Assembly (NCBI GenBank): GCA_017536545.1
Contig: JAFXHF010000005.1
Coordinates: forward strand, 1-64,000
Direction: 5' to 3'
Source: a bacterium
GTDB lineage: Bacteria > Cyanobacteriota > Vampirovibrionia > Gastranaerophilales > Gastranaerophilaceae
DNA: 64,000 nucleotides
Made by a program: the position numbers and the translations under genes
Notes under the pieces: generated by a model
The model's database searches: none
The model's input: the letters and a program-made list of their open reading frames with translations, nothing else
What the model was told of the DNA's origin: nothing
Part shown: one piece after another, positions 1 to 64,000 of the stretch
How positions within the stretch are numbered: position 1 is the stretch's first letter
Layout of the letters: the number at the start of each line of letters is the position of its first letter

Positions 1-996
1 AAAGATTTAAAAACTGGAAATGTTATTGCGGACTTAACTGTTCACGAACAAACTGTACTTGTTGCAAAAGGTGGACGTGGCGGACGTGGTAATACACATT
101 TCTGCACACCACAAAACAGAGCTCCACAATACTGTGAACCTGGTGAACCTGGTATTGAACGTGAATTGCAATTAGAATTAAAACTTTTAGCAGACGTTGG
201 TTTGTTAGGATTTCCAAACGCAGGAAAATCTACATTTATAAGTAGAGTATCAGCTGCAAAACCTAAAATTGCGAATTATCCTTTCACAACATTAGTTCCA
301 AACCTTGGTATGGTTAGAAAATCAAATGGCGATGGATACGTAATTGCGGATATCCCAGGTTTAATCGAAGGAGCTTCAGAAGGTGTTGGCTTAGGTTATG
401 AATTCTTACGTCACGTTGAACGTTGCAGATTCTTACTTCACATCGTAGATGGAACAGAAGAAAATCCTGTTAAAAATTACCAAATCATCAATGATGAATT
501 AGCAAAATATTCAGAAAAACTTGCAAAACTTCACCAAGTTGTAGCAATCAATAAAATCGATGCAATTAATCCAGAAAGACTAGAAGAAATCTTGTCAGAA
601 TTTAAAGCGATTGGAATCGAACCATTTGTAATGTCTGCTGTTACTGGTGAAAACTTAGATAAAGTTAAATACGAATTAGAAACAAAAGTTGAAACAATCG
701 AAAAACCAGTTTCAGAAGTTACAATTGAAGAAGATTTGGAAGCTACAAACAATGATGATGGTTATTGGGATGTTCAAAAGCTAAACAAAGACACGTACCT
801 TGTAACAGGTGGTAGAATTATCAGAATTTCTCAAGTTACAGATCCAAGAAGCACAGAACAAGTAATTCGCTTCCAAAACATTATGATAAGTATGGGAATT
901 ATGGACGAAATCAAACGTCTTGGAGTTCAAAACGGTGATACAATTATTGTTGGGAAACTAGAACTTCAATATTGGGATGACGAAGTATATAAGTAA
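1..996 (+). CDS. obg: GTPase Obg/CgtA, 5'-truncated
   Basis: Ribosome-associated GTPase involved in 50S assembly and the stress response. The reading frame is open from base 1, so the start and most of the glycine-rich Obg fold lie outside the window; the last part of that fold is visible (VAKGGRGGRGN). The G domain follows, with P-loop GFPNAGKS, switch region TTLVPNLG, DIPGLIEGA and NKID. The last 80 or so residues match the OCT domain (TGGRIIRI, ending GDTIIVGKLELQYWD) found in Obg of many Gram-positives and cyanobacteria but not in E. coli ObgE. Seen length is 331 residues. A promoter for the next gene lies directly downstream and I see no terminator between them. Confidence 0.96.
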   Translation, partial: KDLKTGNVIADLTVHEQTVLVAKGGRGGRGNTHFCTPQNRAPQYCEPGEPGIERELQLELKLLADVGLLGFPNAGKSTFISRVSAAKPKIANYPFTTLVPNLGMVRKSNGDGYVIADIPGLIEGASEGVGLGYEFLRHVERCRFLLHIVDGTEENPVKNYQIINDELAKYSEKLAKLHQVVAINKIDAINPERLEEILSEFKAIGIEPFVMSAVTGENLDKVKYELETKVETIEKPVSEVTIEEDLEATNNDDGYWDVQKLNKDTYLVTGGRIIRISQVTDPRSTEQVIRFQNIMISMGIMDEIKRLGVQNGDTIIVGKLELQYWDDEVYK

Positions 997-1003
997 AAAA
1001 CCC

Positions 1004-1032
1004 TTGCAACTTATCAAAATCAGTGCTAAAAT
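1004..1032 (+). promoter_or_regulatory. sigma70-type promoter for the zinc-ribbon/radical-SAM pair
   Basis: TTGCAA and TAAAAT separated by 17 nt. The -10 is preceded by TGC (TGCTAAAAT), an extended -10. The predicted transcription start is near 1039, followed by a GAGGG ribosome site ahead of the ATG at 1066. Confidence 0.55.
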
Positions 1033-1065
1033 TAACTTGTAAATAAAGAAATGAGGGTTTAAATT

Positions 1066-1236
1066 ATGGCAAGATTAATCAGACCTACTTGGGCTGTTAG
1101 ATGTGTACAATCAGGTTGCAGATGCTTATTTGAAGTAGCACAGCTTGAAGATGGCAAACAACAAGAAGTAGTTTGTCCAAACTGCGGTGAACACTACGTT
1201 TATCCAATCTATGATAACGACGACGAACAAAAATAA
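1066..1236 (+). CDS. 56-residue zinc-ribbon protein
   Basis: Short reading frame with its own promoter and a GAGGG ribosome site. Cysteines at residues 13, 18, 20, 37 and 40 (VRCVQSGCRCLF and VCPNCGEHY) suggest one zinc ribbon; the tail is acidic. The stop is 2 nt before the ATG of the radical-SAM gene, so the two are probably translationally coupled. I do not recognise a named family. Its coupling suggests a role linked to the radical-SAM partner (inference). Confidence 0.75.
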   Translation: MARLIRPTWAVRCVQSGCRCLFEVAQLEDGKQQEVVCPNCGEHYVYPIYDNDDEQK

Positions 1237-1238
1237 AA

Positions 1239-2174
1239 ATGTTTTTTAATAATACAGACAAAAGATACAACCAATTTAGTGCATATTTGAAAAACAAATT
1301 CGGAGCGAAAGTTTATAAAATAACGCTTGATGCAGGTTTTTCATGTCCTAACAGGGACGGTGTAATATCCACAGGTGGTTGTATTTTTTGCGATGAAGGC
1401 GGAAGTTTTTCTCAAGCTCACTCAAACCTTTTACCAATAGAAGAACAAGTAAAAGTAGGTGCAGAAACTTTAAAAAACAGATTTAAAGCAGAAAAATTCA
1501 TGTCGTATTTTCAAGCCTACACAAACACATACAAACCTGTAAATGAACTTGAAACAATCTATAAATCAGCATTAAATCACCCAGATATCGTTGGGCTATC
1601 AATCGGAACAAGACCAGATTGTGTTGAAGATGAAAAACTTGATCTAATCTCAGATATTGCAAAGGATTATTACACTTGGGTTGAATACGGACTTCAATCA
1701 ATTCATGATAAAACTTTATTAAAAATCAACAGAGGACACGACTTTGACTGTTTCTTAAGAGCTTATGAAAAAACAAAAGAAAAAGGTATCAATGTATGCT
1801 GTCATGTGATTTTTGGATTATGGGAAACTAGAGATGAAATCTTACAAACCGCAGAAAAACTAGCAGAACTAAATGTTGATGGTGTAAAAATCCACATGCT
1901 TTGTGCTCTGAAAGATACCAAACTCTCTCGAATTTATGAAGCTGGCGAAATCGATTTTATGAGCGAAGAAGAATACGTGAATCTTTGTTGTGACTTTTTA
2001 GAAATTCTACCTAAAACAACCACCATACACCGACTTGCAGGTAACGGATTAAAGAAAAACTTGATTGCCCCACGTTGGCTTGGAGCTAAACTAGATTGCT
2101 TAAATAAAATTGATAGAGAATTTGTAAAAAGAAATACATACCAAGGGTTCAAATACTTTACAAATGCTGATTAA
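1239..2174 (+). CDS. TIGR01212-family (YhcC-like) radical SAM protein
   Basis: 311 residues, usual for the family. The cluster-binding cysteines are in SCPNRDGV...GGCIFCDEGG (CX11CX2C), the spaced arrangement typical of YhcC/TIGR01212 rather than the classic CX3CX2C. Further family segments are GLSIGTRPDC, EYGLQSIHD and GVKIHMLCAL. The family is widespread and its substrate is not established as far as I know; a role in RNA modification has been suggested. It is a tight pair with the upstream zinc-ribbon gene. No ribosome site is obvious, consistent with coupling. Confidence 0.92.
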   Translation: MFFNNTDKRYNQFSAYLKNKFGAKVYKITLDAGFSCPNRDGVISTGGCIFCDEGGSFSQAHSNLLPIEEQVKVGAETLKNRFKAEKFMSYFQAYTNTYKPVNELETIYKSALNHPDIVGLSIGTRPDCVEDEKLDLISDIAKDYYTWVEYGLQSIHDKTLLKINRGHDFDCFLRAYEKTKEKGINVCCHVIFGLWETRDEILQTAEKLAELNVDGVKIHMLCALKDTKLSRIYEAGEIDFMSEEEYVNLCCDFLEILPKTTTIHRLAGNGLKKNLIAPRWLGAKLDCLNKIDREFVKRNTYQGFKYFTNAD

Positions 2175-2293
2175 TATGGGATAATATGTATGCTACAATG
2201 TAACATTTTGTTAATGGTTTTCAAGTGTGTTAGCAAAAAATAATTTTTACACGTATTATACGAGCAGAAATTTATTTAGTAGTGGGGAAAGAT

Positions 2294-3091
2294 ATGTTAA
2301 CAATTCAACCTAAAATCACACAATACGCACAGCAAAGAAACAACGTTTCATTCAAAAGCAGTGAAGTAGCTGGCATTCCTGATGACAATTTCTATAAAGA
2401 CAAACAGAATTATTATCAAAATCAAATTAGAGAGTTTGATACCCTTATTGAAGATGAACATACTCCAACTGCATTTAAAAAAGTTTTAAAAGGTTTTAGA
2501 GTAGTTTCAGAAGGCTTACTTGAAGGTTGTGCAGTAGCTTGGGGTGCCTCAAAAGGTGCTAAAGTAATTAAATCTGCGGCAGTAAAAGGTGCAGGCAGCA
2601 ACTTTGCGAAGAAAGCTGGAGAACTTTTCGGCCCTATCGCAGAAGGCTTTAAATCAACTGGTTCAAAAATTTGGAAAGGTATCGGAACAAAACTTACAGA
2701 TATCAAAGCTTCTAAATTTATGACAAATTTATCAGAAAAATTTGGTAAAATTGTTGACAATATGAGAAACAACAAAGTTGGGAAATATATCGTTAAAGGC
2801 TTTGAACTTGTAGGAAAAGCTATCAAATGGATTGGTGGAAAAATCTCTACTGGATTCAGCTTATTAAAAGGTAAAGTTAAAGACATGAACGGTTCTGAAG
2901 TATACGATAAAGCTGCAAATATTACATCTAAGACATTAGGTGCTGGTGCTGGTGTTGCAGGTGCATATAACGCAGCAACAAGAGCTGAAGAAAGAGCTGA
3001 AGCTCAAAAAGCAGCAAAAGTTGACTACTCTGACAATGTTGAATTCGAAGAAATTGAAGAAATCGAAGAATTCATTGAGGACGGTGAATAA
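2294..3091 (+). CDS. lineage-specific Lys/Gly-rich protein with NVSFKS N-terminus
   Basis: I chose the ATG at 2294 (265 residues) because GGGGAAAG sits before it; an in-frame GTG at 2282 would bury that site. The N-terminus MLTIQPKIT...NNVSFKSS is followed by a long run of amphipathic, Lys/Gly-rich segments (KGAKVIK, KAIKWIGGK, LLKGKVKD) with no clear membrane helix or signal peptide, an Ala/Gly-rich stretch, and a very acidic tail (EFEEIEEIEEFIEDGE). I recognise no domain. It is followed after 1 nt by a second unknown gene, so they form an operon. Its N-terminus resembles several other unknown proteins in this window (see findings). Confidence 0.75.
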   Translation: MLTIQPKITQYAQQRNNVSFKSSEVAGIPDDNFYKDKQNYYQNQIREFDTLIEDEHTPTAFKKVLKGFRVVSEGLLEGCAVAWGASKGAKVIKSAAVKGAGSNFAKKAGELFGPIAEGFKSTGSKIWKGIGTKLTDIKASKFMTNLSEKFGKIVDNMRNNKVGKYIVKGFELVGKAIKWIGGKISTGFSLLKGKVKDMNGSEVYDKAANITSKTLGAGAGVAGAYNAATRAEERAEAQKAAKVDYSDNVEFEEIEEIEEFIEDGE

Positions 3092-3092
3092 T

Positions 3093-3587
3093 ATGACGAG
3101 AATCGTAGCATTCACTGGAGCAGAACCTAGAAGACCTCTTACACAAGAAGAACGTGTTGAACGTCGTGAAAACGTTGCAACAGGTGTTGGTGGTGCAGCT
3201 GGTCTTACCGCTTCAGCAACAAAAATGGCGAGCCGTAGAGGTGTTAAAGCTAGAACTGGCGAACAAGTTCTTCAAGGTATGATGACTCAAGTTACAAACA
3301 CAACAAGAGCCGTAAACCAAAATACTAAAGTTGCAACAGGCTTATGGGCAAAATTCAAACATAATATTACTGCATACACTCAAGATATCCTAAAACGTCT
3401 TGAAGCTATAAAAGGTAACAAATACATTAACAGAATTATCGAAAGCCCATTAACTAAAAAAGCTGCAGGCGTATTTGGTGCAGGTCTAGCATTCTTCGTA
3501 CTTGTAACAGGCGTTAACAAAGCATTCAAAACAGGTACTGTTGCATACGGAGATTTAAAATACCAATTAGACGAATTAAAATCATAA
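3093..3587 (+). CDS. lineage-specific protein with one membrane segment
   Basis: 164 residues from the ATG at 3093, 1 nt after the previous stop, with GAGG upstream. It begins MTRIVAFTGAEPRR, followed by an Arg/Glu-rich stretch, an Ala/Gly/Thr-rich segment and a hydrophobic C-terminal helix (GVFGAGLAFFVLVTGV). No family recognised. The IVAFTGA start resembles the NVSFKS start of its operon partner. A terminator follows at 3609-3645. Confidence 0.72.
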   Translation: MTRIVAFTGAEPRRPLTQEERVERRENVATGVGGAAGLTASATKMASRRGVKARTGEQVLQGMMTQVTNTTRAVNQNTKVATGLWAKFKHNITAYTQDILKRLEAIKGNKYINRIIESPLTKKAAGVFGAGLAFFVLVTGVNKAFKTGTVAYGDLKYQLDELKS

Positions 3588-3596
3588 TTATAATAA

Positions 3597-3625
3597 TTGA
3601 GAAATAATAAAAATCGTGCTAAACT
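3597..3625 (+). promoter_or_regulatory. promoter placing +1 at the folP ATG
   Basis: TTGAGA, 17 nt, TAAACT, with TGC just before the -10. Six nt separate the -10 from the ATG at 3632, so the predicted transcript begins at the start codon. The -10 hexamer lies in the loop of the terminator hairpin at 3609-3645. Confidence 0.5.
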
Positions 3626-3645
3626 AACGTTATGCACGATTTTTT
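3609..3645 (+). terminator. intrinsic terminator overlapping the folP start
   Basis: 11-bp stem AAAAATCGTGC/GCACGATTTTT with a 14-nt loop and a run of T. It ends the upstream two-gene operon. The right arm contains the first codons of folP. Confidence 0.75.
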
Positions 3646-4771
3646 ATTGAAAGAATTATCAAATACAGACATAGAAAAAGAACTTGAAAACATTGGCTTT
3701 GACAAATCATACCGCCACAAAGCCAAGGACAAGTTTACGTATAAAAATTATAAGATATTTGATTTGACAGTAGCACAAGCAAACATTATTAAACAGACAG
3801 CTCTTTCAGTTGGTGCAGACTGTGCTACACATAGAGAAGTTATTACAGGAAAAATCGAAAAATCATCTTGCATACTTGGCGGGAGCATTTCCCAATTAGA
3901 AAAGATAGCTCAAAAACTTCAAGCTCAACCCTTTGGGCTTAAAATTTTAGGAGAACAACTTGTTAAAAGAGCCAATATAACCACCCCTCAAAAAACCCAA
4001 ATAATGGGGATTCTTAATCTTACATTAGATTCTTTTTCTGATGGGGGCAAGTATAATGAATTTGACAGTGCAATTGAGCATTTACAACAACTTATAAATG
4101 ATGGTGCTGATATTATTGATATTGGAGCAGAGTCAACAAAACCTTATTCAAAAGGAGTTAGTGCTGAAGCTCAACTAGAAAAACTTGTACCAATATTAAA
4201 ATACATACAAGAAAACAATATAAAAACACCAATTAGCATTGACACAAGAAGTTCTGTTGTTGCTAAAAAATGTATTGAATTAGGTGCAAATATTATTAAC
4301 GATGTTTCTGGATTTGAACACGATGAATATATGGCAGAAACTATTGCAAAAGCCCAAAATGTAAAAATCATCGTCCAACACACTCAAGGATCACCTGAAA
4401 CTATGCAAAACAATCCTACATATGAAAATTTAATGGATGAAATATTCATTTCACTAAAAAATAAAATAGATTATGCCACATCAAAAGGAATAAAAAGAGA
4501 AAACATCATCATTGATGCAGGTATTGGATTTGGAAAAACAAAAGAACATAATTTTGAAATAATTAAACGCTGGAAAGAATTAAAAACATTAGATTGTCCA
4601 ATTTTATTGGGTTTATCAAGAAAAAGCTTACTTGATATGCCAGAAGCTACAAATAACGAAAAAGATATTTATACACTTGCTTTAAATAGTATTCTTATCA
4701 ATGAAAATATTGATTATATAAGAGTTCACAATGTCAAGTTGCACAAAAATTTCCAAAACATTTTAGGCTAA
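3632..4771 (+). CDS. folP: dihydropteroate synthase with N-terminal extension
   Basis: Condenses 6-hydroxymethyl-dihydropterin pyrophosphate with p-aminobenzoate in folate synthesis. 379 residues, about 100 longer than E. coli FolP. The catalytic TIM barrel starts near residue 122 with MGILNLTLDSFSDGG (125-139), then GADIIDIGAESTKP, ISIDTRS, INDVSG, IIDAGIGFGKT and LLGLSRKS. Residues 1-120 form an extra alpha/beta domain (QANIIKQTALSVGADC, LQAQPFGLKILGEQL) similar to the extension seen in clostridial enzymes. There is no ribosome site before the ATG; the predicted transcript starts at the ATG itself, so this may be a leaderless mRNA. The next gene follows 48 nt later. Confidence 0.93.
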   Translation: MHDFLLKELSNTDIEKELENIGFDKSYRHKAKDKFTYKNYKIFDLTVAQANIIKQTALSVGADCATHREVITGKIEKSSCILGGSISQLEKIAQKLQAQPFGLKILGEQLVKRANITTPQKTQIMGILNLTLDSFSDGGKYNEFDSAIEHLQQLINDGADIIDIGAESTKPYSKGVSAEAQLEKLVPILKYIQENNIKTPISIDTRSSVVAKKCIELGANIINDVSGFEHDEYMAETIAKAQNVKIIVQHTQGSPETMQNNPTYENLMDEIFISLKNKIDYATSKGIKRENIIIDAGIGFGKTKEHNFEIIKRWKELKTLDCPILLGLSRKSLLDMPEATNNEKDIYTLALNSILINENIDYIRVHNVKLHKNFQNILG

Positions 4772-4819
4772 CCAGATAAGCTAATTTCAAAAATTAAACC
4801 AATTCATAATAATCAAGTT

Positions 4820-5713
4820 ATGAATAAGCTAACTTTTGGAAAAATAATTATACTAATTATTTTAATTATCAGTTTAGGTTTTGTTGTAGTAAATTATTTT
4901 AATCATACATATATTAAAGCTGAATTTAAAGACATGGACCCTATGCCACCTAAAATGGGGGTATATTACAAAGGTTACAAACTAGGAACATCAAGTAAAG
5001 TAAAAATTTCAAAAGACTTTAAAACTACCTATCTATTTATTACACTGAATCAAAGAGGACTTGAACTTCCAAAAAACATAACAGTAACAATAAAGCAATA
5101 CGATAAAGACGACGAAAACACAAAATATGTAAATATAAATTACCCAAAAGCTCCAATGCTAAGCTACCTAAAAACTGGTGATACCATAATTGGAGAAACT
5201 CCTAGCGGGATAAACCTCGATGGGATTTCTGAAACAAATCAACAACACCTAGATAATCTTTCAGAAAAAGGGGAATCTTTTTTAAGTTCCGCTAAAGAAA
5301 CAACTGATTCTCTAACATCACTTTTTAATATAATCTATGACATATTAGACGAAAACAGGAGCAATATAAACAATTCTACAACAGCACTTAAAAATTCCAT
5401 GGTAAATCTTGAAAATTTAACACGAAAATTAAATTCTGAAATTACAGATGAAATTATCAGAAACAGTGCCCAAAACCTTGAACAAACAACTTACAACTTA
5501 GCCAACACAACTAATGAGTTTGTAACTGTATCAGGCAATTTTAATAAAACAAGTTCAGAATTCAATGTACTTATCCCAAAAATAAGCAAAATACTTGATG
5601 GCGTTCAACTTATTATATGTAATATAAACGAGATAGTCACAGGGTTTAAAAACACATTAAAACAACGCTTTGGCGGAGCTAGAATAATCTTTGGCAAAAC
5701 GATTAAAGACTAG
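4820..5713 (+). CDS. small MCE/MlaD-like substrate-binding protein
   Basis: 297 residues: an N-terminal membrane anchor (residues 7-24), one divergent MCE-like beta domain (GVYYKGYKLGTSSKVKIS resembles the G-V-x-V-G-x-V core), then a long helical/coiled-coil tail (LSEKGESFLSSAKE...NLENLTRKLN). MCE proteins carry lipids between the inner and outer membranes. A second, longer MCE protein lies at 19197-20564. No ribosome site is visible; AATAAT lies 6 nt before the ATG, so this start may also be leaderless. Its 3' end overlaps the convergent bioA 3' end by 11 bp. Confidence 0.78.
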   Translation: MNKLTFGKIIILIILIISLGFVVVNYFNHTYIKAEFKDMDPMPPKMGVYYKGYKLGTSSKVKISKDFKTTYLFITLNQRGLELPKNITVTIKQYDKDDENTKYVNINYPKAPMLSYLKTGDTIIGETPSGINLDGISETNQQHLDNLSEKGESFLSSAKETTDSLTSLFNIIYDILDENRSNINNSTTALKNSMVNLENLTRKLNSEITDEIIRNSAQNLEQTTYNLANTTNEFVTVSGNFNKTSSEFNVLIPKISKILDGVQLIICNINEIVTGFKNTLKQRFGGARIIFGKTIKD

Positions 5714-7052
5714 CAATAACCTCAAGCATACATTCTTTTGAAATATCTGTTACAAAATCCATATCACCACGCTCAATAATTAGTGGAGGATTGAAATAAA
5801 TAATATTCCCTAATGGACGTAACAAGACACCTTTTTTCAATGCTTTTTTATAAATCTGATAACCAACCCTTAATTCAGATTCAAACGGCTCTTTTGTCGT
5901 CTTATTCTTAACTAACTCAATTGCATTTATCAATCCTATATGGCGAACTTCACCAACGTATGGCAAATTTTCAAACTTATCTCTAATAATTTGATTAAAA
6001 TATTTGGCATTTTCATTTGCTTTTTCGATAATGTTTTCATCCTTTAAAATATTTAAAACTTCAATAGCAGCAGAACAAGCCAAAGGATTTCCAGCATATG
6101 TGTGACTGTGCATAAAGGCTTTACCTTTATTATAATCATCATAAAAGGCATCATAAATTTCCTGAGTAGTTACACAAATCGACATCGGCATATATCCACC
6201 AGTAAGCCCTTTAGAAAGGCACATTATATCTGGACTAACTCCAGCATGGTCAAACGCAAACATTTTACCTGTTCTTCCATAACCTGTTGCAATTTCATCT
6301 GCAATTAAATGAACATTATACTTATCACAAAGAGTTCTTAACTTTGTCAAATACAACGCTGGATAAACTTTCATCCCTGCTGAACCCTGCAACAAAGGTT
6401 CAACTAACATTGCACAAGCTTCGTTGCCATATTTTTCAAAAGTTTTTTCTGCTTTTTCAAAACATTCACAAGCACAATTATCTCTACACTTTCCATAAGG
6501 ACACCTAAAACAATCTGGTGCTGGAACTTTTTCAACATCAAGTAAAATTGGCTTATAAATCTCAGTATACAAATCACACGCCCCAACAGATAAAGCTCCA
6601 ATAGTTTCACCATGATAAGCATCTGTTAACGCCATAAAACGTTTTTTATGGGTATTTCCAACTTGTTGATGAAATTGAAAACTCATCTTCATAGCCATTT
6701 CAACCGCAGCTGAACCATTATCAGCAAAATTGAACTTACACAGACCTTTTGGCAATACCTCAATCAATTTTTGGCACAATGTAATAGCAGTTTTGTGTGT
6801 AAAATTAGCAAAAATAACGTGTTCTAATTTATCTAATTGTTTTTTGATTGCTTGGTTGATTCTAGGGTTACAATGACCTAAAAGATTACACCACCAAGAA
6901 CTCACTACATCTTTATAACAATTACCAACCGTATCATAAAGATTAATACCTTGAGCTTTTTCAATAACGATCGGAGGTAAATCTTCATAGTCCTTCATCT
7001 GAGAACAAGGGTGCCAAATATATTTTAGATCTTCTTCTTGCCAGTAATTCAT
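5703..7052 (-). CDS. bioA: adenosylmethionine-8-amino-7-oxononanoate aminotransferase
   Basis: PLP-dependent transamination of KAPA to DAPA in biotin synthesis. 449 residues, full length. Class III aminotransferase features: the start (WHPCSQMKDY), GSAAVEMAMKM, the SAM-site region DAYHGETIGALSVG, IADEIATGYGRTG with the PLP-binding Asp, and the catalytic lysine in MCLSKGLTGGYMPMS. The ATG immediately follows the bioD stop with no gap, so bioD-bioA are coupled. A cysteine-rich insert (CFRCPYGKCRDNCACECF, near residues 176-193) is noteworthy and could bind metal. Confidence 0.97.
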   Translation of the reverse strand: MNYWQEEDLKYIWHPCSQMKDYEDLPPIVIEKAQGINLYDTVGNCYKDVVSSWWCNLLGHCNPRINQAIKKQLDKLEHVIFANFTHKTAITLCQKLIEVLPKGLCKFNFADNGSAAVEMAMKMSFQFHQQVGNTHKKRFMALTDAYHGETIGALSVGACDLYTEIYKPILLDVEKVPAPDCFRCPYGKCRDNCACECFEKAEKTFEKYGNEACAMLVEPLLQGSAGMKVYPALYLTKLRTLCDKYNVHLIADEIATGYGRTGKMFAFDHAGVSPDIMCLSKGLTGGYMPMSICVTTQEIYDAFYDDYNKGKAFMHSHTYAGNPLACSAAIEVLNILKDENIIEKANENAKYFNQIIRDKFENLPYVGEVRHIGLINAIELVKNKTTKEPFESELRVGYQIYKKALKKGVLLRPLGNIIYFNPPLIIERGDMDFVTDISKECMLEVIASL

Positions 7053-7736
7053 TTAATCAAATAAACCTTTCACAATATCCAAATCAATATCAAGTTCAGT
7101 TGCATCTTTTGGTACAGTTGCAATAACTTTTACACCAGTCAACCTCTCTACCTGAGTTAAATTATCCTGATGCATAAAATTAGTCACATCAAAGTTATTC
7201 AAAATTATACCCTTTACATTTAACCCCTGAACTTTTGCATACTCACAAGTCAAAAGAGTAGAATTTATTGTTCCTAAACCTCCATCGGCAATAAGAATAA
7301 TACCTAAATTCAATGCTTTAATTACATCTGGGAGTAATAGCTTTTTATCTTTCAAATCAAACGGGCAAGTAATACCACCAGCACCCTCTACTACAATATA
7401 ACTGTATTTATTCGATAATTTAGCATAATCTTTGATAATTTTATCAAGGGAAATTCTTACACCAGCTCTATCTGAAGCCAAATGCGGTGAAACCGCATCC
7501 CTAAAGGAATATGACACATTTTCTTCAATAGTAAACTTTGCACCAGAAATTTCGCTCACATACTCAACATCACTAACTATTTCCGAAGAAAGACCACTGA
7601 GAGCTGGTTTATAATAGCCACAATTCAAAGCATTTTCACGTAACAACTTAACAAGCAATGCACTGACATAAGTTTTACCAAGATCAGTTCCAGTTGCAGT
7701 GATAAAAATTCCTCGTATATCCCTACTCTTTGCCAT
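7053..7736 (-). CDS. bioD: dethiobiotin synthetase
   Basis: Forms dethiobiotin from DAPA, CO2 and ATP, the step after BioA. I start it at the ATG at 7736 (227 residues, MAKSRDIRG), the usual family length. A longer in-frame TTG start at 7796 would run through a terminator hairpin at 7751-7782 and is unlikely. P-loop TGTDLGKT; VVEGAGGITCPF binds the substrate and phosphates; a nucleotide-binding segment follows (NNFD). It is first in bioD-bioA. The ribosome site before 7736 is weak. Confidence 0.95.
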   Translation of the reverse strand: MAKSRDIRGIFITATGTDLGKTYVSALLVKLLRENALNCGYYKPALSGLSSEIVSDVEYVSEISGAKFTIEENVSYSFRDAVSPHLASDRAGVRISLDKIIKDYAKLSNKYSYIVVEGAGGITCPFDLKDKKLLLPDVIKALNLGIILIADGGLGTINSTLLTCEYAKVQGLNVKGIILNNFDVTNFMHQDNLTQVERLTGVKVIATVPKDATELDIDLDIVKGLFD

Positions 7737-7750
7737 AAAAAGATTGTAAA

Positions 7751-7782
7751 ACAAAAACGACCCGAAATCTATCGAGTCGTTT
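7751..7782 (-). terminator. intrinsic terminator of the TpsB gene
   Basis: On the minus strand, AAACGACTCGA/TCGGGTCGTTT (11 bp with one G-U) with a 6-nt loop, followed by TTTTTGTTTT. It lies 23 nt past the stop of the minus-strand gene at 7805. Confidence 0.85.
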
Positions 7783-7804
7783 GAGTATTTATACAATCTT
7801 AAAA

Positions 7805-9826
7805 TTATAATGCTGTAACAGAACCATCTAACAGGTAGTCATAGTGTCTGATATCATCATAATTATTTGGTCCATTGTTAAGTGGTGCTAGAGCTGGAGC
7901 CTGTGGTTGAGGCAGAACAGGCTGAGCTTTTGTTGAACGTCTGCTTAACAATGAATCAAAGTCAGGTTCTAGAGTTAATTCAAAGTGGAATCTACCCATA
8001 TGTCTATGACGTTCATAAGCATTGTTAATCAATGGCCAACCCCAGTATAGACGAGCACTTAAGTCACCTGGCAATTGAACCCTTACACCAGTACCAATAG
8101 ATGCTAAGAAGTAACTACCATCGTATGCATCTTCTCTAACGTATGGGAATACACCCGCAGTATCAGCAAAAATTGCACCCTTTAAGTAGTGACCAACTGA
8201 ACGTCTTTGGAAACCTTCACTAGTAGTATAAGTTCTAGGTCCAAGAGGGAACATCAATTCACCACTGAAGAAATAACCGCTCTTACCAAGCATTACACCT
8301 TCTGAGTAACCTCTAACTGTAGCCAAACCACCTGTTTGGAATTGATCCAAATATGGAATATGTTTGTTATTAGGAATTACTTGGTAACTACCTCTTAATT
8401 GACCGATTACCCCGTGAGAGAAATCGTGCAATCTTAAGAAGCCACCTGAATATTTAAAGTAATTAGACTCACTATCCAATATAGGAATAGCTACAGATGC
8501 TGTTTGGTTCAAATACCAAATACCATATTTAGTATCCTTTCTGATATTAAAACCAGCATCAATACTTGTTACTTGGTCAGTATTAGAAATAAAATCATTC
8601 AACACACCACCAGTAATATCATCTTTTAACCAAGTTCTTGAACGTTTATAATTTAAAGCTGCGTGAGTTCTAAATTCAAAACCACGTTCTCTTACGATTG
8701 GTTGATCATAGTATAAACTATATAAATATGAAAAAGTTTTCAATCTACCACTAAACAAAGCATTTGCCCATGGATCATCCATATGTCTAACTTTTGCAAA
8801 AGTTGAAGAATAAGTGAAACCAACTCTACCATCTTTTTTGTTTACAGGAACACTATAATCAAAGAATGGGCTCACTGCACCACGTGAGAAGTATGTACCT
8901 AAAGACATTTGGTCACGTCTATGGAATAAACTATCAGCAACGATTGCTGGACCACCTCTTAACTGACCAGTACTTCTTCTACCTGCATTATCCATCATAC
9001 CAATAACGTGGAATGGGAATGTTTCCTGAGCAGTTAATTCAATGTCTGTAGTACCAGGAGTTGTACCAGCTTTTAAGTTAGCCGCAAGGTTAACACCTTC
9101 GTGATATCTATTAAAATCAAGAACATCTTGTTCTAAACTTACGATATCGAACAACTCGCCTGATTTTTGTGGCATACGGTCTAAGATAAATTTATCAGTT
9201 GTATATCTGTTATTGATAACAGAAACTTCACCAATTTTACTTTCGATAAGCTCAATTTTGATATTACCATTTGAAACTGTTTGTTCTGGTAAATATGCAC
9301 GAGCTGTAACATACCCTTTTTCCGCATACAAATTATTTAAAGCTGCAATCGCTGATTGAATATCAGAAATAAATACGTTTTTACCAACATATTGACCGAT
9401 AACAGAGTTAATTTCATCTTTAGTTAAAATTTCAGAAGGTGAAACTTCAATAGAGTTAACATAAACACCCTTAGTACCAATCTCATCAACTGTTGCCTTC
9501 ATAGCATCAGGAATAGATGCACTTGGGGCTGCTGAATTTTTTACAGATGAACCACCAGTACCATAACGTTTATTTTCATATTGATAATAATCACCTTCGC
9601 CACGTCTACGGTTTTTATCGTAACGCATCATATCACTATCATGAATTTGAGAACCACCAATCTCATTTAATACAGGAATCATATTAGTCCCATATCCTGA
9701 ACCCTGGAATACAGGTGGGGTAGCAACAGCATCGGCATATGCTGAGTTTGAGATTGATAAAGTACAGATAGCAGAAACAGTTAAAACAGTTCCTAATAAT
9801 CGATTACTTTTCTTAATCTTCTTCAT
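7805..9826 (-). CDS. TpsB/ShlB-FhaC-type two-partner secretion porin
   Basis: 673 residues. A Sec signal peptide (KKIKKSNRLLG...SNSAYA) is followed by a low-complexity linker, POTRA domain(s) at about 110-280 (VNSIEVSPSEILTKDEINSVI, LYAEKGYVTARAYLPEQ, KIELIESKIGEVSV) and a C-terminal beta-barrel. The barrel contains the TVRGYSEG motif (the conserved VRGY lock of Omp85/TpsB proteins) and FADTAG. These porins export large TpsA exoproteins across the outer membrane; no TpsA lies beside it here, so the partner is elsewhere or it serves another cargo. GAAGG ribosome site. Divergent from the OmpH gene. Confidence 0.9.
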   Translation of the reverse strand: MKKIKKSNRLLGTVLTVSAICTLSISNSAYADAVATPPVFQGSGYGTNMIPVLNEIGGSQIHDSDMMRYDKNRRRGEGDYYQYENKRYGTGGSSVKNSAAPSASIPDAMKATVDEIGTKGVYVNSIEVSPSEILTKDEINSVIGQYVGKNVFISDIQSAIAALNNLYAEKGYVTARAYLPEQTVSNGNIKIELIESKIGEVSVINNRYTTDKFILDRMPQKSGELFDIVSLEQDVLDFNRYHEGVNLAANLKAGTTPGTTDIELTAQETFPFHVIGMMDNAGRRSTGQLRGGPAIVADSLFHRRDQMSLGTYFSRGAVSPFFDYSVPVNKKDGRVGFTYSSTFAKVRHMDDPWANALFSGRLKTFSYLYSLYYDQPIVRERGFEFRTHAALNYKRSRTWLKDDITGGVLNDFISNTDQVTSIDAGFNIRKDTKYGIWYLNQTASVAIPILDSESNYFKYSGGFLRLHDFSHGVIGQLRGSYQVIPNNKHIPYLDQFQTGGLATVRGYSEGVMLGKSGYFFSGELMFPLGPRTYTTSEGFQRRSVGHYLKGAIFADTAGVFPYVREDAYDGSYFLASIGTGVRVQLPGDLSARLYWGWPLINNAYERHRHMGRFHFELTLEPDFDSLLSRRSTKAQPVLPQPQAPALAPLNNGPNNYDDIRHYDYLLDGSVTAL

Positions 9827-10101
9827 TTTGTAATACCTTCTATATTATTTTAATGTATATCTAGCTATATATAATTAAATATATCTTGTAAGTATATTTT
9901 CAAACAAGGATGGTTAAATAAAAACCTTTTATTAAGAATTAGTTACAAAACCAACCAAAATTTACAATTAACCTACCGTATCATTATACAAAATTGCAAA
10001 TATCATGTAAAGATGTTACAAAAAAAAATAAATCAAACGGACGAGCACCTTTAAAATATTTAATTTTATGTTATATTAACAATATCAAAAGGAGAAGCAT
10101 T

Positions 10102-10554
10102 ATGAAGAAAAGTTTAGGTTTATTTGCAACAGCAGTCGCTATTTTAGGTTGTTTATCAATTGGTTCAGCAAACGCAGAAGGACTTCCTGTAGCTATTGTT
10201 GATGTTCCACAAGTTGTTGCAGCGTCATCACAAGTTCAAAACTTGAAAAAAGAACAACAAGCTAAAGCTGATGAAATTATTAAATTTATCGAAAAAGCTA
10301 GAAAAGATGTAGCTAGTATTACTGATGCAGATAAGAAAAAAGCTGCTGAAGAAAAATACACAAAAGAATTACAAGCTAAAAAACAAAAAATGGATACTGA
10401 ATACGCTGAAAAATTAAAAGCTATTGACGCTTCTATTTCTAAAAAAATTGCGGAACAAGCAAAACTTAAAGGTTACGATATTGTATTAAGTAAAGGTATC
10501 GTGCTATTCGGTGGAGATGATATCACAAACGAAATTATTAAAGCTGTTAAATAA
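10102..10554 (+). CDS. OmpH/Skp-family periplasmic chaperone
   Basis: 150 residues from the ATG at 10102, chosen for the strong AAAGGAGAA site and the signal peptide that follows at once (MKKSLGLFATAVAILGCLS...ANA). The mature part has the family's short beta start (VAIVDVPQVVAASSQVQNL), then two long Lys/Glu/Ala-rich helices that form the tentacles, and closes with GYDIVLSKGIVLFGG. Skp holds unfolded outer-membrane proteins in the periplasm; placement opposite a TpsB barrel gene fits. An earlier in-frame start at 9994 has no ribosome site and would mask the signal peptide. Confidence 0.88.
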   Translation: MKKSLGLFATAVAILGCLSIGSANAEGLPVAIVDVPQVVAASSQVQNLKKEQQAKADEIIKFIEKARKDVASITDADKKKAAEEKYTKELQAKKQKMDTEYAEKLKAIDASISKKIAEQAKLKGYDIVLSKGIVLFGGDDITNEIIKAVK

Positions 10555-10566
10555 TAATTTAATAAT

Positions 10567-10599
10567 AAAAAAAGACCTCTCTTTCGAGAGGTCTTTTTT
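10567..10599. terminator. bidirectional intrinsic terminator
   Basis: AAAAAAGACCTCTC, loop TTTC, GAGAGGTCTTTTTT. It serves the OmpH gene (+) and hydA (-), which converge here. Confidence 0.92.
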
Positions 10600-10603
10600 C
10601 TGC

Positions 10604-12367
10604 CTAAAGATCTCTATAAGAACCTTTAAACTCATCTCGATATGATGTATGTAGAAGTTCATGAGCTTTATGAGAATTAGGCTCACCTAAATATTCTTCA
10701 TACAATTTTTTAATATCTTTATTATCGTGAGATCTTCTGAATTGAACATCTTTCAAGTCTTCGTTATAAAGACCTTCAGCTCTTAGTTTGCGTTTTTCTG
10801 GAGTATTACAGCTGATTGGCTGACCTCCACCATTTACACAACCTCCAGGACAAGCCATTACTTCCAACAATTGGAAATTAGCTGTACCATTTTTAATTTC
10901 TTGAATAGCTTTTTCTGCTTCTTTTAATGTTGAAACAACTCTGATAGTAACTTTTGTACCTTTAATATCAAGAGTTACAGATTTATTATAAGCAGATTGG
11001 TCAACACCACGCAATTCAACGATATCGTTATTTGCAATATCTTCACCAGTTACCATATAGTAAGCTGTTCTAGCAGCAGCTTCTGCAACACCACCAGAAG
11101 CACCGAAGATTGTAGCAGCACCAGTATACTCACCAAATGGACTATCTGCCATTTCTGGTTCAATAGTTTTTAAATCGATACCCGCAGATTTAATCATCTG
11201 TGCAAATTCTTGCGTTGTTAATACATAATCTGTATCAAAGCTACCATCAGTTGTTAATTGATTACGTTTAATTTCAGCTTTTTTAGCTGTACAAGGCATA
11301 ATTGAAACAACAACGGTATTTTCTTTTGTATATCCTTCTTTTGTTTTTGGAAGAACATCTTTAATAACCGCAGACAACATAGACTGTGGTGATTTACAAG
11401 ATGATAAATGATTTACCATATCTGGATGTTGAGTTTCAACATATCTTACCCAAGCTTGACAGCAAGAAGTAAATAAAGGTAAGTTTTCACCTTTTTTAAC
11501 TCTTGATAAGAACTCAGTTGCTTCTTCCATAATTGTTAAATCTGCAGCAAAGTTAGTATCAAATACTAAATCAAAACCAATTTGACGCATAGCTGCATAA
11601 ATTTTACCAATCACATTTTCACCAGCTGGCATATTAAATTCTTCACCAATTGCAACACGAACTGCTGGAGCTACTTGAACAACAACTTTTTTGTTAGGAT
11701 TGTTAATTTCATCCCAAACTTCATTAACTTCATTTCTGATAGTTAACGCACCTGTAGGACAAACAGCTTTACATTGACCGCAGAATACACAATCAACATC
11801 AGCTAAAGCTCTGCCAGCCATTGGTTGAACAACAGTTTTTGAACCACGATTAGCAAAACCTAAAACTGAATGGCCTTGGAATTCAGAACAAGCTCTTACG
11901 CAAGCACCACAAAGAATACATTTATTTGCATCTCTTACAATTGAAGGGTTACTATTATCGATTGGCAAATATTCTTCTTCTTTTTTATCTGGGAATCTAA
12001 TATCCTTGATACCATATTCTTCAGCATATTTTTGAAGTTCACAGTTACCACTTCTATCACAAGTTAAACATTTTCTGTCATGATTTGCCAATAACAACTC
12101 TAAAACAGTTTTTCTAATACGTCTTGTTTTAGCTGTATTTAAGTGGATTTTTAAACCATTTTCAGGTGGCATTGTACAAGAAGATTGAATACCTCTACCT
12201 TCAACTTCTACAACACACATTCTGCAAGCACCAAATGATGTTAAGTCTGGACGATAACAGAATGTTGGTACGTTAAAACCTGCTTTTCTAATAACTTCTA
12301 GCAAATTAGGTTCATCGGTAAATTCAACCTCTTTGCCATCTATAAATAATACTTTCTTATCTGTCAT
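10604..12367 (-). CDS. hydA: [FeFe]-hydrogenase catalytic subunit HydA
   Basis: 587 residues. N-terminal NuoG-like part: a [2Fe-2S] domain (Cys 37, 48, 51, 64), a His/Cys cluster region (HDRKC...CDRSGNC, 96-109), and two [4Fe-4S] sets (CILCGACVRAC 150-160; CVFCGQCKAVC 193-203). H-cluster motifs follow: L1 TSCCQAW (300-306), L2 MPCTAKKAE (357-365), L3 EVMACPGGCVNGGGQP, then a small-subunit tail. L1 usually reads TSCCPxW; the Pro is Gln here. With HydB and HydC it makes the trimeric NAD(P)-linked group A3 enzyme, often electron-bifurcating with ferredoxin. No hydEFG maturases are in the window. Last gene of hydCBA. Confidence 0.96.
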   Translation of the reverse strand: MTDKKVLFIDGKEVEFTDEPNLLEVIRKAGFNVPTFCYRPDLTSFGACRMCVVEVEGRGIQSSCTMPPENGLKIHLNTAKTRRIRKTVLELLLANHDRKCLTCDRSGNCELQKYAEEYGIKDIRFPDKKEEEYLPIDNSNPSIVRDANKCILCGACVRACSEFQGHSVLGFANRGSKTVVQPMAGRALADVDCVFCGQCKAVCPTGALTIRNEVNEVWDEINNPNKKVVVQVAPAVRVAIGEEFNMPAGENVIGKIYAAMRQIGFDLVFDTNFAADLTIMEEATEFLSRVKKGENLPLFTSCCQAWVRYVETQHPDMVNHLSSCKSPQSMLSAVIKDVLPKTKEGYTKENTVVVSIMPCTAKKAEIKRNQLTTDGSFDTDYVLTTQEFAQMIKSAGIDLKTIEPEMADSPFGEYTGAATIFGASGGVAEAAARTAYYMVTGEDIANNDIVELRGVDQSAYNKSVTLDIKGTKVTIRVVSTLKEAEKAIQEIKNGTANFQLLEVMACPGGCVNGGGQPISCNTPEKRKLRAEGLYNEDLKDVQFRRSHDNKDIKKLYEEYLGEPNSHKAHELLHTSYRDEFKGSYRDL

Positions 12368-12388
12368 AATTTTATTTCCTTATAATTA

Positions 12389-14248
12389 TTACTCTAATAC
12401 GATAGCTTTGAACGGACAGTTAGTTAAGCAAGCTTCACACTTGATACATTTAGCCTGATCAATTTTGTGTGGCTGTTTAACTTCACCAGAAATTGCACCA
12501 ACTGGACAAGTTCTAGCACATTTTGTACAACCTTTACAAAGAGCTTCTTCGATAACGATTTTCTTCATTGCTGTACATACACCTGCTGGACATTTTTTGT
12601 CTTTAATGTGTGCAATATATTCATCTCTAAAGTATTTTAGAGTTGATAATACAGGGTTAGGAGCAGTTTTACCTAAACCGCAAAGTGAACCGTCTTTAAC
12701 TGCTTGAGCTAAATCTTCTAATAAATCTAAATCGCTCATTTCACCTTTACCAGCTACAATCTTTTCTAAGATTTTTAGCATATTTTTAGTACCTTCACGG
12801 CAAGGTACACATTTACCGCAACTTTCGTTTTGAGTAAAGTTCATAAAGAATCTTGCAACTTCAACGATACAAGTATCTTCAGCCATTACAACAAGACCAC
12901 CAGAACCTACCATAGCTCCAGCTTTAATCAAGTTGTCATAATCCATAGGTAAGTCTAAATGTTCTTCTGTTAAACAACCACCTGATGGACCACCAATTTG
13001 AACAGCTTTGAATTTTTTACCATTTCTGATACCACCACCGATATCAAATACGATTTCTCTTAAAGTTGTACCCATTGGAACTTCGATTAGACCAGTGTTA
13101 TTAACTTCACCAGTTAAAGCAAAAGTTTTTGTACCTTTAGAAGTTTCAGTACCCATTTGAGCAAACCAATCAGCACCATTCAACATAATAACAGGAACGT
13201 TAGCTAAAGTTTCAACGTTGTTAATCAATGTTGGACGACCAAATAAGCCTTTGTTTGCTGGGAATGGTGGTTTTGGTCTTGGCATACCACGTTCACCTTC
13301 AATAGATGCGATAAGGGCTGTTTCTTCACCGCAAACGAAAGCTCCTGCACCTTCTTTGATATGTAATTCAAATGAGAAATCACTTCCCATAATGTTTTTA
13401 CCTAAGAAGTTACGAGCTTCAGCATCAGCGATAGCTTTTCTTAAACGTTTGATAGCTAGAGGATATTCTGCACGAACGTAAATATAACCTTCATCAGCAC
13501 CAATTGCATAAGCTGCAATCGCCATACCTTCTAACAATTTATGAGGGTCGCCTTCCATAATTGAACGATCCATGAATGCACCTGGGTCACCTTCGTCCCC
13601 GTTACATACAACATAAGATTTTCCACCTTTATTTGCAGCAGTAAATCTCCATTTACGACCAGTTGGGAAGCCTCCGCCCCCTCTACCACGCAAACCTGAT
13701 TTTTCAATTGTCTCAACAACTGCATCTGGATTACCTTCTTTGATAACATTTGCTAAAGCTTCGTAACCTCTAACTGCAATTGCTTCATCTAAAGATTCTG
13801 CATCAATTTTACCGCAGTTAGCTAAAGCTGTACGAGTTTGTTTAGCATAGAAATTAATATCTTCATTCTTGTGAACATGTTGATGCGTTTTAGGATCTGT
13901 ATAAAGAAGTCTTTCAACTGGTTGGTTATTTTTAACATGACTTTCATAAATTTCTTCAACATCAGCTTCTTTAACCTTAACATATGTAACGTGTTTATCA
14001 GGAATAATAACCAAAACACCTTGTTCACAGAAACCATGACAACCAGTAGGAACAATTGTCATCTTATCATAATCTGTAAGAGTTGATACATCTGCACCTA
14101 ATTCTTTGAATTTTTCGATAATTTTCAAAGAACCATTCGCCACACAACCTGTACCAGCACAAACAAGAACTCTTAAGCCTTGTTTTTTAATTCCCTCATG
14201 AGCTTTTGCTTGCTCTTGTTTTATATCAATACTTAATTCTTTAACCAT
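12389..14248 (-). CDS. hydB: NADH-binding/FMN hydrogenase subunit HydB (NuoF-like)
   Basis: I start it at the ATG at 14248 (619 residues), 1 nt after the hydC stop and with GGAGAAAG just upstream; an ATG at 14263 would overlap hydC and lose that site. Order: thioredoxin-like [2Fe-2S] domain (CAGTGCVANG, GCHGFCEQG), NuoF core with the NADH/FMN site (GLRGRGGGGFPTG, CNGDEGDPGAFMDR), SLBB-type segment, cluster N3 motif (ESCGKCVPCREG), and a C-terminal bacterial ferredoxin domain (CKGCTKCARTCPVG, CIKCEACLTNCPF). This layout is that of HydB from bifurcating hydrogenases. It passes electrons between NADH/FMN and HydA. Confidence 0.96.
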   Translation of the reverse strand: MVKELSIDIKQEQAKAHEGIKKQGLRVLVCAGTGCVANGSLKIIEKFKELGADVSTLTDYDKMTIVPTGCHGFCEQGVLVIIPDKHVTYVKVKEADVEEIYESHVKNNQPVERLLYTDPKTHQHVHKNEDINFYAKQTRTALANCGKIDAESLDEAIAVRGYEALANVIKEGNPDAVVETIEKSGLRGRGGGGFPTGRKWRFTAANKGGKSYVVCNGDEGDPGAFMDRSIMEGDPHKLLEGMAIAAYAIGADEGYIYVRAEYPLAIKRLRKAIADAEARNFLGKNIMGSDFSFELHIKEGAGAFVCGEETALIASIEGERGMPRPKPPFPANKGLFGRPTLINNVETLANVPVIMLNGADWFAQMGTETSKGTKTFALTGEVNNTGLIEVPMGTTLREIVFDIGGGIRNGKKFKAVQIGGPSGGCLTEEHLDLPMDYDNLIKAGAMVGSGGLVVMAEDTCIVEVARFFMNFTQNESCGKCVPCREGTKNMLKILEKIVAGKGEMSDLDLLEDLAQAVKDGSLCGLGKTAPNPVLSTLKYFRDEYIAHIKDKKCPAGVCTAMKKIVIEEALCKGCTKCARTCPVGAISGEVKQPHKIDQAKCIKCEACLTNCPFKAIVLE

Positions 14249-14249
14249 A

Positions 14250-14744
14250 CTATCTTTCTCCATTCAAAAGAGTTTCTAAAATAACTTTTATTGCATCAGA
14301 TGTCATTTGTGGATAAACTTTTTCGTTAATTACACAAACAGGTGCTAAACCACAAGCTCCAAGACAACTTACAGTTTCTAAAGAGAACAAACCATCGTCT
14401 GTTGTCATTTGACCATCTTTCAATTTTAAATATGATTTAATTGCGTTAAGTACTGGCATTGAACCTCTAACGTGACAAGCTGTACCATCACAAACTTTAA
14501 TTTCATATTTACCTTTTGGATCCAACGAGAACTGAGCATAAAAAGTAGCAACACCAAAAACTGTTGCTGGAGAAAGCCCTTCAATCTTTGTACCAATGTA
14601 AATCAATGCATCTTCAGGTAAGTATCTGTACTCTTCCTGAACCTTTTGCAAAATCGCAATTAAGTTAGATTTTTTTGAACCATAAGACTCAAGAATCGAA
14701 TCTAGCTTAGCAGTGTCGATTTTGTGAGGATTAGTAATACTCAT
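14250..14744 (-). CDS. hydC: NuoE-like [2Fe-2S] hydrogenase subunit HydC
   Basis: 164 residues. A helical N-terminus (LDSILESYGSKKSNLIAILQKVQ, family positions) leads to a thioredoxin-like [2Fe-2S] fold with ligands in KVCDGTACHVRGS and SCLGACGLAP (C-x4-C ... C-x3-C). It accepts electrons from the HydB flavin site. First gene of the hydCBA operon; a promoter lies at 14825-14853. Confidence 0.95.
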   Translation of the reverse strand: MSITNPHKIDTAKLDSILESYGSKKSNLIAILQKVQEEYRYLPEDALIYIGTKIEGLSPATVFGVATFYAQFSLDPKGKYEIKVCDGTACHVRGSMPVLNAIKSYLKLKDGQMTTDDGLFSLETVSCLGACGLAPVCVINEKVYPQMTSDAIKVILETLLNGER

Positions 14745-14824
14745 TTCAAACTCCTATCCTATATATTCAATTGTATTAACCCACAACTGCCTGTACACTA
14801 TTAAACAGGTCAATTAATGTTTAC

Positions 14825-14853
14825 ATATTAGCACAAAACACTAGTAAAGACAA
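14825..14853 (-). promoter_or_regulatory. promoter of hydCBA
   Basis: On the minus strand, TTGTCT, 17 nt, TAATAT, with GTGC before the -10 (extended -10 like several other promoters here). It lies between hydC and the end of the next minus-strand gene. Confidence 0.5.
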
Positions 14854-14857
14854 GAGA

Positions 14858-15313
14858 TTAATCTTGGCTTTTCACTACTTTTACTAAATCTTCAAAAGTT
14901 CTAAAAAAAGCTCTAATAAAATTATCTTCATAATGGGAAGATACTGTTTTCTTTACCGCTTTACCATCAAAATCAATCAAATCAACTTCTTTAGACTTTT
15001 GAAAAATGTATGAATCTTTCCAAGGATGAACAACAAAATTTGTCATTTGTCTATTGCTACCATCACGATTTTGTACAGTTAAAGAAATAATATTATCAGT
15101 AATATTTCTCACATATTGAGGTTGTTCATGGGTTTTATTTTTTGCAGTTCGCTGAACAAATAAGTCTACATTATGGGCTTTAGCATAACCTTCTAACATC
15201 GGTTGAACATTAAGCAATTTATCCAACGCCAATGATGCAGGATCTGCTTCTTCTAAACATCTCGCAATCTTAACATGCGGAATTTCTTCAATAAATAGGG
15301 GTAAAATTTTCAT
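14858..15313 (-). CDS. unknown 151-residue protein
   Basis: Soluble-looking protein (MKILPLFIEEIPHVK...) with no signal peptide or membrane helix and no motif I recognise. It has an AGGAGAG ribosome site. The start codon and first codons pair with the leader in a 16-bp hairpin (15298-15343). It follows the DUF2339 gene on the same strand after a 52-nt gap and stops 5 nt before the hydCBA promoter. Confidence 0.7.
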   Translation of the reverse strand: MKILPLFIEEIPHVKIARCLEEADPASLALDKLLNVQPMLEGYAKAHNVDLFVQRTAKNKTHEQPQYVRNITDNIISLTVQNRDGSNRQMTNFVVHPWKDSYIFQKSKEVDLIDFDGKAVKKTVSSHYEDNFIRAFFRTFEDLVKVVKSQD

Positions 15314-15343
15314 GTATATTCTCTCCTATGAAAATCTTACCCC
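15298..15343 (-). promoter_or_regulatory. hairpin sequestering a start codon
   Basis: On the minus strand, GGGGTAAGATTTTCAT, loop AGGAGAGAATATAC, ATGAAAATTTTACCCC: 16 bp with a single G-U. The Shine-Dalgarno AGGAGAG is in the loop and the ATG of the 151-residue gene closes the stem. Confidence 0.6.
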
Positions 15344-15365
15344 AAAATTTTTATAAAATAAAGTA

Positions 15366-17492
15366 CTATTTTTTATTTTTATTCACTGTATAGATATACG
15401 ATACTAACATCAAAATAATACCCAGAGCTAAAAATGCAACTAATTTATACAACGCATCAACTTTTGCCAAATCATAAATGAATATTCTAGCAATAGTTAA
15501 TACTATAATTACAATCCCTGAGTTTATTAAATACTTGCAATTTTTAACGATACCAGCAATTGTCACCAAACCTGAATACAATACCCAAGATAATGATATT
15601 AAATACTGCCAACCTTCTCCATACAATTTTGGAATACCCGCACTTTCAGAATGAGCAAGAAAGAATCCGAAAAATACCGCAAAATATTTATAAATATCTG
15701 TTTTATCCCATTTTGAATACATTAGACAAGCAACAATCGCAAGTACATATGCTGCAAATCTTAAATTTAAAATTGGCAAATAAGCTTCTGGATACCAATA
15801 CGAACCACAAATTAAGAACAATGAAGTCAATGCAAATATAATATAACTTGCAACATTGAACAATAAGGATTTTGTAACGACACTGATTTTCTTTGTATTA
15901 AGTGCATAAATAAACCCAACGATAACAAATAACATAAATTTATTAAAATCAGCAAAATCATTATTTTCACCAAATTTTAACAAGTAAGAATTGATTTCAC
16001 CTAACACATACAAATACCCCAAAGACACCCCTAAAAAGCGAAGCCAGTTAGATGAAACAGGTTTCCAATTTCTTAATATCAAAGATGAAAATAACATAGA
16101 TACAACAGGCACTAGAAAAACTAAACTTCTTGGATTTACAACTGGAGCATACTGAGTAATCAAACAATATTCTCCTGCTGATTGAGCCAACAATGCCCCA
16201 ACAAAAGCTGTAGAATAAAATGCAACAACAGATGGCATTAAATAATCTAACCTAAATACACCTGAAAGCACCGATAGAATTAATGCGACAACAGTCCAAC
16301 TAACAACACTTTGCACATCATTTAAAACAATAGCGATATACAACCAAATATTTATCAATACAAAATATTCATAATATTTATAGAGAAAAGTTTTGATAAA
16401 TCTTGAATAAGCTGCAAACACTAAATAAATTACACCAGTTACAATAAATAACACCCCAAGAGTATCATGTACATTATGGAACATTACTAAAGTGAAAGTG
16501 GTAAGAATTGCATAATTGATAGCGGACGCAGCATTATCTAAAAGACTAGTTTTATCAACCCTAAACAAATCATACAATACATAAATTCCCCATAAGATAA
16601 TTGGATAAACAATATTTTTTTCTGGCTGATATGCGTAAGAGCCTAACAATACAAGCATTGATAACAGTAAATTTATAATATTTACAACTCTATAATTTTT
16701 ATTTCTCAATGTGAACACTAAAGATAGTGCGTTTAAAAATATCAAGAAACTAAATAACTCTTCAAATTTAACACCTGAAGTTAGTGGAGTAAGGTAACCA
16801 CCAATCAAACCTATCACAAGCATTGATACAGTTTTTGTTTTTTCTGCAAACAAATATGTTGTCAAAAGAAGCAACCCTCCAACAACCAAGGTTGTAATAG
16901 AATTATAAATATGCAAAACCGAATACCCACAGAATGTTGTAATAAATAGAGTAGCAAAACCAGTACCCAGCAACACTTCTGAATAATTTTTCATATTATC
17001 CTTTTTATGCAAGTAAAAACCACCAGCTAAAAATCCAAAACCTAGAATAATACCAGCAAAAAGTTTCATAACAGGAGTAAATACAATAAACGGAGAAACT
17101 AATTTTATCAAAATTACCATAGCTATAATAATCGCTAACGCCCCGATTTTGTTAAATACATTACCTAATAATGCTTTTTGGATATCAAAATCATCTTTCT
17201 TAACTTCTTTATAAATCGGCTTAGGAGTATTCACCTGTTTAACTTCAGATGTAGAAGGAACTGGTGAAGCAACAGTTTTTTCACTAGCTTCTTCAACCTT
17301 GTTATCTTCAACAAATTCATTCAACTTAGGTTCAACCTTTGGTGAAACATACCCATTTGCAGTAAGTTTTTCCAAATCATTTAATTTTTTACACACATAC
17401 TTCAAAGTCGAAGATAACGAATCTACCTTACCTTGCAACGTTACTATCCAACACACTAAGACAATAAATAATAAAAAGCTAAAAAATCCCAT
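15366..17492 (-). CDS. DUF2339-family polytopic membrane protein
   Basis: 708 residues. Residues 1-18 form a membrane anchor, then a short coiled coil (VDSLSSTLKYVCKKLNDLEKL), a charged/Pro linker to about residue 100, and then roughly twenty hydrophobic segments to the end. The long run of helices with GALAIIIAMVILIK and GFLAGGFYLHKK at its start matches DUF2339, a family of unknown function in many Gram-negatives. The ATG at 17492 has GAGGAG upstream. Whether nth upstream is co-transcribed is unclear; the gap is 54 nt. Confidence 0.85.
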   Translation of the reverse strand: MGFFSFLLFIVLVCWIVTLQGKVDSLSSTLKYVCKKLNDLEKLTANGYVSPKVEPKLNEFVEDNKVEEASEKTVASPVPSTSEVKQVNTPKPIYKEVKKDDFDIQKALLGNVFNKIGALAIIIAMVILIKLVSPFIVFTPVMKLFAGIILGFGFLAGGFYLHKKDNMKNYSEVLLGTGFATLFITTFCGYSVLHIYNSITTLVVGGLLLLTTYLFAEKTKTVSMLVIGLIGGYLTPLTSGVKFEELFSFLIFLNALSLVFTLRNKNYRVVNIINLLLSMLVLLGSYAYQPEKNIVYPIILWGIYVLYDLFRVDKTSLLDNAASAINYAILTTFTLVMFHNVHDTLGVLFIVTGVIYLVFAAYSRFIKTFLYKYYEYFVLINIWLYIAIVLNDVQSVVSWTVVALILSVLSGVFRLDYLMPSVVAFYSTAFVGALLAQSAGEYCLITQYAPVVNPRSLVFLVPVVSMLFSSLILRNWKPVSSNWLRFLGVSLGYLYVLGEINSYLLKFGENNDFADFNKFMLFVIVGFIYALNTKKISVVTKSLLFNVASYIIFALTSLFLICGSYWYPEAYLPILNLRFAAYVLAIVACLMYSKWDKTDIYKYFAVFFGFFLAHSESAGIPKLYGEGWQYLISLSWVLYSGLVTIAGIVKNCKYLINSGIVIIVLTIARIFIYDLAKVDALYKLVAFLALGIILMLVSYIYTVNKNKK

Positions 17493-17546
17493 AACTATAC
17501 TCCTCTACTAATAAAAAGAGTACAACATGCTTACAGGTGATGGCAA

Positions 17547-18176
17547 TTAAATTAACTTATCGCAATAATCAGCAATTGGACAAACCTCGCACATAGGTTT
17601 AATCGGCTTACAAACATTTTGCCCGTGTGTAACTAATAAGGTATTTATAGGAATCCAATATTCTAGTGGTAAACTATCCCTCAATGCAAATTCTGTTTCT
17701 TCAGGATTTTTAGTTTTGATATAACCTAAACGATTAAAAATACGATGCACATGAACATCGACACAAATTGCTGGGACACCAAAACCTAAAGTCATAACAA
17801 GATTAGCAGTCTTTCTTCCTACACCTCTAAATTTACATAATTCATCAATCGAATCTGGAACTTTACCATCATATTTTTCTACAATAAGCTTTGATAGTTC
17901 AATAATTTGACCCGCCTTATTCTTATAAAAACCTACAGGGTAAATTGCTTTTTCCAAATCTGCTACATTAACCCTCATCATTTCTTGAGGAGTTTTTGCA
18001 AGCTCCAACATTCTTAATGTCGCAGGATATGTCGTTCTGTCATTTGTTCTAAGACTAAGAATACAAGCGATTAAAACCAAATAAGGGTTTTTAAAAGAAT
18101 CCATAAGTTTTACAAAATCACTTTGTGGTTGCTTAGCTTCTTCCAATAATCTTACAACGTTCCCAACACGTTTCAT
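17547..18176 (-). CDS. nth: endonuclease III
   Basis: Base-excision-repair DNA glycosylase/AP lyase for oxidised pyrimidines. 209 residues, full length. The helix-hairpin-helix holds the catalytic lysine (FRGVGRKTANLV); the catalytic aspartate is in CVDVHVHR; the [4Fe-4S] loop is CX6CX2CX5C (CKPIKPMCEVCPIADYC). It overlaps the lpxK stop by 1 nt (TAATG), so it is translated with lpxK although functionally unrelated. Confidence 0.97.
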   Translation of the reverse strand: MKRVGNVVRLLEEAKQPQSDFVKLMDSFKNPYLVLIACILSLRTNDRTTYPATLRMLELAKTPQEMMRVNVADLEKAIYPVGFYKNKAGQIIELSKLIVEKYDGKVPDSIDELCKFRGVGRKTANLVMTLGFGVPAICVDVHVHRIFNRLGYIKTKNPEETEFALRDSLPLEYWIPINTLLVTHGQNVCKPIKPMCEVCPIADYCDKLI

Positions 18177-19195
18177 TAACTTAACAACTCCTCAACATCA
18201 ATAACAGTTTTAAGGCGAAGTGCATAAATTTTTCCCCTATCAAACCTTGCCAATTTAACGGCATCTTTTTCAGTAGTGATAATACTTCCTGAAATATCCA
18301 CAATATCAGTAGCTGAATACTGGTGATGATCGTCAAAAGTAACAGTATCAACAACTTGATAATCTTTCAAAAAATCGTAAAATTGCTGAGGTTGACCAAT
18401 TGCACACATTGCAGTAACAGCAAGACCTTCCATTAGTCTTTGTCCAGTTTTTATATCATACACATAGTCTGGCTCTGTATAACAAACACTAGTATCTAAC
18501 TTCAATCTTTTACGCATTATTTTTGCAACTTTTTCTGCAACTTCGTGTTTTGTATTTTTACTTACAACAACAAACTTATCAATACGTTCTAAAGCTTCTG
18601 AACCTTCTCTTAGAGGACCTGCAGGTAATAAACATTCATTACCAAACCCTTTTATACTATCCATTAAAACTATATCTAAATCTCTATGCAATTTTCTGTG
18701 CTGAAAACCATCATCTAAAATAATAACTTCAACACCGAACTTTTCGACAGCAGATTTTGAAGCCAAATATCTATTTTTACAAGTAAACACATAGCACCCT
18801 GGAGTATTTTCAGCTAACCAATAAGGTTCATCTCCTGCATCAAGAGCATCAAAATAAATAACTGAACCGTCTGAAATCATATTTATTGATCGATTACTTA
18901 AACGACCACCATACCCTCTTGAAACAATCGCAACTTTACGGCCCTGAGCAATTAAATACTTAGCAATTTCAGAAACTATAGGAGTTTTCCCAACCCCACC
19001 TGTTGTCATATTCCCTACTGATATAACAAATGCATTAACTTTTTTAGGTTTAATAATTTTTTTATCGTACAAGAAATTCTTCAATCGACTTCCAATCCCA
19101 TAGAAATACGAACAGAACTTTAAAAATTCGAATAAAATTCCTTGAGGATCCCTTTGATAATGAATTTGTGTTATTTTTGTTTTGATATTTTGCAT
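18176..19195 (-). CDS. lpxK: tetraacyldisaccharide 4'-kinase
   Basis: Phosphorylates the lipid A disaccharide at the inner membrane. 339 residues. P-loop GNMTTGGVGKTP near residues 62-73, SRGYGGR, LDDGFQHRKLHRDLDI and the C-terminal FDDHHQYS/TTEKDAVKL region are family hallmarks. It implies a lipid A-bearing outer membrane. It sits between an MCE lipid-transport gene (2 nt upstream) and nth, forming mlaD-lpxK-nth. Confidence 0.96.
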   Translation of the reverse strand: MQNIKTKITQIHYQRDPQGILFEFLKFCSYFYGIGSRLKNFLYDKKIIKPKKVNAFVISVGNMTTGGVGKTPIVSEIAKYLIAQGRKVAIVSRGYGGRLSNRSINMISDGSVIYFDALDAGDEPYWLAENTPGCYVFTCKNRYLASKSAVEKFGVEVIILDDGFQHRKLHRDLDIVLMDSIKGFGNECLLPAGPLREGSEALERIDKFVVVSKNTKHEVAEKVAKIMRKRLKLDTSVCYTEPDYVYDIKTGQRLMEGLAVTAMCAIGQPQQFYDFLKDYQVVDTVTFDDHHQYSATDIVDISGSIITTEKDAVKLARFDRGKIYALRLKTVIDVEELLS

Positions 19196-19196
19196 A

Positions 19197-20564
19197 TTAG
19201 AACATTAATCTAAATAATAAGAATCTTTTGTTTAATTTATCTGAGAATTTTCTCAAGTTAGATGTAGTTACAACAGTATCTTTAACAATTTGCTGCAAGT
19301 CAGATGCTTGATTTGGATTATTTGGATTAACTCTATTAACAGTATCAAGAGCTGTTGCAACTTCAGCCATTGCACAGTTTACATTAGTTACAGCTGTTGT
19401 TAACTCATTTTTCAATTTATCATCTTTAGTCATAGCATTTATACTTGCAGTAATTTGAGATAAATTTTCAGAAATAATTTTCAAATTCTTACCTGTTTCT
19501 TCAGCATCCGCAGCATCCATAACTTTATTTAAATTTTGAGCCAATTTGTCAATTGAATCAGATGTTGACAATAAAGTTGATTTAAACTGAGGATCACCTA
19601 TAATAGCATTTACGTTAGCTGATAATTTTGAAAAATCGTTAGTTGCTTGTTTTGTCATAGCTAACAACATTTCAATATCACCTTTAGAAGATTCTAACAA
19701 CGCATCCACTTTTTCTAAAGTTTCAGTAGATTTTGCAGTTAATGCATCTAAATTAGCAATAGTTAACTTCAAATCAGCAATAGTATCATCAGTAAGAATT
19801 TCATTAACTTTTCTATTTGTTTCAGTCAAAGTTTCTGCGGCTTTATATTGCCAATCCATAAAGTCTGACAATCTTAATGGCTCGATAATTGTATATGGAG
19901 AATCTTGGTTAGGATACACTAGAGGCATTTCATCCAATGGAACCAATCTTAGACTATATGAATTACCGTCCTTAACCGAAGTACCCTTCAAAAAGTCAGG
20001 TAAAACTAATCCTGGCAAGTTAATAAAATAGCTAACCCTATATGCGTAAGTAGTTTTGATATTATTTTTATAATTGTAAGGAATTGATTCTCTAGCTACT
20101 ACTTCAACACCTTTAATTTTACCAACATCATAATATTTGTCACTCAATTTCATTTGAACAGGATCGTTTTTGTGAAGTAAGTGTCTATCCTGCAATGGAA
20201 TATAAATAACCTGAGTCTTAGGCGGAGTGATTTCCAAGAACAATTCGCCAATCAAACCTGATTGTTGAATTGAAAACAAAGATGCTCTTGGGATCTGTAC
20301 AGAAGGATCAGTAATAACAAATTTCACGTTAACATATCCTTCATCACCTTTTACAATTGGAGTAATTTCTTCAACTTGACCAACTTTTAAGCCCATCATC
20401 TGAACCCCAGCACCAGGTCTTAAACCATTAACATCCTTGAACTGAATTTCAATACGTTTAGCATTAGTCAAAGCTCTACCTTTAACTTTTAATACTGTAC
20501 CAACCAATAAAATCAAAGCTATTAACGTTAATAATCCAACTTTAAACGATGAAGAAATTTTCAT
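19197..20564 (-). CDS. MCE/MlaD-family lipid transport protein
   Basis: 455 residues. One N-terminal membrane helix (SSFKVGLLTLIALILLVGTVL), then the MCE domain with RIEIQFKDVNGLRPGAGV and MMGLKVGQVEEI, an inserted beta-rich region, and a long helical C-terminus (about 240-440) of heptad character typical of MlaD/Mce proteins that span the periplasm. It probably binds an ABC-type lipid transporter encoded elsewhere. First gene of an operon with lpxK. Confidence 0.9.
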   Translation of the reverse strand: MKISSSFKVGLLTLIALILLVGTVLKVKGRALTNAKRIEIQFKDVNGLRPGAGVQMMGLKVGQVEEITPIVKGDEGYVNVKFVITDPSVQIPRASLFSIQQSGLIGELFLEITPPKTQVIYIPLQDRHLLHKNDPVQMKLSDKYYDVGKIKGVEVVARESIPYNYKNNIKTTYAYRVSYFINLPGLVLPDFLKGTSVKDGNSYSLRLVPLDEMPLVYPNQDSPYTIIEPLRLSDFMDWQYKAAETLTETNRKVNEILTDDTIADLKLTIANLDALTAKSTETLEKVDALLESSKGDIEMLLAMTKQATNDFSKLSANVNAIIGDPQFKSTLLSTSDSIDKLAQNLNKVMDAADAEETGKNLKIISENLSQITASINAMTKDDKLKNELTTAVTNVNCAMAEVATALDTVNRVNPNNPNQASDLQQIVKDTVVTTSNLRKFSDKLNKRFLLFRLMF

Positions 20565-20595
20565 ATAACCTTTCCTTAAAATTAAATATAATTGT

Positions 20596-20625
20596 ATTTT
20601 AGCAGAAAAATAAAAAAACTGTAAA
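20596..20625 (-). promoter_or_regulatory. promoter of mlaD-lpxK-nth
   Basis: On the minus strand, TTTACA, 18 nt, TAAAAT, with TGC directly before the -10 (TGCTAAAAT, the same string as at 1024-1032). Confidence 0.5.
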
Positions 20626-20811
20626 GTTTTTAACCAGAAGAAAATTCAATCCCCACTAGACGTACTCTATATGGTTGATTTTTAGAGAAAACCATACATA
20701 AAACTTAACAAATCATGTATAATCTAAATAGGTAATATTGACTTTTTGAAAAATATCATTAAAACCTAAGCAAAGGTAGAAATAATGAACATTTAGAAGG
20801 AGAGCGAACAA

Positions 20812-21867
20812 ATGGGCATGGCAGCATCTCAAGCAAGATGGATATCACTAGCAGCGAGAAAGACAAACGTTGAATACGAAGGACAACAAATTAACCAAGC
20901 AAGAACCGCCTTGGCTAACGAAAGTTCGCAACTTTGGAATGAACTTTACAATATGGAAGTTCCAACAGCTCCTAGTACAACTGAATTTACAAAAACTCAA
21001 TATACTTTTGAAAACGGAGATACAACCCAAACCATTTCCGAAATTCAACCTGCGGAGTACACAGATATTGATGGAATTAACTATAATTCATATGTAACTT
21101 ATTATACAAAAGTTTCAGAATACACAGGAATTAGAAACACAAATTCAAATCCACAAGTTCAATATATTGCAGCAACAGCAACAGACCCTGGATACTACAT
21201 GGTAGGAACAAGAAAACTATCTTGTTTAAACACCGTAGATAGAACTAACACAAGCGAAACAGGAGATTGGGGTACATATAGTGCTCAATTAGACCAAATT
21301 GCATTAGATTGGCCTAATACACAAGTTGCAAAAGATTGGACTAATTTTAAAACAAATGGTGATGTTACAGCCTTAGATAATATTTATTTCTGGTCTGATA
21401 ATAGTAGCCATGTAAATTTTGCATCTCAAAACGCAACAACAGGAGATTCATTAGAAGAATGTAGAGCTGATTCTTTATTGGCATTACACTCTTATTATGC
21501 AGATTATCAAACTGCAAACAAAGAATTATCTAAATATGGTATCGTAGAATACGACCCAAGCGGAAGAGCAACTTCTTTACAACTTGAAGGTTCGAGCGTT
21601 GTTTATGCCCTTGAAGCAACAAGTGTAACAGATGAAAATGCGTACAATGATGCTATGAATAATTACAATTATCAACAACAAGTTTACGAAAAAAAAGTTC
21701 AGGACATCAACGCAAAAACTGAAAAAATTCAAACAGAAGATAGAACATTAGAACTAAGATTAAAAGCTTTAGATACAGAACAGAATGCACTACAAACTGA
21801 GATGGATGCGGTTCACAAAATTATCTCTAAAAACATCGAAAGTACATTCAAAACATTCTCAAGCTAA
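20812..21867 (+). CDS. lineage-specific protein with MGMAASQAR N-terminus and coiled-coil ends
   Basis: 351 residues, strong AAGGAGAG site. Residues 1-50 are one amphipathic helix (MGMAASQARWISLAARKTN, INQARTALANESSQLWNEL). A Thr/Asn/Tyr-rich middle follows. The C-terminal 80 residues are a coiled coil (KVQDINAKTEKIQTEDRTL, LRLKALDTEQNALQTEMDAV) ending KNIESTFKTFSS. No Sec signal. Helices at both ends round a variable middle recall flagellar axial proteins, but I see no true flagellin, hook or rod motif. The C-terminus resembles that of the 110-residue protein at 23220. TATAAT at 20718-20723 may be its -10. Confidence 0.72.
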   Translation: MGMAASQARWISLAARKTNVEYEGQQINQARTALANESSQLWNELYNMEVPTAPSTTEFTKTQYTFENGDTTQTISEIQPAEYTDIDGINYNSYVTYYTKVSEYTGIRNTNSNPQVQYIAATATDPGYYMVGTRKLSCLNTVDRTNTSETGDWGTYSAQLDQIALDWPNTQVAKDWTNFKTNGDVTALDNIYFWSDNSSHVNFASQNATTGDSLEECRADSLLALHSYYADYQTANKELSKYGIVEYDPSGRATSLQLEGSSVVYALEATSVTDENAYNDAMNNYNYQQQVYEKKVQDINAKTEKIQTEDRTLELRLKALDTEQNALQTEMDAVHKIISKNIESTFKTFSS

Positions 21868-21894
21868 AATAATAATTAAGATAAAGAGGTTAAA

Positions 21895-22713
21895 ATGTCT
21901 TATAAAAATGACAGCGACTTAGTAATAGCAAATAGATTCGGTGACGCAAGCGGTAAAGCAAAAGCCCAAATGTGGGAAACTTACGACCGTTTAAGAGACT
22001 TGACTGTTTCAGGTAGCGGCACAGGTACTGGATTTGAGGCAGCTGGGGGTCTTTTATACAACCTAGCAAGCTTACTTGCACCATCATCATTTGCTACTAT
22101 TTTTGGTAGCTCAGAAACAATGAACATTGCTGGTACTTCTTACTATTCTAACGGTAATGCAGGTTCAGCATATGGTGTGGATTCACTATACAACTACTCA
22201 GGATTTCCAAGCGGAGCAGCTTCTATAAATTCAATCTACGGATTATCTACAGGTGGAGCTTCTTCAATATTAAATGGATGGGGCTCAGGTATGGCAGGAG
22301 TTCCAACAGGTTATGCATCAAGTGTAAGTGGACTTGCTGATATTACAAGTGCAGCAGCATATGGTATCGGTACAGGTTCAGGCTTAGGAAAGATTGCCTC
22401 AAATATTGTAATGCCATTTGCTAGTTGTATTTCAGGATTTGGTGGTATCCTAACAGCAATCTCCCCTTACCTTGGTGTTTACGGAGCAGGTACAACTGTC
22501 TTAGGTAACTTAATGCAAGGTACAACATCAGCAGCTCTTGCGGCTTACCAAAATATTACAGGTAACATCACAACAAATGCTGACACAATCCTTTCTACAA
22601 AAGTTAGAAACATTGAAACCGTTGTAAAAATGCTTGATACACAAGGCGATGTTGCTAAGAAAATGCTAAAAGAAGGTATTGATAGTAACAGTAAAGCTAT
22701 TCAAAATATGTAG
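21895..22713 (+). CDS. lineage-specific Gly/Ala/Ser/Tyr-rich protein
   Basis: 272 residues, 27 nt after the previous gene, with AAAGAGG upstream. Polar helical start (NRFGDASGKAKAQMWETYDRL), then about 180 residues rich in Gly, Ala, Ser and Tyr with hydrophobic stretches (LLYNLASLLAPSSFATIFG, MPFASCISGFGGILTAISP), and a polar helical end. No signal peptide, no known domain. Composition and position suggest it works with the neighbouring coiled-coil protein; membrane insertion is possible but not shown. A strong terminator follows. Confidence 0.68.
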   Translation: MSYKNDSDLVIANRFGDASGKAKAQMWETYDRLRDLTVSGSGTGTGFEAAGGLLYNLASLLAPSSFATIFGSSETMNIAGTSYYSNGNAGSAYGVDSLYNYSGFPSGAASINSIYGLSTGGASSILNGWGSGMAGVPTGYASSVSGLADITSAAAYGIGTGSGLGKIASNIVMPFASCISGFGGILTAISPYLGVYGAGTTVLGNLMQGTTSAALAAYQNITGNITTNADTILSTKVRNIETVVKMLDTQGDVAKKMLKEGIDSNSKAIQNM

Positions 22714-22738
22714 AATACTAATTAATAATTCACTATGT

Positions 22739-22785
22739 ATATGGATAATGTTAAAATAATTACATTATCCATATTATTTTATTAA
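22739..22785 (+). terminator. intrinsic terminator
   Basis: 13-bp stem ATATGGATAATGT/ACATTATCCATAT with a 10-nt AT-rich loop, then TATTTTATT. It ends the 20812-22713 pair. Confidence 0.75.
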
Positions 22786-22935
22786 AGTTTTAAAAAATAC
22801 AGCCGATAATATTAATGTATAAGTATGAATATTAGACCAAATATTAAGAAATATTACATTATATTCTTAAAAACTATCAATTAAAATACATGTAATGTTT
22901 TTAAATATATGTAGGTCTAAAGTGTAAGGATCATT

Positions 22936-23208
22936 ATGTTTCGAGAAACTCTAGAACTATACATAAAAAGAATCATGGACTTTCTGATATACACAAAGAA
23001 CTATTTTATCAGAAAGAACCCTCTACAATCGGTAACAGAATCTATTGTGGACGGGATAAAAGATTTCTTAACGGTAAAAAAGAAACTAAGAATGGCTCAA
23101 TACAGGCTAAATTATCACAGACACCAACTGAACAAAATGGAACAACTGATAGCCGAAAATAGCCAACACAGTTTCTTAAAAGGTTCCAATCTGGACCAAA
23201 AAAGGTAA
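22936..23208 (+). CDS. small basic coiled-coil protein
   Basis: 90 residues with a TAAGGA site. A basic amphipathic N-terminus (ETLELYIKRIMDFLIYTKN) is followed by a helical segment rich in Lys, Gln and His (KKKLRMAQYRLNYHRHQLNK). No family recognised. It is 11 nt ahead of the next small coiled-coil gene, so the two form a unit downstream of the 20812 pair. Confidence 0.6.
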   Translation: MFRETLELYIKRIMDFLIYTKNYFIRKNPLQSVTESIVDGIKDFLTVKKKLRMAQYRLNYHRHQLNKMEQLIAENSQHSFLKGSNLDQKR

Positions 23209-23219
23209 AGGCGGAAAAT

Positions 23220-23552
23220 ATGGGTTTACTAATCGGCATTATCAGAATGAGACAACTGAAACTTATGCAATCCAATTGCGAGTGGAAGTTACAATTAATT
23301 GCACAAGCAGTTAGTACAGCCCAAAATTCAGCAAATAACTTGCTACAAGTTTCAACTGACTACGAGTCAGACAGTGCAGTTGCAAAGAAATTACAACAAC
23401 GACAATATAAATTAAAAGCCTTAGAAGAGAAATTGAATGCACAAAAAGCTGCATTAGAGATTCAGCTAAAAGAAATTAACGCTGAAATGGAATCATGCAG
23501 AGGCATGATTGACGCTCACATCAAAGATGTATTCTCATATAGAGTAGGCTAA
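23220..23552 (+). CDS. small coiled-coil protein related to the 20812 product
   Basis: 110 residues, AAAGGCGG site. N-terminal helix (MGLLIGIIRMRQLKLMQ), a short Ser/Asn linker, then a heptad coiled coil (KLKALEEKLNAQKAALEIQ) ending MESCRGMIDAHIKDVFSYRVG. The last 45 residues align by eye with the end of the 351-residue protein at 20812 (LRLKALDTEQNALQTEMDAV...KNIESTFKTF), so it looks like a short paralogue lacking the variable middle. Confidence 0.65.
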   Translation: MGLLIGIIRMRQLKLMQSNCEWKLQLIAQAVSTAQNSANNLLQVSTDYESDSAVAKKLQQRQYKLKALEEKLNAQKAALEIQLKEINAEMESCRGMIDAHIKDVFSYRVG

Positions 23553-23556
23553 AAAA

Positions 23557-24204
23557 CTATCTAGCTTGAATGAATAGACTAATAATGTCATTCATCGCTG
23601 CGGCTTGTTTTTGATAACTTTGAGCCTTAGCTTCTAGAATACTGATTTGCTTACGGTATTCAGCAACATTACTTTGACATTCAACAGAATTAGCAGTTAA
23701 AGCTTCTTGAACTTGTTTTGCTTCTTGAAGAACACTACCCATTGAAATACCAAGAGCTTCCATTGTTTGTTTAATAATCAAAGCACCTGTTTGCTTAGAC
23801 ACACCTGTTGGAAGTTTTGCAATAAGTTGTCTTAAAACAGCAACATTTGATGGGTAATCAAAATCATCTTGAGCTACAAAAGCATTTGCACCAAGATTTT
23901 GAACAATACTTTGTTGGAATGCAGCATCGACAAAAGTTTGAGGCTGAGTTGCAGCTTGGAATTGCAATTGAGATTGAATTTTCATCTGCATATCATTTGG
24001 AGCTTGAAAATCGTCAACATATTCTACCTGTTCAACAACAGGTTCCTCATCAACTACCACTTCATTTTCAAATACTGGCTCTTCAATAATTTCTGGAGCG
24101 TTATCATTTACAAAAACTTCACCATCAGCGTGCTCTGCTGATTGCATTTTTAACGCTTCAACAATCTTTTTACCAACACCATCATTCAAATCGTTTATAG
24201 CCAT
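23557..24204 (-). CDS. lineage-specific protein, acidic linker plus C-terminal coiled coil
   Basis: I chose the ATG at 24204 (215 residues) because GAAGAGGAT precedes it; an ATG at 24234 lacks a site. Helical start (INDLNDGVGKKIVEALKMQ), then an acidic Val/Glu/Pro linker (residues 30-65), a Gln/Phe/Ala-rich stretch, a compact helical part (NVAVLRQLIAKLPTGVSKQ) and a final coiled coil (YRKQISILEAKAQSYQKQ). No family recognised. It faces the coiled-coil gene at 23220 tail to tail with only 4 nt between stops. Confidence 0.7.
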   Translation of the reverse strand: MAINDLNDGVGKKIVEALKMQSAEHADGEVFVNDNAPEIIEEPVFENEVVVDEEPVVEQVEYVDDFQAPNDMQMKIQSQLQFQAATQPQTFVDAAFQQSIVQNLGANAFVAQDDFDYPSNVAVLRQLIAKLPTGVSKQTGALIIKQTMEALGISMGSVLQEAKQVQEALTANSVECQSNVAEYRKQISILEAKAQSYQKQAAAMNDIISLFIQAR

Positions 24205-24312
24205 TTTATCCTCTTCAATTATTGTCCTAAACAAATAAGATTATATAAAAGACATGCTAATTTATCAAGAAAATGTTACAAAACTAGGAATAATAGTTTA
24301 AGATTTATTAAC

Positions 24313-24341
24313 TTGATAGCGACATGCGTTTGTGTTAGCAT
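24313..24341 (+). promoter_or_regulatory. promoter of the PurH-like gene
   Basis: TTGATA, 17 nt, TAGCAT. The ribosome site GAGGG follows, 20 nt before the ATG at 24361. Confidence 0.4.
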
Positions 24342-24360
24342 AATAAAAAAGAGGGATATT

Positions 24361-25296
24361 ATGGAAAATATTGAGATAACAAACTTTAATGAGCTACCAT
24401 TTGGAGAAAATGTAAACCAATCCGCATCAATTGCTCCAATTGAAAATGGTTTAGAATATGAAATTTTAAGTGATAACGATGCTTTAGAATATATTGACTA
24501 CCTAAATTCTACAAAAGCAATCGAAATCTTGGCTGAATTTTTTGACGTAAATGCGGTTGCAATAGCTAAAGAAAACAAACTTTGCTCTGTTGCTCTAGGA
24601 AATTCAGTTGAGACCGCATTTGAAAAAATAGTTGATTGCGATCCATTGGCAGTAATCGGATCTACTGTTGGTTTTTCAAAAGAATTAACACTTGAAGTAG
24701 CAAAACAACTAAATGCAATGAAAATTCGCAACGTTATTGCAACAAAGTTCTCAAAAGAGGCTCTTGAATATTTACTAAATAATAGCGAAATCAATGTTAT
24801 TCAAATAAAAAGTCCACTACAAGAAGTTCTAGGCTTTAACGCTAAAGATATTAGGGTAACTCCATTTGGCTACCTTATCCAAAACCAAAATGATAGCAAA
24901 CTTACAAAATCTACATTCAAAGTTGCAGGAAAAACAAAACCTACTCAACAACAGGCTGAAGATGCAATCTTTGCTTGGAAAATCTCTAAATATTCACAAA
25001 GCAGATGTGCAGTCATTGCCAAGGATTTATCAACAAAAGCTATCGTTCAAGGAAGAACAAATCTTGCAGAAGCTGTTGAATCAGCGATGGATATAGCTTG
25101 TGAAAATTCAAAAGAAGCAGTCTTAGCTGTTGACGGCGTTATCGAAAACGAAGAAGTTATTAACGCTGCAATTCAAGGTAGAATTGGCTTGATTATCGAA
25201 GCTAATGACGGCGTTAATTCTGAAAAAATCACAAAACTTGCTGACAAATACGAAATTTCTCTAATCAAAACTGGATTAAGAAATAATAAATACTAA
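24361..25296 (+). CDS. PurH-like protein: AICAR transformylase fold, degenerate active site
   Basis: 311 residues from the ATG at 24361 (GAGGG site). It lacks the IMP cyclohydrolase half of PurH. The rest follows the AICAR transformylase region by eye: AVAIAKENKLCSVALG (66-80) corresponds to the family's KHxNPCGVAxG, DPLAVIGSTVGF to DPxSAFGGIVAL, YLIQNQND to LxQxxD, KPTQQQAEDAIFAWKISKY (193-211) to the PTxxExxDLxFAWxVxKx segment, and the end LIKTGLRNNKY to MxFTGxRHFxH. The catalytic Lys-His pair reads Lys70-Glu71 and the final His residues are missing, so formyl transfer is unlikely. Role unknown. It shares a direction and close spacing with the dCMP deaminase gene. Confidence 0.75.
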   Translation: MENIEITNFNELPFGENVNQSASIAPIENGLEYEILSDNDALEYIDYLNSTKAIEILAEFFDVNAVAIAKENKLCSVALGNSVETAFEKIVDCDPLAVIGSTVGFSKELTLEVAKQLNAMKIRNVIATKFSKEALEYLLNNSEINVIQIKSPLQEVLGFNAKDIRVTPFGYLIQNQNDSKLTKSTFKVAGKTKPTQQQAEDAIFAWKISKYSQSRCAVIAKDLSTKAIVQGRTNLAEAVESAMDIACENSKEAVLAVDGVIENEEVINAAIQGRIGLIIEANDGVNSEKITKLADKYEISLIKTGLRNNKY

Positions 25297-25306
25297 GAGG
25301 TAAATT

Positions 25307-25756
25307 ATGGAAATTAAACCATGGGATGAATATTTTTTAGACTTAGCAAAAACTTGTGCAACTCGCTCTAATTGCATTAGAGCTCAAGTTGGAGCAGTAA
25401 TTGTAGGCGAAGATAAAAAAATTAAAGCAACAGGTTATAATGGAACACCTTCTAAAGTTGAATCTTGTGCTGAACGTGGGGAATGTTACAGAATAAAAAA
25501 TAATATTCCATCAGGAACACAATATGAAACTTGCCGTTCTATTCACGCAGAACAAAATGCAATCATCCAAGCTGGGCAAGATAGATGTAAAGATGCAACA
25601 ATCTACATTTGGGGACACAACTTCATTTGTATTTTATGCAAAAGATTTATTGTTCAATCTGGAATTAAAAATTGTGTGCTTAAGAAAGATGAAAACTCAC
25701 CAATTGTTAGGGTTTCAGTCGAAGATTTGAGAAAAGAATTAGAAGCTCAAAGATAA
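25307..25756 (+). CDS. deoxycytidylate deaminase family (ComEB-like)
   Basis: 149 residues, AAGAGG site, 10 nt after the PurH-like gene. It is a zinc-dependent cytidine-deaminase fold: RAQVGAVIV and GYNGTPS (substrate loop), HAEQNAI with zinc His and catalytic Glu, and the second zinc site in FICILCKR, where the usual PCxxC reads ICILC with both cysteines kept. It would convert dCMP to dUMP for dTTP supply. Confidence 0.93.
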   Translation: MEIKPWDEYFLDLAKTCATRSNCIRAQVGAVIVGEDKKIKATGYNGTPSKVESCAERGECYRIKNNIPSGTQYETCRSIHAEQNAIIQAGQDRCKDATIYIWGHNFICILCKRFIVQSGIKNCVLKKDENSPIVRVSVEDLRKELEAQR

Positions 25757-25781
25757 AATTTTGTATATTGAGGGGATATTT

Positions 25782-27854
25782 ATGAAAAAACATATAGTAA
25801 ACTTTCTTCTTATTTCTCTATTAATAAATCTATCAACACCAGTAACATTTGCTCAAAATAAACTTAATTCTATACTCCCAAACAAACTAAAGCAAGAGTC
25901 TACTGGAGTTTATGTTGAGTTAGAAAAAAGTGTGATTTCTTCAAAACTTGAAAAAGAGCTAAAAGATGAAATCGAAAAAGTTTACGGAAAAGAAAACGTT
26001 GATACTATCTACTCAAAAATTGTAGAAATAGCAAAAATCGCAAAACAAAATCGTTCTCAATATCTAAAAGATGAGGACTTATCCAGAGAAAGTGATTGGT
26101 ACAAAGACCAAGTTATTTACATGTTTTACGTTGATCAATTTGGTACAGTATCCCCAGAAAAACCGAATAAATTCAACGATACAGTTGGAATGTTAGGTTA
26201 TTTAAAGCAACTTGGAGTAACAACAATTTATATGCTTCCATTTGCAGATTCGCCAATGGAAGATGCTGGCTTTGACGTAAAAAACCCTCAAGATGTGAGA
26301 AAAGATTTGGGTGGCAGACCACAATTTGAAAACTTCATCAAAAAAGCAAAAGAACAAGGATTTAATATTAAAGCAGACCTTGTTTTAAACCATTTTTCAG
26401 ACCAACACGAATGGTTTCAACAGGCTTTAAAAGGAGATGAAAATAAAGTTAACCGCTTTGTCGTTAGGGACTCAATGCCAGAATACACAAGATACGTTGA
26501 TACTAAGTTAGGCACGGTTGCTGAATACAAAGAAGATAACGGTGAAATAAGCAAACGTAGAATTATTTTCCCAGAAATCACTGAGCACAACTGGAGAAAA
26601 GAAACTATCAATGGTAAAGACAGATATTTTTATCACACATTTTACCCATTCCAAATTGATATAAACTGGGAAAACCCTGAAGTTTTATACTATAACTTAG
26701 AAACAATCAATTACTGGGCAAATTTAGGAGTTGATATTTTTAGATTAGATGCAATTCCTTATTTAATCAAAGAACCTGGAACTAATGCTGAAAACCTACC
26801 AAAAACTCATTCATTAATTAGAATTTTAAGCATCTACTTACAAGCAGTTGCTCCTCGTAGCGTACTTCAAGCTGAAGCCTGCCAATTACCTAAAGATGTA
26901 ATTCCATACTTTGGGGATGAGAGAAAAACTGAAACAATCGTTGACGGACAAGAAAAAGAAATAAAAAGAACAGATGAAGTTCAAATTGCATATAATTTTC
27001 CTTACATGCCTGCACTATGGGCAAGCTTTATTTCAGAAGACAGTAAATATTTTAAAGATGCAGTAAAATCAACACCAAGCATTCCTGATAGTGCTAGCTG
27101 GGCAACATTTTTAAGAGTTCATGATGAATTAACTTTAGAAATGGTAACCCCTGAGATGAGAGAACTTATCTACGATGCATTAGAATCAAAAGGAGCACCA
27201 TTCAGAAAAGGTTTTGGGGTTTCAGGACGTATGGCAAACTTCTTAGACGAAGACCACGACCATATTACAATGGCTTTTTCTGTATTACTTTCTATGCCTG
27301 GAATTCCAATTATTTATTACGGGGATGAAATCGGTGCAAAAAACAATTACGACAATGCTCAAAAAAGTGCAAATATAAGAAAAAAGAAATCTTTCAAGAG
27401 TAAAATAAAACTATTATCTTTCTTTGACAGTAGAGATATAAATAGAGGTTCTTTAACAAAAGACGTATTCTATGATGCAACAACCACAACAAAAACTTAT
27501 AGCGGAAAAATCTTCCACCAAGTTCAAAAAATGATTGAACTTAGAAAAGAGATCCCAGCACTAAGACGTGGATCATTAACAGTTCTAAAAACAGAATACC
27601 CTTGGACTTTTGCTTATATTAGAAGCTACAAAGGTGAGAAATACTTAATCGTTAATAATTTATCAGATAAGCGTTACACTGCAGAAGTAGAACTACCTGC
27701 CGATGTATATTTAAAATCAATCAAAAACAAACACCACGTTTATTTGAAAAACATTTTAACAGACGATGAATACAAACTAAAAGTTTCAATTAAAGATAAA
27801 AAAACAAGATTATTAATGTATCCTCATGCCGTAGTTTGGTTAAAACTACCATAG
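25782..27854 (+). CDS. exported GH13 alpha-amylase-family enzyme, trehalose-synthase-like
   Basis: I start it at the ATG at 25782 (690 residues) because GAGGGGATATTT precedes it and a Sec signal peptide follows (KKHIVNFLLISLLIN...VTFAQ). The GH13 regions are present: DLVLNHFSDQH (I), GVDIFRLDAIPYL with the nucleophile Asp (II), VLQAEACQLP with the acid/base Glu (III) and RVHDEL (IV). The opening WYKDQVIYMFYVDQFG and the segment PGTNAENLPKTHSL resemble trehalose synthase/maltosyltransferase (GH13_16) more than plain amylases, but those are usually cytoplasmic. Substrate uncertain: an alpha-glucan or maltose in the periplasm is likely. Confidence 0.85.
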   Translation: MKKHIVNFLLISLLINLSTPVTFAQNKLNSILPNKLKQESTGVYVELEKSVISSKLEKELKDEIEKVYGKENVDTIYSKIVEIAKIAKQNRSQYLKDEDLSRESDWYKDQVIYMFYVDQFGTVSPEKPNKFNDTVGMLGYLKQLGVTTIYMLPFADSPMEDAGFDVKNPQDVRKDLGGRPQFENFIKKAKEQGFNIKADLVLNHFSDQHEWFQQALKGDENKVNRFVVRDSMPEYTRYVDTKLGTVAEYKEDNGEISKRRIIFPEITEHNWRKETINGKDRYFYHTFYPFQIDINWENPEVLYYNLETINYWANLGVDIFRLDAIPYLIKEPGTNAENLPKTHSLIRILSIYLQAVAPRSVLQAEACQLPKDVIPYFGDERKTETIVDGQEKEIKRTDEVQIAYNFPYMPALWASFISEDSKYFKDAVKSTPSIPDSASWATFLRVHDELTLEMVTPEMRELIYDALESKGAPFRKGFGVSGRMANFLDEDHDHITMAFSVLLSMPGIPIIYYGDEIGAKNNYDNAQKSANIRKKKSFKSKIKLLSFFDSRDINRGSLTKDVFYDATTTTKTYSGKIFHQVQKMIELRKEIPALRRGSLTVLKTEYPWTFAYIRSYKGEKYLIVNNLSDKRYTAEVELPADVYLKSIKNKHHVYLKNILTDDEYKLKVSIKDKKTRLLMYPHAVVWLKLP

Positions 27855-27872
27855 GGGTAAATGTAAAATTAT

Positions 27873-28958
27873 CTATTCTCTAACAAATAATTCTTTAATC
27901 TTTTTCCACGCAAACTGTTGGAATACTCCAAAGTATGTTGTAATTAGCATAACAACAACGAAGTATAAATACGTAGTTTGCACAGGGTTAAAGATAGCAT
28001 AAATCTTATCCCCTTTTTCTGTTAATGGGGTTCTAGTAATATGGAATAAAATCAATGTAATTACATACATTACAAACACATGATTTGCCATAATATGATA
28101 TGTAACTTTACCCATTTGCTGTAAGAATTTCACGTCCTTTAAATATGGATAAAGAACTTTTACCGCATATAAAGAAATCCATATACCAGTAATAGCAGTT
28201 AAAATTGGAACAACAACCTGATCATCAAATCTACCATTTACTAACACATAACTCAAACCTATTCCGTGCTCAGGATCAAAATCTCTATTAAATAACCACA
28301 AGATAGACTGGAATAAAATTACTCCACCTAACCATTTTGGCGTAAAAATATCTTTATTATCCTTGATATATTTCACATAGAAATAACCTAAATAAACAAA
28401 GAATAAGGAAAAAGATGTTCTCATTGCAACAAGTGATAACGAATTATGCGGAATAGCTTTCCATATGGGAATTGCTGTAAAGCCTAAAAAGGTATAAAAC
28501 GCTAAATGAATCCATTTATTCTTTATTGGTCGCATTACTCTCATTAAAAACAAAAATACAATCATTGTGATAAATAACTGAGCTACAAACCACATTGGTG
28601 CAATAAAATAAAGTTGGTGACCACTTGTAAAAGGCGTAATAAAGAAATTTTTCAAACTAGGCTCTGCCCCAAAAAATTCACCAATAATCGGCACAAAAGC
28701 AAATGTTATTAATAAATATACAGTTTCATATGCAAAATATGGAACCAACAAAGATTTAATTCTTCTTACAAAATAATTTGCAACATCATCTAAATATTTA
28801 TCCTTAAATAACATTCCTGAGATAAAGAAAAATAACGCAAGTTGAAACGAATATGGTGGAAACATACCAAATATAGAAAATTCTAAATGCCCAGATACAA
28901 CAAGCATAATTGCTAAAGCTTTTAATAATGTAATTTCACCTGAGAAAACTTTATCCAT
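27873..28958 (-). CDS. acyltransferase 3 family membrane protein
   Basis: 361 residues from the ATG at 28958, which has GGAGGGG upstream; a longer frame from 29006 has no site. About ten transmembrane segments. Near the N-terminus ITLLKALAIMLVVSGH carries the conserved His of the acyltransferase-3 fold, followed by FFFISGMLFK. Such enzymes O-acylate (often O-acetylate) cell-surface sugars. It converges on the GH13 gene with 18 nt between stops. Confidence 0.88.
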   Translation of the reverse strand: MDKVFSGEITLLKALAIMLVVSGHLEFSIFGMFPPYSFQLALFFFISGMLFKDKYLDDVANYFVRRIKSLLVPYFAYETVYLLITFAFVPIIGEFFGAEPSLKNFFITPFTSGHQLYFIAPMWFVAQLFITMIVFLFLMRVMRPIKNKWIHLAFYTFLGFTAIPIWKAIPHNSLSLVAMRTSFSLFFVYLGYFYVKYIKDNKDIFTPKWLGGVILFQSILWLFNRDFDPEHGIGLSYVLVNGRFDDQVVVPILTAITGIWISLYAVKVLYPYLKDVKFLQQMGKVTYHIMANHVFVMYVITLILFHITRTPLTEKGDKIYAIFNPVQTTYLYFVVVMLITTYFGVFQQFAWKKIKELFVRE

Positions 28959-29108
28959 AACCCCTCCATCATTTAGACATATTATAACAAAAATAGAAAA
29001 ACACATTTACCCCCTTGACTTTTTATTAAATATTATTAAATATGAAGTAGCCAAAAATCCCACAGATACAGCCTTGTACACCTTTTGATTGATTTTTAAT
29101 TATAAATG

Positions 29109-29137
29109 TTGAATCGGGGGTGTAAATAAGGTAAGAT
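29109..29137 (+). promoter_or_regulatory. promoter of the fliE-flhA operon
   Basis: TTGAAT, 17 nt, TAAGAT, followed by GAGAGG and the fliE ATG at 29157. An ordinary sigma70-type element; I see no sigma28 or sigma54 promoter here. Confidence 0.45.
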
Positions 29138-29156
29138 AAAGTAGAGAGGTAGTATT

Positions 29157-29498
29157 ATGATGAATAGTAATTTCCCAAATTATGGTTTAGCTTCAAGAAT
29201 ACAACATACCAAATTTGATTCACAATTTGGTAAAATGCCTAGCATGCGTATGGAAAGAATTGAATCTCCTGATGGGGCAAACTTCAAACAAGTTTTCTCT
29301 GGTTTGGTGGAAAATTTAAACGATCAAATGGAAGCTCCTGACAACTTATTAAAAGATGTTATGTCAGGAAATCAAAATGTTGATATTCACGATGTAATGA
29401 CAGCTATGTCAAAATCAGAAATTACAGTGAACCTAGCTACTCAAATGGTGGGAAAAGTAATCAACGCATACGATAGAATTTCACAAATTTCAGTATAA
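29157..29498 (+). CDS. fliE: flagellar basal-body protein FliE
   Basis: 113 residues. The C-terminal half is typical FliE: ANFKQVFSGLVENLNDQ, NVDIHDVMTAMSKSEITVNLA (split family signature) and VGKVINAYDRISQISV. FliE links the MS-ring to the rod and is specific to flagella rather than injectisomes. A second ATG follows the first directly. It leads an operon with fliF, a fliG-like gene, fliH and flhA. Confidence 0.93.
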   Translation: MMNSNFPNYGLASRIQHTKFDSQFGKMPSMRMERIESPDGANFKQVFSGLVENLNDQMEAPDNLLKDVMSGNQNVDIHDVMTAMSKSEITVNLATQMVGKVINAYDRISQISV

Positions 29499-29537
29499 GC
29501 CTCTTAAGTACTATAAAAATCAGACAGTGGGACAGAG

Positions 29538-31205
29538 ATGGATTTTAGTAAAATTGCAGAAAATAAACCTTTATTATTTGGGATAATCGGCGGGGTTGTC
29601 CTTATACTTGTTATTGTGATTATGAGTGTTGCTATTGGTTCAGGTGGCAAAGATAAAGTGGAAAATATTGGTGCGGAACCTCTCAAATCAAATGTTGACT
29701 TGTTAACAACAGACAACTTAGGGAAAGCATTAGAAATCCAAGCATTACTTGCAAAACAAGGTATTGTAGTTGGACGTGCTCCAGATGGTACGAAATCAAA
29801 ACTATACTTAGATGCTAAAAATTGTTCATCTCTAACTAAAAAATGTACAATCACTGATAGAGATAACGCAATTATTGCTATTGTTCAAAGTGGTTTAGTT
29901 GACCAAAACGTTGGTCTTGAAATCTTTGATAAGGGTGACTTTACTTCAACTAAAGAAGATAAAAGGATTCGTCTTGCACGTGCTATGAACGGTGAATTGG
30001 CTCGTTTAATTAAACAAATCAAACCAATTCAAAATGCTACAGTATTTATCTCTATACCTGAGCAAACAAACTACTTTGAAGACAAAAAACCAAAAACAGC
30101 AACAGTACAGTTAGTACTAGCAACAGGTGAAAAACTTGATCAAAACAAAGTTAAAGCTATTACAAACTTGCTTATCGGTAGTGTTACAGGTTTAACTGCG
30201 GATAACATCTCAATTTCAGATACGAACGGTAATGTTTACCACAGTATTATGGATGCGGAAGATGAAATGCTTCAAAAATTAGAAGAAAATGATAAATACA
30301 TGCAACAAAAAATCTCAAAACAATTAGACCGCCTAGTTGGTCCAGGAAACTATGTTGCAACTGTAAGTACTTTCTTAAGACAAGCTCCAGTTGAAAGATT
30401 TAAAATAGAATATGATCCAACTAAAAAAGCTTCTGTTTCTGAACAATCATTTAGAGAAGGCTTAGGAGATCAGACTAGAGATCAATCACAAGGTATCAAC
30501 GCAGTAAGTACATACTTACCAAACGGTTTACCAAGAGGTTCAGCTGATTCTAGACAAGATAGAAATTACTCTAGACAAGCAACAGAAACTCAATACGGAG
30601 TTACAAAAACTCAAACAAACGAATATATCAAACCTGGTGTAATCGAAGAAATTTCTATTGCAATCACTATTGATAAAAACAACTTACCAACAGATACAAC
30701 TTTGGAAGAATTAAAAGAACTTATTGCAAGAGCAGCTAGCCCTAAAGTTTCAGCTAGCGATGTTTCTATCGCATTTACAAGTTCAACAGATCCATACTTA
30801 ACACCAGAAAGACAACAAAACTTACCTAAAGTTGATGAAACAGGTAACCCTTGGTGGCTTGCAATATTATTATCTGGCTTAGGTTTGATTATCATATTCA
30901 AAGCTATCTCAGATAAAGTTAGACGTATAAAAGAAGAAAACGAAATGGAAGTTGAAAGCTTACGTCAACGTGCAATGGAACAAGAAAGACAATTGAACGA
31001 TATCAATTCTCGTGCAAGTCAATTAACTCAACGTCAATCAGAACTTGCTCAAGACTTAATAAACCAACAACAAAGAGCTGCTATTCCTCAATTTGATGAA
31101 AACTTATTATTAGATTCAATTGATAGTATTTCTAGTGAAATCAATGAAGAAAATGCAGACAAAATTAAGAGTTGGATAGAAGAAGGAACATCTCAGGAAG
31201 GGTAA
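29538..31205 (+). CDS. fliF: flagellar MS-ring protein FliF
   Basis: 555 residues, close to the flagellar norm and far longer than injectisome SctJ. TM1 is at about residues 13-31; ring-building motifs follow (LEIQALLAKQGI, DNAIIAIVQSGL, RLARAMNGELARLIKQI, ATVFISIPEQ). TM2 (WWLAILLSGLGLIIIFKAI) is near residue 440, then a cytoplasmic coiled coil, and the last 15 residues (DKIKSWIEEG) resemble the FliG-binding tail of FliF. The N-terminal secretin-like region includes an unusual short Cys/Lys insert (LDAKNCSSLTKKC). Confidence 0.92.
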   Translation: MDFSKIAENKPLLFGIIGGVVLILVIVIMSVAIGSGGKDKVENIGAEPLKSNVDLLTTDNLGKALEIQALLAKQGIVVGRAPDGTKSKLYLDAKNCSSLTKKCTITDRDNAIIAIVQSGLVDQNVGLEIFDKGDFTSTKEDKRIRLARAMNGELARLIKQIKPIQNATVFISIPEQTNYFEDKKPKTATVQLVLATGEKLDQNKVKAITNLLIGSVTGLTADNISISDTNGNVYHSIMDAEDEMLQKLEENDKYMQQKISKQLDRLVGPGNYVATVSTFLRQAPVERFKIEYDPTKKASVSEQSFREGLGDQTRDQSQGINAVSTYLPNGLPRGSADSRQDRNYSRQATETQYGVTKTQTNEYIKPGVIEEISIAITIDKNNLPTDTTLEELKELIARAASPKVSASDVSIAFTSSTDPYLTPERQQNLPKVDETGNPWWLAILLSGLGLIIIFKAISDKVRRIKEENEMEVESLRQRAMEQERQLNDINSRASQLTQRQSELAQDLINQQQRAAIPQFDENLLLDSIDSISSEINEENADKIKSWIEEGTSQEG

Positions 31206-31209
31206 ATAA

Positions 31210-32214
31210 ATGGCTACTAAAGATTTTGATTACGAAAATTTTGCCCAGAACCTTGCAGCACAAGCTCAGGAATTAGTTCCCCAAGATTTTAACGATGCTC
31301 AAAAACAATACGTCATAAATACATTGGGCAATTTTGCTATGCTTTCAGGAAAAGCACTAGCAGAAGACCCTAATCTAAACTTTAACGCAGACCAATCAAT
31401 TACTATCACTCAAATTATTGCAGAATGGTCGTTCCACAAATCAGTAGACCTTATTCGTTCAGGTATCCCTCAACAATATTGGGATCCTGTTATGCAAAAA
31501 ATTGCATATACTATTTTTGAAATCGCTAAACAAACATTCTCTCAAGGTTTACCACACGATAAAATTTTAGAACTAGTAGAACATCACGTAAAGAAAAGCT
31601 ATCTAGAAGCGATTACTGAGCTAAAAAACAAAGGTGCGATCGATGAAGGACTAATGGAATTTGCAGCATCTCAGTCAAACATGGATAAAATGGCTCAAGA
31701 AATGCAACAGCCAGCTAATGCTCAAGCAGGAGTACCAATGGATAATGGTGAACTTCCTCCATTACCAACAGCACCAAATATCCCAACTGAAATGCCAAAA
31801 GTTGATTCAAAAGTTCTAAAATTAGCAACAGTAGCGATGTTGTTCAAAAAATTAAACCAAGATAAAGTTCAATCAATTTTAAATAAATTTGATCCGCAAG
31901 ATGCTGAGGCAGTTATCAGATACATGAGAATGCCTGACTTAATTGATAGAGTAGGGGGAGCAAATGCACTAAGAGCATTACAAGAAATAAAAACAACCCT
32001 ACCTAGAAATACTCAATTAACACCAAATAAAGTTATTTTAAAATTGAAAAAATTTGGTTCTAAATATTCAAGTAAAGATTTAGATACAATACTAATTAGA
32101 GAACGCATGGGAGTTAAACGCCTTGTGTTTAATGCGATTGAGGGCAAATACTATGACAAAATGCCACCACGTGTAGCAAGTATTGTTGCCTCACATCTAA
32201 CAGATAGTGTATAA
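31210..32214 (+). CDS. highly divergent FliG-position protein
   Basis: 334 residues, GGAAGGG site, 4 nt after fliF. Its position between fliF and fliH is that of fliG, and residues about 200-250 (LATVAMLFKKLNQDKVQSIL, FDPQDAEAVIRYM, MPDL) resemble the armadillo repeats of FliG or MotE. However, the N-terminal 160 residues do not look like the FliF-binding domain, a Pro-rich linker splits the protein (PPLPTAPNIPTEMPK), I find no EHPQ motif, and the C-terminal end (PPRVASIVASHLTDSV) lacks an evident charged torque helix. It may be a FliG replacement or a structural C-ring substitute. Confidence 0.6.
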   Translation: MATKDFDYENFAQNLAAQAQELVPQDFNDAQKQYVINTLGNFAMLSGKALAEDPNLNFNADQSITITQIIAEWSFHKSVDLIRSGIPQQYWDPVMQKIAYTIFEIAKQTFSQGLPHDKILELVEHHVKKSYLEAITELKNKGAIDEGLMEFAASQSNMDKMAQEMQQPANAQAGVPMDNGELPPLPTAPNIPTEMPKVDSKVLKLATVAMLFKKLNQDKVQSILNKFDPQDAEAVIRYMRMPDLIDRVGGANALRALQEIKTTLPRNTQLTPNKVILKLKKFGSKYSSKDLDTILIRERMGVKRLVFNAIEGKYYDKMPPRVASIVASHLTDSV

Positions 32215-32226
32215 TACTTATAAATC

Positions 32227-32937
32227 ATGATTATAAAAAAGAAGAAAAAAACAGACCAAGGGATAGAGGAGCAATTAGTTCCAAATACACAAGAGGGAGT
32301 CGAATCATTAGACAATGAAAATGTCGAAAAAGAGATCGACTTATTTGACTTGGATAATATTGATTTCAAACAACGTCAAGAACGTCGTAGGGGGGATAGA
32401 CGACGAGGCTTTAGACGTATTGATGACAGAAACCTTATCTCAAGAGCAAGAGAAGAAGCCGCAGCTATTAAAGAAGCTGCAGCTAAAGAAGGTTACGAGG
32501 CTGGCCTAGATGCAGCTAAAGACGATATTGAAAGAGTCAAAGAAGGTTTGAATGCTTTCTTCACCGCAAAACAAGAGGTTTATGATAGTATCGCTCCTGA
32601 TATTTTAGAAATCAGTCTTGAAATTGCGACAAAAATTATTAAAAAAGAAACAGTTGAGAACCCTGAAATCATCCTAGATAACATCAAAGATATTATGAAA
32701 GGGTTATCAAAAGAAGAAGCAAAAATTACTCTAAAAGTAAACCCATCACAAGTTGCAATGCTAAAACAAGAAATTCCTGAAGTTACAAGTTCTTTAGGAA
32801 TTGAAGCAAAAATATTCATTGTAGCAGAAGAAACAATAATGGAAGGTGGTTGTATCGTAACCACAACAAACGGAGTAATTGATGCAACAATAGAATCACA
32901 ATTGGCAATAATTAGTGAAGCGTTGAAGGGTATATAG
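32227..32937 (+). CDS. fliH: FliH/SctL-like export ATPase regulator
   Basis: 236 residues. Basic, acidic and Arg-rich N-terminal segments (KKKKKTD, RQERRRGDRRRGFRR) are followed by an Ala/Glu coiled coil (REEAAAIKEAAAKEGYEAG, the GxxxG-type FliH region) and the conserved globular end (EISLEIATKIIKKE, ITLKVNPSQV, GGCIVTTTNGVIDATIESQL). It would hold FliI at the export gate; fliI itself is not in the window. There is no clear ribosome site; the ATG is 12 nt past the upstream stop. Confidence 0.88.
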   Translation: MIIKKKKKTDQGIEEQLVPNTQEGVESLDNENVEKEIDLFDLDNIDFKQRQERRRGDRRRGFRRIDDRNLISRAREEAAAIKEAAAKEGYEAGLDAAKDDIERVKEGLNAFFTAKQEVYDSIAPDILEISLEIATKIIKKETVENPEIILDNIKDIMKGLSKEEAKITLKVNPSQVAMLKQEIPEVTSSLGIEAKIFIVAEETIMEGGCIVTTTNGVIDATIESQLAIISEALKGI

Positions 32938-32943
32938 TAAAAA

Positions 32944-35052
32944 ATGGCAGCTCCGGAAGGTAATAATAATCAAATAAGCGAATTTTTCATGGCAGTCTTT
33001 GTACTGTTCCTTTTGATTATCTTGCTTTGCGAACTCCCAAACTGGGTAATCAACGTTTGTATCTGTTTGAATATTACGCTAGGTGTTGTTCTTTTGATGT
33101 TTGCACTATATATTCAAAAAACACTTGAATTATCATCATTCCCATCAATTATTCTGGTTGGTACAATGTTTAGACTTTGTTTATCTATTGCATCTACCCG
33201 TTTGATTTTGGCAAAGGGGGAAGCTGGGGAGGTAATCCACGCTTTCGGGGAATTCGTAACAGGTGGTAATATGATTGTAGGGGGTGTAATCTTCCTTATT
33301 ATCACAGTTGTACAGTTCATGGTAATCACTAAAGGTGCTGAACGTATCGCCGAAGTTTCTGCACGTTTCGCATTAGACGCGATGCCTGGTAAACAAATGA
33401 CCATTGACGCAGACTTTAACGCAGGGTTAATTTCACCAGAAGAAGCTACAAAAAAACGTGAAGACTTATCCAGAGAATCAAACTTAATGGGTTCTATGGA
33501 TGGTGCGATGAAGTTTGTAAAAGGGGATACCATTGCTGGTATCATTATCGTTTTAATTAACATTATCGGAGGTTTGTGTATTGGTTGTATGATGAACCAA
33601 ATGCCAATTGCCGATGCTGTTGCAAAATATACAGTTTTAACAATTGGTGATGGTTTGGCTTCTCAAGTTCCATCACTATTGATGTCAATTGCTGCTGGTG
33701 TATTTATGACACGTGCTTCAGCTGCTAGCCCATCATTAGGTTCTGATGTAACATTCCAAATCACAAGTAAACCTCACGCATTATTTTATGCTGCAGGTTT
33801 CTTAGTGTTACTTGCAATAAGTGGTAAAACTCCATTTTGGGATGGTACAGGTTTACCACCTTTACCGTTTATCATTTTTGCTATTGGATTATTTGTAGCT
33901 GGTTTCCAAGTTCTTATCAATGCGGATGTACAATCTCAATTAGGACAATTGGAAAACGTACGTCAAAACATGCAAGACCTTGTTAACCCTAACAGAATGT
34001 ATGAACGTTTAGGTGTTGATATTTTGAGTTTACAAGTAGGTTCTAACTTGCTTGTAATTGCTGACCCCGATCAAGAAGGTCAATTATTAGCTAAAATCGC
34101 AGCTCTTCGTCAAAGAGTTACAGATGAACTTGGTTATATTTTGCCAAACATTCGTATTATGGACTCATCAGCACTTGATGCTAATGAATATATGATTTCA
34201 ATCCGTGGTAATACTGTTGCCACAGGTTACGTTTATCCTGGGAAATTTATGGTAATTGCTGACCAATGGGATTCTATGAAAAAAGAAGTGCCAGAAGATG
34301 CCATTATCGGTATTGACCCGACATATCAAACTCAAGCATACTGGATTAACCAAGATGATGCACGCTCTGCTCGTTTAGTTACTGCAGTTGATGCAACAGA
34401 CGTTATCGTTACACACTTACAAGAATGTGTAAGAAAACACGTTGATGAAGTTATGACAAAAACTGACGTTCTTAAACTTATGGAACTTGTACGCTCTCAA
34501 GACCCAACTCTTGTTAACGACCTTGTCCCAACAATTATATCTACATCAGACTTACGTAAAATTTTTGTTAACTTGATTAGAGAAAAAGTTTCTATTAAAG
34601 ATATTATTTTCGTATTTGAAAGACTTTGTGATTACGCAAGATTTTCAAAAGAACCAGATATTTTATCTGAACGTCTAAGAGCAGCTTTAGGTCGTCAAAT
34701 ATGCTTATCTAATGTTCAAGACGATAGAGTTCTTTATGCCTTAACTCTTTCTCCTGAGTGGGAAAAAATCTTAGACGACTCTTGTCAAAGAACTGAGCTT
34801 GGTACAATGTTCTTGTTAAATCCTGTTCAAGTTCAAGAACTTATTGAAACAACTGCAACAACATTATTGAGAGCCCACCAAACTTGTGGTCGTCAACCAG
34901 TTGTTTTATGCTCTCCAAGAATTAGATTGCCATTGTATCAACTACTTGAAAGACACATCCCAACTGTTGTTGTAATTTCATATTCTGAACTTATTACAGA
35001 TATTAAAGTTGAAGCAATCGACACAATTGGTGATGCATATATAACAGACTAA
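32944..35052 (+). CDS. flhA: flagellar export gate protein FlhA
   Basis: 702 residues. N-terminal membrane half with about eight helices and the FHIPEP hallmarks (FRLCLSIASTRLIL, FVTGGNMIVGG, ITKGAERIAEVSARFALDA, MPGKQMTIDADFNAGLI), then the cytoplasmic ring half (SNLLVIADPDQEGQ, IRIMDSSALDANEY, LRAALGRQICLS). FlhA is the export-gate subunit that binds substrates and chaperones. Whether it serves a flagellum or another export machine cannot be settled from this protein alone, but its FliE/FliF neighbours favour a flagellar origin. Confidence 0.94.
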   Translation: MAAPEGNNNQISEFFMAVFVLFLLIILLCELPNWVINVCICLNITLGVVLLMFALYIQKTLELSSFPSIILVGTMFRLCLSIASTRLILAKGEAGEVIHAFGEFVTGGNMIVGGVIFLIITVVQFMVITKGAERIAEVSARFALDAMPGKQMTIDADFNAGLISPEEATKKREDLSRESNLMGSMDGAMKFVKGDTIAGIIIVLINIIGGLCIGCMMNQMPIADAVAKYTVLTIGDGLASQVPSLLMSIAAGVFMTRASAASPSLGSDVTFQITSKPHALFYAAGFLVLLAISGKTPFWDGTGLPPLPFIIFAIGLFVAGFQVLINADVQSQLGQLENVRQNMQDLVNPNRMYERLGVDILSLQVGSNLLVIADPDQEGQLLAKIAALRQRVTDELGYILPNIRIMDSSALDANEYMISIRGNTVATGYVYPGKFMVIADQWDSMKKEVPEDAIIGIDPTYQTQAYWINQDDARSARLVTAVDATDVIVTHLQECVRKHVDEVMTKTDVLKLMELVRSQDPTLVNDLVPTIISTSDLRKIFVNLIREKVSIKDIIFVFERLCDYARFSKEPDILSERLRAALGRQICLSNVQDDRVLYALTLSPEWEKILDDSCQRTELGTMFLLNPVQVQELIETTATTLLRAHQTCGRQPVVLCSPRIRLPLYQLLERHIPTVVVISYSELITDIKVEAIDTIGDAYITD

Positions 35053-35112
35053 TCCTCACATGACGGGGTACTTTGCCACCAATAGAAAACAAAATTTGGT
35101 AGGATAATAAGC

Positions 35113-35319
35113 ATGAAAGAAATTATATTACTTTTTATAAAAATATATCAATGGTTTTCAAAATTTACACCACCTGTGTGTAGATTTACACCAACATGCT
35201 CAGAATATACAAAACAAGCAATACTAAAATATGGAGCACTTAAAGGCGGTTGGTTAGGCATAAAAAGGATTTGTCGTTGTCATCCTTGGAACCCAGGAGG
35301 TTACGACCCTGTTCCATAA
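35113..35319 (+). CDS. yidD: membrane protein insertion efficiency factor YidD
   Basis: 68 residues, the standard size. Signature [19 protein letters not shown] followed by [19 protein letters not shown]. It assists YidC-dependent insertion. TAGGATAA serves as the ribosome site. It follows flhA after 60 nt and is probably not part of the flagellar function. Confidence 0.97.
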
Positions 35320-35337
35320 AACCAAAAACAGTTACCA

Positions 35338-36606
35338 CTAGAGAGTTTTAATATAATCAACGACTTCTTTTAATGAATAAATATTATCCTGAACAAAGAA
35401 GTTTTTGTTTGTTTGCTCTTTAACATATGACAAGGTTTTACCGTCTAAAAAATCCTCGCTATATGGTCTTAGCATAATTGACGGAATAATAACTTCATCA
35501 CAATCAACATCTTTAACTGTTCTAATCAAATCTTCTGTTGTAATAAGCCCTGCAACAGTAATATCTTGCCCCCAATATTCAGATTTAACAGGGCAAACCT
35601 CTACAGTTAGATTTTTGATTTTATTTAGTTTCACACAAACTTCTTCTAACATATCTTTTGCAGCGTAAGAACAGCCAAAAACAAGTTTGTAAGGCTTAGA
35701 AATAGACTTTGGCAACTTATGACAATAAAAATCATCTAAAGTAATTCTAAGAGCCCCTACGCCATCATCTAACTGACAAAAATTTTCATAATATTTTGCA
35801 GATGGAATGGGTTTTTCTGCAAGCAAGAAAAACTCATCTGAGCAACAAACTCTTTTATATTTAGATGCAATTTCAATAGTTTCTGTAGCACATTTTTTAT
35901 CAACCCTACGCAACTCTCCGTCAGGTCTGAATTGAGTTAACCCGACAGGAACAATAGCAACTGATAAAACTGTATTTTTCAATTTTGCTAAATCTGATAA
36001 AGTTCTATCTAATTCAGCACCATCATTTATTCCTGGGCATAAAACAATTTGTGCGTGGAACGGAATTTTATTTTTTCTAAACCACTGAAGATTATCCAAA
36101 GCTTTGCCTGCATTAGGATTTCTAAGCATTTTTACACGCAATTCTGGATTTGTTGTGTGTACAGACACATAAAACGGACCTAAATGCATACGTTTTATTC
36201 TATCTCTATCCTCATCTTTCAGATTGGTCAGAGTAATATAAGTCCCTTGCAAATAAGACAAACGATAATCATCATCTTTTATGTATAAAGTATCTCTCAA
36301 ACCTTTTGGTTGCTGGTCTACAAAACAAAAAATACAATGATTTAAACAAGGTTTAATTTTGTCAAAAACTGCACTTTCAAAAACTATACCTAAATCATCA
36401 TCATAATCTTTTTCAATTTCAATTTCTTCAATTTCGCCATTAGATTTTTTAACTTCAATCGTAATTAATTCAGATTTCATATAGAAGTTATAATCAATCA
36501 TATCAAGCATTTGACAACCATCAACAGAAAGAATTTCATCTCCCTTTTGGATTTCTAACTCTTCAGCTATTGAACCTTCTAAAACACTATTAACGATTGC
36601 CGGCAT
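35338..36606 (-). CDS. PDZ/DUF512 radical-SAM protein (TIGR03279-like)
   Basis: 422 residues. An N-terminal PDZ-like domain (VNSVLEGSIAEELEIQKGDE, ILSVDGCQMLD) is followed by a radical-SAM cysteine set CLNHCIFCFVDQQPKG (CX3CX2C), LRDTLYIKDDDYRLSYLQG and a C-terminal DUF512 part (CCSDEFFLLAE, YWGQDITVAGLITTED). This architecture defines a family annotated as cyanobacterial-specific FeS oxidoreductase and also found in clostridia; the function is unknown to me. Its start overlaps the PadR gene's end by 17 nt, so the two are co-transcribed. Confidence 0.92.
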   Translation of the reverse strand: MPAIVNSVLEGSIAEELEIQKGDEILSVDGCQMLDMIDYNFYMKSELITIEVKKSNGEIEEIEIEKDYDDDLGIVFESAVFDKIKPCLNHCIFCFVDQQPKGLRDTLYIKDDDYRLSYLQGTYITLTNLKDEDRDRIKRMHLGPFYVSVHTTNPELRVKMLRNPNAGKALDNLQWFRKNKIPFHAQIVLCPGINDGAELDRTLSDLAKLKNTVLSVAIVPVGLTQFRPDGELRRVDKKCATETIEIASKYKRVCCSDEFFLLAEKPIPSAKYYENFCQLDDGVGALRITLDDFYCHKLPKSISKPYKLVFGCSYAAKDMLEEVCVKLNKIKNLTVEVCPVKSEYWGQDITVAGLITTEDLIRTVKDVDCDEVIIPSIMLRPYSEDFLDGKTLSYVKEQTNKNFFVQDNIYSLKEVVDYIKTL

Positions 36607-37114
36607 TTGATTTTTCTAATCCTTCTACTAATGAAATAAAATTTTTATACTCACAAACAGCATTATCCAGTACAATTCGCTGTTGGTAAGAAAGTGGGGT
36701 ATATTCATCTGATAGAATTTTTTCTGCATTTAGTTTGTGCAACAATGCATTTGATTTTATATCCACAAAAACCTCATCCGCATCAGAACGATCAAGAAAA
36801 GAAACACAAGATAATTTTATTCTTGCATCAGATAAAAATTGCAGAGCATTCTGAGAAAGTGGTTTTAGCAATAGATTTCTCAACTCTTTAACTCCATCTT
36901 TTGTTATAGAATAATACACTGACAATTTTCCACCGTCAGACATAATTTTAGACGAAGTTATACAACCTTGTTTTTCTAATCTAACTAGAGCAGGTTTTAC
37001 AGCTCCAAAACTTGGGCTAGTAAATGCCAAGAAATTTTCTTGTATACGTTTATGTATCGCATACATTGTCAAATCGTGTTTCAAAAGAATATATAAAATC
37101 ATTATTTCTATCAT
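36590..37114 (-). CDS. PadR-family transcriptional regulator
   Basis: 174 residues. N-terminal winged helix (MILYILLKHDLTMYAIHKRI, SFGAVKPALVRLEKQGCITS, YYSITKDGVKELRNLL) typical of PadR, then a helical dimerisation/ligand domain. PadR proteins usually repress their own operon or a neighbour in response to small molecules or stress. Here the gene overlaps the DUF512 radical-SAM gene, its most likely functional or regulatory partner. Confidence 0.9.
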   Translation of the reverse strand: MIEIMILYILLKHDLTMYAIHKRIQENFLAFTSPSFGAVKPALVRLEKQGCITSSKIMSDGGKLSVYYSITKDGVKELRNLLLKPLSQNALQFLSDARIKLSCVSFLDRSDADEVFVDIKSNALLHKLNAEKILSDEYTPLSYQQRIVLDNAVCEYKNFISLVEGLEKSNAGNR

Positions 37115-37199
37115 AAGTCTAGAATAACATTAATTTTAAGATTTCTCAAATAGATTTTTACTAACAAAAAAATAAATCCTCAAACTTAATATAAGTGTC

Positions 37200-38030
37200 A
37201 TGAAAATAAGATTAGCACCAAGTGTAAGACTTCCATATTCTAAAATACGAGGCTCTTTAGAACAACGTCAACAAGCAGCCATTGAAGTTGTCGACAAACT
37301 TTGTAGAGAACTATACCCAAAATTTGATAAAAATAAAGAATTATCCTTATCTGAAATCCAAAAAAGTATTGATGATATTTTTGAAAAAAAGGTAAAAATT
37401 ATAGTTAAACAAACTTCTACTCCAGAATTTGACGGGAGTAGCGATGTTGTCTGCTCTCCAATAAATGGTAGCTATACTGCAACAACACTTGAATTGAACT
37501 CTGTAAAAGGCAAAATTAAATTTGAAGATTTAATTACTATTATCCACGAATTTCAGCACATTGTTGATCAATTATTTATCCCTAAATACTTAATACGAGG
37601 TCAAAAAATGACCCTTCTAGGTATGATAACAACAAAATATCAAAACCTTTATGATAAACTTTACAACTACGAATATCCAACATCAAAAGCTGATAAACGT
37701 AAAATCATAAAACTTTTAGAACATAAAATCAAAAAATTTTTAAGGGGGATGAATATCTCAGAAAAAATGGATTACATCCAAGACGCAAGATATTCCTTAA
37801 TCATGGAAGAACAAGCATACCGAACTCAACGTAAATACGCAAAAATTTTCTACAAAAAACACCTTCCAATAAAAGAATATGAATTAGAAGATGAAATTAG
37901 CTTACATATGCTTAAAGAAAAAATTCAACTTTTAACCCGTATTGGATTTGAATTAGTAGAAAAAGAACGAGGAAAACACGCCGCAAAATTAAAAGCTAAG
38001 AAATTAAGAAATGTAAAAGCTAACCAATAA
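37200..38030 (+). CDS. unknown protein with HExxH motif, putative zinc peptidase
   Basis: 276 residues, Lys-rich, without signal peptide. LITIIHEFQHIVDQLF (111-126) contains HEFQH, a zincin-type HExxH in a hydrophobic helix, with a possible third ligand Glu in LIMEEQAYRTQRKY (residues 203/204). The rest is helical and basic. No family recognised, so peptidase activity is inference. The ATG has no ribosome site; TAATAT lies 7 nt upstream, so it may be leaderless. The next small gene follows in the same direction. Confidence 0.7.
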   Translation: MKIRLAPSVRLPYSKIRGSLEQRQQAAIEVVDKLCRELYPKFDKNKELSLSEIQKSIDDIFEKKVKIIVKQTSTPEFDGSSDVVCSPINGSYTATTLELNSVKGKIKFEDLITIIHEFQHIVDQLFIPKYLIRGQKMTLLGMITTKYQNLYDKLYNYEYPTSKADKRKIIKLLEHKIKKFLRGMNISEKMDYIQDARYSLIMEEQAYRTQRKYAKIFYKKHLPIKEYELEDEISLHMLKEKIQLLTRIGFELVEKERGKHAAKLKAKKLRNVKANQ

Positions 38031-38095
38031 ATAGTCAAATTTAAGACTTGAGGAAACTTAAGCAAATTAAAGGTAGAAACGAAAGGACTCAATTA

Positions 38096-38413
38096 ATGGT
38101 AGAATCAGTAGCTCCAGCACAATTTTCAACAATAAATTACGTAAAAGACGGAGAAAAAATCTCTGCAACAAAACAAGGTACAACAGTTACTCTTGTTGGA
38201 GATAAAAATGGTACTCGTCAAATGCCTATACAAGAATTTGTTCAAAACGAATTACCTAAAGCTAAAGACATTAAACTAGAAAATTCGCCAGAGCAAGATA
38301 CAGTTCTAATTGGCACCTCTGCCAAACAGATTTGGGATAAATCAAGTGATGTTATAAAGGCTGAGGCTATTCCTGAATCTAACACCGATAAAAAATTAGA
38401 TGTTACAGTTTAA
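38096..38413 (+). CDS. unknown 105-residue protein
   Basis: I chose the ATG at 38096 because GAAAGGAC precedes it. Begins MVESVAPAQFSTINYVKDGE, contains a short beta-like core (TTVTLVGDKNGTRQMPIQEF) and a polar tail. No signal peptide, membrane helix or known domain. It lies 65 nt after the HExxH gene and before a terminator, so the two are probably one operon. Confidence 0.65.
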   Translation: MVESVAPAQFSTINYVKDGEKISATKQGTTVTLVGDKNGTRQMPIQEFVQNELPKAKDIKLENSPEQDTVLIGTSAKQIWDKSSDVIKAEAIPESNTDKKLDVTV

Positions 38414-38424
38414 TATCATAATAA

Positions 38425-38455
38425 AAAACCTCTAATAAACTTAGAGGTTTTATTT
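38425..38455. terminator. bidirectional intrinsic terminator
   Basis: AAAACCTCTA, 7-nt loop, TAGAGGTTTT flanked by A and T runs; lies between convergent genes. Confidence 0.85.
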
Positions 38456-38462
38456 TGATATA

Positions 38463-40145
38463 TTATTTTTTCTTCATCAAAAGATAAGTATAATTATCTT
38501 TTGGTCCATATTTAACAAGTTCAAAATCAAAATCTAAGTATGCTCGGATATCAAACAAATATTTTTTCAACATAATCTCTAAGCCTCTGTCCTTAATATC
38601 TTGAACACTTGTTACGGATTTTCTTAAATCTTCAATAGGCACTAAAGCATCTGCATCTGAACCATAAAGAGCAATCAATACATAACGACCCTTTCCGACA
38701 TAACGATTAACATTATTGATGAAAAAATTAAAATGAGAATCTGAAAATCCAGCATTAGAAAATACCGCATCATAAATCACCTGATGAGTTTCTCCTTTAA
38801 GAATTCTTTCTTGTTGAGATTTATCATAATAAACTTTGTTATATGGATTACGAACTTCTTTATGAAAATCAAATGATAAAACTTTAGGACTCTTATCATC
38901 TCTAAAATAATACGGAGCATCTGCTCCAAATGGCATAATAATAACATCTCTATTATCTAAGCCTAAATTGACAGCCTCAAGTTTAACAGATTTAAACGCT
39001 AGTATCTTATACGCAGGGATCCTAATCGCATAATTAATATTTGTACATATAGCAACAATGCAATATAAAGCTACCACAATCTTCATATGAGTAGATGAAA
39101 TCTTTTCTGCCAAACCAATTACAGAAAGAATAATAAACGGAGGAAGTAAGTACAAGAAATACCTCACTGTAAATACGTTTATTTGACAGATTGCAGTTAT
39201 AAGAAACTCTACAACAATCAATAATAATAAAACATACAAAAATTTATTAAATCCATTAGATTTTTTTAAACCTTGTACAAAACCGTAAAGAAAATATACA
39301 CAAGGCACAACAACCAATAATGTAAACCCTAAAGTCAAAACATAAGGGTCAACAGATGGCCAATAAACATTATTAACAGGAGCTAGTCCAAATAAATTTC
39401 TTATAGCATCTACAAAATGCATAAACACAAATGGACCTTCGTGCTTTATAATAAATAGTGAACGCATTTTTGCATAATAAACTATTAATGCAAAGTATGG
39501 AATTAAACAAGCTAATTCTACTCCAACAGCTTTCAAATACGTAAATAATCTATCTTTTTTAGAAATGATCAAATAAACAGAATAAGAAAGCATCAATGTA
39601 ATATTGTATAAAATACCTCCAACAAAGGTATATGGGATTAACAAATTAAAAATAACAAGAGAAATTAGAGATTTTTTATCACTTTTTTGTTCAAAATTAG
39701 CAAGTGAAATAAGTGAAAGTAAAACCCAAACAAGTACAATTGGATACATTCTTGCTTCAACAGAAAAGAATACAAGAAGCGGAGCAACTGAAGCTATGCA
39801 AGTTGCAAAAACCGCATTCAACCCATTTGATAATTTCTTTGTTAATACAAAAACTAAAGGTACCGTCACTACACCAAAAAGCAATGAAAGTGAACGAATA
39901 GCTATTTCTGAATCTCCAAATATTTTCATCCAAAAATGTAAAATAAAGAAATACAATGGAGTATGTTGCAAGTCTAGATTCAAAAGATTATCCATAATGC
40001 CAAACGGGAAAATTTGCTTTGCGGTGAACCAAGAACAAGCTTCATCATACCAAAAAGCTGAATTTATGAACAATAATCGTAAACCAACAGTAACAATAAC
40101 TAAAAATATAACACTCCAAATTGACAAATAAGTCTTTCTATCCAT
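38463..40145 (-). CDS. GT39/PMT_2-type membrane glycosyltransferase
   Basis: 560 residues from the ATG at 40145 (AGGGGGA site). A frame extended to 40229 would run into tRNA-His and is rejected. About 11 transmembrane helices. The first periplasmic loop carries the catalytic acidic pair in FWYDEACSWFTAK (Asp-Glu), as in ArnT and protein O-mannosyltransferases. The C-terminal 150 residues are a soluble periplasmic domain. It transfers sugars from a polyprenyl carrier; the acceptor is unknown. Confidence 0.88.
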   Translation of the reverse strand: MDRKTYLSIWSVIFLVIVTVGLRLLFINSAFWYDEACSWFTAKQIFPFGIMDNLLNLDLQHTPLYFFILHFWMKIFGDSEIAIRSLSLLFGVVTVPLVFVLTKKLSNGLNAVFATCIASVAPLLVFFSVEARMYPIVLVWVLLSLISLANFEQKSDKKSLISLVIFNLLIPYTFVGGILYNITLMLSYSVYLIISKKDRLFTYLKAVGVELACLIPYFALIVYYAKMRSLFIIKHEGPFVFMHFVDAIRNLFGLAPVNNVYWPSVDPYVLTLGFTLLVVVPCVYFLYGFVQGLKKSNGFNKFLYVLLLLIVVEFLITAICQINVFTVRYFLYLLPPFIILSVIGLAEKISSTHMKIVVALYCIVAICTNINYAIRIPAYKILAFKSVKLEAVNLGLDNRDVIIMPFGADAPYYFRDDKSPKVLSFDFHKEVRNPYNKVYYDKSQQERILKGETHQVIYDAVFSNAGFSDSHFNFFINNVNRYVGKGRYVLIALYGSDADALVPIEDLRKSVTSVQDIKDRGLEIMLKKYLFDIRAYLDFDFELVKYGPKDNYTYLLMKKK

Positions 40146-40161
40146 AATATCCCCCTGTATG

Positions 40162-40187
40162 AAAAAAGACCTACTTATGAGGCCTTT
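40162..40187 (-). terminator. intrinsic terminator of tRNA-His
   Basis: On the minus strand, AAAGGCCT, 7-nt loop, AGGTCTTT (one G-U) followed by TTT. It separates tRNA-His from the glycosyltransferase gene. Confidence 0.6.
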
Positions 40188-40197
40188 CTTATAAAAA

Positions 40198-40274
40198 TGG
40201 GGCGGATGATGGGATTCGAACCCACGCATAAAGGAACCACAATCCTTGGTCTTAACCGCTTGACGACATCCGCC
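40198..40274 (-). tRNA. tRNA-His (GTG)
   Basis: Full cloverleaf on the minus strand. Anticodon loop TTGTGGT in stem AAGGA/TCCTT gives GTG. The acceptor GCGGATG/CATCCGC has an encoded G at -1 opposite C73, the histidine identity pair, and CCA is encoded. T arm GTGGG-TTCGAAT-CCCAT is intact. Confidence 0.97.
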
Positions 40275-40290
40275 ATTTCGTTACTAATCC

Positions 40291-40318
40291 ATAGTAACAC
40301 AAACAAAATTTTAATCAA
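40291..40318 (-). promoter_or_regulatory. promoter of tRNA-His
   Basis: On the minus strand, TTGATT, 16 nt, TACTAT, about 17 nt upstream of the mature 5' end. The -10 overlaps one arm of an inverted repeat GTTACT/AGTAAC (40280-40298). Confidence 0.45.
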
Positions 40319-40352
40319 GAAAAAATTTAAAAGAAATAAGTTTTAAACAATG

Positions 40353-40381
40353 AAAAGGCACCAACAAAATTTGTTGATGCC
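40353..40381 (-). terminator. intrinsic terminator
   Basis: On the minus strand, GGCATCAACAAA/TTTGTTGGTGCC (one G-U) followed by TTTTC, downstream of the gene ending at 40415. Confidence 0.7.
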
Positions 40382-40414
40382 ATTAACGTTATAAAGTCAT
40401 AGTATCGATATTTA

Positions 40415-41608
40415 TTAACACATACCTTCAAGGATTTTCAAGGCTTCTGGAGTAAAGTCCATATTACGTTTTAAGATTCTTGCCGCATCTGTAGCATAAG
40501 GGTTACCAAAGACATCAAGAGCAACCAACTCATCTTTACCGACAGTAACAATACCTTCAAGAGTTTTGATTTTTGTACCCTCAGGAAGCACTGTAAAGGC
40601 ACCTGGAGCTTGTTTTGTGAACTTAATCACTTCGCCATATGGTAATTTCGCAGGATCTTGATAAACTACTTGCCCTTTTGCAAAAGCTGGAGTATCAACA
40701 TATGAAGCTTTAAAGATTGCACCATCACATACAGCCATATCATCGCCACCATACATCATAATCATTTGTTCTTTTGTTGTATCAATTAAGAATGGAGCAT
40801 CAGGTTTTCCATTTTGAGGAATATAGTATTTACCATCAGCACCTCTATAAACACCTGGATTATTAGCCAAAATTTCTTCAGGTGTGCCATTTGGATTAAA
40901 TCTGTACGCATCAACTTCATTAGCTTTACTCATATATTTATGGGCACCTTGCAATTTATTAGAATGTGCATGTACAGTACCAGTTACGGCAGTCAAAACA
41001 TTACCTTTAGTATTCAAACCAGAAACTTTTAGAGCCTCAGGAGTAACTTTAAAGGTTTGTTTTGAAGCTTGGAAAATATTCAAATCTGCAGCACCTTCAG
41101 CACCAACAACCCCAGCTCTTTCTGCAGCTTGTAATGAAGATTTTGCACCTAAAGCAGAAGCTCCTAGAGTAAAAGTACCACTACCAATAGTTTCCCATGC
41201 TTGTTTTGCACCACCATCAGTTTTTGCAGTTGCAGCTTTATATGCTCCATAACCAATCATACCAACACCTGAAACAATACCTGTTGCAACTAACACTGGT
41301 AAAATAGCCCCACCAGTTAAAACCGTAAGACCAGCACCAGCTAAAATTGTTGCTCCAGTAAGAACTGGATGATTAATTGCGGATTTTAATAAACAGAATA
41401 AACCTTTCCCAAAGCTTTTCAATTTTTCGCCTAGAGAAATCTTACCATCATCTAAACCATCAGTTGAAACTTTATCTCGGTCTTTCAACCAATCAGCAAA
41501 CCAGTGAGGATTTTTCTTCTTCTTTTTTCCTCCAAAATTAACAGGTTCCAATTCTGAGCACGCAGAAACGTTAGCCACATTTTGTGGCATAGCAATAGTA
41601 GTAATCAT
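40415..41608 (-). CDS. lineage-specific protein with PVNFGG N-terminus and hydrophobic hairpin
   Basis: 397 residues from the ATG at 41608 (AAGGAAGG site); the longer frame to 41659 has none. The N-terminus MITTIAMPQ...ELEPVNFGGKKKKK is polar, with a lysine cluster. Residues about 80-125 hold a long Ala/Gly/Val hydrophobic segment (HPVLTGATILAGAGLTVLTG, AILPVLVATGIVSGVGMIGY). The C-terminal 160 residues are a soluble beta-rich domain (GVYRGADGKYYIPQNGKP, FTVLPEGTKIKTLEGIVTVG) with loose resemblance to PGDYG-type domains, which I would not insist on. No known function. Confidence 0.7.
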   Translation of the reverse strand: MITTIAMPQNVANVSACSELEPVNFGGKKKKKNPHWFADWLKDRDKVSTDGLDDGKISLGEKLKSFGKGLFCLLKSAINHPVLTGATILAGAGLTVLTGGAILPVLVATGIVSGVGMIGYGAYKAATAKTDGGAKQAWETIGSGTFTLGASALGAKSSLQAAERAGVVGAEGAADLNIFQASKQTFKVTPEALKVSGLNTKGNVLTAVTGTVHAHSNKLQGAHKYMSKANEVDAYRFNPNGTPEEILANNPGVYRGADGKYYIPQNGKPDAPFLIDTTKEQMIMMYGGDDMAVCDGAIFKASYVDTPAFAKGQVVYQDPAKLPYGEVIKFTKQAPGAFTVLPEGTKIKTLEGIVTVGKDELVALDVFGNPYATDAARILKRNMDFTPEALKILEGMC

Positions 41609-41707
41609 AAAAAATAACCTTCCTTGACCTATTCCAATAACACTATAAACACATTCCATTTTAGTAAAGTAAAATTTTAGACCCAGATTTCAAAGAACAA
41701 AAAAAAC

Positions 41708-41736
41708 TTTACAATTGTTAATAAGTTCGCTATAAT
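41708..41736 (+). promoter_or_regulatory. promoter of the PH-domain gene
   Basis: TTTACA, 17 nt, TATAAT: one of the best consensus promoters in the window. GAGAGGG follows ahead of the ATG at 41762. Confidence 0.7.
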
Positions 41737-41761
41737 CAATGAGAAAGAGAGGGTTAAGACT

Positions 41762-42433
41762 ATGGTAGATCATAAATTAGCAAGCCGTTCTGATTTAGAA
41801 CTAATGATAGGTAAAGATGAAAAAATCTTATGGAAAGGGCGTCCAAATAAAAAATGTTTCATATTGGAAGGCATTTTCAATCCAATGTTACCTTTTGCAT
41901 TAGTTTGGTTTTTAATAGATTCTCTAATATTAGTAGGCTTTGCTGGAGCTGCCGCAACGTCTAAAGAAGGTGGAATTACATTTATTATTCCTTTAATATT
42001 CATATTATTCCATATGATGCCAGTTTGGATATATTTAGCAGGTGCAATATTAACAGTACGAAAATACCAGCACACTGAATACATCGTTACAGATAGAGGT
42101 GTTTATATTTCTGGCGGTATGTTCTCTTATACTTGCGAAATGAAACCTTTTTCTGAACTAGCAAGAGTAAATATCCACAGAGGTATTATTGATCAAATGA
42201 TTGGAGTTGGTGATGTTGTTTTAACAAGTAATAACATTGCAGATATGTATGGTGGAGTAAGACGAGGAAGAGTATTCCCAGGAATTAGAATTTGTGATAT
42301 TCCTGACTACCAACAAGTATTTACACTAATCAAACAACTACAAACAGACATTTATTCAGATACAATGTACCCAAATGACTTAAGACCAGAAGAAAACCAC
42401 GGATACAGAACAAAATACAAAGGTCTAGAATAA
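41762..42433 (+). CDS. membrane protein with bacterial PH domain (DUF304-like)
   Basis: 223 residues. Opening EKILWKGRPNKKCFI is typical of bPH_2 proteins, followed by two membrane helices (MLPFALVWFLIDSLILVGF and IIPLIFILFHMMPVWIYLAG) and a PH-like beta domain (YIVTDRGVYISGGMFSY, SELARVNIHRGIIDQMIGVG). Single gene with its own promoter and terminator. The cellular role of such proteins is generally unknown. Confidence 0.85.
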   Translation: MVDHKLASRSDLELMIGKDEKILWKGRPNKKCFILEGIFNPMLPFALVWFLIDSLILVGFAGAAATSKEGGITFIIPLIFILFHMMPVWIYLAGAILTVRKYQHTEYIVTDRGVYISGGMFSYTCEMKPFSELARVNIHRGIIDQMIGVGDVVLTSNNIADMYGGVRRGRVFPGIRICDIPDYQQVFTLIKQLQTDIYSDTMYPNDLRPEENHGYRTKYKGLE

Positions 42434-42450
42434 GATATAACAAAACTTAC

Positions 42451-42485
42451 AAAAAGCATCAACAGATATAGTTGGTGCTTTTTAT
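42451..42485 (+). terminator. intrinsic terminator
   Basis: AAAAAGCATCAAC, 7-nt loop, GTTGGTGCTTTTT (13 bp with one mismatch/wobble) and T run. Confidence 0.85.
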
Positions 42486-42645
42486 TTGCAAAATTTCTAT
42501 AGCCAAGCTTACCCTATCTATATGCGTAATTCAAAAAACAAAAAACTCAACTAAAATTGAATCTATGTTAAATACAATATTCTGTAAACAACTGATAAAC
42601 CACATATTAAACAAGAAAAAAATATTATTTAGAGAAAAACAAAAA

Positions 42646-43188
42646 ATGTTAAATCAAGAACCATATAATGCGGCACTAGATTACCCATTATTTACAGAGA
42701 AAATAGCCTGCAAAAAATTATGCCATAAATTCAACCAACTTTCACCTGAAAAAATGCACGAAAGAAATAAACTTTTAAGTAAAATCTTAGGCAAAACAGG
42801 TAAAGTATTCCTAATTGAACAACCATTTATGTGCGATTATGGATACAACATTGAAATCGGAGAAAACTTTGGTTCAAATCACAACTTACTAATTCTCGAT
42901 CCTGGGAAAGTAACTTTTGGAAATAATGTAATGATTGGAGCAAATTGTAGCTTCTACACAACTAACCACCCGCTAGACCCACATCTACGTAATGAATATC
43001 TTCAATGGGCAAGACCAATAACAGTAGAAGATAATGTATGGATTTGCTCAAATGTTGTAGTCCTTGCAGGTGTAACAATTGGAGAAAACTCAGTAATTGG
43101 CTCAGGTAGTATTGTAACAAAAGACATTCCACCAAACTCCTTTGCTGTCGGTAACCCTTGTAAGGTGGTAAAGAAAATACAGGTGTAA
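42646..43188 (+). CDS. maltose O-acetyltransferase-type hexapeptide acetyltransferase
   Basis: 180 residues from the ATG at 42646, matching the Maa/LacA family start (MLNQEPYNA aligns with KMLAGELY). An upstream ATG at 42565 would add an unrelated tail. Left-handed beta-helix repeats (IEIGENFGSNHNLLI, VTFGNNVMIGANCSFY), catalytic His in YTTNHPLDP, and the closing VIGSGSIVTKDIPPNSFAVG. It acetylates sugars from acetyl-CoA. The ribosome site is weak (AGAGAAAA). Confidence 0.9.
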   Translation: MLNQEPYNAALDYPLFTEKIACKKLCHKFNQLSPEKMHERNKLLSKILGKTGKVFLIEQPFMCDYGYNIEIGENFGSNHNLLILDPGKVTFGNNVMIGANCSFYTTNHPLDPHLRNEYLQWARPITVEDNVWICSNVVVLAGVTIGENSVIGSGSIVTKDIPPNSFAVGNPCKVVKKIQV

Positions 43189-43248
43189 TTTTACAAAATA
43201 AGCAATTTCGCAAAACTAAATTACTTTATATTAGCATAGGTGAAAGTA

Positions 43249-44142
43249 ATGAGTTTTAGAACTGCGTTAAAAATTTACAGACATACAACAACTAGCACTA
43301 CACAAATGTCACGTGTAGCAAGACAAGGTGCGTACAGTTCTGGAATATTTCAAGAATCGACAAAAGCTACCCAAATCAGCCCAAAACCACAATCAGAAAA
43401 CTTTATAACTAGAGCTTACAAATATCTAAAAGCTAAAATAAACAATCTATTAGGAAGAACACCTAAAGTTGTAAAAACACCCCCCAAAATAGAACCAAAA
43501 GTTATCAAAGTTGAAAACAGAGGTATACCTTTAGCAAAATTGGAAGACACATATGAATATGTGGATATAGACAATGCAAGATTTCACAAAAAACTCCACC
43601 CATCCACAATGAAGAGAACCTCTCTACCAACTGATAAAAATTTTATCCATATCTCAAACTTTGAACCGCCATACGGATCAATTGCTGCTACAACAGGGCT
43701 GGATGGTTGTATCACAACAAATAAAATCTACCAATGTGCAGCTGTAGCAATCGTAGATAAAAGTAACAATATGCAAACGTTAATTCATGCATTTCCTGGA
43801 CAGACACAAAAGGAAATAACTGAACTAATAAGACACGTCACATCAAAAAGTAATATTACAGACTTAGAAATAACAATTGCTCCAGGTATTTACGAAGATT
43901 ATGACAAAACAGTCAGAGGTATTGTAACAGCCTTAAAAGAAGTAGGAGCAGGTAAAAAAATTAAGTTCGCAAATTTTTCAGAAGATGTAAGAATTTTTGA
44001 AAGAGGTCTTATATTACAAGACGGCAAATTGACTTGCTGTACAAAAGATGAAATCGAAAAAGCTACAAACAAAATAGTAAACCCGAAAGAATACATTTCA
44101 TACGTTTACGCTCCATACAACAATGATCCTGTTAAAAAATAA
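43249..44142 (+). CDS. unknown protein with CheD-like Cys/His spacing
   Basis: 297 residues from the ATG at 43249 (AGGTGAAAG site). Residues 1-90 are basic and Thr/Pro-rich (MSFRTALKIYRHTTTSTTQM), apparently disordered. From about 130 to the end is a globular domain: GSIAATTGLDGC (143-154), then QCAAVAIVDKSNNMQTLIHAFPG, in which Cys163 and His180 are 17 apart, the same pattern as the CheD deamidase motif (Cys-VxVxxYD...His). This is a weak motif match, not a homology claim. It ends at a terminator. Confidence 0.65.
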   Translation: MSFRTALKIYRHTTTSTTQMSRVARQGAYSSGIFQESTKATQISPKPQSENFITRAYKYLKAKINNLLGRTPKVVKTPPKIEPKVIKVENRGIPLAKLEDTYEYVDIDNARFHKKLHPSTMKRTSLPTDKNFIHISNFEPPYGSIAATTGLDGCITTNKIYQCAAVAIVDKSNNMQTLIHAFPGQTQKEITELIRHVTSKSNITDLEITIAPGIYEDYDKTVRGIVTALKEVGAGKKIKFANFSEDVRIFERGLILQDGKLTCCTKDEIEKATNKIVNPKEYISYVYAPYNNDPVKK

Positions 44143-44175
44143 AAAAAGAGCCGATTTTTAAACCGACTCTTTTTT
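44141..44175. terminator. bidirectional intrinsic terminator
   Basis: AAAAAAGAGCCG, loop, CGACTCTTTTTT, with one mismatch on plus and a G-U on minus. It lies between the CheD-like gene (+) and rpaB (-). Confidence 0.8.
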
Positions 44176-44190
44176 ATACTTATAACTTTA

Positions 44191-44940
44191 TTAGTTAATT
44201 CTTTGGAACATATAACCGATACCACGAGCTGTTAAGATTAATTCTGGGTTAGCTGGGTCAGTTTCCAATTTTGAACGTAATCTAGAAATGTGAACGTCAA
44301 CTACACGTGTATCAATTCTGTGATCTGGTGGATAAGCCCAAACGTGTTGAAGAATTTCGTTTCTAGAGAACGCTTGACCTGAATTATTAACTAACAATTC
44401 TAACAAGCTGAATTCCATACCAGTAAGTCTGATACGTTCATTCTTTCTGTAAACTTGACGTCTAGCAGTATCAATTTTGATATTACCAGTTGTAATAACG
44501 TTCTTAGTAACTTTACCTGATGGAGTAACCATTTCTCTGTTGTTAGTTCTTCTAAGAACTGCTTTTACACGAGCTTCTAATTCTTTAGGGCTGAAAGGTT
44601 TGATTACATAATCATCAGCACCTAATTCTAAGCCTGTAATTCTTTCAGAAACATCACCTAATGCTGTTAAAATAATAATTGGAACATCAGAAGATCTTCT
44701 AATTTCACGAGTAACACCATAACCGTCCATTTTAGGCATCATAACATCTAAAACAACTAGGTCTGGGTTATATTTATTAAACGCTGCAACAGCTTCTTCA
44801 CCGTCTTGAGCAGTATAAACATCATAACCTGCCATTTTTAAACGAGTTTCCAAAATACGTCTGATACTTGCTTCGTCATCAGCTAACAAAATGCGTTGAC
44901 GATCTTCAGTCTCATTAGGCATTTCTAAGTTTTCTGTCAT
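44191..44940 (-). CDS. rpaB: OmpR-family response regulator, RpaB-like
   Basis: 249 residues from the ATG at 44940 (AAGGAAAAG site). Receiver: ILLADDEASIRRILETRL with the acidic pair, phospho-Asp65 in LVVLDVMMPKMDGYG, Thr in IIILTALGD, Lys114 in YVIKPFSPKE. Winged-helix effector: RIRLTGMEFSLLELLVNN, RVVDVHISRLRSKLE, ARGIGYMFQ. The sequence is strikingly like cyanobacterial RpaB, the essential regulator that binds HLR1 boxes and answers to the kinase NblS. No kinase gene is adjacent, as in cyanobacteria. HLR1-like sequences lie in its own promoter and before uvrB. Confidence 0.92.
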   Translation of the reverse strand: MTENLEMPNETEDRQRILLADDEASIRRILETRLKMAGYDVYTAQDGEEAVAAFNKYNPDLVVLDVMMPKMDGYGVTREIRRSSDVPIIILTALGDVSERITGLELGADDYVIKPFSPKELEARVKAVLRRTNNREMVTPSGKVTKNVITTGNIKIDTARRQVYRKNERIRLTGMEFSLLELLVNNSGQAFSRNEILQHVWAYPPDHRIDTRVVDVHISRLRSKLETDPANPELILTARGIGYMFQRIN

Positions 44941-45035
44941 AGTCTTTTCCTTACTTACTTTATAAATCTCATACAATAGTCATAAACCCTGAAAAATATT
45001 ACAATTTATTTATTTTTCTTACGTTTTATAACATT

Positions 45036-45064
45036 ATATTACATTAAGTTACGAAAAATTGCAA
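45036..45064 (-). promoter_or_regulatory. rpaB promoter
   Basis: On the minus strand, TTGCAA, 17 nt, TAATAT. The spacer carries an HLR1-like sequence (45038-45055). Confidence 0.5.
45038..45055 (+). promoter_or_regulatory. HLR1-like box in the rpaB promoter
   Basis: ATTACATT-AA-GTTACGAA: 14 of 16 positions match the RpaB box (G/T)TTACA(T/A)(T/A)-nn-(G/T)TTACA(T/A)(T/A). It lies between the predicted -35 and -10, suggesting self-repression. Confidence 0.4.
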
Positions 45065-45091
45065 GGGGGTAAATGAGAAAACTTTGAAAAC

Positions 45092-45829
45092 TTATTGCAA
45101 TTTTGCTTCAACAATCTGCCTAAACTTCTCTAGGTCCTCTTTTGTGTCAATTCCAACTGGAACAAAGTCAACAATAGAGGTTTTTATCCTCATACCGTTT
45201 TCCAAAGCTCTAAGCTGCTCAAGGCTTTCCGCCTTTTCTAACGGAGTTTGTTCTAAAGTTGTCATGGCTTCAAGAGCTTTGCGTTTATAGCCGTAAATAC
45301 CCAAATGACCATAGAATTCAGCCACATTAACATTTCTTTCAAACGGAATTTTTGAACGTGAAAAATACAATGCAAATCCGTGTCTATCTGTAACACACTT
45401 GACAAGATTTGGGTTATTTATTTCTTCTTCGTCTTTCAAAACTCTGATAAGCGTTGAAATATCGGCTTTATCGTCATTTTTTACATTATCAATAACCGCA
45501 TCAATACTTTCAGGCTTAATTAAAGGCTCATCCCCTTGAAGGTTACAAATAAAAGAGATTTCAGGGTGACGAGAAACAACTTCCATAATTCTATCAGAAC
45601 CACATTTATGATCAACTGATGTCATTTCAACATTGCCGCCAAAACCTTTAACACAATCATAAATTCTCTCATCATCAGTTGCAACAATAATCATATCTGC
45701 CAATTTTGATGCTTGAGCTTTTTCATAAACCCATTGAATAACAGGTTTTCCGCACACAACCAAAAGGGGCTTACCCTCTAATCTTGATGATCCATACCTT
45801 GCAGGAATTATAATAGCAGTTTTTGTCAT
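45092..45829 (-). CDS. kdsB: 3-deoxy-manno-octulosonate cytidylyltransferase
   Basis: Activates Kdo as CMP-Kdo for lipopolysaccharide core. 245 residues. CTP-binding start IIPARYGSSRLEGKPL, ATDDERI, NLQGDEPLI, and LGIYGYKRKAL are family marks. AGGAG site; it follows prmA by 9 nt. With lpxK it supports a lipopolysaccharide-type outer membrane. Confidence 0.97.
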   Translation of the reverse strand: MTKTAIIIPARYGSSRLEGKPLLVVCGKPVIQWVYEKAQASKLADMIIVATDDERIYDCVKGFGGNVEMTSVDHKCGSDRIMEVVSRHPEISFICNLQGDEPLIKPESIDAVIDNVKNDDKADISTLIRVLKDEEEINNPNLVKCVTDRHGFALYFSRSKIPFERNVNVAEFYGHLGIYGYKRKALEAMTTLEQTPLEKAESLEQLRALENGMRIKTSIVDFVPVGIDTKEDLEKFRQIVEAKLQ

Positions 45830-45838
45830 TTCTTTCTC

Positions 45839-46765
45839 CTAATCAACTCTTTTAACCACAAATGAAGTCCATTGGTCTTGTTCAATTTCTTCAACAAGCT
45901 CTAAACCATGTTCTTCATAAGCTTTAATTACACAATCTCTTTTTTCGTACAAAATGCCACTTAATGACATTAATGCACCAGCTTTCATCAAAGCTTTTAA
46001 ATCACCCATAATCTCAGCCAAAACAAAGTGTAGAATATTTGCAACAATAAAATCAAATTTATCATTAACCTTATCCGCAGTCCCAAGTTCAAAAGTACAT
46101 TCCACATTGTTTTTAATGGCATTTTCTTTAGCAACATCTATAACAATATCGTCATTGTCACAACCATAAACATAGCTGGCACCCAATTTTTTCGCTAAAA
46201 TAGCAAGAATACCACTACCCATACCAATATCAGCTACTCTATCACCTTGTTTCATATATTTTTCGAGAGCTTTCATACAAAGCTGGGTTGTATGATGAGT
46301 CCCCGTGCCAAAAGCACAACCTGGTTCAATCTTAACGACAACTTCACCAGCTTTAGATTTATAATCAATCCAATCAGGTACCACAACAACTTTATCAGTA
46401 ACATGAGTTACATCCCATTGTTCTTTCCACTTTTTTGACCAATCTTCAGTTTTTTTTTCCTCTAAAACGAATTCCCAAGAACCTAATTCATCTTCGGTTA
46501 ACCCACGAGATAAAAATTCTTCACGGGATAAATCTAAAACATTTTCAACATCATAAAGCATATCTTCATAAGATTCGCCATATTCATCTCGCAAGAAAAC
46601 TTTTAGAGTTCCTTGTGTTGTTGAAACCATTTCTTCTGCGTCATTATAAGCTTCTTCAGCCAACACAACACCATCACAGTCAAAATTTTCAAAGAAAATT
46701 TCGGCAATTACATCTTGCATATCTGGGTTTATTTCTAATCTCAATTCATAGTAATTATTTGCCAC
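45839..46765 (-). CDS. prmA: ribosomal protein L11 methyltransferase
   Basis: 308 residues starting at a GTG (46765) preceded by a purine-rich GATAGGGATAG. SAM-binding core: PGCAFGTGTHHTTQLC, VADIGMGSGILAILAKKLGA, GCDNDDIVIDVAKEN, FDFIVANIL. Trimethylates L11. Co-transcribed with kdsB downstream. Confidence 0.94.
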   Translation of the reverse strand: MANNYYELRLEINPDMQDVIAEIFFENFDCDGVVLAEEAYNDAEEMVSTTQGTLKVFLRDEYGESYEDMLYDVENVLDLSREEFLSRGLTEDELGSWEFVLEEKKTEDWSKKWKEQWDVTHVTDKVVVVPDWIDYKSKAGEVVVKIEPGCAFGTGTHHTTQLCMKALEKYMKQGDRVADIGMGSGILAILAKKLGASYVYGCDNDDIVIDVAKENAIKNNVECTFELGTADKVNDKFDFIVANILHFVLAEIMGDLKALMKAGALMSLSGILYEKRDCVIKAYEEHGLELVEEIEQDQWTSFVVKRVD

Positions 46766-46792
46766 AATCTATCCCTATCTTCTAATAAATAG

Positions 46793-46815
46793 ACCCTGAA
46801 ACTAGTTCAGGGTTT
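46793..46815. terminator. weak terminator-like hairpin between accA and prmA
   Basis: ACCCTGAA, loop ACTAG, TTCAGGGT. The flanking T run is short on the minus strand, so partial termination at most. Confidence 0.4.
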
Positions 46816-46836
46816 CTATTTAAAATTATTCCTTTC

Positions 46837-47790
46837 TTAGCCTAAAAATGCACCCATTTTTCTAAACTTATCATAACGTTGGTTTCTCAAATCTTCACGT
46901 GACATGCCAGAAAGCTCATCTAAAGCTGAAAGAATTGTTCTTTTTACTTCAGATGCCATAGCTTCATAATCTGTGTGAGCACCACGAACAGGCTCTTTAA
47001 TATCACCATCAATGATACCGTGCTTAATCAAATGAGGAGCTGTAATTTTTAGAGCATTAGCAGCTTCCAAGTTTTTAGAAGCATCTCGCCATAGAATTGA
47101 CGCACAACCCTCTGGTGAAATTACAGTATAATAAGCGTGTTCTAACATATAAACTTTGTTAGCAACGGCTAAACCTAACGCACCACCTGAACAACCCTCG
47201 CCTGAAATAATTGCAATAACAGGAACACCAAGTTTTTGCATTTCTTTCAAGTTTGTTGCAATCGCAGCACCTTGAGCATGTTCTTCTGCACTAATACCAG
47301 GATATGCACCTGGGGTGTCTATAATAGTAACGATTGGAATACCAAACTTGTCAGCGTGTTTGAATAAACGCAATGCTTTTCTATAACCCTCAGGTTGTGG
47401 CATACCAAAGTTGTATTCCAAATTTTCTTTAGTTGATTTACCTTTCATTGTACCAATAATCATAACTGGACGGCCATCAATTTTTGCTAAACCACCCATT
47501 ATTGCTCTATCATCAGTACCAACTCTATCACCATGCATTTCGATAAAATCAGTACAAATCGAATTTACATAATCCATAAAGTTAGGTCTTTCTGGATGAC
47601 GAGCAATCTGCATTTTCTGAGTTGGATCAAGGTTTGAGAATAATTCTTTCTTATATTCTTCTGCTTCTTTTTCTAACATTGAAATATCGATACTTAAATC
47701 CATGCCGGACTCCTGACTCATTTTTTTAAGTTCCTCTATTTTTTCTTGAATTTCTAAAATAGGTTTTTCAAATTCTAATACTGCTGCCAT
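46837..47790 (-). CDS. accA: acetyl-CoA carboxylase carboxyltransferase subunit alpha
   Basis: 317 residues, AAGGAG site. Typical order: helical N-terminus with FEKPILEIQEKIEEL, ARHPERPNFMDYV, EMHGDRVGTDD, YNFGMPQPEGYRKALRL, TPGAYPGISAEEHAQG, SGEGCSGGALGLAVAN and SPEGCASILWRD. It forms the carboxyltransferase with AccD, encoded 10 nt upstream, making malonyl-CoA for fatty acids. Confidence 0.98.
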   Translation of the reverse strand: MAAVLEFEKPILEIQEKIEELKKMSQESGMDLSIDISMLEKEAEEYKKELFSNLDPTQKMQIARHPERPNFMDYVNSICTDFIEMHGDRVGTDDRAIMGGLAKIDGRPVMIIGTMKGKSTKENLEYNFGMPQPEGYRKALRLFKHADKFGIPIVTIIDTPGAYPGISAEEHAQGAAIATNLKEMQKLGVPVIAIISGEGCSGGALGLAVANKVYMLEHAYYTVISPEGCASILWRDASKNLEAANALKITAPHLIKHGIIDGDIKEPVRGAHTDYEAMASEVKRTILSALDELSGMSREDLRNQRYDKFRKMGAFLG

Positions 47791-47800
47791 TTCCTACTCC

Positions 47801-48664
47801 TTACTCGTGCATAGCCAAGATATTAGCTAGATTACTTCTCAAATCTTTACGAGAAGATACCACATCGACCTGACCATATTTCATTAAATACTCAGCAGTT
47901 TGGAAATCAGATGGAAGTTTTTGTCTGATAGTCTGTTCAATAACACGACGACCAGCAAACCCAACTCTAGCTCCTTGTTCTGCAACAATAATGTCACCTA
48001 AAGTCCCAAAACTTGCTGTTACACCACCAAAAGTAGGATCAGTAATTAAATTTATGTATAATAGACCTGCTTCATCCAATCTTGCACAAGCACAAGATGT
48101 TTTAGCCATCTGCATTAAACTTAACGCACTTTCTTGCATTCTTGCACCGCCAGATGAGGATACCACAAGCACAGGTAATCTTAATTCAATAGCTTTTTCA
48201 ATAGTACGTGTAACTTTTTCACCAACGACACTACCCATTGAACCACCCATAAAATCAAAATCCATAACAGCAGTTGCTAATCTATGACCATCAATAGTAG
48301 CCAAACCAGCTATAACTGCATCATTTAAGCCTGTTTTTTCTTGAGCTGCAGCTAGTCTATCTTTATAAGACTCTGTATCAACAAACTCTAGTGGGTCTGT
48401 TGGTTTTAAGTCTGCAAATAATTCTTCAAAAGAACCTTCATCAAATAATTGATTAATTCTAGTTCTTGCATTAACTCTAAAGTGATAATCACATACAGGG
48501 CAAACCATTTGATTGTCTTCAATATCTTTTTTCAATAGTTGTGAATCACAGTGAACGCACTTAGTCCACAAATCAGGGTTTGCTTCAATTTCTACTCTTG
48601 CTTCAAGTGCTCTTCTTTGAATTTGAGCTTCTTTACGCTTTTCGAACCAATCTTGAACTGTCAT
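47801..48664 (-). CDS. accD: acetyl-CoA carboxylase carboxyltransferase subunit beta
   Basis: 287 residues. N-terminal zinc ribbon (CVHCDSQLL...MVCPVCDYHF), then the crotonase-like core (VMDFDFMGGSMGSVVGEKVTR, SSSGGARMQESALSLMQMAK, PTFGGVTASFGTLGDI, QTIRQKLPSDFQ). AAGG site. Operon accD-accA; biotin supply may come from bioAD in the same window plus genes elsewhere. Confidence 0.98.
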   Translation of the reverse strand: MTVQDWFEKRKEAQIQRRALEARVEIEANPDLWTKCVHCDSQLLKKDIEDNQMVCPVCDYHFRVNARTRINQLFDEGSFEELFADLKPTDPLEFVDTESYKDRLAAAQEKTGLNDAVIAGLATIDGHRLATAVMDFDFMGGSMGSVVGEKVTRTIEKAIELRLPVLVVSSSGGARMQESALSLMQMAKTSCACARLDEAGLLYINLITDPTFGGVTASFGTLGDIIVAEQGARVGFAGRRVIEQTIRQKLPSDFQTAEYLMKYGQVDVVSSRKDLRSNLANILAMHE

Positions 48665-48718
48665 ATAATAATACCTTTATATCCCTACTGATTAAATCTT
48701 AACAATCTAACTCATATC

Positions 48719-48746
48719 ATTATACACAAAAATTTTAGGTTGGCAA
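48719..48746 (-). promoter_or_regulatory. accDA promoter
   Basis: On the minus strand, TTGCCA, 16 nt, TATAAT, the -10 preceded by GTG. Some 55 nt upstream of accD. Confidence 0.5.
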
Positions 48747-48803
48747 AAATCTTCACATTAGGGTAAATAAATTTTACATACGGTTAAGAAAAATTTCTAT
48801 TAC

Positions 48804-49610
48804 CTAACCTTGGAATTTCCCACCAGATGTATCCCTATGGTGTTTTCTAATTTGTTCTGTTAAATCACCAGAAATTTTGATATTCTGTAAAGCCATATGA
48901 TATTTCCTAAGGTTAGCAATATTTTCTGATTCTTCTAGCAAATTGCGTTGCTCAGCAGGATTAATGGAATCTTTAACCTTTTCAAACTCAGTTTTTGTTT
49001 GTTTTGAGATAATTCTAGCAACAACTTCATCCAAATCACTACCTGAGACACCGTATTTATTAGCAATCTCTGTAACTGATTTACCTTGCGGGAAAGTATA
49101 AAGCCAATTCACAGATAATCTATCCCCAGGACCCACACTCAAAACTCCCTTTTGATGCGGAGTGTACATGATATCACTTTTAAATGGACTATGTCCAAGA
49201 CCAATAGCATGACCTATCTCATGCAAAATAGTATGATAAACTTCCCCTTCATCCATATAATCGGCATGAACAAGACCGTCAGACAAACCTATCACAACAT
49301 TTGCACCATATAAACGATTTATTTTATCATATTGAAAATAACACATTCCAAGAGCTTTACGTTCGACTCTTTTCCATTCAATATTGATTTGAGAATCATA
49401 AATACTATTTACTAAAACAAATGAAACTTTCCCATTAGAAACCTTATGCCATTCATCTAATGCACGCTTCACAAGTCCTTTATACTTAGAATCCTGCCCC
49501 TTTTTAGTATAAAAATTCATCGGAGCAATATAAACTTTAAGAGGCATACTAATCCAACGAATTAGCCTGCCATTTTTTACAGATTCTTGTAAATATGTTT
49601 TCTTCTCCAT
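48804..49610 (-). CDS. matrixin-type (M10) zinc metalloprotease
   Basis: 268 residues. Zinc site HEIGHAIGLGH (130-140) and Met-turn SDIMYT make it a metzincin of matrixin type; upstream segments (LVKRALDEWHKVSNGKVSF, INIEWK) match the M10 core. There is no signal peptide and no pro-domain with a cysteine switch, so it may be cytoplasmic or exported by a non-Sec route. The C-terminal 80 residues are helical (GKSVTEIANKYGVSGSDLD), perhaps a small helix-turn-helix-like or LysM-like binding part. Confidence 0.85.
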   Translation of the reverse strand: MEKKTYLQESVKNGRLIRWISMPLKVYIAPMNFYTKKGQDSKYKGLVKRALDEWHKVSNGKVSFVLVNSIYDSQINIEWKRVERKALGMCYFQYDKINRLYGANVVIGLSDGLVHADYMDEGEVYHTILHEIGHAIGLGHSPFKSDIMYTPHQKGVLSVGPGDRLSVNWLYTFPQGKSVTEIANKYGVSGSDLDEVVARIISKQTKTEFEKVKDSINPAEQRNLLEESENIANLRKYHMALQNIKISGDLTEQIRKHHRDTSGGKFQG

Positions 49611-49686
49611 ATTTTTATTGTATAATAAAATGAAATATAAGAAAAGTTAGAGTTATTATTTAATACAGACTAAGGAGAAGAAAATT

Positions 49687-50028
49687 ATGGGTATGAATTT
49701 AATGGGCATAATGAAACAAGTTCAAGCAGCTCAAAAAAGAGCTGAAGTAGCTCAAAAAGAACTTTCAGCATTAGAAATCACTGGCGAATCTGCAGGTGGA
49801 TACGTAAAAGTTACTTGCGATGGTCAAGGTAAATTCAAATCAATTAAAATTGCTCCAGAAGCAATTAACGCTGAAAACCCATCATCAGTTGATTCTGAAA
49901 CTATCGAAATGCTAGAAGATTTAATTTCTGCAGCTATCACTCAAGCTAACGAAAAAGCTTCTGCTGAAATGGGTTCAAAAATGAAACAAATTACTGGCGG
50001 AATCAATATTCCAGGACTATCATTCTAA
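49687..50028 (+). CDS. YbaB/EbfC-family nucleoid-associated protein
   Basis: 113 residues, AAGGAGAAG site. MGMNLMGIMKQVQAAQKRAEV, SAGGYVKVTCDGQGKFKSIK and MLEDLISAAITQANEKA are typical. It binds DNA as a dimer and is commonly found just before recR, as here (1-nt gap). Confidence 0.95.
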   Translation: MGMNLMGIMKQVQAAQKRAEVAQKELSALEITGESAGGYVKVTCDGQGKFKSIKIAPEAINAENPSSVDSETIEMLEDLISAAITQANEKASAEMGSKMKQITGGINIPGLSF

Positions 50029-50029
50029 T

Positions 50030-50626
50030 ATGATTTATCCAAAGGCAATAGCAGCTTTAATAGAGCAGTTCCAAAAATTCCCATCTGTTGGACCTAAATC
50101 TGCTCAAAGAATGGCATTTTATCTACTTAGAATGCCGACTGCTGATGTCGAAAATTTTGCAAAGGCAATAATTGAAGCTAAACATAACACTCAAACGTGT
50201 GATGTTTGCTTCAATTTGTCTAGCACAAGTCCTTGTGAAATATGTTCTTCAACTCAACGTGACAGATCAGTTATTTGTGTTGTATCAGAAACAAAAGACC
50301 TTATAGCGATTGAAAAAACCAACGAATACAAAGGTTTATATCATGTTTTACAAGGCTTAATCTCTCCTATTGATGGTATTGGGGCTGAAGATATTAGAAT
50401 AAAAGAATTACTAAACAGACTTACAAATGAAGAAGTTAAAGAAATCATTTTGGCATTAAGCCCGTCTGTTGAAGGTGAAGCAACAAGTCTTTATCTAACA
50501 AGACTTATCAAACCTTTCGGAATAAAAGTTTCAAGAATAGCGTTTGGCTTACCAGTTGGTGCTGATTTAGAATACGCAGACGAAATGACTATAGCAAAAG
50601 CTATCGAAGGTCGCCACGAAATATAG
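50030..50626 (+). CDS. recR: recombination mediator protein RecR
   Basis: 198 residues. Helix-hairpin-helix start (LIEQFQKFPSVGPKSAQRMA), C4 zinc finger (CDVCFNLSSTSPCEIC), Toprim domain (VICVVSETKDLIAIE) and Walker-B-like end. Loads RecA with RecF and RecO; recF is also in this window, at 62514. Confidence 0.97.
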   Translation: MIYPKAIAALIEQFQKFPSVGPKSAQRMAFYLLRMPTADVENFAKAIIEAKHNTQTCDVCFNLSSTSPCEICSSTQRDRSVICVVSETKDLIAIEKTNEYKGLYHVLQGLISPIDGIGAEDIRIKELLNRLTNEEVKEIILALSPSVEGEATSLYLTRLIKPFGIKVSRIAFGLPVGADLEYADEMTIAKAIEGRHEI

Positions 50627-50702
50627 TCCACGGCTGGACTTGGCATTATGCTACCAACTACATTGATACTAGCACAATAAAAACACTATTATAACTTTGA
50701 AT

Positions 50703-50732
50703 AAAAAAATCCTGATTTCAAGTGAAATCAGG
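50703..50732 (-). terminator. intrinsic terminator of the 57-residue gene
   Basis: On the minus strand, CCTGATTTC, loop ACTT, GAAATCAGG followed by ATTTTTTTAT. It shows that the small gene at 50783 is transcribed leftward. Confidence 0.85.
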
Positions 50733-50782
50733 GAAATAAAATTTGTAGGGGAAAAATTAAATTGGAGTATTTAGTAAAAAAC

Positions 50783-50956
50783 TTATGCTATGTTCAACAT
50801 TTGCTTATTGTACGCTGCAATAAAGTTCATTTGTTGAAACAATAATTCTGACTTATCAACGAAAGGTTCTGCAGCTGCAGCAACTGTTGTAGTTACTTGA
50901 TCTTTATATAAATCTTGTAATTTTTGATCTAATTTTTTCAAATTTGCAACTGCCAT
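50783..50956 (-). CDS. 57-residue helical protein
   Basis: Begins MAVANLKKLDQKLQDLYKDQ and ends FIAAYNKQMLNIA; amphipathic and helical with an Ala/Thr-rich middle (TTTVAAAAEP). A GAAGAGAGAT ribosome site precedes it and a strong terminator follows 50 nt after the stop, so it looks like a genuine short gene. No family recognised. It is divergent from the 700-residue protein gene. Confidence 0.65.
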   Translation of the reverse strand: MAVANLKKLDQKLQDLYKDQVTTTVAAAAEPFVDKSELLFQQMNFIAAYNKQMLNIA

Positions 50957-51037
50957 AATTTATCTCTCTTCTCTTAAGTTATCTCTCTAGTATATATAAA
51001 GTATATACAAACTTCCTAATTTCAGCATTAAGATTAT

Positions 51038-51056
51038 TTGTTACATTTCGTAACAA
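51038..51056 (+). promoter_or_regulatory. palindromic, HLR1-like operator candidate
   Basis: TTGTTAC-ATTTC-GTAACAA is a 7-bp inverted repeat. Read as GTTACATT-TC-GTAACAAT (51040-51057) it also matches the RpaB HLR1 consensus at 15 of 16 positions. It lies in the divergent region between the 57-residue gene and the 700-residue gene. Confidence 0.4.
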
Positions 51057-51135
51057 TAGTTATTTTTTATCGATAAAAAGGCAAATTATCGTTTTAAAAT
51101 GTTTTTATATACTTGTAGGGAATAAGGGGAAATCC

Positions 51136-53238
51136 ATGTCCAACCAAGCTATAAATGGTTTAAATATACCAAGTATTCAGAACAATAAGCCAATTACATT
51201 TCAGCAGAATGCAACACCATCAATGCAGGGTGTAACAATTCCAGCTTCAGGAAATGATTCTTTTCAAAGCTCAACATCAATGCAAGGTGTTGATCCTAAT
51301 GCTGTAAAACAAGCTGCTGATAATAACTATATTGCAAACAGGGCAAAAGCTTCAGCAGATAGTAACCCTCTTGCAGTTGCTGGATTAACTACCGCAACTT
51401 GGTATGGCTTGGCACAGGGGATGGACAAAGTAAACCAAAAATACGGCGGAGAATGGGCTACATCCTTACCTGGTAAAATTGCAAAATTTGGTGATGACAT
51501 TTCGTCTAAAGGTTTAGGTCGTAAAATCGACAGAGGTTTACGTAGAATTGAATTACAATTACACAAATGGTCTAAAAAGAGCAAATTCTTATATTCTTTA
51601 ATGAACCACTCAACACGTCCAGAGAACCAATTCGCAAAAGTACCTGGAATGGGTATGAGAGGTTTCTTTGGTGCTGACGTTAACCAAATCGTTGAAGAAT
51701 TCATGGAACCAATCGCAGGAAAACCAAAAACTTTCTTAGGTTTCCCTACAGGTAAAATGAAAAACTTATTCCAAAAATTAGAAAATTATAATATTCCACA
51801 AGCAGAAATTGATGCTTTATTTGATAGCGTAAAAGGCAAAACACCATTTGAGCAAGCTGTTGCACTCCAATCAAAAGAACTTGAAATTTTAGGTGCAAAA
51901 CCTGAAGTTATTCAAAAATTCAAAGATGGCAAAATTTCTTTAGAAAACATGCAAAAACACGCCGAAGGTCTTAAACGCAGACATTTAGGATTGAGCAGAA
52001 AAGAATGGCAAACACTAAAAGGTAAAGCATTAGATAATCCTAAAGAATTCCAAGAAATCTTTGAAAGAATGGCAAGCAATCCTAAAACAAAAGATTGGAA
52101 AGTTTCTATCTGGAGAAGCAATGGTGGTAAATTATCTAAAGTTAAAAACCACCTATTTGGCAGAACCGTAAGTTTCAGCGAATACAGAAACAAATATCGT
52201 GCATTATATGGCAAAGGTATTAAATCTAAGTTAGGTAAACTACTAAATAAAGCAACAGCTTGGATTTTAGAAGGCGGTACTAACAGATTTGCTGGTGGTA
52301 AAATTGCAGTATTAATGCAAGCCGCTATCTTTGGTGATATGTTCTATCAATCTATCAAAGCACCAAAAGGTGAAAAATTTAAAACATTAATGGAACGTGG
52401 TGTTAACGACTTCTCTTACTTTATTGCAATGACTCTTGGTATCGTTGGTATGCACAAGATCGGCGGTTTCAAATACGCTGGTATGAGTGTAAAAGAACGT
52501 GAAGCTTATAGAGCGGCATTAAAAATCCACAATGATAAAGTTGTAGCAAAAGCATTTACTAAAGCTGAACACAAAGCTTCAGAAAAAGCATTAAAAGATA
52601 TGCTAAATGCAAAAGGTATCAAAAACCCAATCACAAAATTATTCCATAAAATTGGTAAATTTATAAACATTGGTAACGAAAGAGTTTTGGCTTACAGATC
52701 AACAAGCAAATGGAACATGAACTGGTTCAGAAGACTTGCTAACGGTAATATCATCGGGGTTCCAATGAGAATCATTATCCCAATGATGATTGTAACTCCA
52801 ATTATAGCAAAAGCTGCAACAACTCTTTGCCATAAAATCTTTGGCAGACCAACTCATTCTGTACTTGACGAAGAACAAGAAGAACAACCAGATCAAACCC
52901 AACAACCAAATACTCAAAATCCACAACAACCTGGGGTAGCTCCAAATCAAAACCCATCAATGGGTAGCAACCCTCAGCCAAAAGATCCACAAACTTATGC
53001 TGATACAAACTTAATCAAACAGACATTAAACGGAACAAAGGCTCCAGTAAGGACATACATTCCATCTCCTGATTGTCAAATTCAAGGAATGGCACCAACA
53101 AGAACATATATTCCATCGCCACAAGGAATGGTTCAACAAAATCCAGACCTAACAGCTGCAGAACGAGCAATGGCTCAAGCTGATATGGCAGAAAAATATA
53201 TCAATGAAACATTAGCGTCATTAAATCAACCACTATAA
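51136..53238 (+). CDS. large lineage-specific protein with PITFQQ N-terminus and TYIPSP repeats
   Basis: 700 residues, AAGGGGAA site. The N-terminal 80 residues are Gln/Asn/Ser-rich (NNKPITFQQNATPSMQG, with SMQGV twice). The central 500 residues are Lys-rich and helical with a few hydrophobic segments (DFSYFIAMTLGIVGMHKI; VPMRIIIPMMIVTPIIAKAA). Then a Gln/Pro/Asn linker and two copies of a TYIPSP repeat (APVRTYIPSP, APTRTYIPSP), ending in a helical tail. No known domain or signal peptide. A terminator follows. The N-terminal motif links it to other unknown proteins here. Confidence 0.72.
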   Translation: MSNQAINGLNIPSIQNNKPITFQQNATPSMQGVTIPASGNDSFQSSTSMQGVDPNAVKQAADNNYIANRAKASADSNPLAVAGLTTATWYGLAQGMDKVNQKYGGEWATSLPGKIAKFGDDISSKGLGRKIDRGLRRIELQLHKWSKKSKFLYSLMNHSTRPENQFAKVPGMGMRGFFGADVNQIVEEFMEPIAGKPKTFLGFPTGKMKNLFQKLENYNIPQAEIDALFDSVKGKTPFEQAVALQSKELEILGAKPEVIQKFKDGKISLENMQKHAEGLKRRHLGLSRKEWQTLKGKALDNPKEFQEIFERMASNPKTKDWKVSIWRSNGGKLSKVKNHLFGRTVSFSEYRNKYRALYGKGIKSKLGKLLNKATAWILEGGTNRFAGGKIAVLMQAAIFGDMFYQSIKAPKGEKFKTLMERGVNDFSYFIAMTLGIVGMHKIGGFKYAGMSVKEREAYRAALKIHNDKVVAKAFTKAEHKASEKALKDMLNAKGIKNPITKLFHKIGKFINIGNERVLAYRSTSKWNMNWFRRLANGNIIGVPMRIIIPMMIVTPIIAKAATTLCHKIFGRPTHSVLDEEQEEQPDQTQQPNTQNPQQPGVAPNQNPSMGSNPQPKDPQTYADTNLIKQTLNGTKAPVRTYIPSPDCQIQGMAPTRTYIPSPQGMVQQNPDLTAAERAMAQADMAEKYINETLASLNQPL

Positions 53239-53241
53239 TAT

Positions 53242-53290
53242 AAAAAAATAGAGTTCTCAGAAATTTAATCTAACAGAACTCTATTTTTTA
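53242..53290. terminator. bidirectional intrinsic terminator
   Basis: AAAAAATAGAGTTCT and AGAACTCTATTTTTT, 15 bp around an 18-nt loop, between convergent genes. Confidence 0.88.
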
Positions 53291-55063
53291 TTAATCATTT
53301 GTTTTCTCAGGGATATCAAAAGAACAGCCCCTTATAAATGTAGAAGAAAGATCTTCTATTGCGAGTTTTAAAGTTTGAGAAGAATCATGAGGGTTTGCTA
53401 GCAATACGAACGAATCGTCGTATCCTACCACTGTATATGCGTGGTTTTGGAATATAGATACAGGTTCACCAGTTTCTATATTGATTGCTTTTTTATCTTT
53501 GTAAGCTCCACCAACAATACATACCTTATCACCACTCTTAATATCTTCAACAAATTGTTCATTTATGAAATTCGACATAAAACCAGAAGATTTTTGACCA
53601 TCTCCAATTAAAAGACTAAAGCCAAATTCAACATTTGCACCCGCAGTTATATCTTTATAGCCATTTTCATAGCAATATCTATTTGCAGCAATTTCAATTG
53701 CCCTTACATCTAAATCACCTGTAGAATATTCATTTGCCGCATATAATTCATCCTTAGATATGACATAATCTTTACCCTGAATGTTAACTGTAACACTTTT
53801 TAGCGTATCACCGTCTTTTTGTATTGTAATCATACTATTCAATAAATCTAAGCCTTTTTCTTTGCTTGCTAAGGCTTTTATTGATGACAACAACCAACAA
53901 TCCCCTGTTACTCCTTGTTTAAAGTTAGCATCAATTTTACCATTAGGTTCTTTTAACTCGACAGGTTTATCATTATCTAAACTACGCATTCTACCTTTCA
54001 CATGCAATACAAATGCATCATAAGTCGTCGGATCAGATTTAGTCACATTAAAAGTTGATAGAAGTTGAGAGGCAAGCCCTTTAATATCTTCAGTATAGCC
54101 ACCTTCTTTTTCAAGCTTAGAAATAAACACATCAAAGAAATATTCAATCTTTTCTGGACTCATTTTCCAGAAGCTTTCTATAAAGTTAAAATTATCTACA
54201 AAGTCATTAAATTCTTCTTCAGATAATTTCTTTATAATTTTATAATTAAAATCATCTTCACCATATAAAGTTGCAACGGTTTTACCATCGTAACCAGTTT
54301 TAGTTTTTCCATTAGGTAAAACCTCTGTTTTTACTCCAGTATTAGCATCTACGATTCGACTAATTTCGCCGTTTTCGTAGTGAGTTTCAGTTCGGTTATA
54401 CACATCAACAATTTTACGAACTTGTTCATCTCCATCAAAATATATTTCCAAACCATTTTTTTCAACTCTAGTCTTTTTACCATTTGAATAATATGTTGTA
54501 TCCTGATTTTCTTTTTTCTCAATTAAAGAATCAAACATGTTATATCTAAGTACTACAGATTTGTCCCCTTGCGAATATATGATTCGTGGAGATTTATCCA
54601 AATTCAAAACTTGCAATAAAGTTTCACCAGAAGCATCCCTCACTTCTACATAATCGTCTTCAACAGTGATTTGACAATTAGGGAAACTTTTTTCTAAAGA
54701 CTCATTTGTAAACATTTCTCTGGAAAATTTATTATTATCAGCGAAATAATTATACTCTTCAGATTCAAGTTGCTCACTATTTGCATCATTTTTGAAATCT
54801 TCGTCAGTTTTTACGCAAAAAATCTTGATTTTATTAAAAATACCATAACACTCCTCTACAACCCCCTTAAACACACCCCATTCTTTTTCATTTAAGAATC
54901 CATCACCCGTTTTATTTTCATCATCATTAACAACACTATCATTCTCAGTATCAACTTTGGCAAAAATCGAATTAAGCTTTTGTTTTTCATCTTTACTTAA
55001 TTTTTGCCCAGATAATTTTAAATATTCTTTAATGTCTGATATTGATACCTTGTCTATACTCAT
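53291..55063 (-). CDS. calpain-like cysteine protease with EF-hand-like N-terminus
   Basis: 590 residues. The C-terminal half is a calpain (C2) core: oxyanion Gln383 and nucleophile Cys389 in QGVTGDCWLLSSI, His541 in NHAYTVVGYDD and Asn557 in LLANPHD, so the Cys-His-Asn triad is complete. Residues 35-62 contain Asp/Asn-rich loops (DTENDSVVNDDE, KTGDGFLNEKEW) resembling EF-hands, hinting at Ca2+ control. Residues 185-260 are short Tyr/Asn/Gly repeats like antisense toxin-repeat or MORN-like hairpins (TYYSNGKK, IYFDGDEQ, HYENGEIS). No signal peptide. Confidence 0.85.
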   Translation of the reverse strand: MSIDKVSISDIKEYLKLSGQKLSKDEKQKLNSIFAKVDTENDSVVNDDENKTGDGFLNEKEWGVFKGVVEECYGIFNKIKIFCVKTDEDFKNDANSEQLESEEYNYFADNNKFSREMFTNESLEKSFPNCQITVEDDYVEVRDASGETLLQVLNLDKSPRIIYSQGDKSVVLRYNMFDSLIEKKENQDTTYYSNGKKTRVEKNGLEIYFDGDEQVRKIVDVYNRTETHYENGEISRIVDANTGVKTEVLPNGKTKTGYDGKTVATLYGEDDFNYKIIKKLSEEEFNDFVDNFNFIESFWKMSPEKIEYFFDVFISKLEKEGGYTEDIKGLASQLLSTFNVTKSDPTTYDAFVLHVKGRMRSLDNDKPVELKEPNGKIDANFKQGVTGDCWLLSSIKALASKEKGLDLLNSMITIQKDGDTLKSVTVNIQGKDYVISKDELYAANEYSTGDLDVRAIEIAANRYCYENGYKDITAGANVEFGFSLLIGDGQKSSGFMSNFINEQFVEDIKSGDKVCIVGGAYKDKKAINIETGEPVSIFQNHAYTVVGYDDSFVLLANPHDSSQTLKLAIEDLSSTFIRGCSFDIPEKTND

Positions 55064-55170
55064 AATTACCTTCTACATATAGAACGGCATATTTAAGTAA
55101 AAACTTGAGGAATATAAGCTAATTTATAAGAAATATTAAAAACATTCCTAACACATAACTAATAAGATAA

Positions 55171-55199
55171 TTGACGAAATATAAAAAAACACATATAAT
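55171..55199 (+). promoter_or_regulatory. promoter of the 6S-like RNA
   Basis: TTGACG, 17 nt, TATAAT, nearly perfect consensus. Predicted +1 is 55206, exactly where the long closing stem of the RNA begins. Confidence 0.75.
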
Positions 55200-55205
55200 A
55201 GAAAC

Positions 55206-55385
55206 AAGCTCTATATAGGCGTTAATTTTGTTCCTACATTTTTATAAATAGGGAGAGTTAACTCCATTGGCATTGAAGTATACCCGCCGATACTTGTATC
55301 GCCAGCGGGAAACGGAATATTCCAGGGTTCTCACCCACCTGCGAGTCCAGCAGGTAACAAAATCCGCTTATATGGGGCTTTTATT
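55206..55385 (+). ncRNA. ssrS: probable 6S RNA, about 180 nt
   Basis: The 396-nt gap between the calpain gene and the CpaE-like gene holds this RNA and two promoters. Its ends pair over 16 bp (55206-55221 with 55365-55380, several G-U), followed by ATTTTGTT/AACAAAAT (55225-55232 with 55356-55363). Inside is a bubble: an unpaired AT-rich 5' side and a small hairpin ACCTGC/GCAGGT on the 3' side. Beyond it a broken stem (GGGAGAG with CTCACCC) leads to an apical hairpin CCCGCCGATA/TATCGCCAGCGGG. Closing stem, bubble with 3'-side hairpin, apical stem and length are those of 6S RNA, which mimics an open promoter and binds RNA polymerase. The T-rich tail could terminate it. Not aligned to a model. 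Confidence 0.7.
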
Positions 55386-55409
55386 ATTGACTACATTTGT
55401 TATTCAACC

Positions 55410-55438
55410 TTGCACAGCCCTCCCCGATATGTTATAAT
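55410..55438 (+). promoter_or_regulatory. promoter of the CpaE-like gene
   Basis: TTGCAC, 17 nt, TATAAT; predicted +1 near 55445, 15 nt before the ATG, leaving a very short leader with GGGTAGG. Confidence 0.65.
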
Positions 55439-55459
55439 GGAACTAAGGGTAGGTGTAGA

Positions 55460-56635
55460 ATGCAAAAGATCTCAACGTTAATACTTTCAGAAGAATTATC
55501 AACAACAGAAGTTTTAAAACTTTTTGTTAGTGAATTTGATAATTTAGAATTACTAGATTCAACTTCTGTGTACTCAGATATTCTTGAAATCATCTCAAAT
55601 ATTTCAGGAAAATCAATATTTATCGTTGACTTATCTACAAACAAACCGCTCAAACTTGACCTTATGCTAAAAGTATCTCAACAATGCCCAAATTGTAAGA
55701 TTTTAGCATTATCTGATAACCCATCAGTTGACTTGATCATTCAAATTATGCGAGCTGGAGCTAGAGAATTTATTGCTGTACCTATCATTAAAAACGAGTT
55801 TTTTGAAGCAATAAACAAGATCGTTACTCAATTTGAAGAGCCTAAAAGAAATAATAAATGTAAAATTATTTCAGTATTTTCAAATAAAGGCGGTATCGGC
55901 AAAACATCGCTTGCTTCAAATTTAGCTTTGGAACTTTCTAAAATCACAAAAGAAAATGTTGCCCTAATCGATATGAACTTCCAAATGGGTGACATTACAA
56001 CGTTCTTAGACTTAAAACCTTCATTCAATATTTCATACATGCTTGAAAATATTGATAAAATTAACGACACATTTTTATTAAGCACACTAGAAAGATACAA
56101 AAACACAAGTTTGTACATTTTGGCAGATCCGCCATATTTCAAACAAGCGGATAATATTCAGCCAAAACAAATCACAAAACTATTCAACACATTAAAAGAA
56201 ACTTTTTCATATATTATTGTAGACGCAGAAGCAAGTTTTGAAGGCAAAAACATTGCAGCCCTCGACAATTCTGATATGATTTTGCTAGTAACTGTTGCAA
56301 ACTTACCTGCACTAAGAAATACTCAAAGATGCTTAGAATTGTTTGAAAAACTTGGTTATGAAAAAGACAAAACGCAAATTGTCGTTAACCGATATATGGA
56401 AAATGACGAAATCAAAGAAACTGATGTTGAAAAAGTTCTTTCTAGATCAATTTATTGGAAGATACCAAACAACTATTTTGCAATTATGTCTGCAATCAAT
56501 AAAGGTGTGCCTGTTAGCTCGATTAACAGCACTACAAATATTGCACAAAGCTATAAGGACTTAGCTCAACATATTTCAGACAACTTATACAGACAAAATA
56601 TGGTTAAAAAATTTGAAAATATACTAAATCAGTAG
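55460..56635 (+). CDS. CpaE/TadZ-like MinD-family ATPase
   Basis: 391 residues from the ATG at 55460, which fits the promoter and the GGGTAGG site. The N-terminal 120 residues are a receiver-like domain (IFIVDLST, KILALSDNPS, RAGAREFIAVPI) lacking the usual acidic pocket. The second part is a MinD/ParA-type ATPase with deviant Walker A NKGGIGKTS (142-150), VALIDMNFQMGD, YIIVDAEAS and VTVANLPALRNTQR. This architecture is that of CpaE/TadZ, which positions type IV/Flp pilus machines at a pole. A small partner follows after 10 nt; no tad secretion genes are adjacent. Confidence 0.87.
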   Translation: MQKISTLILSEELSTTEVLKLFVSEFDNLELLDSTSVYSDILEIISNISGKSIFIVDLSTNKPLKLDLMLKVSQQCPNCKILALSDNPSVDLIIQIMRAGAREFIAVPIIKNEFFEAINKIVTQFEEPKRNNKCKIISVFSNKGGIGKTSLASNLALELSKITKENVALIDMNFQMGDITTFLDLKPSFNISYMLENIDKINDTFLLSTLERYKNTSLYILADPPYFKQADNIQPKQITKLFNTLKETFSYIIVDAEASFEGKNIAALDNSDMILLVTVANLPALRNTQRCLELFEKLGYEKDKTQIVVNRYMENDEIKETDVEKVLSRSIYWKIPNNYFAIMSAINKGVPVSSINSTTNIAQSYKDLAQHISDNLYRQNMVKKFENILNQ

Positions 56636-56645
56636 GGGAGAAAAA

Positions 56646-57035
56646 ATGGGATTAGCAGAGAGATTTAAAGATAGATTAGCAAAAAGAGATATTTTCACAA
56701 AAAATAATGAAGAAAGCTATATCTCAACACCAATTACACAAAACATTACAGTACAACCAAAGACCCTACATTCAGGATCTATGGAACCTGTAAATTCATT
56801 ATCTGAACTTCCACAAATTGATTGTGACAAGTTTGAAGACTTAGAATCTGAAATTATTGATAAAATCAGAAAAACACCATATTGGGAAGAATATTCAACA
56901 ATAAGACAAGAAAAAATGATTGGATCATACTTCGATAAACGAATCGCAAGCGGCAGATATTCTTACATAAAACATTCAACAAAAGATAAAACAAGTTTTA
57001 TCGAAAATATTTTAGCCCTAGCTAATAACAGATAA
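56646..57035 (+). CDS. small partner of the CpaE-like ATPase, unknown
   Basis: 129 residues, AGGGGAG site. A basic amphipathic N-terminus (MGLAERFKDRLAKRDIF), a Thr/Pro-rich linker, and a compact helical C-terminal part (DLESEIIDKIRKTPYWEEYS, MIGSYFDKRI). No family recognised. Its 10-nt spacing to the ATPase and shared terminator suggest it works with it, perhaps as an adaptor. Confidence 0.7.
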   Translation: MGLAERFKDRLAKRDIFTKNNEESYISTPITQNITVQPKTLHSGSMEPVNSLSELPQIDCDKFEDLESEIIDKIRKTPYWEEYSTIRQEKMIGSYFDKRIASGRYSYIKHSTKDKTSFIENILALANNR

Positions 57036-57075
57036 AAGAAGGCGGCGGTGAAAATTTCACCGCCGCCTCTTTATT
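57036..57075. terminator. GC-rich bidirectional terminator
   Basis: GGCGGCGGTGAAA/TTTCACCGCCGCC, unusually GC-rich for this DNA, flanked by A- and T-rich runs; between convergent genes. Confidence 0.85.
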
Positions 57076-57084
57076 ATCCATTAC

Positions 57085-57993
57085 CTAAATTTCATTTTCT
57101 GTAGGCTCAATTTCATTTTTATAAACTTCAACATACATATCTGTTGCTGCGAATTGTACAATACCTGTCGCATAACTTTGGATAAGTGCTGCAATTGTTG
57201 TAAACGGTAAAGTTAATAGAATTGAAGCTGGTGAGAATACAGCTTTTTCAGCAGCCTCTTCTGTGCCTGCAAACAACGCAAAGATAATTGGGAATACCAT
57301 CGCAAAAAGAATAAATATAAACCCAACAATCTGAGCAACTGTACCAACAACCATATTTGCTAGAATCATTTTTAAGAATACCATCATTGTACTTTTGAAA
57401 GATTTCTTGATATATCTTACCAAAGTTAATGGATTAAAATATTCAGCCCTGTACACCAAATCCTTTGAAAAGTTAAATATGATATAGTTAAGGAACGGTG
57501 ATAGAATAAGCGATACAATAATTGATAAAAATAGTAATAATAACCCTATTAAGATTAAACCAACTATTCCAGCAACATTACCACTTAATGCGATACTTCC
57601 TGCAACTATAGCCACAATAGGTGCAACAAAGAATAAACCAAAATAAATCAAATAATAGATACCCCAAACAAAAATTAATGGTAATATTTTAAGACCTTTT
57701 TCAAACATTTCAGTATTTACTTTAGGAATACCAGTAATTGCGTTCAATCTATCTCTATTGAAGTCTACGCTAAAGCCCATTAAAAAGATTAATGGCACAA
57801 TTGATAACAAAGCAAATAACGCCACAAATGCCAAAACCATAGGCAATGCTTCTTTTGGAGTTTCTTTATCAACCCAGCTGGCAAAACCACCTAGAATAGA
57901 AGGCAATATAAGTAATAAAACGTACCAAAAATGACGTTTTTTAACTTCATCACATCTGTACAAATCCTTAAACGCTTTGAGAATTCTTTCCAT
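57085..57993 (-). CDS. DUF4013-like polytopic membrane protein
   Basis: 302 residues with about six hydrophobic segments (FWYVLLLILPSILGGFASW, VLAFVALFALLSIVPLIFL, APIVAIVAGSIAL, LILIGLLLLFLSIIVSLIL). The layout and the FNPLTLVRYIKKSFKS segment fit DUF4013, a family of unknown function. It resembles in general plan the protein at 60236-61003 (both have an FNPL-type loop), which may be a distant relative. Confidence 0.72.
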   Translation of the reverse strand: MERILKAFKDLYRCDEVKKRHFWYVLLLILPSILGGFASWVDKETPKEALPMVLAFVALFALLSIVPLIFLMGFSVDFNRDRLNAITGIPKVNTEMFEKGLKILPLIFVWGIYYLIYFGLFFVAPIVAIVAGSIALSGNVAGIVGLILIGLLLLFLSIIVSLILSPFLNYIIFNFSKDLVYRAEYFNPLTLVRYIKKSFKSTMMVFLKMILANMVVGTVAQIVGFIFILFAMVFPIIFALFAGTEEAAEKAVFSPASILLTLPFTTIAALIQSYATGIVQFAATDMYVEVYKNEIEPTENEI

Positions 57994-58149
57994 AACACAA
58001 CCTTTCTTGATGTATAAATATTCTAATATCTAACGTATTCTCTTACAAATTTGGCAAAGCCAAACAATAACATAATAAATCTCATAATACTACCTCGTTG
58101 ATTATTATAACGGACGATTTGTCTTTTTCTTTAATTATATTTATAGCTT

Positions 58150-58167
58150 TTTACAAAAAGTTACAAC
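58150..58167 (+). promoter_or_regulatory. HLR1-like box overlapping the uvrB -35
   Basis: TTTACAAA-AA-GTTACAAC matches the RpaB consensus at 15 of 16 positions. The second repeat contains the predicted -35 (TTACAA, 58161-58166), a position expected for repression. Confidence 0.5.
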
Positions 58168-58190
58168 AAAAAGAGATTTTGTACTAAAAT
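58161..58190 (+). promoter_or_regulatory. uvrB promoter, start at the ATG
   Basis: TTACAA, 18 nt, TAAAAT, then 6 nt to the ATG at 58197. No ribosome site fits between, so the mRNA is probably leaderless. Confidence 0.5.
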
Positions 58191-58196
58191 ACTGAT

Positions 58197-60185
58197 ATGG
58201 AATATAGAAAGTTCAAAATCAATTCAAAATACTCTCCTGCAGGCGATCAACCAAAGGCAATCAATGAACTTGTTGAAGGGCTGAACAAAGGTTATGATAC
58301 CCAAACATTACTTGGGATTACTGGATCTGGAAAGACATTCACAATAGCAAATGTTATTGAAAAAGTACAAAAACCAACACTAATTATTGCCCACAACAAA
58401 ACCCTTGCAGCACAATTGTATAACGAATTTAAAGAACTTTTCCCAGACAACGCAGTCGAATACTTCATAAGCTACTACGATTATTATCAACCAGAAGCTT
58501 ATATTCCACGAACTGATACATATATTGAAAAGTCATCTTCAATTAATGAAGAAATTGACCGCCTCCGCCACAATACAACAAGAAGCTTATACGAAAGAAA
58601 CGATGTTATTGTAATTTCTTCAGTAAGTTGTATTTACGGCTTAGGTTTACCAGAAAACTACTTTAGAGGTTCTGTTGAAATCAAAGTCGGTGACGAAATA
58701 GACAGAGATGATATGCTAAAACACTTTGTCAATGTTCGTTATGAGCGTAACGACTTAGAATTAAAATGTTCAACCTTTAGAGCACGTGGCGATATTGTCG
58801 AAATTATGCCTGCGTATGAAAAAATCATCACAAGATTTTACTTTTTCGGAGACGAAATTGAAAAAATAGTTAGAATAGATAATGTTTCAGGCGAAATTAT
58901 AGAAACACCACAATCTGTTGTAATTTATCCAGCAGTTCACTATTTGTCAGATGACGATAACGTTGAAGAAACTATTGACCTTATCAAACAAGAACTTCAA
59001 CAAAGACTTGTTGAACTAAACAACGAAAATAAACTTATCGAAGCACAACGATTAGAACAACGAGTTAAATATGATATAGAAATGATTAAAGAAATGGGGT
59101 ACTGCACAGGTATCGAAAATTATTCAAGGATTATAGAACGCCGACCAGCAGGCTCAGCTCCTGCAACACTATTAGACTACTTTCCAGACGACTTTCTGAC
59201 TGTTGTCGATGAATCTCACGTAACTCTACCTCAAATTAAAGGAATGAGTCACGGAGATGCTGCACGTAAAAAAGTCCTCGTTGATTACGGCTTTAGATTA
59301 CCTTGTGCTAAAGACAACAGACCTTTAACAAATAGTGAATTTTACGACAAAGTTAAACAAAAAATCTACATTTCTGCAACTCCTGCGGATTTCGAACAAG
59401 ATACATCAGCTCAAATTGTTGAACAAATTATCAGACCTACAGGTTTGTTAGACCCTAAAGTTTCGGTTCGCCCAATTGACACACAAATTCAAGACCTAAA
59501 AGCGGAAATAAAAAAACGTGCAGAAAAAGATGAACGTATCTTAATTACAACTCTAACAAAACGCATGGCAGAAGATTTAACAGATTTCTTTGTACAAGAG
59601 GGAATTCGGGTACGATACCTGCACAGTGAAATCAAGTCAATCGAACGTGTTGAAATTTTGAGAGATTTAAGACTAGGTGAATTTGATGTTTTAATCGGGG
59701 TTAACCTATTAAGAGAAGGACTTGATATCCCTGAAGTTTCGCTTGTTGCAATTATGGATGCAGACAAAGAAGGATTTTTACGTTCAGATACTAGTTTAAT
59801 TCAAACAATAGGGCGTGCAGCTAGAAACGCTTGCGGTGAAGTTATCATGTATGCAGACAAAATAACCGACTCAATGGATAGAGCAATTAAAGAAACCGAA
59901 CGCAGAAGAAAACTTCAAATAGAACATAATAATAAATATGGAATTATTCCACAAACTATTAAAAAACCAATCGAAAATAACCTTCTTTCATTAGTTGCAA
60001 GTTACAGAGATTTAGAAGATATTGTAGCAGAAGAAATGGTTGATTTGGGAATCGAGAAGAAAGACTTACCAAAGCTTATTGACAAACTTGAAAAAGATAT
60101 GCACAAAGCTGCAAAAATTCTTGATTTTGAACGAGCTGCACAAATTCGGGATCAATTAAAGAAATTGAGAGAAATGAAAAACTAA
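58197..60185 (+). CDS. uvrB: excinuclease ABC subunit B
   Basis: Damage-verifying helicase of nucleotide excision repair. 662 residues, full length. Walker A GITGSGKTF, the beta-hairpin region YYDYYQPEAYIPRTDTYIEK, helicase motifs (VVDESHVTLPQI, ISATPADFE, VLIGVNLLREGLDIPEVSLV, QTIGRAARN) and the C-terminal UVR motif (LEKDMHKAAKILDFERAAQI). Single gene with a probable leaderless start and an HLR1-like box in its promoter. Confidence 0.98.
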   Translation: MEYRKFKINSKYSPAGDQPKAINELVEGLNKGYDTQTLLGITGSGKTFTIANVIEKVQKPTLIIAHNKTLAAQLYNEFKELFPDNAVEYFISYYDYYQPEAYIPRTDTYIEKSSSINEEIDRLRHNTTRSLYERNDVIVISSVSCIYGLGLPENYFRGSVEIKVGDEIDRDDMLKHFVNVRYERNDLELKCSTFRARGDIVEIMPAYEKIITRFYFFGDEIEKIVRIDNVSGEIIETPQSVVIYPAVHYLSDDDNVEETIDLIKQELQQRLVELNNENKLIEAQRLEQRVKYDIEMIKEMGYCTGIENYSRIIERRPAGSAPATLLDYFPDDFLTVVDESHVTLPQIKGMSHGDAARKKVLVDYGFRLPCAKDNRPLTNSEFYDKVKQKIYISATPADFEQDTSAQIVEQIIRPTGLLDPKVSVRPIDTQIQDLKAEIKKRAEKDERILITTLTKRMAEDLTDFFVQEGIRVRYLHSEIKSIERVEILRDLRLGEFDVLIGVNLLREGLDIPEVSLVAIMDADKEGFLRSDTSLIQTIGRAARNACGEVIMYADKITDSMDRAIKETERRRKLQIEHNNKYGIIPQTIKKPIENNLLSLVASYRDLEDIVAEEMVDLGIEKKDLPKLIDKLEKDMHKAAKILDFERAAQIRDQLKKLREMKN

Positions 60186-60217
60186 AAAAGCCCCAAACTT
60201 ATGTTTGAGGCTTTTTA
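60184..60217. terminator. bidirectional intrinsic terminator
   Basis: AAAAAGCCCCAAAC, loop TTAT, GTTTGAGGCTTTTT with one C-A mismatch on plus (G-U on minus); between uvrB and the convergent membrane-protein gene. Confidence 0.85.
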
Positions 60218-60235
60218 ATAAATTTATTATTTATC

Positions 60236-61003
60236 TTATGGTTTACCTTGATACATATCGTCTGCTGAAACAATCATATCAATTTGACAATTTTCATCAT
60301 ATTCTTCATTGTTACCTTTGATATGTTCATATGCACATTGTGCCAAATAATTAGACAACATTGAGATATTAACGATTAATACCATACAGCAATATGCAAT
60401 GAAGCCCCAGTGAGTAAATGGCAATTTAAAGAAAAAGAACAAATATGCCACTGGAACTATTAACACAATGTTAGCAACTGCAAGCTGAGGAACAAAGAAT
60501 AAAAATGCAATCAATACATCAATACAAGATTCAGTGATAACCTTGTAATTATATCCTTCTTTCATTTTCAAGTATTTTGCAAATGACAAATATGATGTGA
60601 AAACAATAGAAAACAGAATTGACCATACAATTACTTTAAAAATTATAGGTAGATAAGGAATATCTACAGGTAATTTAACAGCTTTAATAATAAGTTTACC
60701 TAGATTGTAGAAAAGCAACAAATGCGGCACAACAACAACTAAAGTTTTACCTAAAGCTTTTAAATAGTGTAGAGGATTAAATGTTAAAATTTCTTTCTTA
60801 TTCATTCGGACATTGTTAATACCAGCTGTTAGCAAGCCGAGTAAAAACATACCCACAATAAATGCCCAGAACTCAAATTGTTCCATTTTGCCTTGCATAA
60901 ACAATGCAACAACAAAGTTTACAGGAATAGAATAAGCGACGATTTTAACATAAGCAAAATCCTCACTAAATGCTTCTTGAAATGCGTCAACGATTGATGC
61001 CAT
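60236..61003 (-). CDS. polytopic membrane protein, unknown
   Basis: 255 residues with about six hydrophobic segments (VAYSIPVNFVVALFMQG, FWAFIVGMFLLGLLTAGI, TLVVVVPHLLLFYNLGKLI, SILFSIVFTSYLSFAKY, VLIAFLFFVPQLAVANIVLI). A loop reads LTFNPLHYLKALGKT, comparable to FNPLTLVRYIKKSFKS in the protein at 57085, and the C-terminus is acidic and cytoplasmic. Possible DUF4013 relative. It follows pilT after 74 nt on the same strand, with a hairpin between. Confidence 0.65.
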   Translation of the reverse strand: MASIVDAFQEAFSEDFAYVKIVAYSIPVNFVVALFMQGKMEQFEFWAFIVGMFLLGLLTAGINNVRMNKKEILTFNPLHYLKALGKTLVVVVPHLLLFYNLGKLIIKAVKLPVDIPYLPIIFKVIVWSILFSIVFTSYLSFAKYLKMKEGYNYKVITESCIDVLIAFLFFVPQLAVANIVLIVPVAYLFFFFKLPFTHWGFIAYCCMVLIVNISMLSNYLAQCAYEHIKGNNEEYDENCQIDMIVSADDMYQGKP

Positions 61004-61045
61004 ATAAATCTCCTATATATTAAAGTTGTGACAAAATTTTATCTG

Positions 61046-61068
61046 AGAGAGGGGATATACCCCTCTCT
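61046..61068 (-). terminator. terminator-like hairpin after pilT
   Basis: AGAGAGGGG, 5-nt loop, CCCCTCTCT on both strands; the following T run on the minus strand is imperfect (AGATAAAATTTT). Confidence 0.55.
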
Positions 61069-61077
61069 AGCTATATT

Positions 61078-62145
61078 TTAACCTTGAATTAAACGTTTTA
61101 ATTCAGCTGGTTTTGAAGATTTAGAAAGAGCATCTTCAACAGTAACCAAGCCTTGTTTATACAACGCAGCAAGAGCTGATTCAAGAGTTTGCATACCAGA
61201 ACCAGAACTTGTTTGAATTGTTGAATAAATTTGTGCAGCTTTAGCTTCACGAATCAAGTTCGCAATCGCAGGAGTAACAACCATGATTTCTTGAGCCATT
61301 ACACGGCCTTTTTTAGAACCATCTGGCTGACGTTTTGGAAGAAGTGTTTGTGAAAATACTGCAACCAAAGAGTTTGCCAACTGTACACGAATTTGTTGTT
61401 GTTGACCTTCAGGGAATACGTCGATGATACGGTCAATAGTTTGAGAAGCTGAAGAGGTGTGAAGTGTACCGAACACCAAGTGACCTGTTTCTGCAGCTGT
61501 CAATGCTAACGCAATAGTTTCGTGGTCACGCATCTCACCTACCAGAATGATATCTGGGTCTTCACGAAGTGCTGACTTAAGAGCGTTGGCAAATGATCTT
61601 GTATCCATACCCAACTCACGTTGGTGAATAATTGAAACTTTTGAAGTGTGAACAAATTCGACAGGGTCTTCGATTGTCAAAATATGTTCTGGTCTTGTTC
61701 TGTTGATATAGTCGATCATCGCAGCCAATGTAGTAGATTTACCGGAACCAGTAGGACCTGTTACTAGAACCAAACCACGTGGTTTTTCTGCAATTGTAGT
61801 TACAATTGGAGGCATACCCAACTCTTCTAATTGAGGTGCAGTTGTCGCAATTGTACGGAATGCTGCCGCATAACAACCTTTATCCTTATAGAAGTTAACC
61901 CTGAAACGACCGATATTTTCTACACCATAAGAAAAGTCCAATTCCCATTCTTGCTCTAGGTGTCTTCTTTGTTCATTTGACATCATTGGGAACAACAAAG
62001 CTTCAACATCTTCAGATGATAAAACTGGATGATCCAATCTTGTCAATTTACCGTCTATACGAGCAACAGGAGGCAACTTATTTGAAATGTGTAAGTCGGA
62101 TCCGCCACGGTCAACTAATTCTTTTAATAAATCTTCAATAATCAT
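61078..62145 (-). CDS. pilT: type IV pilus retraction ATPase PilT
   Basis: 355 residues. PAS-like N-terminal domain (LVDRGGSDLHISNKLPP), Walker A GPTGSGKSTTLAAMIDYI, Asp box (LTIEDPVEFVH), Walker B (LREDPDIILVGEMRD), His box (GHLVFGTLHTSSA) and the PilT-type AIRNLIRE segment as AIANLIREAKAAQ. It powers pilus retraction for twitching or DNA uptake. An 83-residue gene lies 13 nt upstream. Confidence 0.96.
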   Translation of the reverse strand: MIIEDLLKELVDRGGSDLHISNKLPPVARIDGKLTRLDHPVLSSEDVEALLFPMMSNEQRRHLEQEWELDFSYGVENIGRFRVNFYKDKGCYAAAFRTIATTAPQLEELGMPPIVTTIAEKPRGLVLVTGPTGSGKSTTLAAMIDYINRTRPEHILTIEDPVEFVHTSKVSIIHQRELGMDTRSFANALKSALREDPDIILVGEMRDHETIALALTAAETGHLVFGTLHTSSASQTIDRIIDVFPEGQQQQIRVQLANSLVAVFSQTLLPKRQPDGSKKGRVMAQEIMVVTPAIANLIREAKAAQIYSTIQTSSGSGMQTLESALAALYKQGLVTVEDALSKSSKPAELKRLIQG

Positions 62146-62158
62146 TTTTACACCACCA

Positions 62159-62410
62159 TTATTCTGTATAATTTAACATTGCGTCACTATCTTTTGCAGC
62201 CAATTCAATTAGCAAATAAGTCATATAAGCCCCAAGAGCAACAGCTTTTGGATCTAAATTTGTTTTATTAGCAGCTTCAATTATAGCTGTATTAATTTCA
62301 GGATTTTCTTCCTTAATATAATGAATCATTTTCTTACGCCAAGCTGGCATATCTTCAAAAATCTCATTAAATGCTGTTGTAGCAACATCTTCTGATATAA
62401 CAGGTAACAT
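62159..62410 (-). CDS. 83-residue helical protein upstream of pilT
   Basis: Small acidic all-helical protein (FNEIFEDMPAWRKKMIHYIK, LDPKAVALGAYMTYLLIELA) without signal peptide. No family recognised. Its 13-nt gap to pilT suggests co-expression and perhaps a role in pilus control. Confidence 0.65.
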   Translation of the reverse strand: MLPVISEDVATTAFNEIFEDMPAWRKKMIHYIKEENPEINTAIIEAANKTNLDPKAVALGAYMTYLLIELAAKDSDAMLNYTE

Positions 62411-62501
62411 ATAATAAAGCCCTCTTAATACATACGCTATATTTATTATACACTAAATTTCAGACCTTGTCTATATTGCAATAAAAATCATATGTTTGAA
62501 G

Positions 62502-62507
62502 TATAAT
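62502..62507 (+). promoter_or_regulatory. -10 element 6 nt before the recF ATG
   Basis: Perfect TATAAT followed by CGAATT and the ATG at 62514; the -35 is poor. The spacing again places +1 at the start codon. Confidence 0.4.
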
Positions 62508-62513
62508 CGAATT

Positions 62514-63626
62514 ATGAGATTAAAACGATTACAGTTAGTAGATTATAGAAATTGTGAAAATCTTGAATTAGACTTTAACAAGTCTAAAATCTTAATCATT
62601 GGAAAAAATGCACAAGGGAAAACAAACATCCTTGAAAGTATTTACTTTTTATCAACATTAAAAACCCCAAGAACATCAAATATTCTAGAATTAATAAACT
62701 TCAACAAAGAGTATTTTAAAATTGAAGCTGATGTTATAAAAGCAGACACCGATATAGATTTACTTTATGCATACTCCCAAGACAAGAAAAAAGAAGTAAA
62801 AGTAAATGGCACAAAAGCTACAACAAAAGATTTTAAATCTGTATTAAAGACTGTTCTTTTTTCTACAACAGATTTACTTTTATTAAGAGGAACACCTCAA
62901 GATAGAAGAGATTGGCTAGATAGAGCTATTTGCCAAATTTATCCAGCATACGATGATAGACTTTCAAAATACGAAAAAATACGTATTCAAAAGAACAATT
63001 TCTTAAAAGAAGCTGCAAAAACAGGAGTAATGAATGATTCATTACTTGATGTTTTTAATGAACAATTATCCGTAACTGGTAGCAACATCATCTATATTCG
63101 CAAAAAATTCCTAAAAGAAATTGAAAAACTTGCAAAAGAAAAACACCAAACAATTAGCGAAACAGAAGAATTATCAATTAAGTACGACTGTTCTTTCCTA
63201 GGAATAAACAATGAAATAGAATCAATTGAAGATATTCAATATAAATTTTTAGAATCCTTAGATGAAAGAAGAATCGAGGAAACCCGCCGTTGTCAAGCGT
63301 GCGTTGGTCCACATAGAGATGATGTAATTTTTTACATCAATAATCAAGAAGCTACAAAATTCGCATCCCAAGGACAACAACGAACAATTGTTCTTGCATT
63401 AAAATTATCAGAATTAGATATAATAACTGATAAAACTGGAGATGAACCAATTTTACTATTAGATGATGTGTTAGCAGAACTTGATGATTTAAGACAAAAT
63501 TATTTATTAAAATCAATCAACAAAAACACTCAAACAATTATCACCTCAGTTGATACAATTTTATTTGAAGACGAATTTCTAAAAGATGTGTCCATCTTCA
63601 AAATTGAAAATGGACACCTAATCTAA
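62514..63626 (+). CDS. recF: DNA replication/repair protein RecF
   Basis: 370 residues from the ATG at 62514 (MRLKRLQLVDYRN), the family start; a TTG at 62496 would add six residues across the -10. Walker A GKNAQGKTNILESIYFLS, signature SQGQQRTIVLALKL and Walker B ILLLDDVLAELD. SMC-like ATPase that directs RecR-RecO to gaps. It is not next to dnaN or gyrB here. Confidence 0.95.
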   Translation: MRLKRLQLVDYRNCENLELDFNKSKILIIGKNAQGKTNILESIYFLSTLKTPRTSNILELINFNKEYFKIEADVIKADTDIDLLYAYSQDKKKEVKVNGTKATTKDFKSVLKTVLFSTTDLLLLRGTPQDRRDWLDRAICQIYPAYDDRLSKYEKIRIQKNNFLKEAAKTGVMNDSLLDVFNEQLSVTGSNIIYIRKKFLKEIEKLAKEKHQTISETEELSIKYDCSFLGINNEIESIEDIQYKFLESLDERRIEETRRCQACVGPHRDDVIFYINNQEATKFASQGQQRTIVLALKLSELDIITDKTGDEPILLLDDVLAELDDLRQNYLLKSINKNTQTIITSVDTILFEDEFLKDVSIFKIENGHLI

Positions 63627-63645
63627 AACTTTAATAAAATTTAGT

Positions 63646-64000
63646 TTATTCTTTTATCAACTTGGTAACAACTACCGCCGCTAATAAACAAGCTGCACCA
63701 ATATAGAATGTGTATTCATAATGATGGTTAATATTACCTGCAACATTTATCACTGAAGCGTTGATTAACCAACCAACTAAAGTACAAACAAACACTTGAG
63801 GTCCAGCAATAAAGATATTGAAAATACCCATTACAGAACCTTCTGTACCTGGTTTGATATAGCGTGAAAGCATCGCAAAAGGTAAAGCACAAACACTTGC
63901 CCAACCAATACCAGATAATCCCATAAAGAACAGAACTGCAGCTGGACTACTCTTGAAAAATGCTAAACATAAATACGCTACAACCATTGATAGCATAGAA
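63646..64000 (-). CDS. MFS transporter, C-terminal part only
   Basis: The gene runs off the right edge; the frame is open to the last base and its start lies outside. The visible 117 residues hold three to four transmembrane helices (PAAVLFFMGLSGIGWASVCA, PQVFVCTLVGWLINASVIN, YTFYIGAACLLAAVVVTKL) and the segment LPFAMLSRYIKPGTEGSVMG followed by IFNIFIAGPQ, which resembles the sugar:cation symporter/SLC45-like group of MFS. Substrate likely a sugar, by family only. Confidence 0.8.
   Translation of the reverse strand, partial: SMLSMVVAYLCLAFFKSSPAAVLFFMGLSGIGWASVCALPFAMLSRYIKPGTEGSVMGIFNIFIAGPQVFVCTLVGWLINASVINVAGNINHHYEYTFYIGAACLLAAVVVTKLIKE

What the first reader, a model, noticed from the sequence alone, without database searches (positions are those of the whole stretch)
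20812..24204. Lineage-specific cluster of coiled-coil and Gly/Ala-rich proteins
Five adjacent unrecognised genes: a 351-residue protein with helical ends and variable middle (MGMAASQAR start, KNIESTFKTF end), a 272-residue Gly/Ala/Tyr-rich protein with hydrophobic stretches, two small coiled-coil proteins, one sharing the C-terminus of the first, and a convergent acidic/coiled-coil protein. None has a Sec signal. The helix-variable-helix plan recalls flagellar axial and type III substrates, and a flagellar-type export block lies 5 kb away. They may be substrates, chaperones or tip proteins of that apparatus. This is my main candidate for an undescribed system.
Basis: inference. Interest (0 to 1): 0.65.

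Follow-up and report, generated by a model that had tools for sequence, protein, structure and literature searches.

The report
Proteins of a flagellum-like export machine
Gut bacteria related to Cyanobacteria carry a second flagellum-like export machine even where they have no flagellin, and this gene cluster encodes a new family of candidate exported, filament-type proteins that occurs almost only where that machine occurs.

Summary
The five ORFs are real. The window is a Gastranaerophilales-type MAG whose near-complete genome has no flagellin. P1 (351 aa) belongs to a new multi-copy family: conserved N-terminal (~46 aa) and C-terminal (~62 aa) helices around a variable middle. This genome has eight members of 347-716 aa scattered over the genome, plus P4 (110 aa), the same hairpin without the middle. 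In other orders of the class the family consists of bare 109-aa hairpins, one beside P2. P2 (272 aa, Gly/Ala-rich, one hydrophobic segment) is single-copy.

The nearby block fliE-F-(G)-H-flhA is not a decaying flagellum. Its FlhA is a separate, vertically inherited type ("FlhA2", 57-76% identical across several families). Flagellated members carry it beside the true flagellar FlhA (35-40% identical). P2 is confined to families that have FlhA2; P1 nearly so.

Best explanation: P1/P4-type proteins are export substrates forming the outer axial part (filament, needle or tip) of a second flagellum-derived type III machine, with P2 a tip or translocator-like partner. Co-occurrence is shown; export and polymerisation are inferred. 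Sequence profiles show no homology to flagellin; fold matches to axial proteins are only suggestive. P5's link is unproven.

The parts
20812..21867 (+). P1, 351 aa: member of a new multi-copy family; N-terminal helix (2-46), beta-rich variable middle (60-273), long C-terminal helix (275-350)
   Evidence: (AF2 pLDDT 86.5, pTM 0.41)
21895..22713 (+). P2, 272 aa: Gly/Ala/Ser/Tyr-rich, single-copy, conserved N- and C-terminal segments, one hydrophobic stretch at residues 171-189; next to a P1-family gene in the neighbourhoods examined
   Evidence: AF2 model unusable (pLDDT 35)
22936..23208 (+). P3, 90 aa basic; follows P2 in at least four genera
23220..23552 (+). P4, 110 aa: hairpin-only member of the P1 family (no middle domain)
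23557..24204 (-). P5, 215 aa acidic/coiled-coil, convergent; found only in two genera; membership of the system unproven
29157..29498 (+). fliE
   Evidence: PF02049 1.2e-15
29538..31205 (+). fliF (divergent, below the TIGR00206 cut-off)
   Evidence: PF01514 2e-33; TIGR00206 105.7 of 129.75 bits
31210..32214 (+). fliG-like by position; only a weak MgtE_N match
   Evidence: PF03448 0.0015; conserved position
32227..32937 (+). fliH
   Evidence: PF02108 2e-24
32944..35052 (+). flhA2: export gate of the second flagellum-type system
   Evidence: PF00771 9e-215; tree; profile

Best explanation
The window holds the core of a second, flagellum-derived type III export machine (FlhA2 type). Elsewhere in the same genome lie fliO-P-Q-R with a FliM/N-like gene, flgB-flgC, three FlgE/F/G-like genes, and FliJ-like and FliK-like genes. 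The genome has no flagellin. P1, its dispersed paralogues and P4 are the machine's late export substrates: coiled-coil hairpin subunits whose two termini pack as in flagellar axial proteins and assemble into an outer filament, needle or tip, while the variable domain inserted in the hairpin loop (absent in other orders, up to about 600 aa here) is displayed outside. P2 is the single-copy partner, most likely a cap or translocator-like protein. Shown: gene family, architecture, co-occurrence with FlhA2, linkage in flagellin-less genera, FlhA2 coexisting with flagellar FlhA. Inferred: export, polymerisation, surface display, role of P2.
For: (1) Flagellin is absent from the own genome (99% complete) and from 92 of 146 genomes of the order, while FlhA is present in 146 of 146. 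(2) FlhA falls into two classes: about 860-890 bits, in genomes with flagellin, and about 715-736 bits (window type), in flagellin-less genomes and also in flagellated ones. The tree separates them by long, fully supported branches, and FlhA2 follows organism families. (3) FlhA2 orthologues at 57-76% identity occur in the families that carry P1 and P2 (class sample: f1, f6, f9, f14, f15). Families f10-f12 have only 42-48% or about 35% FlhAs and no P2; f8 and f13 have no FlhA and no P2. In the 33 non-order genomes tested the match is 11 of 11 against 0 of 22; these are few independent lineages. (4) In flagellin-less genomes P2 and flhA2 share a contig in 37 of 70 and lie within 20 kb in 36 of those (median 10.7 kb), against 0 of 24 in flagellated ones. 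(5) Architecture: terminal helices, invariant-rich ends (78% and 66% of columns against 18% in the middle), heptad periodicity above all shuffles, Cys-poor (0.38% against 1.3%). (6) Bare 109-aa hairpins in other orders, about 180 aa in f6, 347-716 aa here. (7) The top VIA-align rows for P1 are flagellin/FliD chains (Z 8-9) and most of the first Foldseek rows are flagellar axial proteins. (8) No relatives found in viral contigs.
Against: No secretion or structural data. Fold matches are weak: best Foldseek E 0.05, best Z 9.2, within the range the tool warns about for long helices; viral hits reach E 0.001 without coherence. Profile-profile comparison finds no homology to flagellin, FliE or rod proteins although controls work. 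G045 and G122 lack P2 and an intact FlhA2 but keep P1-family genes; G054 has FlhA2 but no P2. G019 has FlhA2 but no P1 hit with the single-sequence query. Linkage to flhA2 is confined to flagellin-less genera. FliI and FlhB were not located in this genome.
Confidence: 0.6

Rival explanations
1. The P1 family are exported by the FlhA2 machine but do not polymerise: they are released or injected effectors or surface adhesins that share N- and C-terminal export/chaperone-binding helices.
For: Many dispersed paralogues with very different middles (347-716 aa) look like a substrate repertoire; copy number is higher in flagellin-less genera.
Against: Effectors usually carry only an N-terminal signal (general knowledge); here both ends are conserved and the bare 109-aa hairpin is the form in other orders, as expected of a structural subunit.
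Confidence: 0.22
2. The export block is a decaying flagellum and the neighbouring genes are unrelated survivors (the genome-reduction reading in Di Rienzi 2013 and Soo 2014).
For: Both papers report gut genomes with only a subset of flagellar genes; fliF and flhA score below flagellar cut-offs.
Against: FlhA2 is intact in nearly all genomes, coexists with true flagellar FlhA in flagellated genera, and forms its own vertically inherited clade across several families.
Confidence: 0.08
3. P1/P3/P4/P5 are cytosolic chaperones or sorting-platform components, or a coiled-coil system only incidentally linked.
For: P3 and P4 are small, and P4 is slightly basic unlike the acidic larger members; P5 is acidic with a coiled-coil end.
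Against: Cys-poor, acidic large members with fast-evolving middles are unlike chaperones; tight co-occurrence with FlhA2.
Confidence: 0.1
4. The proteins are phage tail or WXG100/type VII-like secreted hairpins.
For: Weak PHROG tail matches for P2 and one paralogue (E 0.002 and 8e-4); 100-residue hairpins recall WXG100.
Against: No viral relatives, no WXG100 match in Pfam, single-copy P2 in nearly every genome of the carrying families.
Confidence: 0.03

Closest known systems
Bacterial flagellum (hook-basal body plus flagellin filament)
   Same: FliE, FliF, FliH, FlhA, FliO/P/Q/R, FliM/N-like, FlgB, FlgC and FlgE/F/G-like parts; candidate axial proteins with conserved terminal helices and a variable middle
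   Different: No flagellin in this genome; distinct FlhA lineage; P1 family not detectably homologous to flagellin; flagellated relatives carry a separate flagellar FlhA
Non-flagellar T3SS / injectisome (Abby and Rocha 2012, PMC3459982)
   Same: Flagellum-derived export machine apparently not making a flagellin filament; small helical-hairpin proteins comparable in size to needle subunits; a hydrophobic translocator-like partner
   Different: Retains FliE, FlgB and FlgC, which that definition excludes; FlhA2 scores higher as FlhA than as SctV (691 against 581 bits); no needle, tip or translocator family matched in Pfam
Buchnera flagellin-less basal bodies (PMC8109811)
   Same: Flagellar basal body and export genes kept, with a proposed non-motility role
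   Different: Buchnera retains a reduced flagellum; here a distinct ancient paralogous system has its own new substrate-like family and coexists with flagella in relatives (comparison from the abstract and general knowledge only)

Membership tests
Bacterial flagellum | Flagellin (PF00669) in the genome | tested here: not met
   0 matches in the own genome; the control search rings in 4 flagellated genomes
Bacterial flagellum | Rod/basal-body genes FliE, FliF, FlgB, FlgC, FlgE/F/G-like | tested here: met
   FliE, FliF and FlgE/F/G by Pfam; FlgB and FlgC identified by reading the sequence and by position beside the FlgF/G genes, with homologues in the same place beside fliE-flhA2 in relatives
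Bacterial flagellum | L/P rings, hook-filament junction, cap, MotA/MotB | not tested
Non-flagellar T3SS | Lacks FliE, FlgB and FlgC | tested here: not met
   FliE in the window, flgB/flgC on contig C7 and next to fliE-flhA2 in relatives
Non-flagellar T3SS | Dedicated secretin (SctC) | not tested
   not searched
Flagellin / flagellar axial family (for P1, P4) | Sequence homology to flagellin or rod proteins | tested here: not met
   no Pfam match; hhalign probability below 1% against flagellins and rod proteins of the same order, controls 94-100%
Flagellin / flagellar axial family (for P1, P4) | N- and C-terminal helices reaching both ends of the chain, variable domain between | tested here: met
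   AF2 model helix 2-46 and 275-350
Flagellin / flagellar axial family (for P1, P4) | Same fold | tested here: inconclusive
   top VIA rows are flagellin/FliD at Z 8-9; Foldseek E at best 0.05
T3SS needle family (for the 109-aa hairpins, P4) | Pfam needle-family match | tested here: not met
   no needle family among the listed matches of 14 members
T3SS translocator (for P2) | Known translocator family match and membrane segment | tested here: inconclusive
   no family match; one hydrophobic segment, KD 1.5-1.8
WXG100 / type VII substrate | WXG100 profile match | tested here: not met

The most novel reading that the evidence does not exclude
Non-photosynthetic Cyanobacteria relatives carry a third kind of type III machine, neither flagellum nor injectisome: an ancient paralogous flagellum-like apparatus whose outer structure is built from a new hairpin protein family that gained surface domains in its loop in gut lineages.
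Probability: 0.5. Interest if true: 0.85.

Novelty: new variant of a known kind. Interest (0 to 1): 0.7.

Why it matters
Gut Melainabacteria were described as having partial flagella through genome reduction. The evidence here points instead to a conserved second export machine present throughout the order, with a rapidly diversifying set of candidate exported proteins. That would give these common, little-known gut bacteria a route for contact with hosts or neighbours, and it offers a natural case of flagellar machinery reused in relatives of Cyanobacteria. The co-occurring families P1 and P2 make it testable.

Tried and rejected
Pfam, NCBIfam, PHROGs and PDB-sequence searches with P1-P5 gave only coiled-coil noise. 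The PHROG tail matches were tested by scanning viral contigs with both families: no relatives. AF2 of P2 failed (pLDDT 35), so no fold search was run on it. Profile-profile comparison of P1/P4/P2 with flagellin, FliE, FlgB, FlgC and FlgF/G showed no homology (an earlier run, used a wrong global setting and only 3 flagellins and is disregarded). The search of viral predicted structures with P1 gave no coherent family. P2's C-terminus matching the P1 C-terminal profile (4e-6) may be real or coiled-coil bias; hhalign gives 16% at most, so it is not used.

Full report
OBSERVATION. The five ORFs exist as described. Homologues place the window in Gastranaerophilales/"Melainabacteria"-type MAGs (record titles). 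P1-P2 are adjacent in the neighbourhoods compared; P1-P2-P3-P4 keep their order in several genera, and P3-P4-P5-AICARFT-comEB-fliE-fliF-fliG-fliH-flhA are collinear in close relatives. The amylase and acyltransferase genes between comEB and fliE are absent in some of these (L084/L092; L163/L164).

P1 IS A MULTI-COPY FAMILY. A single-sequence search found P1 relatives in 145 of 146 genomes of the order, from 2 to 18 matches each. In the window's own genome the profile finds members at C3 (P1), C11, C27, C1, C14, C5, C18 and C23, a piece at the edge of C11, and P4. Their sizes run from 347 to 716 aa; all start MG-x-AASQAR or MG-x-SASQAR and end in a conserved helix. Mean pairwise identity between paralogues is 48% over the first 46 residues, 29% over the middle and 42% over the last 62. 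Among orthologues, 78%, 18% and 66% of columns are invariant in those parts. The genes are scattered, not an array.

HAIRPIN FORM. In families f9 and f15, outside the order, the homologue is a 109-aa protein in which the N- and C-terminal parts are contiguous, present in several copies per genome, one of them directly before P2. In f6 it is about 180 aa. P4 orthologues align to the 109-aa form over its whole length at 25-33% identity. So the middle domain looks like an insertion into the loop of a coiled-coil hairpin, comparable in plan, though not in detectable sequence, to flagellin outer domains. That the short form is ancestral is inference.

STRUCTURE. AlphaFold2 on 18 orthologues gives helix 2-46, a beta-rich middle and helix 275-350, with mean pLDDT 86.5 but pTM 0.41, so the relative placement is uncertain. 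VIA-align ranks flagellin and FliD chains first (Z 8.1-9.2 for the first 12 rows) and Foldseek's best rows are mostly flagellar axial proteins, but with E of 0.05 or worse. This is suggestive only. Profile-profile comparison with flagellins and rod proteins of the same order is negative while controls work.

THE EXPORT MACHINE IS A SECOND, ANCIENT ONE. The own genome lacks flagellin but has FlhA, FliO/P/Q/R with a FliM/N-like protein, flgB/flgC and two FlgF/G-like genes on C7, and a third FlgE/F/G-like gene with FliK-like and FliJ-like neighbours on C2 (the last two below Pfam cut-offs). Across the order, 54 of 146 genomes have flagellin and all have FlhA. FlhA scores fall in two groups; flagellin-bearing genomes typically carry both, flagellin-less ones only the lower group. 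By identity to the window protein, FlhA2 (57-76%) is found in order families f2, f3, f4, f6 and f7 and class families f9, f14 and f15; the flagellar type is 35-40% identical; f10-f12 have a 42-48% type. The tree supports these clades (some long branches are flagged there, but none inside FlhA2). In several families flgF/G-flgF/G-flgB-flgC-(transglycosylase)-fliE-fliF-fliG-fliH-flhA2-fliI form one cluster (the transglycosylase was identified in L089 and FliI in L078 and L159).

PHYLOGENETIC PROFILE. In 240 genomes of the class the P1 profile hits 164, P2 hits 158 (almost always once) and FlhA of any type 186. P2 is confined to the families with FlhA2. The one P1-profile hit in an FlhA-less genome (G161, E 1.6e-4) and one weak hit in f10 (G177, 1.4e-5) have no P2 and may be coiled-coil noise. 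Exceptions inside the family: G045 and G122 lack both P2 and an intact FlhA2, and G054 lacks P2, yet all keep P1-family genes; assembly gaps and recent loss cannot be told apart. Lineages are few, so the Fisher value overstates independence.

LINKAGE. P2 lies within 20 kb of flhA2 in 36 flagellin-less genomes (37 of 70 share a contig), and in none of 24 flagellated genomes (coordinates transcribed).

MECHANISM. Most likely: the FlhA2 machine exports P1/P4-type hairpins, which assemble on the rod as an outer filament, needle or tip, with P2 as single-copy cap or translocator-like partner; paralogues with different middles vary the exposed surface. Export, assembly and P2's role are inferred. 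The main rival is that the P1 family are exported but stay soluble, as effectors or adhesins.

LITERATURE. Di Rienzi 2013 (PMC3787301) lists two flhA genes in ACD20 without comment and reads the missing filament, cap, junction and L/P rings of MEL.A1 as genome reduction. [quoted passage not shown] The searches of the held library turned up no paper that describes a type III system or the P1/P2 families in these bacteria; subscription papers were not searchable. By the criteria of Abby and Rocha 2012 (PMC3459982), FliE/FlgB/FlgC exclude it from the non-flagellar T3SSs.

Noticed in passing
L075:9787-11262 (own genome, contig C7): A 491-aa soluble protein carrying an FlhA/SctV cytoplasmic domain (PF00771 positions 309-652, 6.5e-47) without the membrane part; similar FlhA-C-only proteins occur in most genomes of the order. 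Role unknown; could bind the same substrates or chaperones as FlhA2.
   Followed up: partly
L070:2806-3381 (own genome, contig C5): 191-aa coiled-coil protein that by eye resembles P4 at both ends, 6 kb from a 716-aa P1 paralogue; not tested as a family member.
   Followed up: no
L089:14061-14753: SLT lytic transglycosylase (PF01464 3e-34) between flgC and fliE of an FlhA2 cluster; unnamed genes of about the same size sit at that place in L077, L159, L160 and L165.
   Followed up: partly
families f10, f11, f12 (e.g. L154, L155, L156): A sister FlhA type (42-48% identical to FlhA2) without P2 and with at most one weak P1-profile hit; may be a further variant with other substrates.
   Followed up: no
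contig ends C11:1-336 and C27:36579-37667 of the own genome: P1-family copies with the same N-terminal sequence at or near contig edges suggest recent duplication that breaks assembly; copy numbers are minimum values.
   Followed up: no
window 24364-25293: AICARFT/PurH-like gene (PF01808) kept between P5 and comEB in the same order in relatives.
   Followed up: no
window 35338-36606: Radical SAM/DUF512/PDZ protein directly after flhA2 on the opposite strand, where some relatives have fliI.
   Followed up: no
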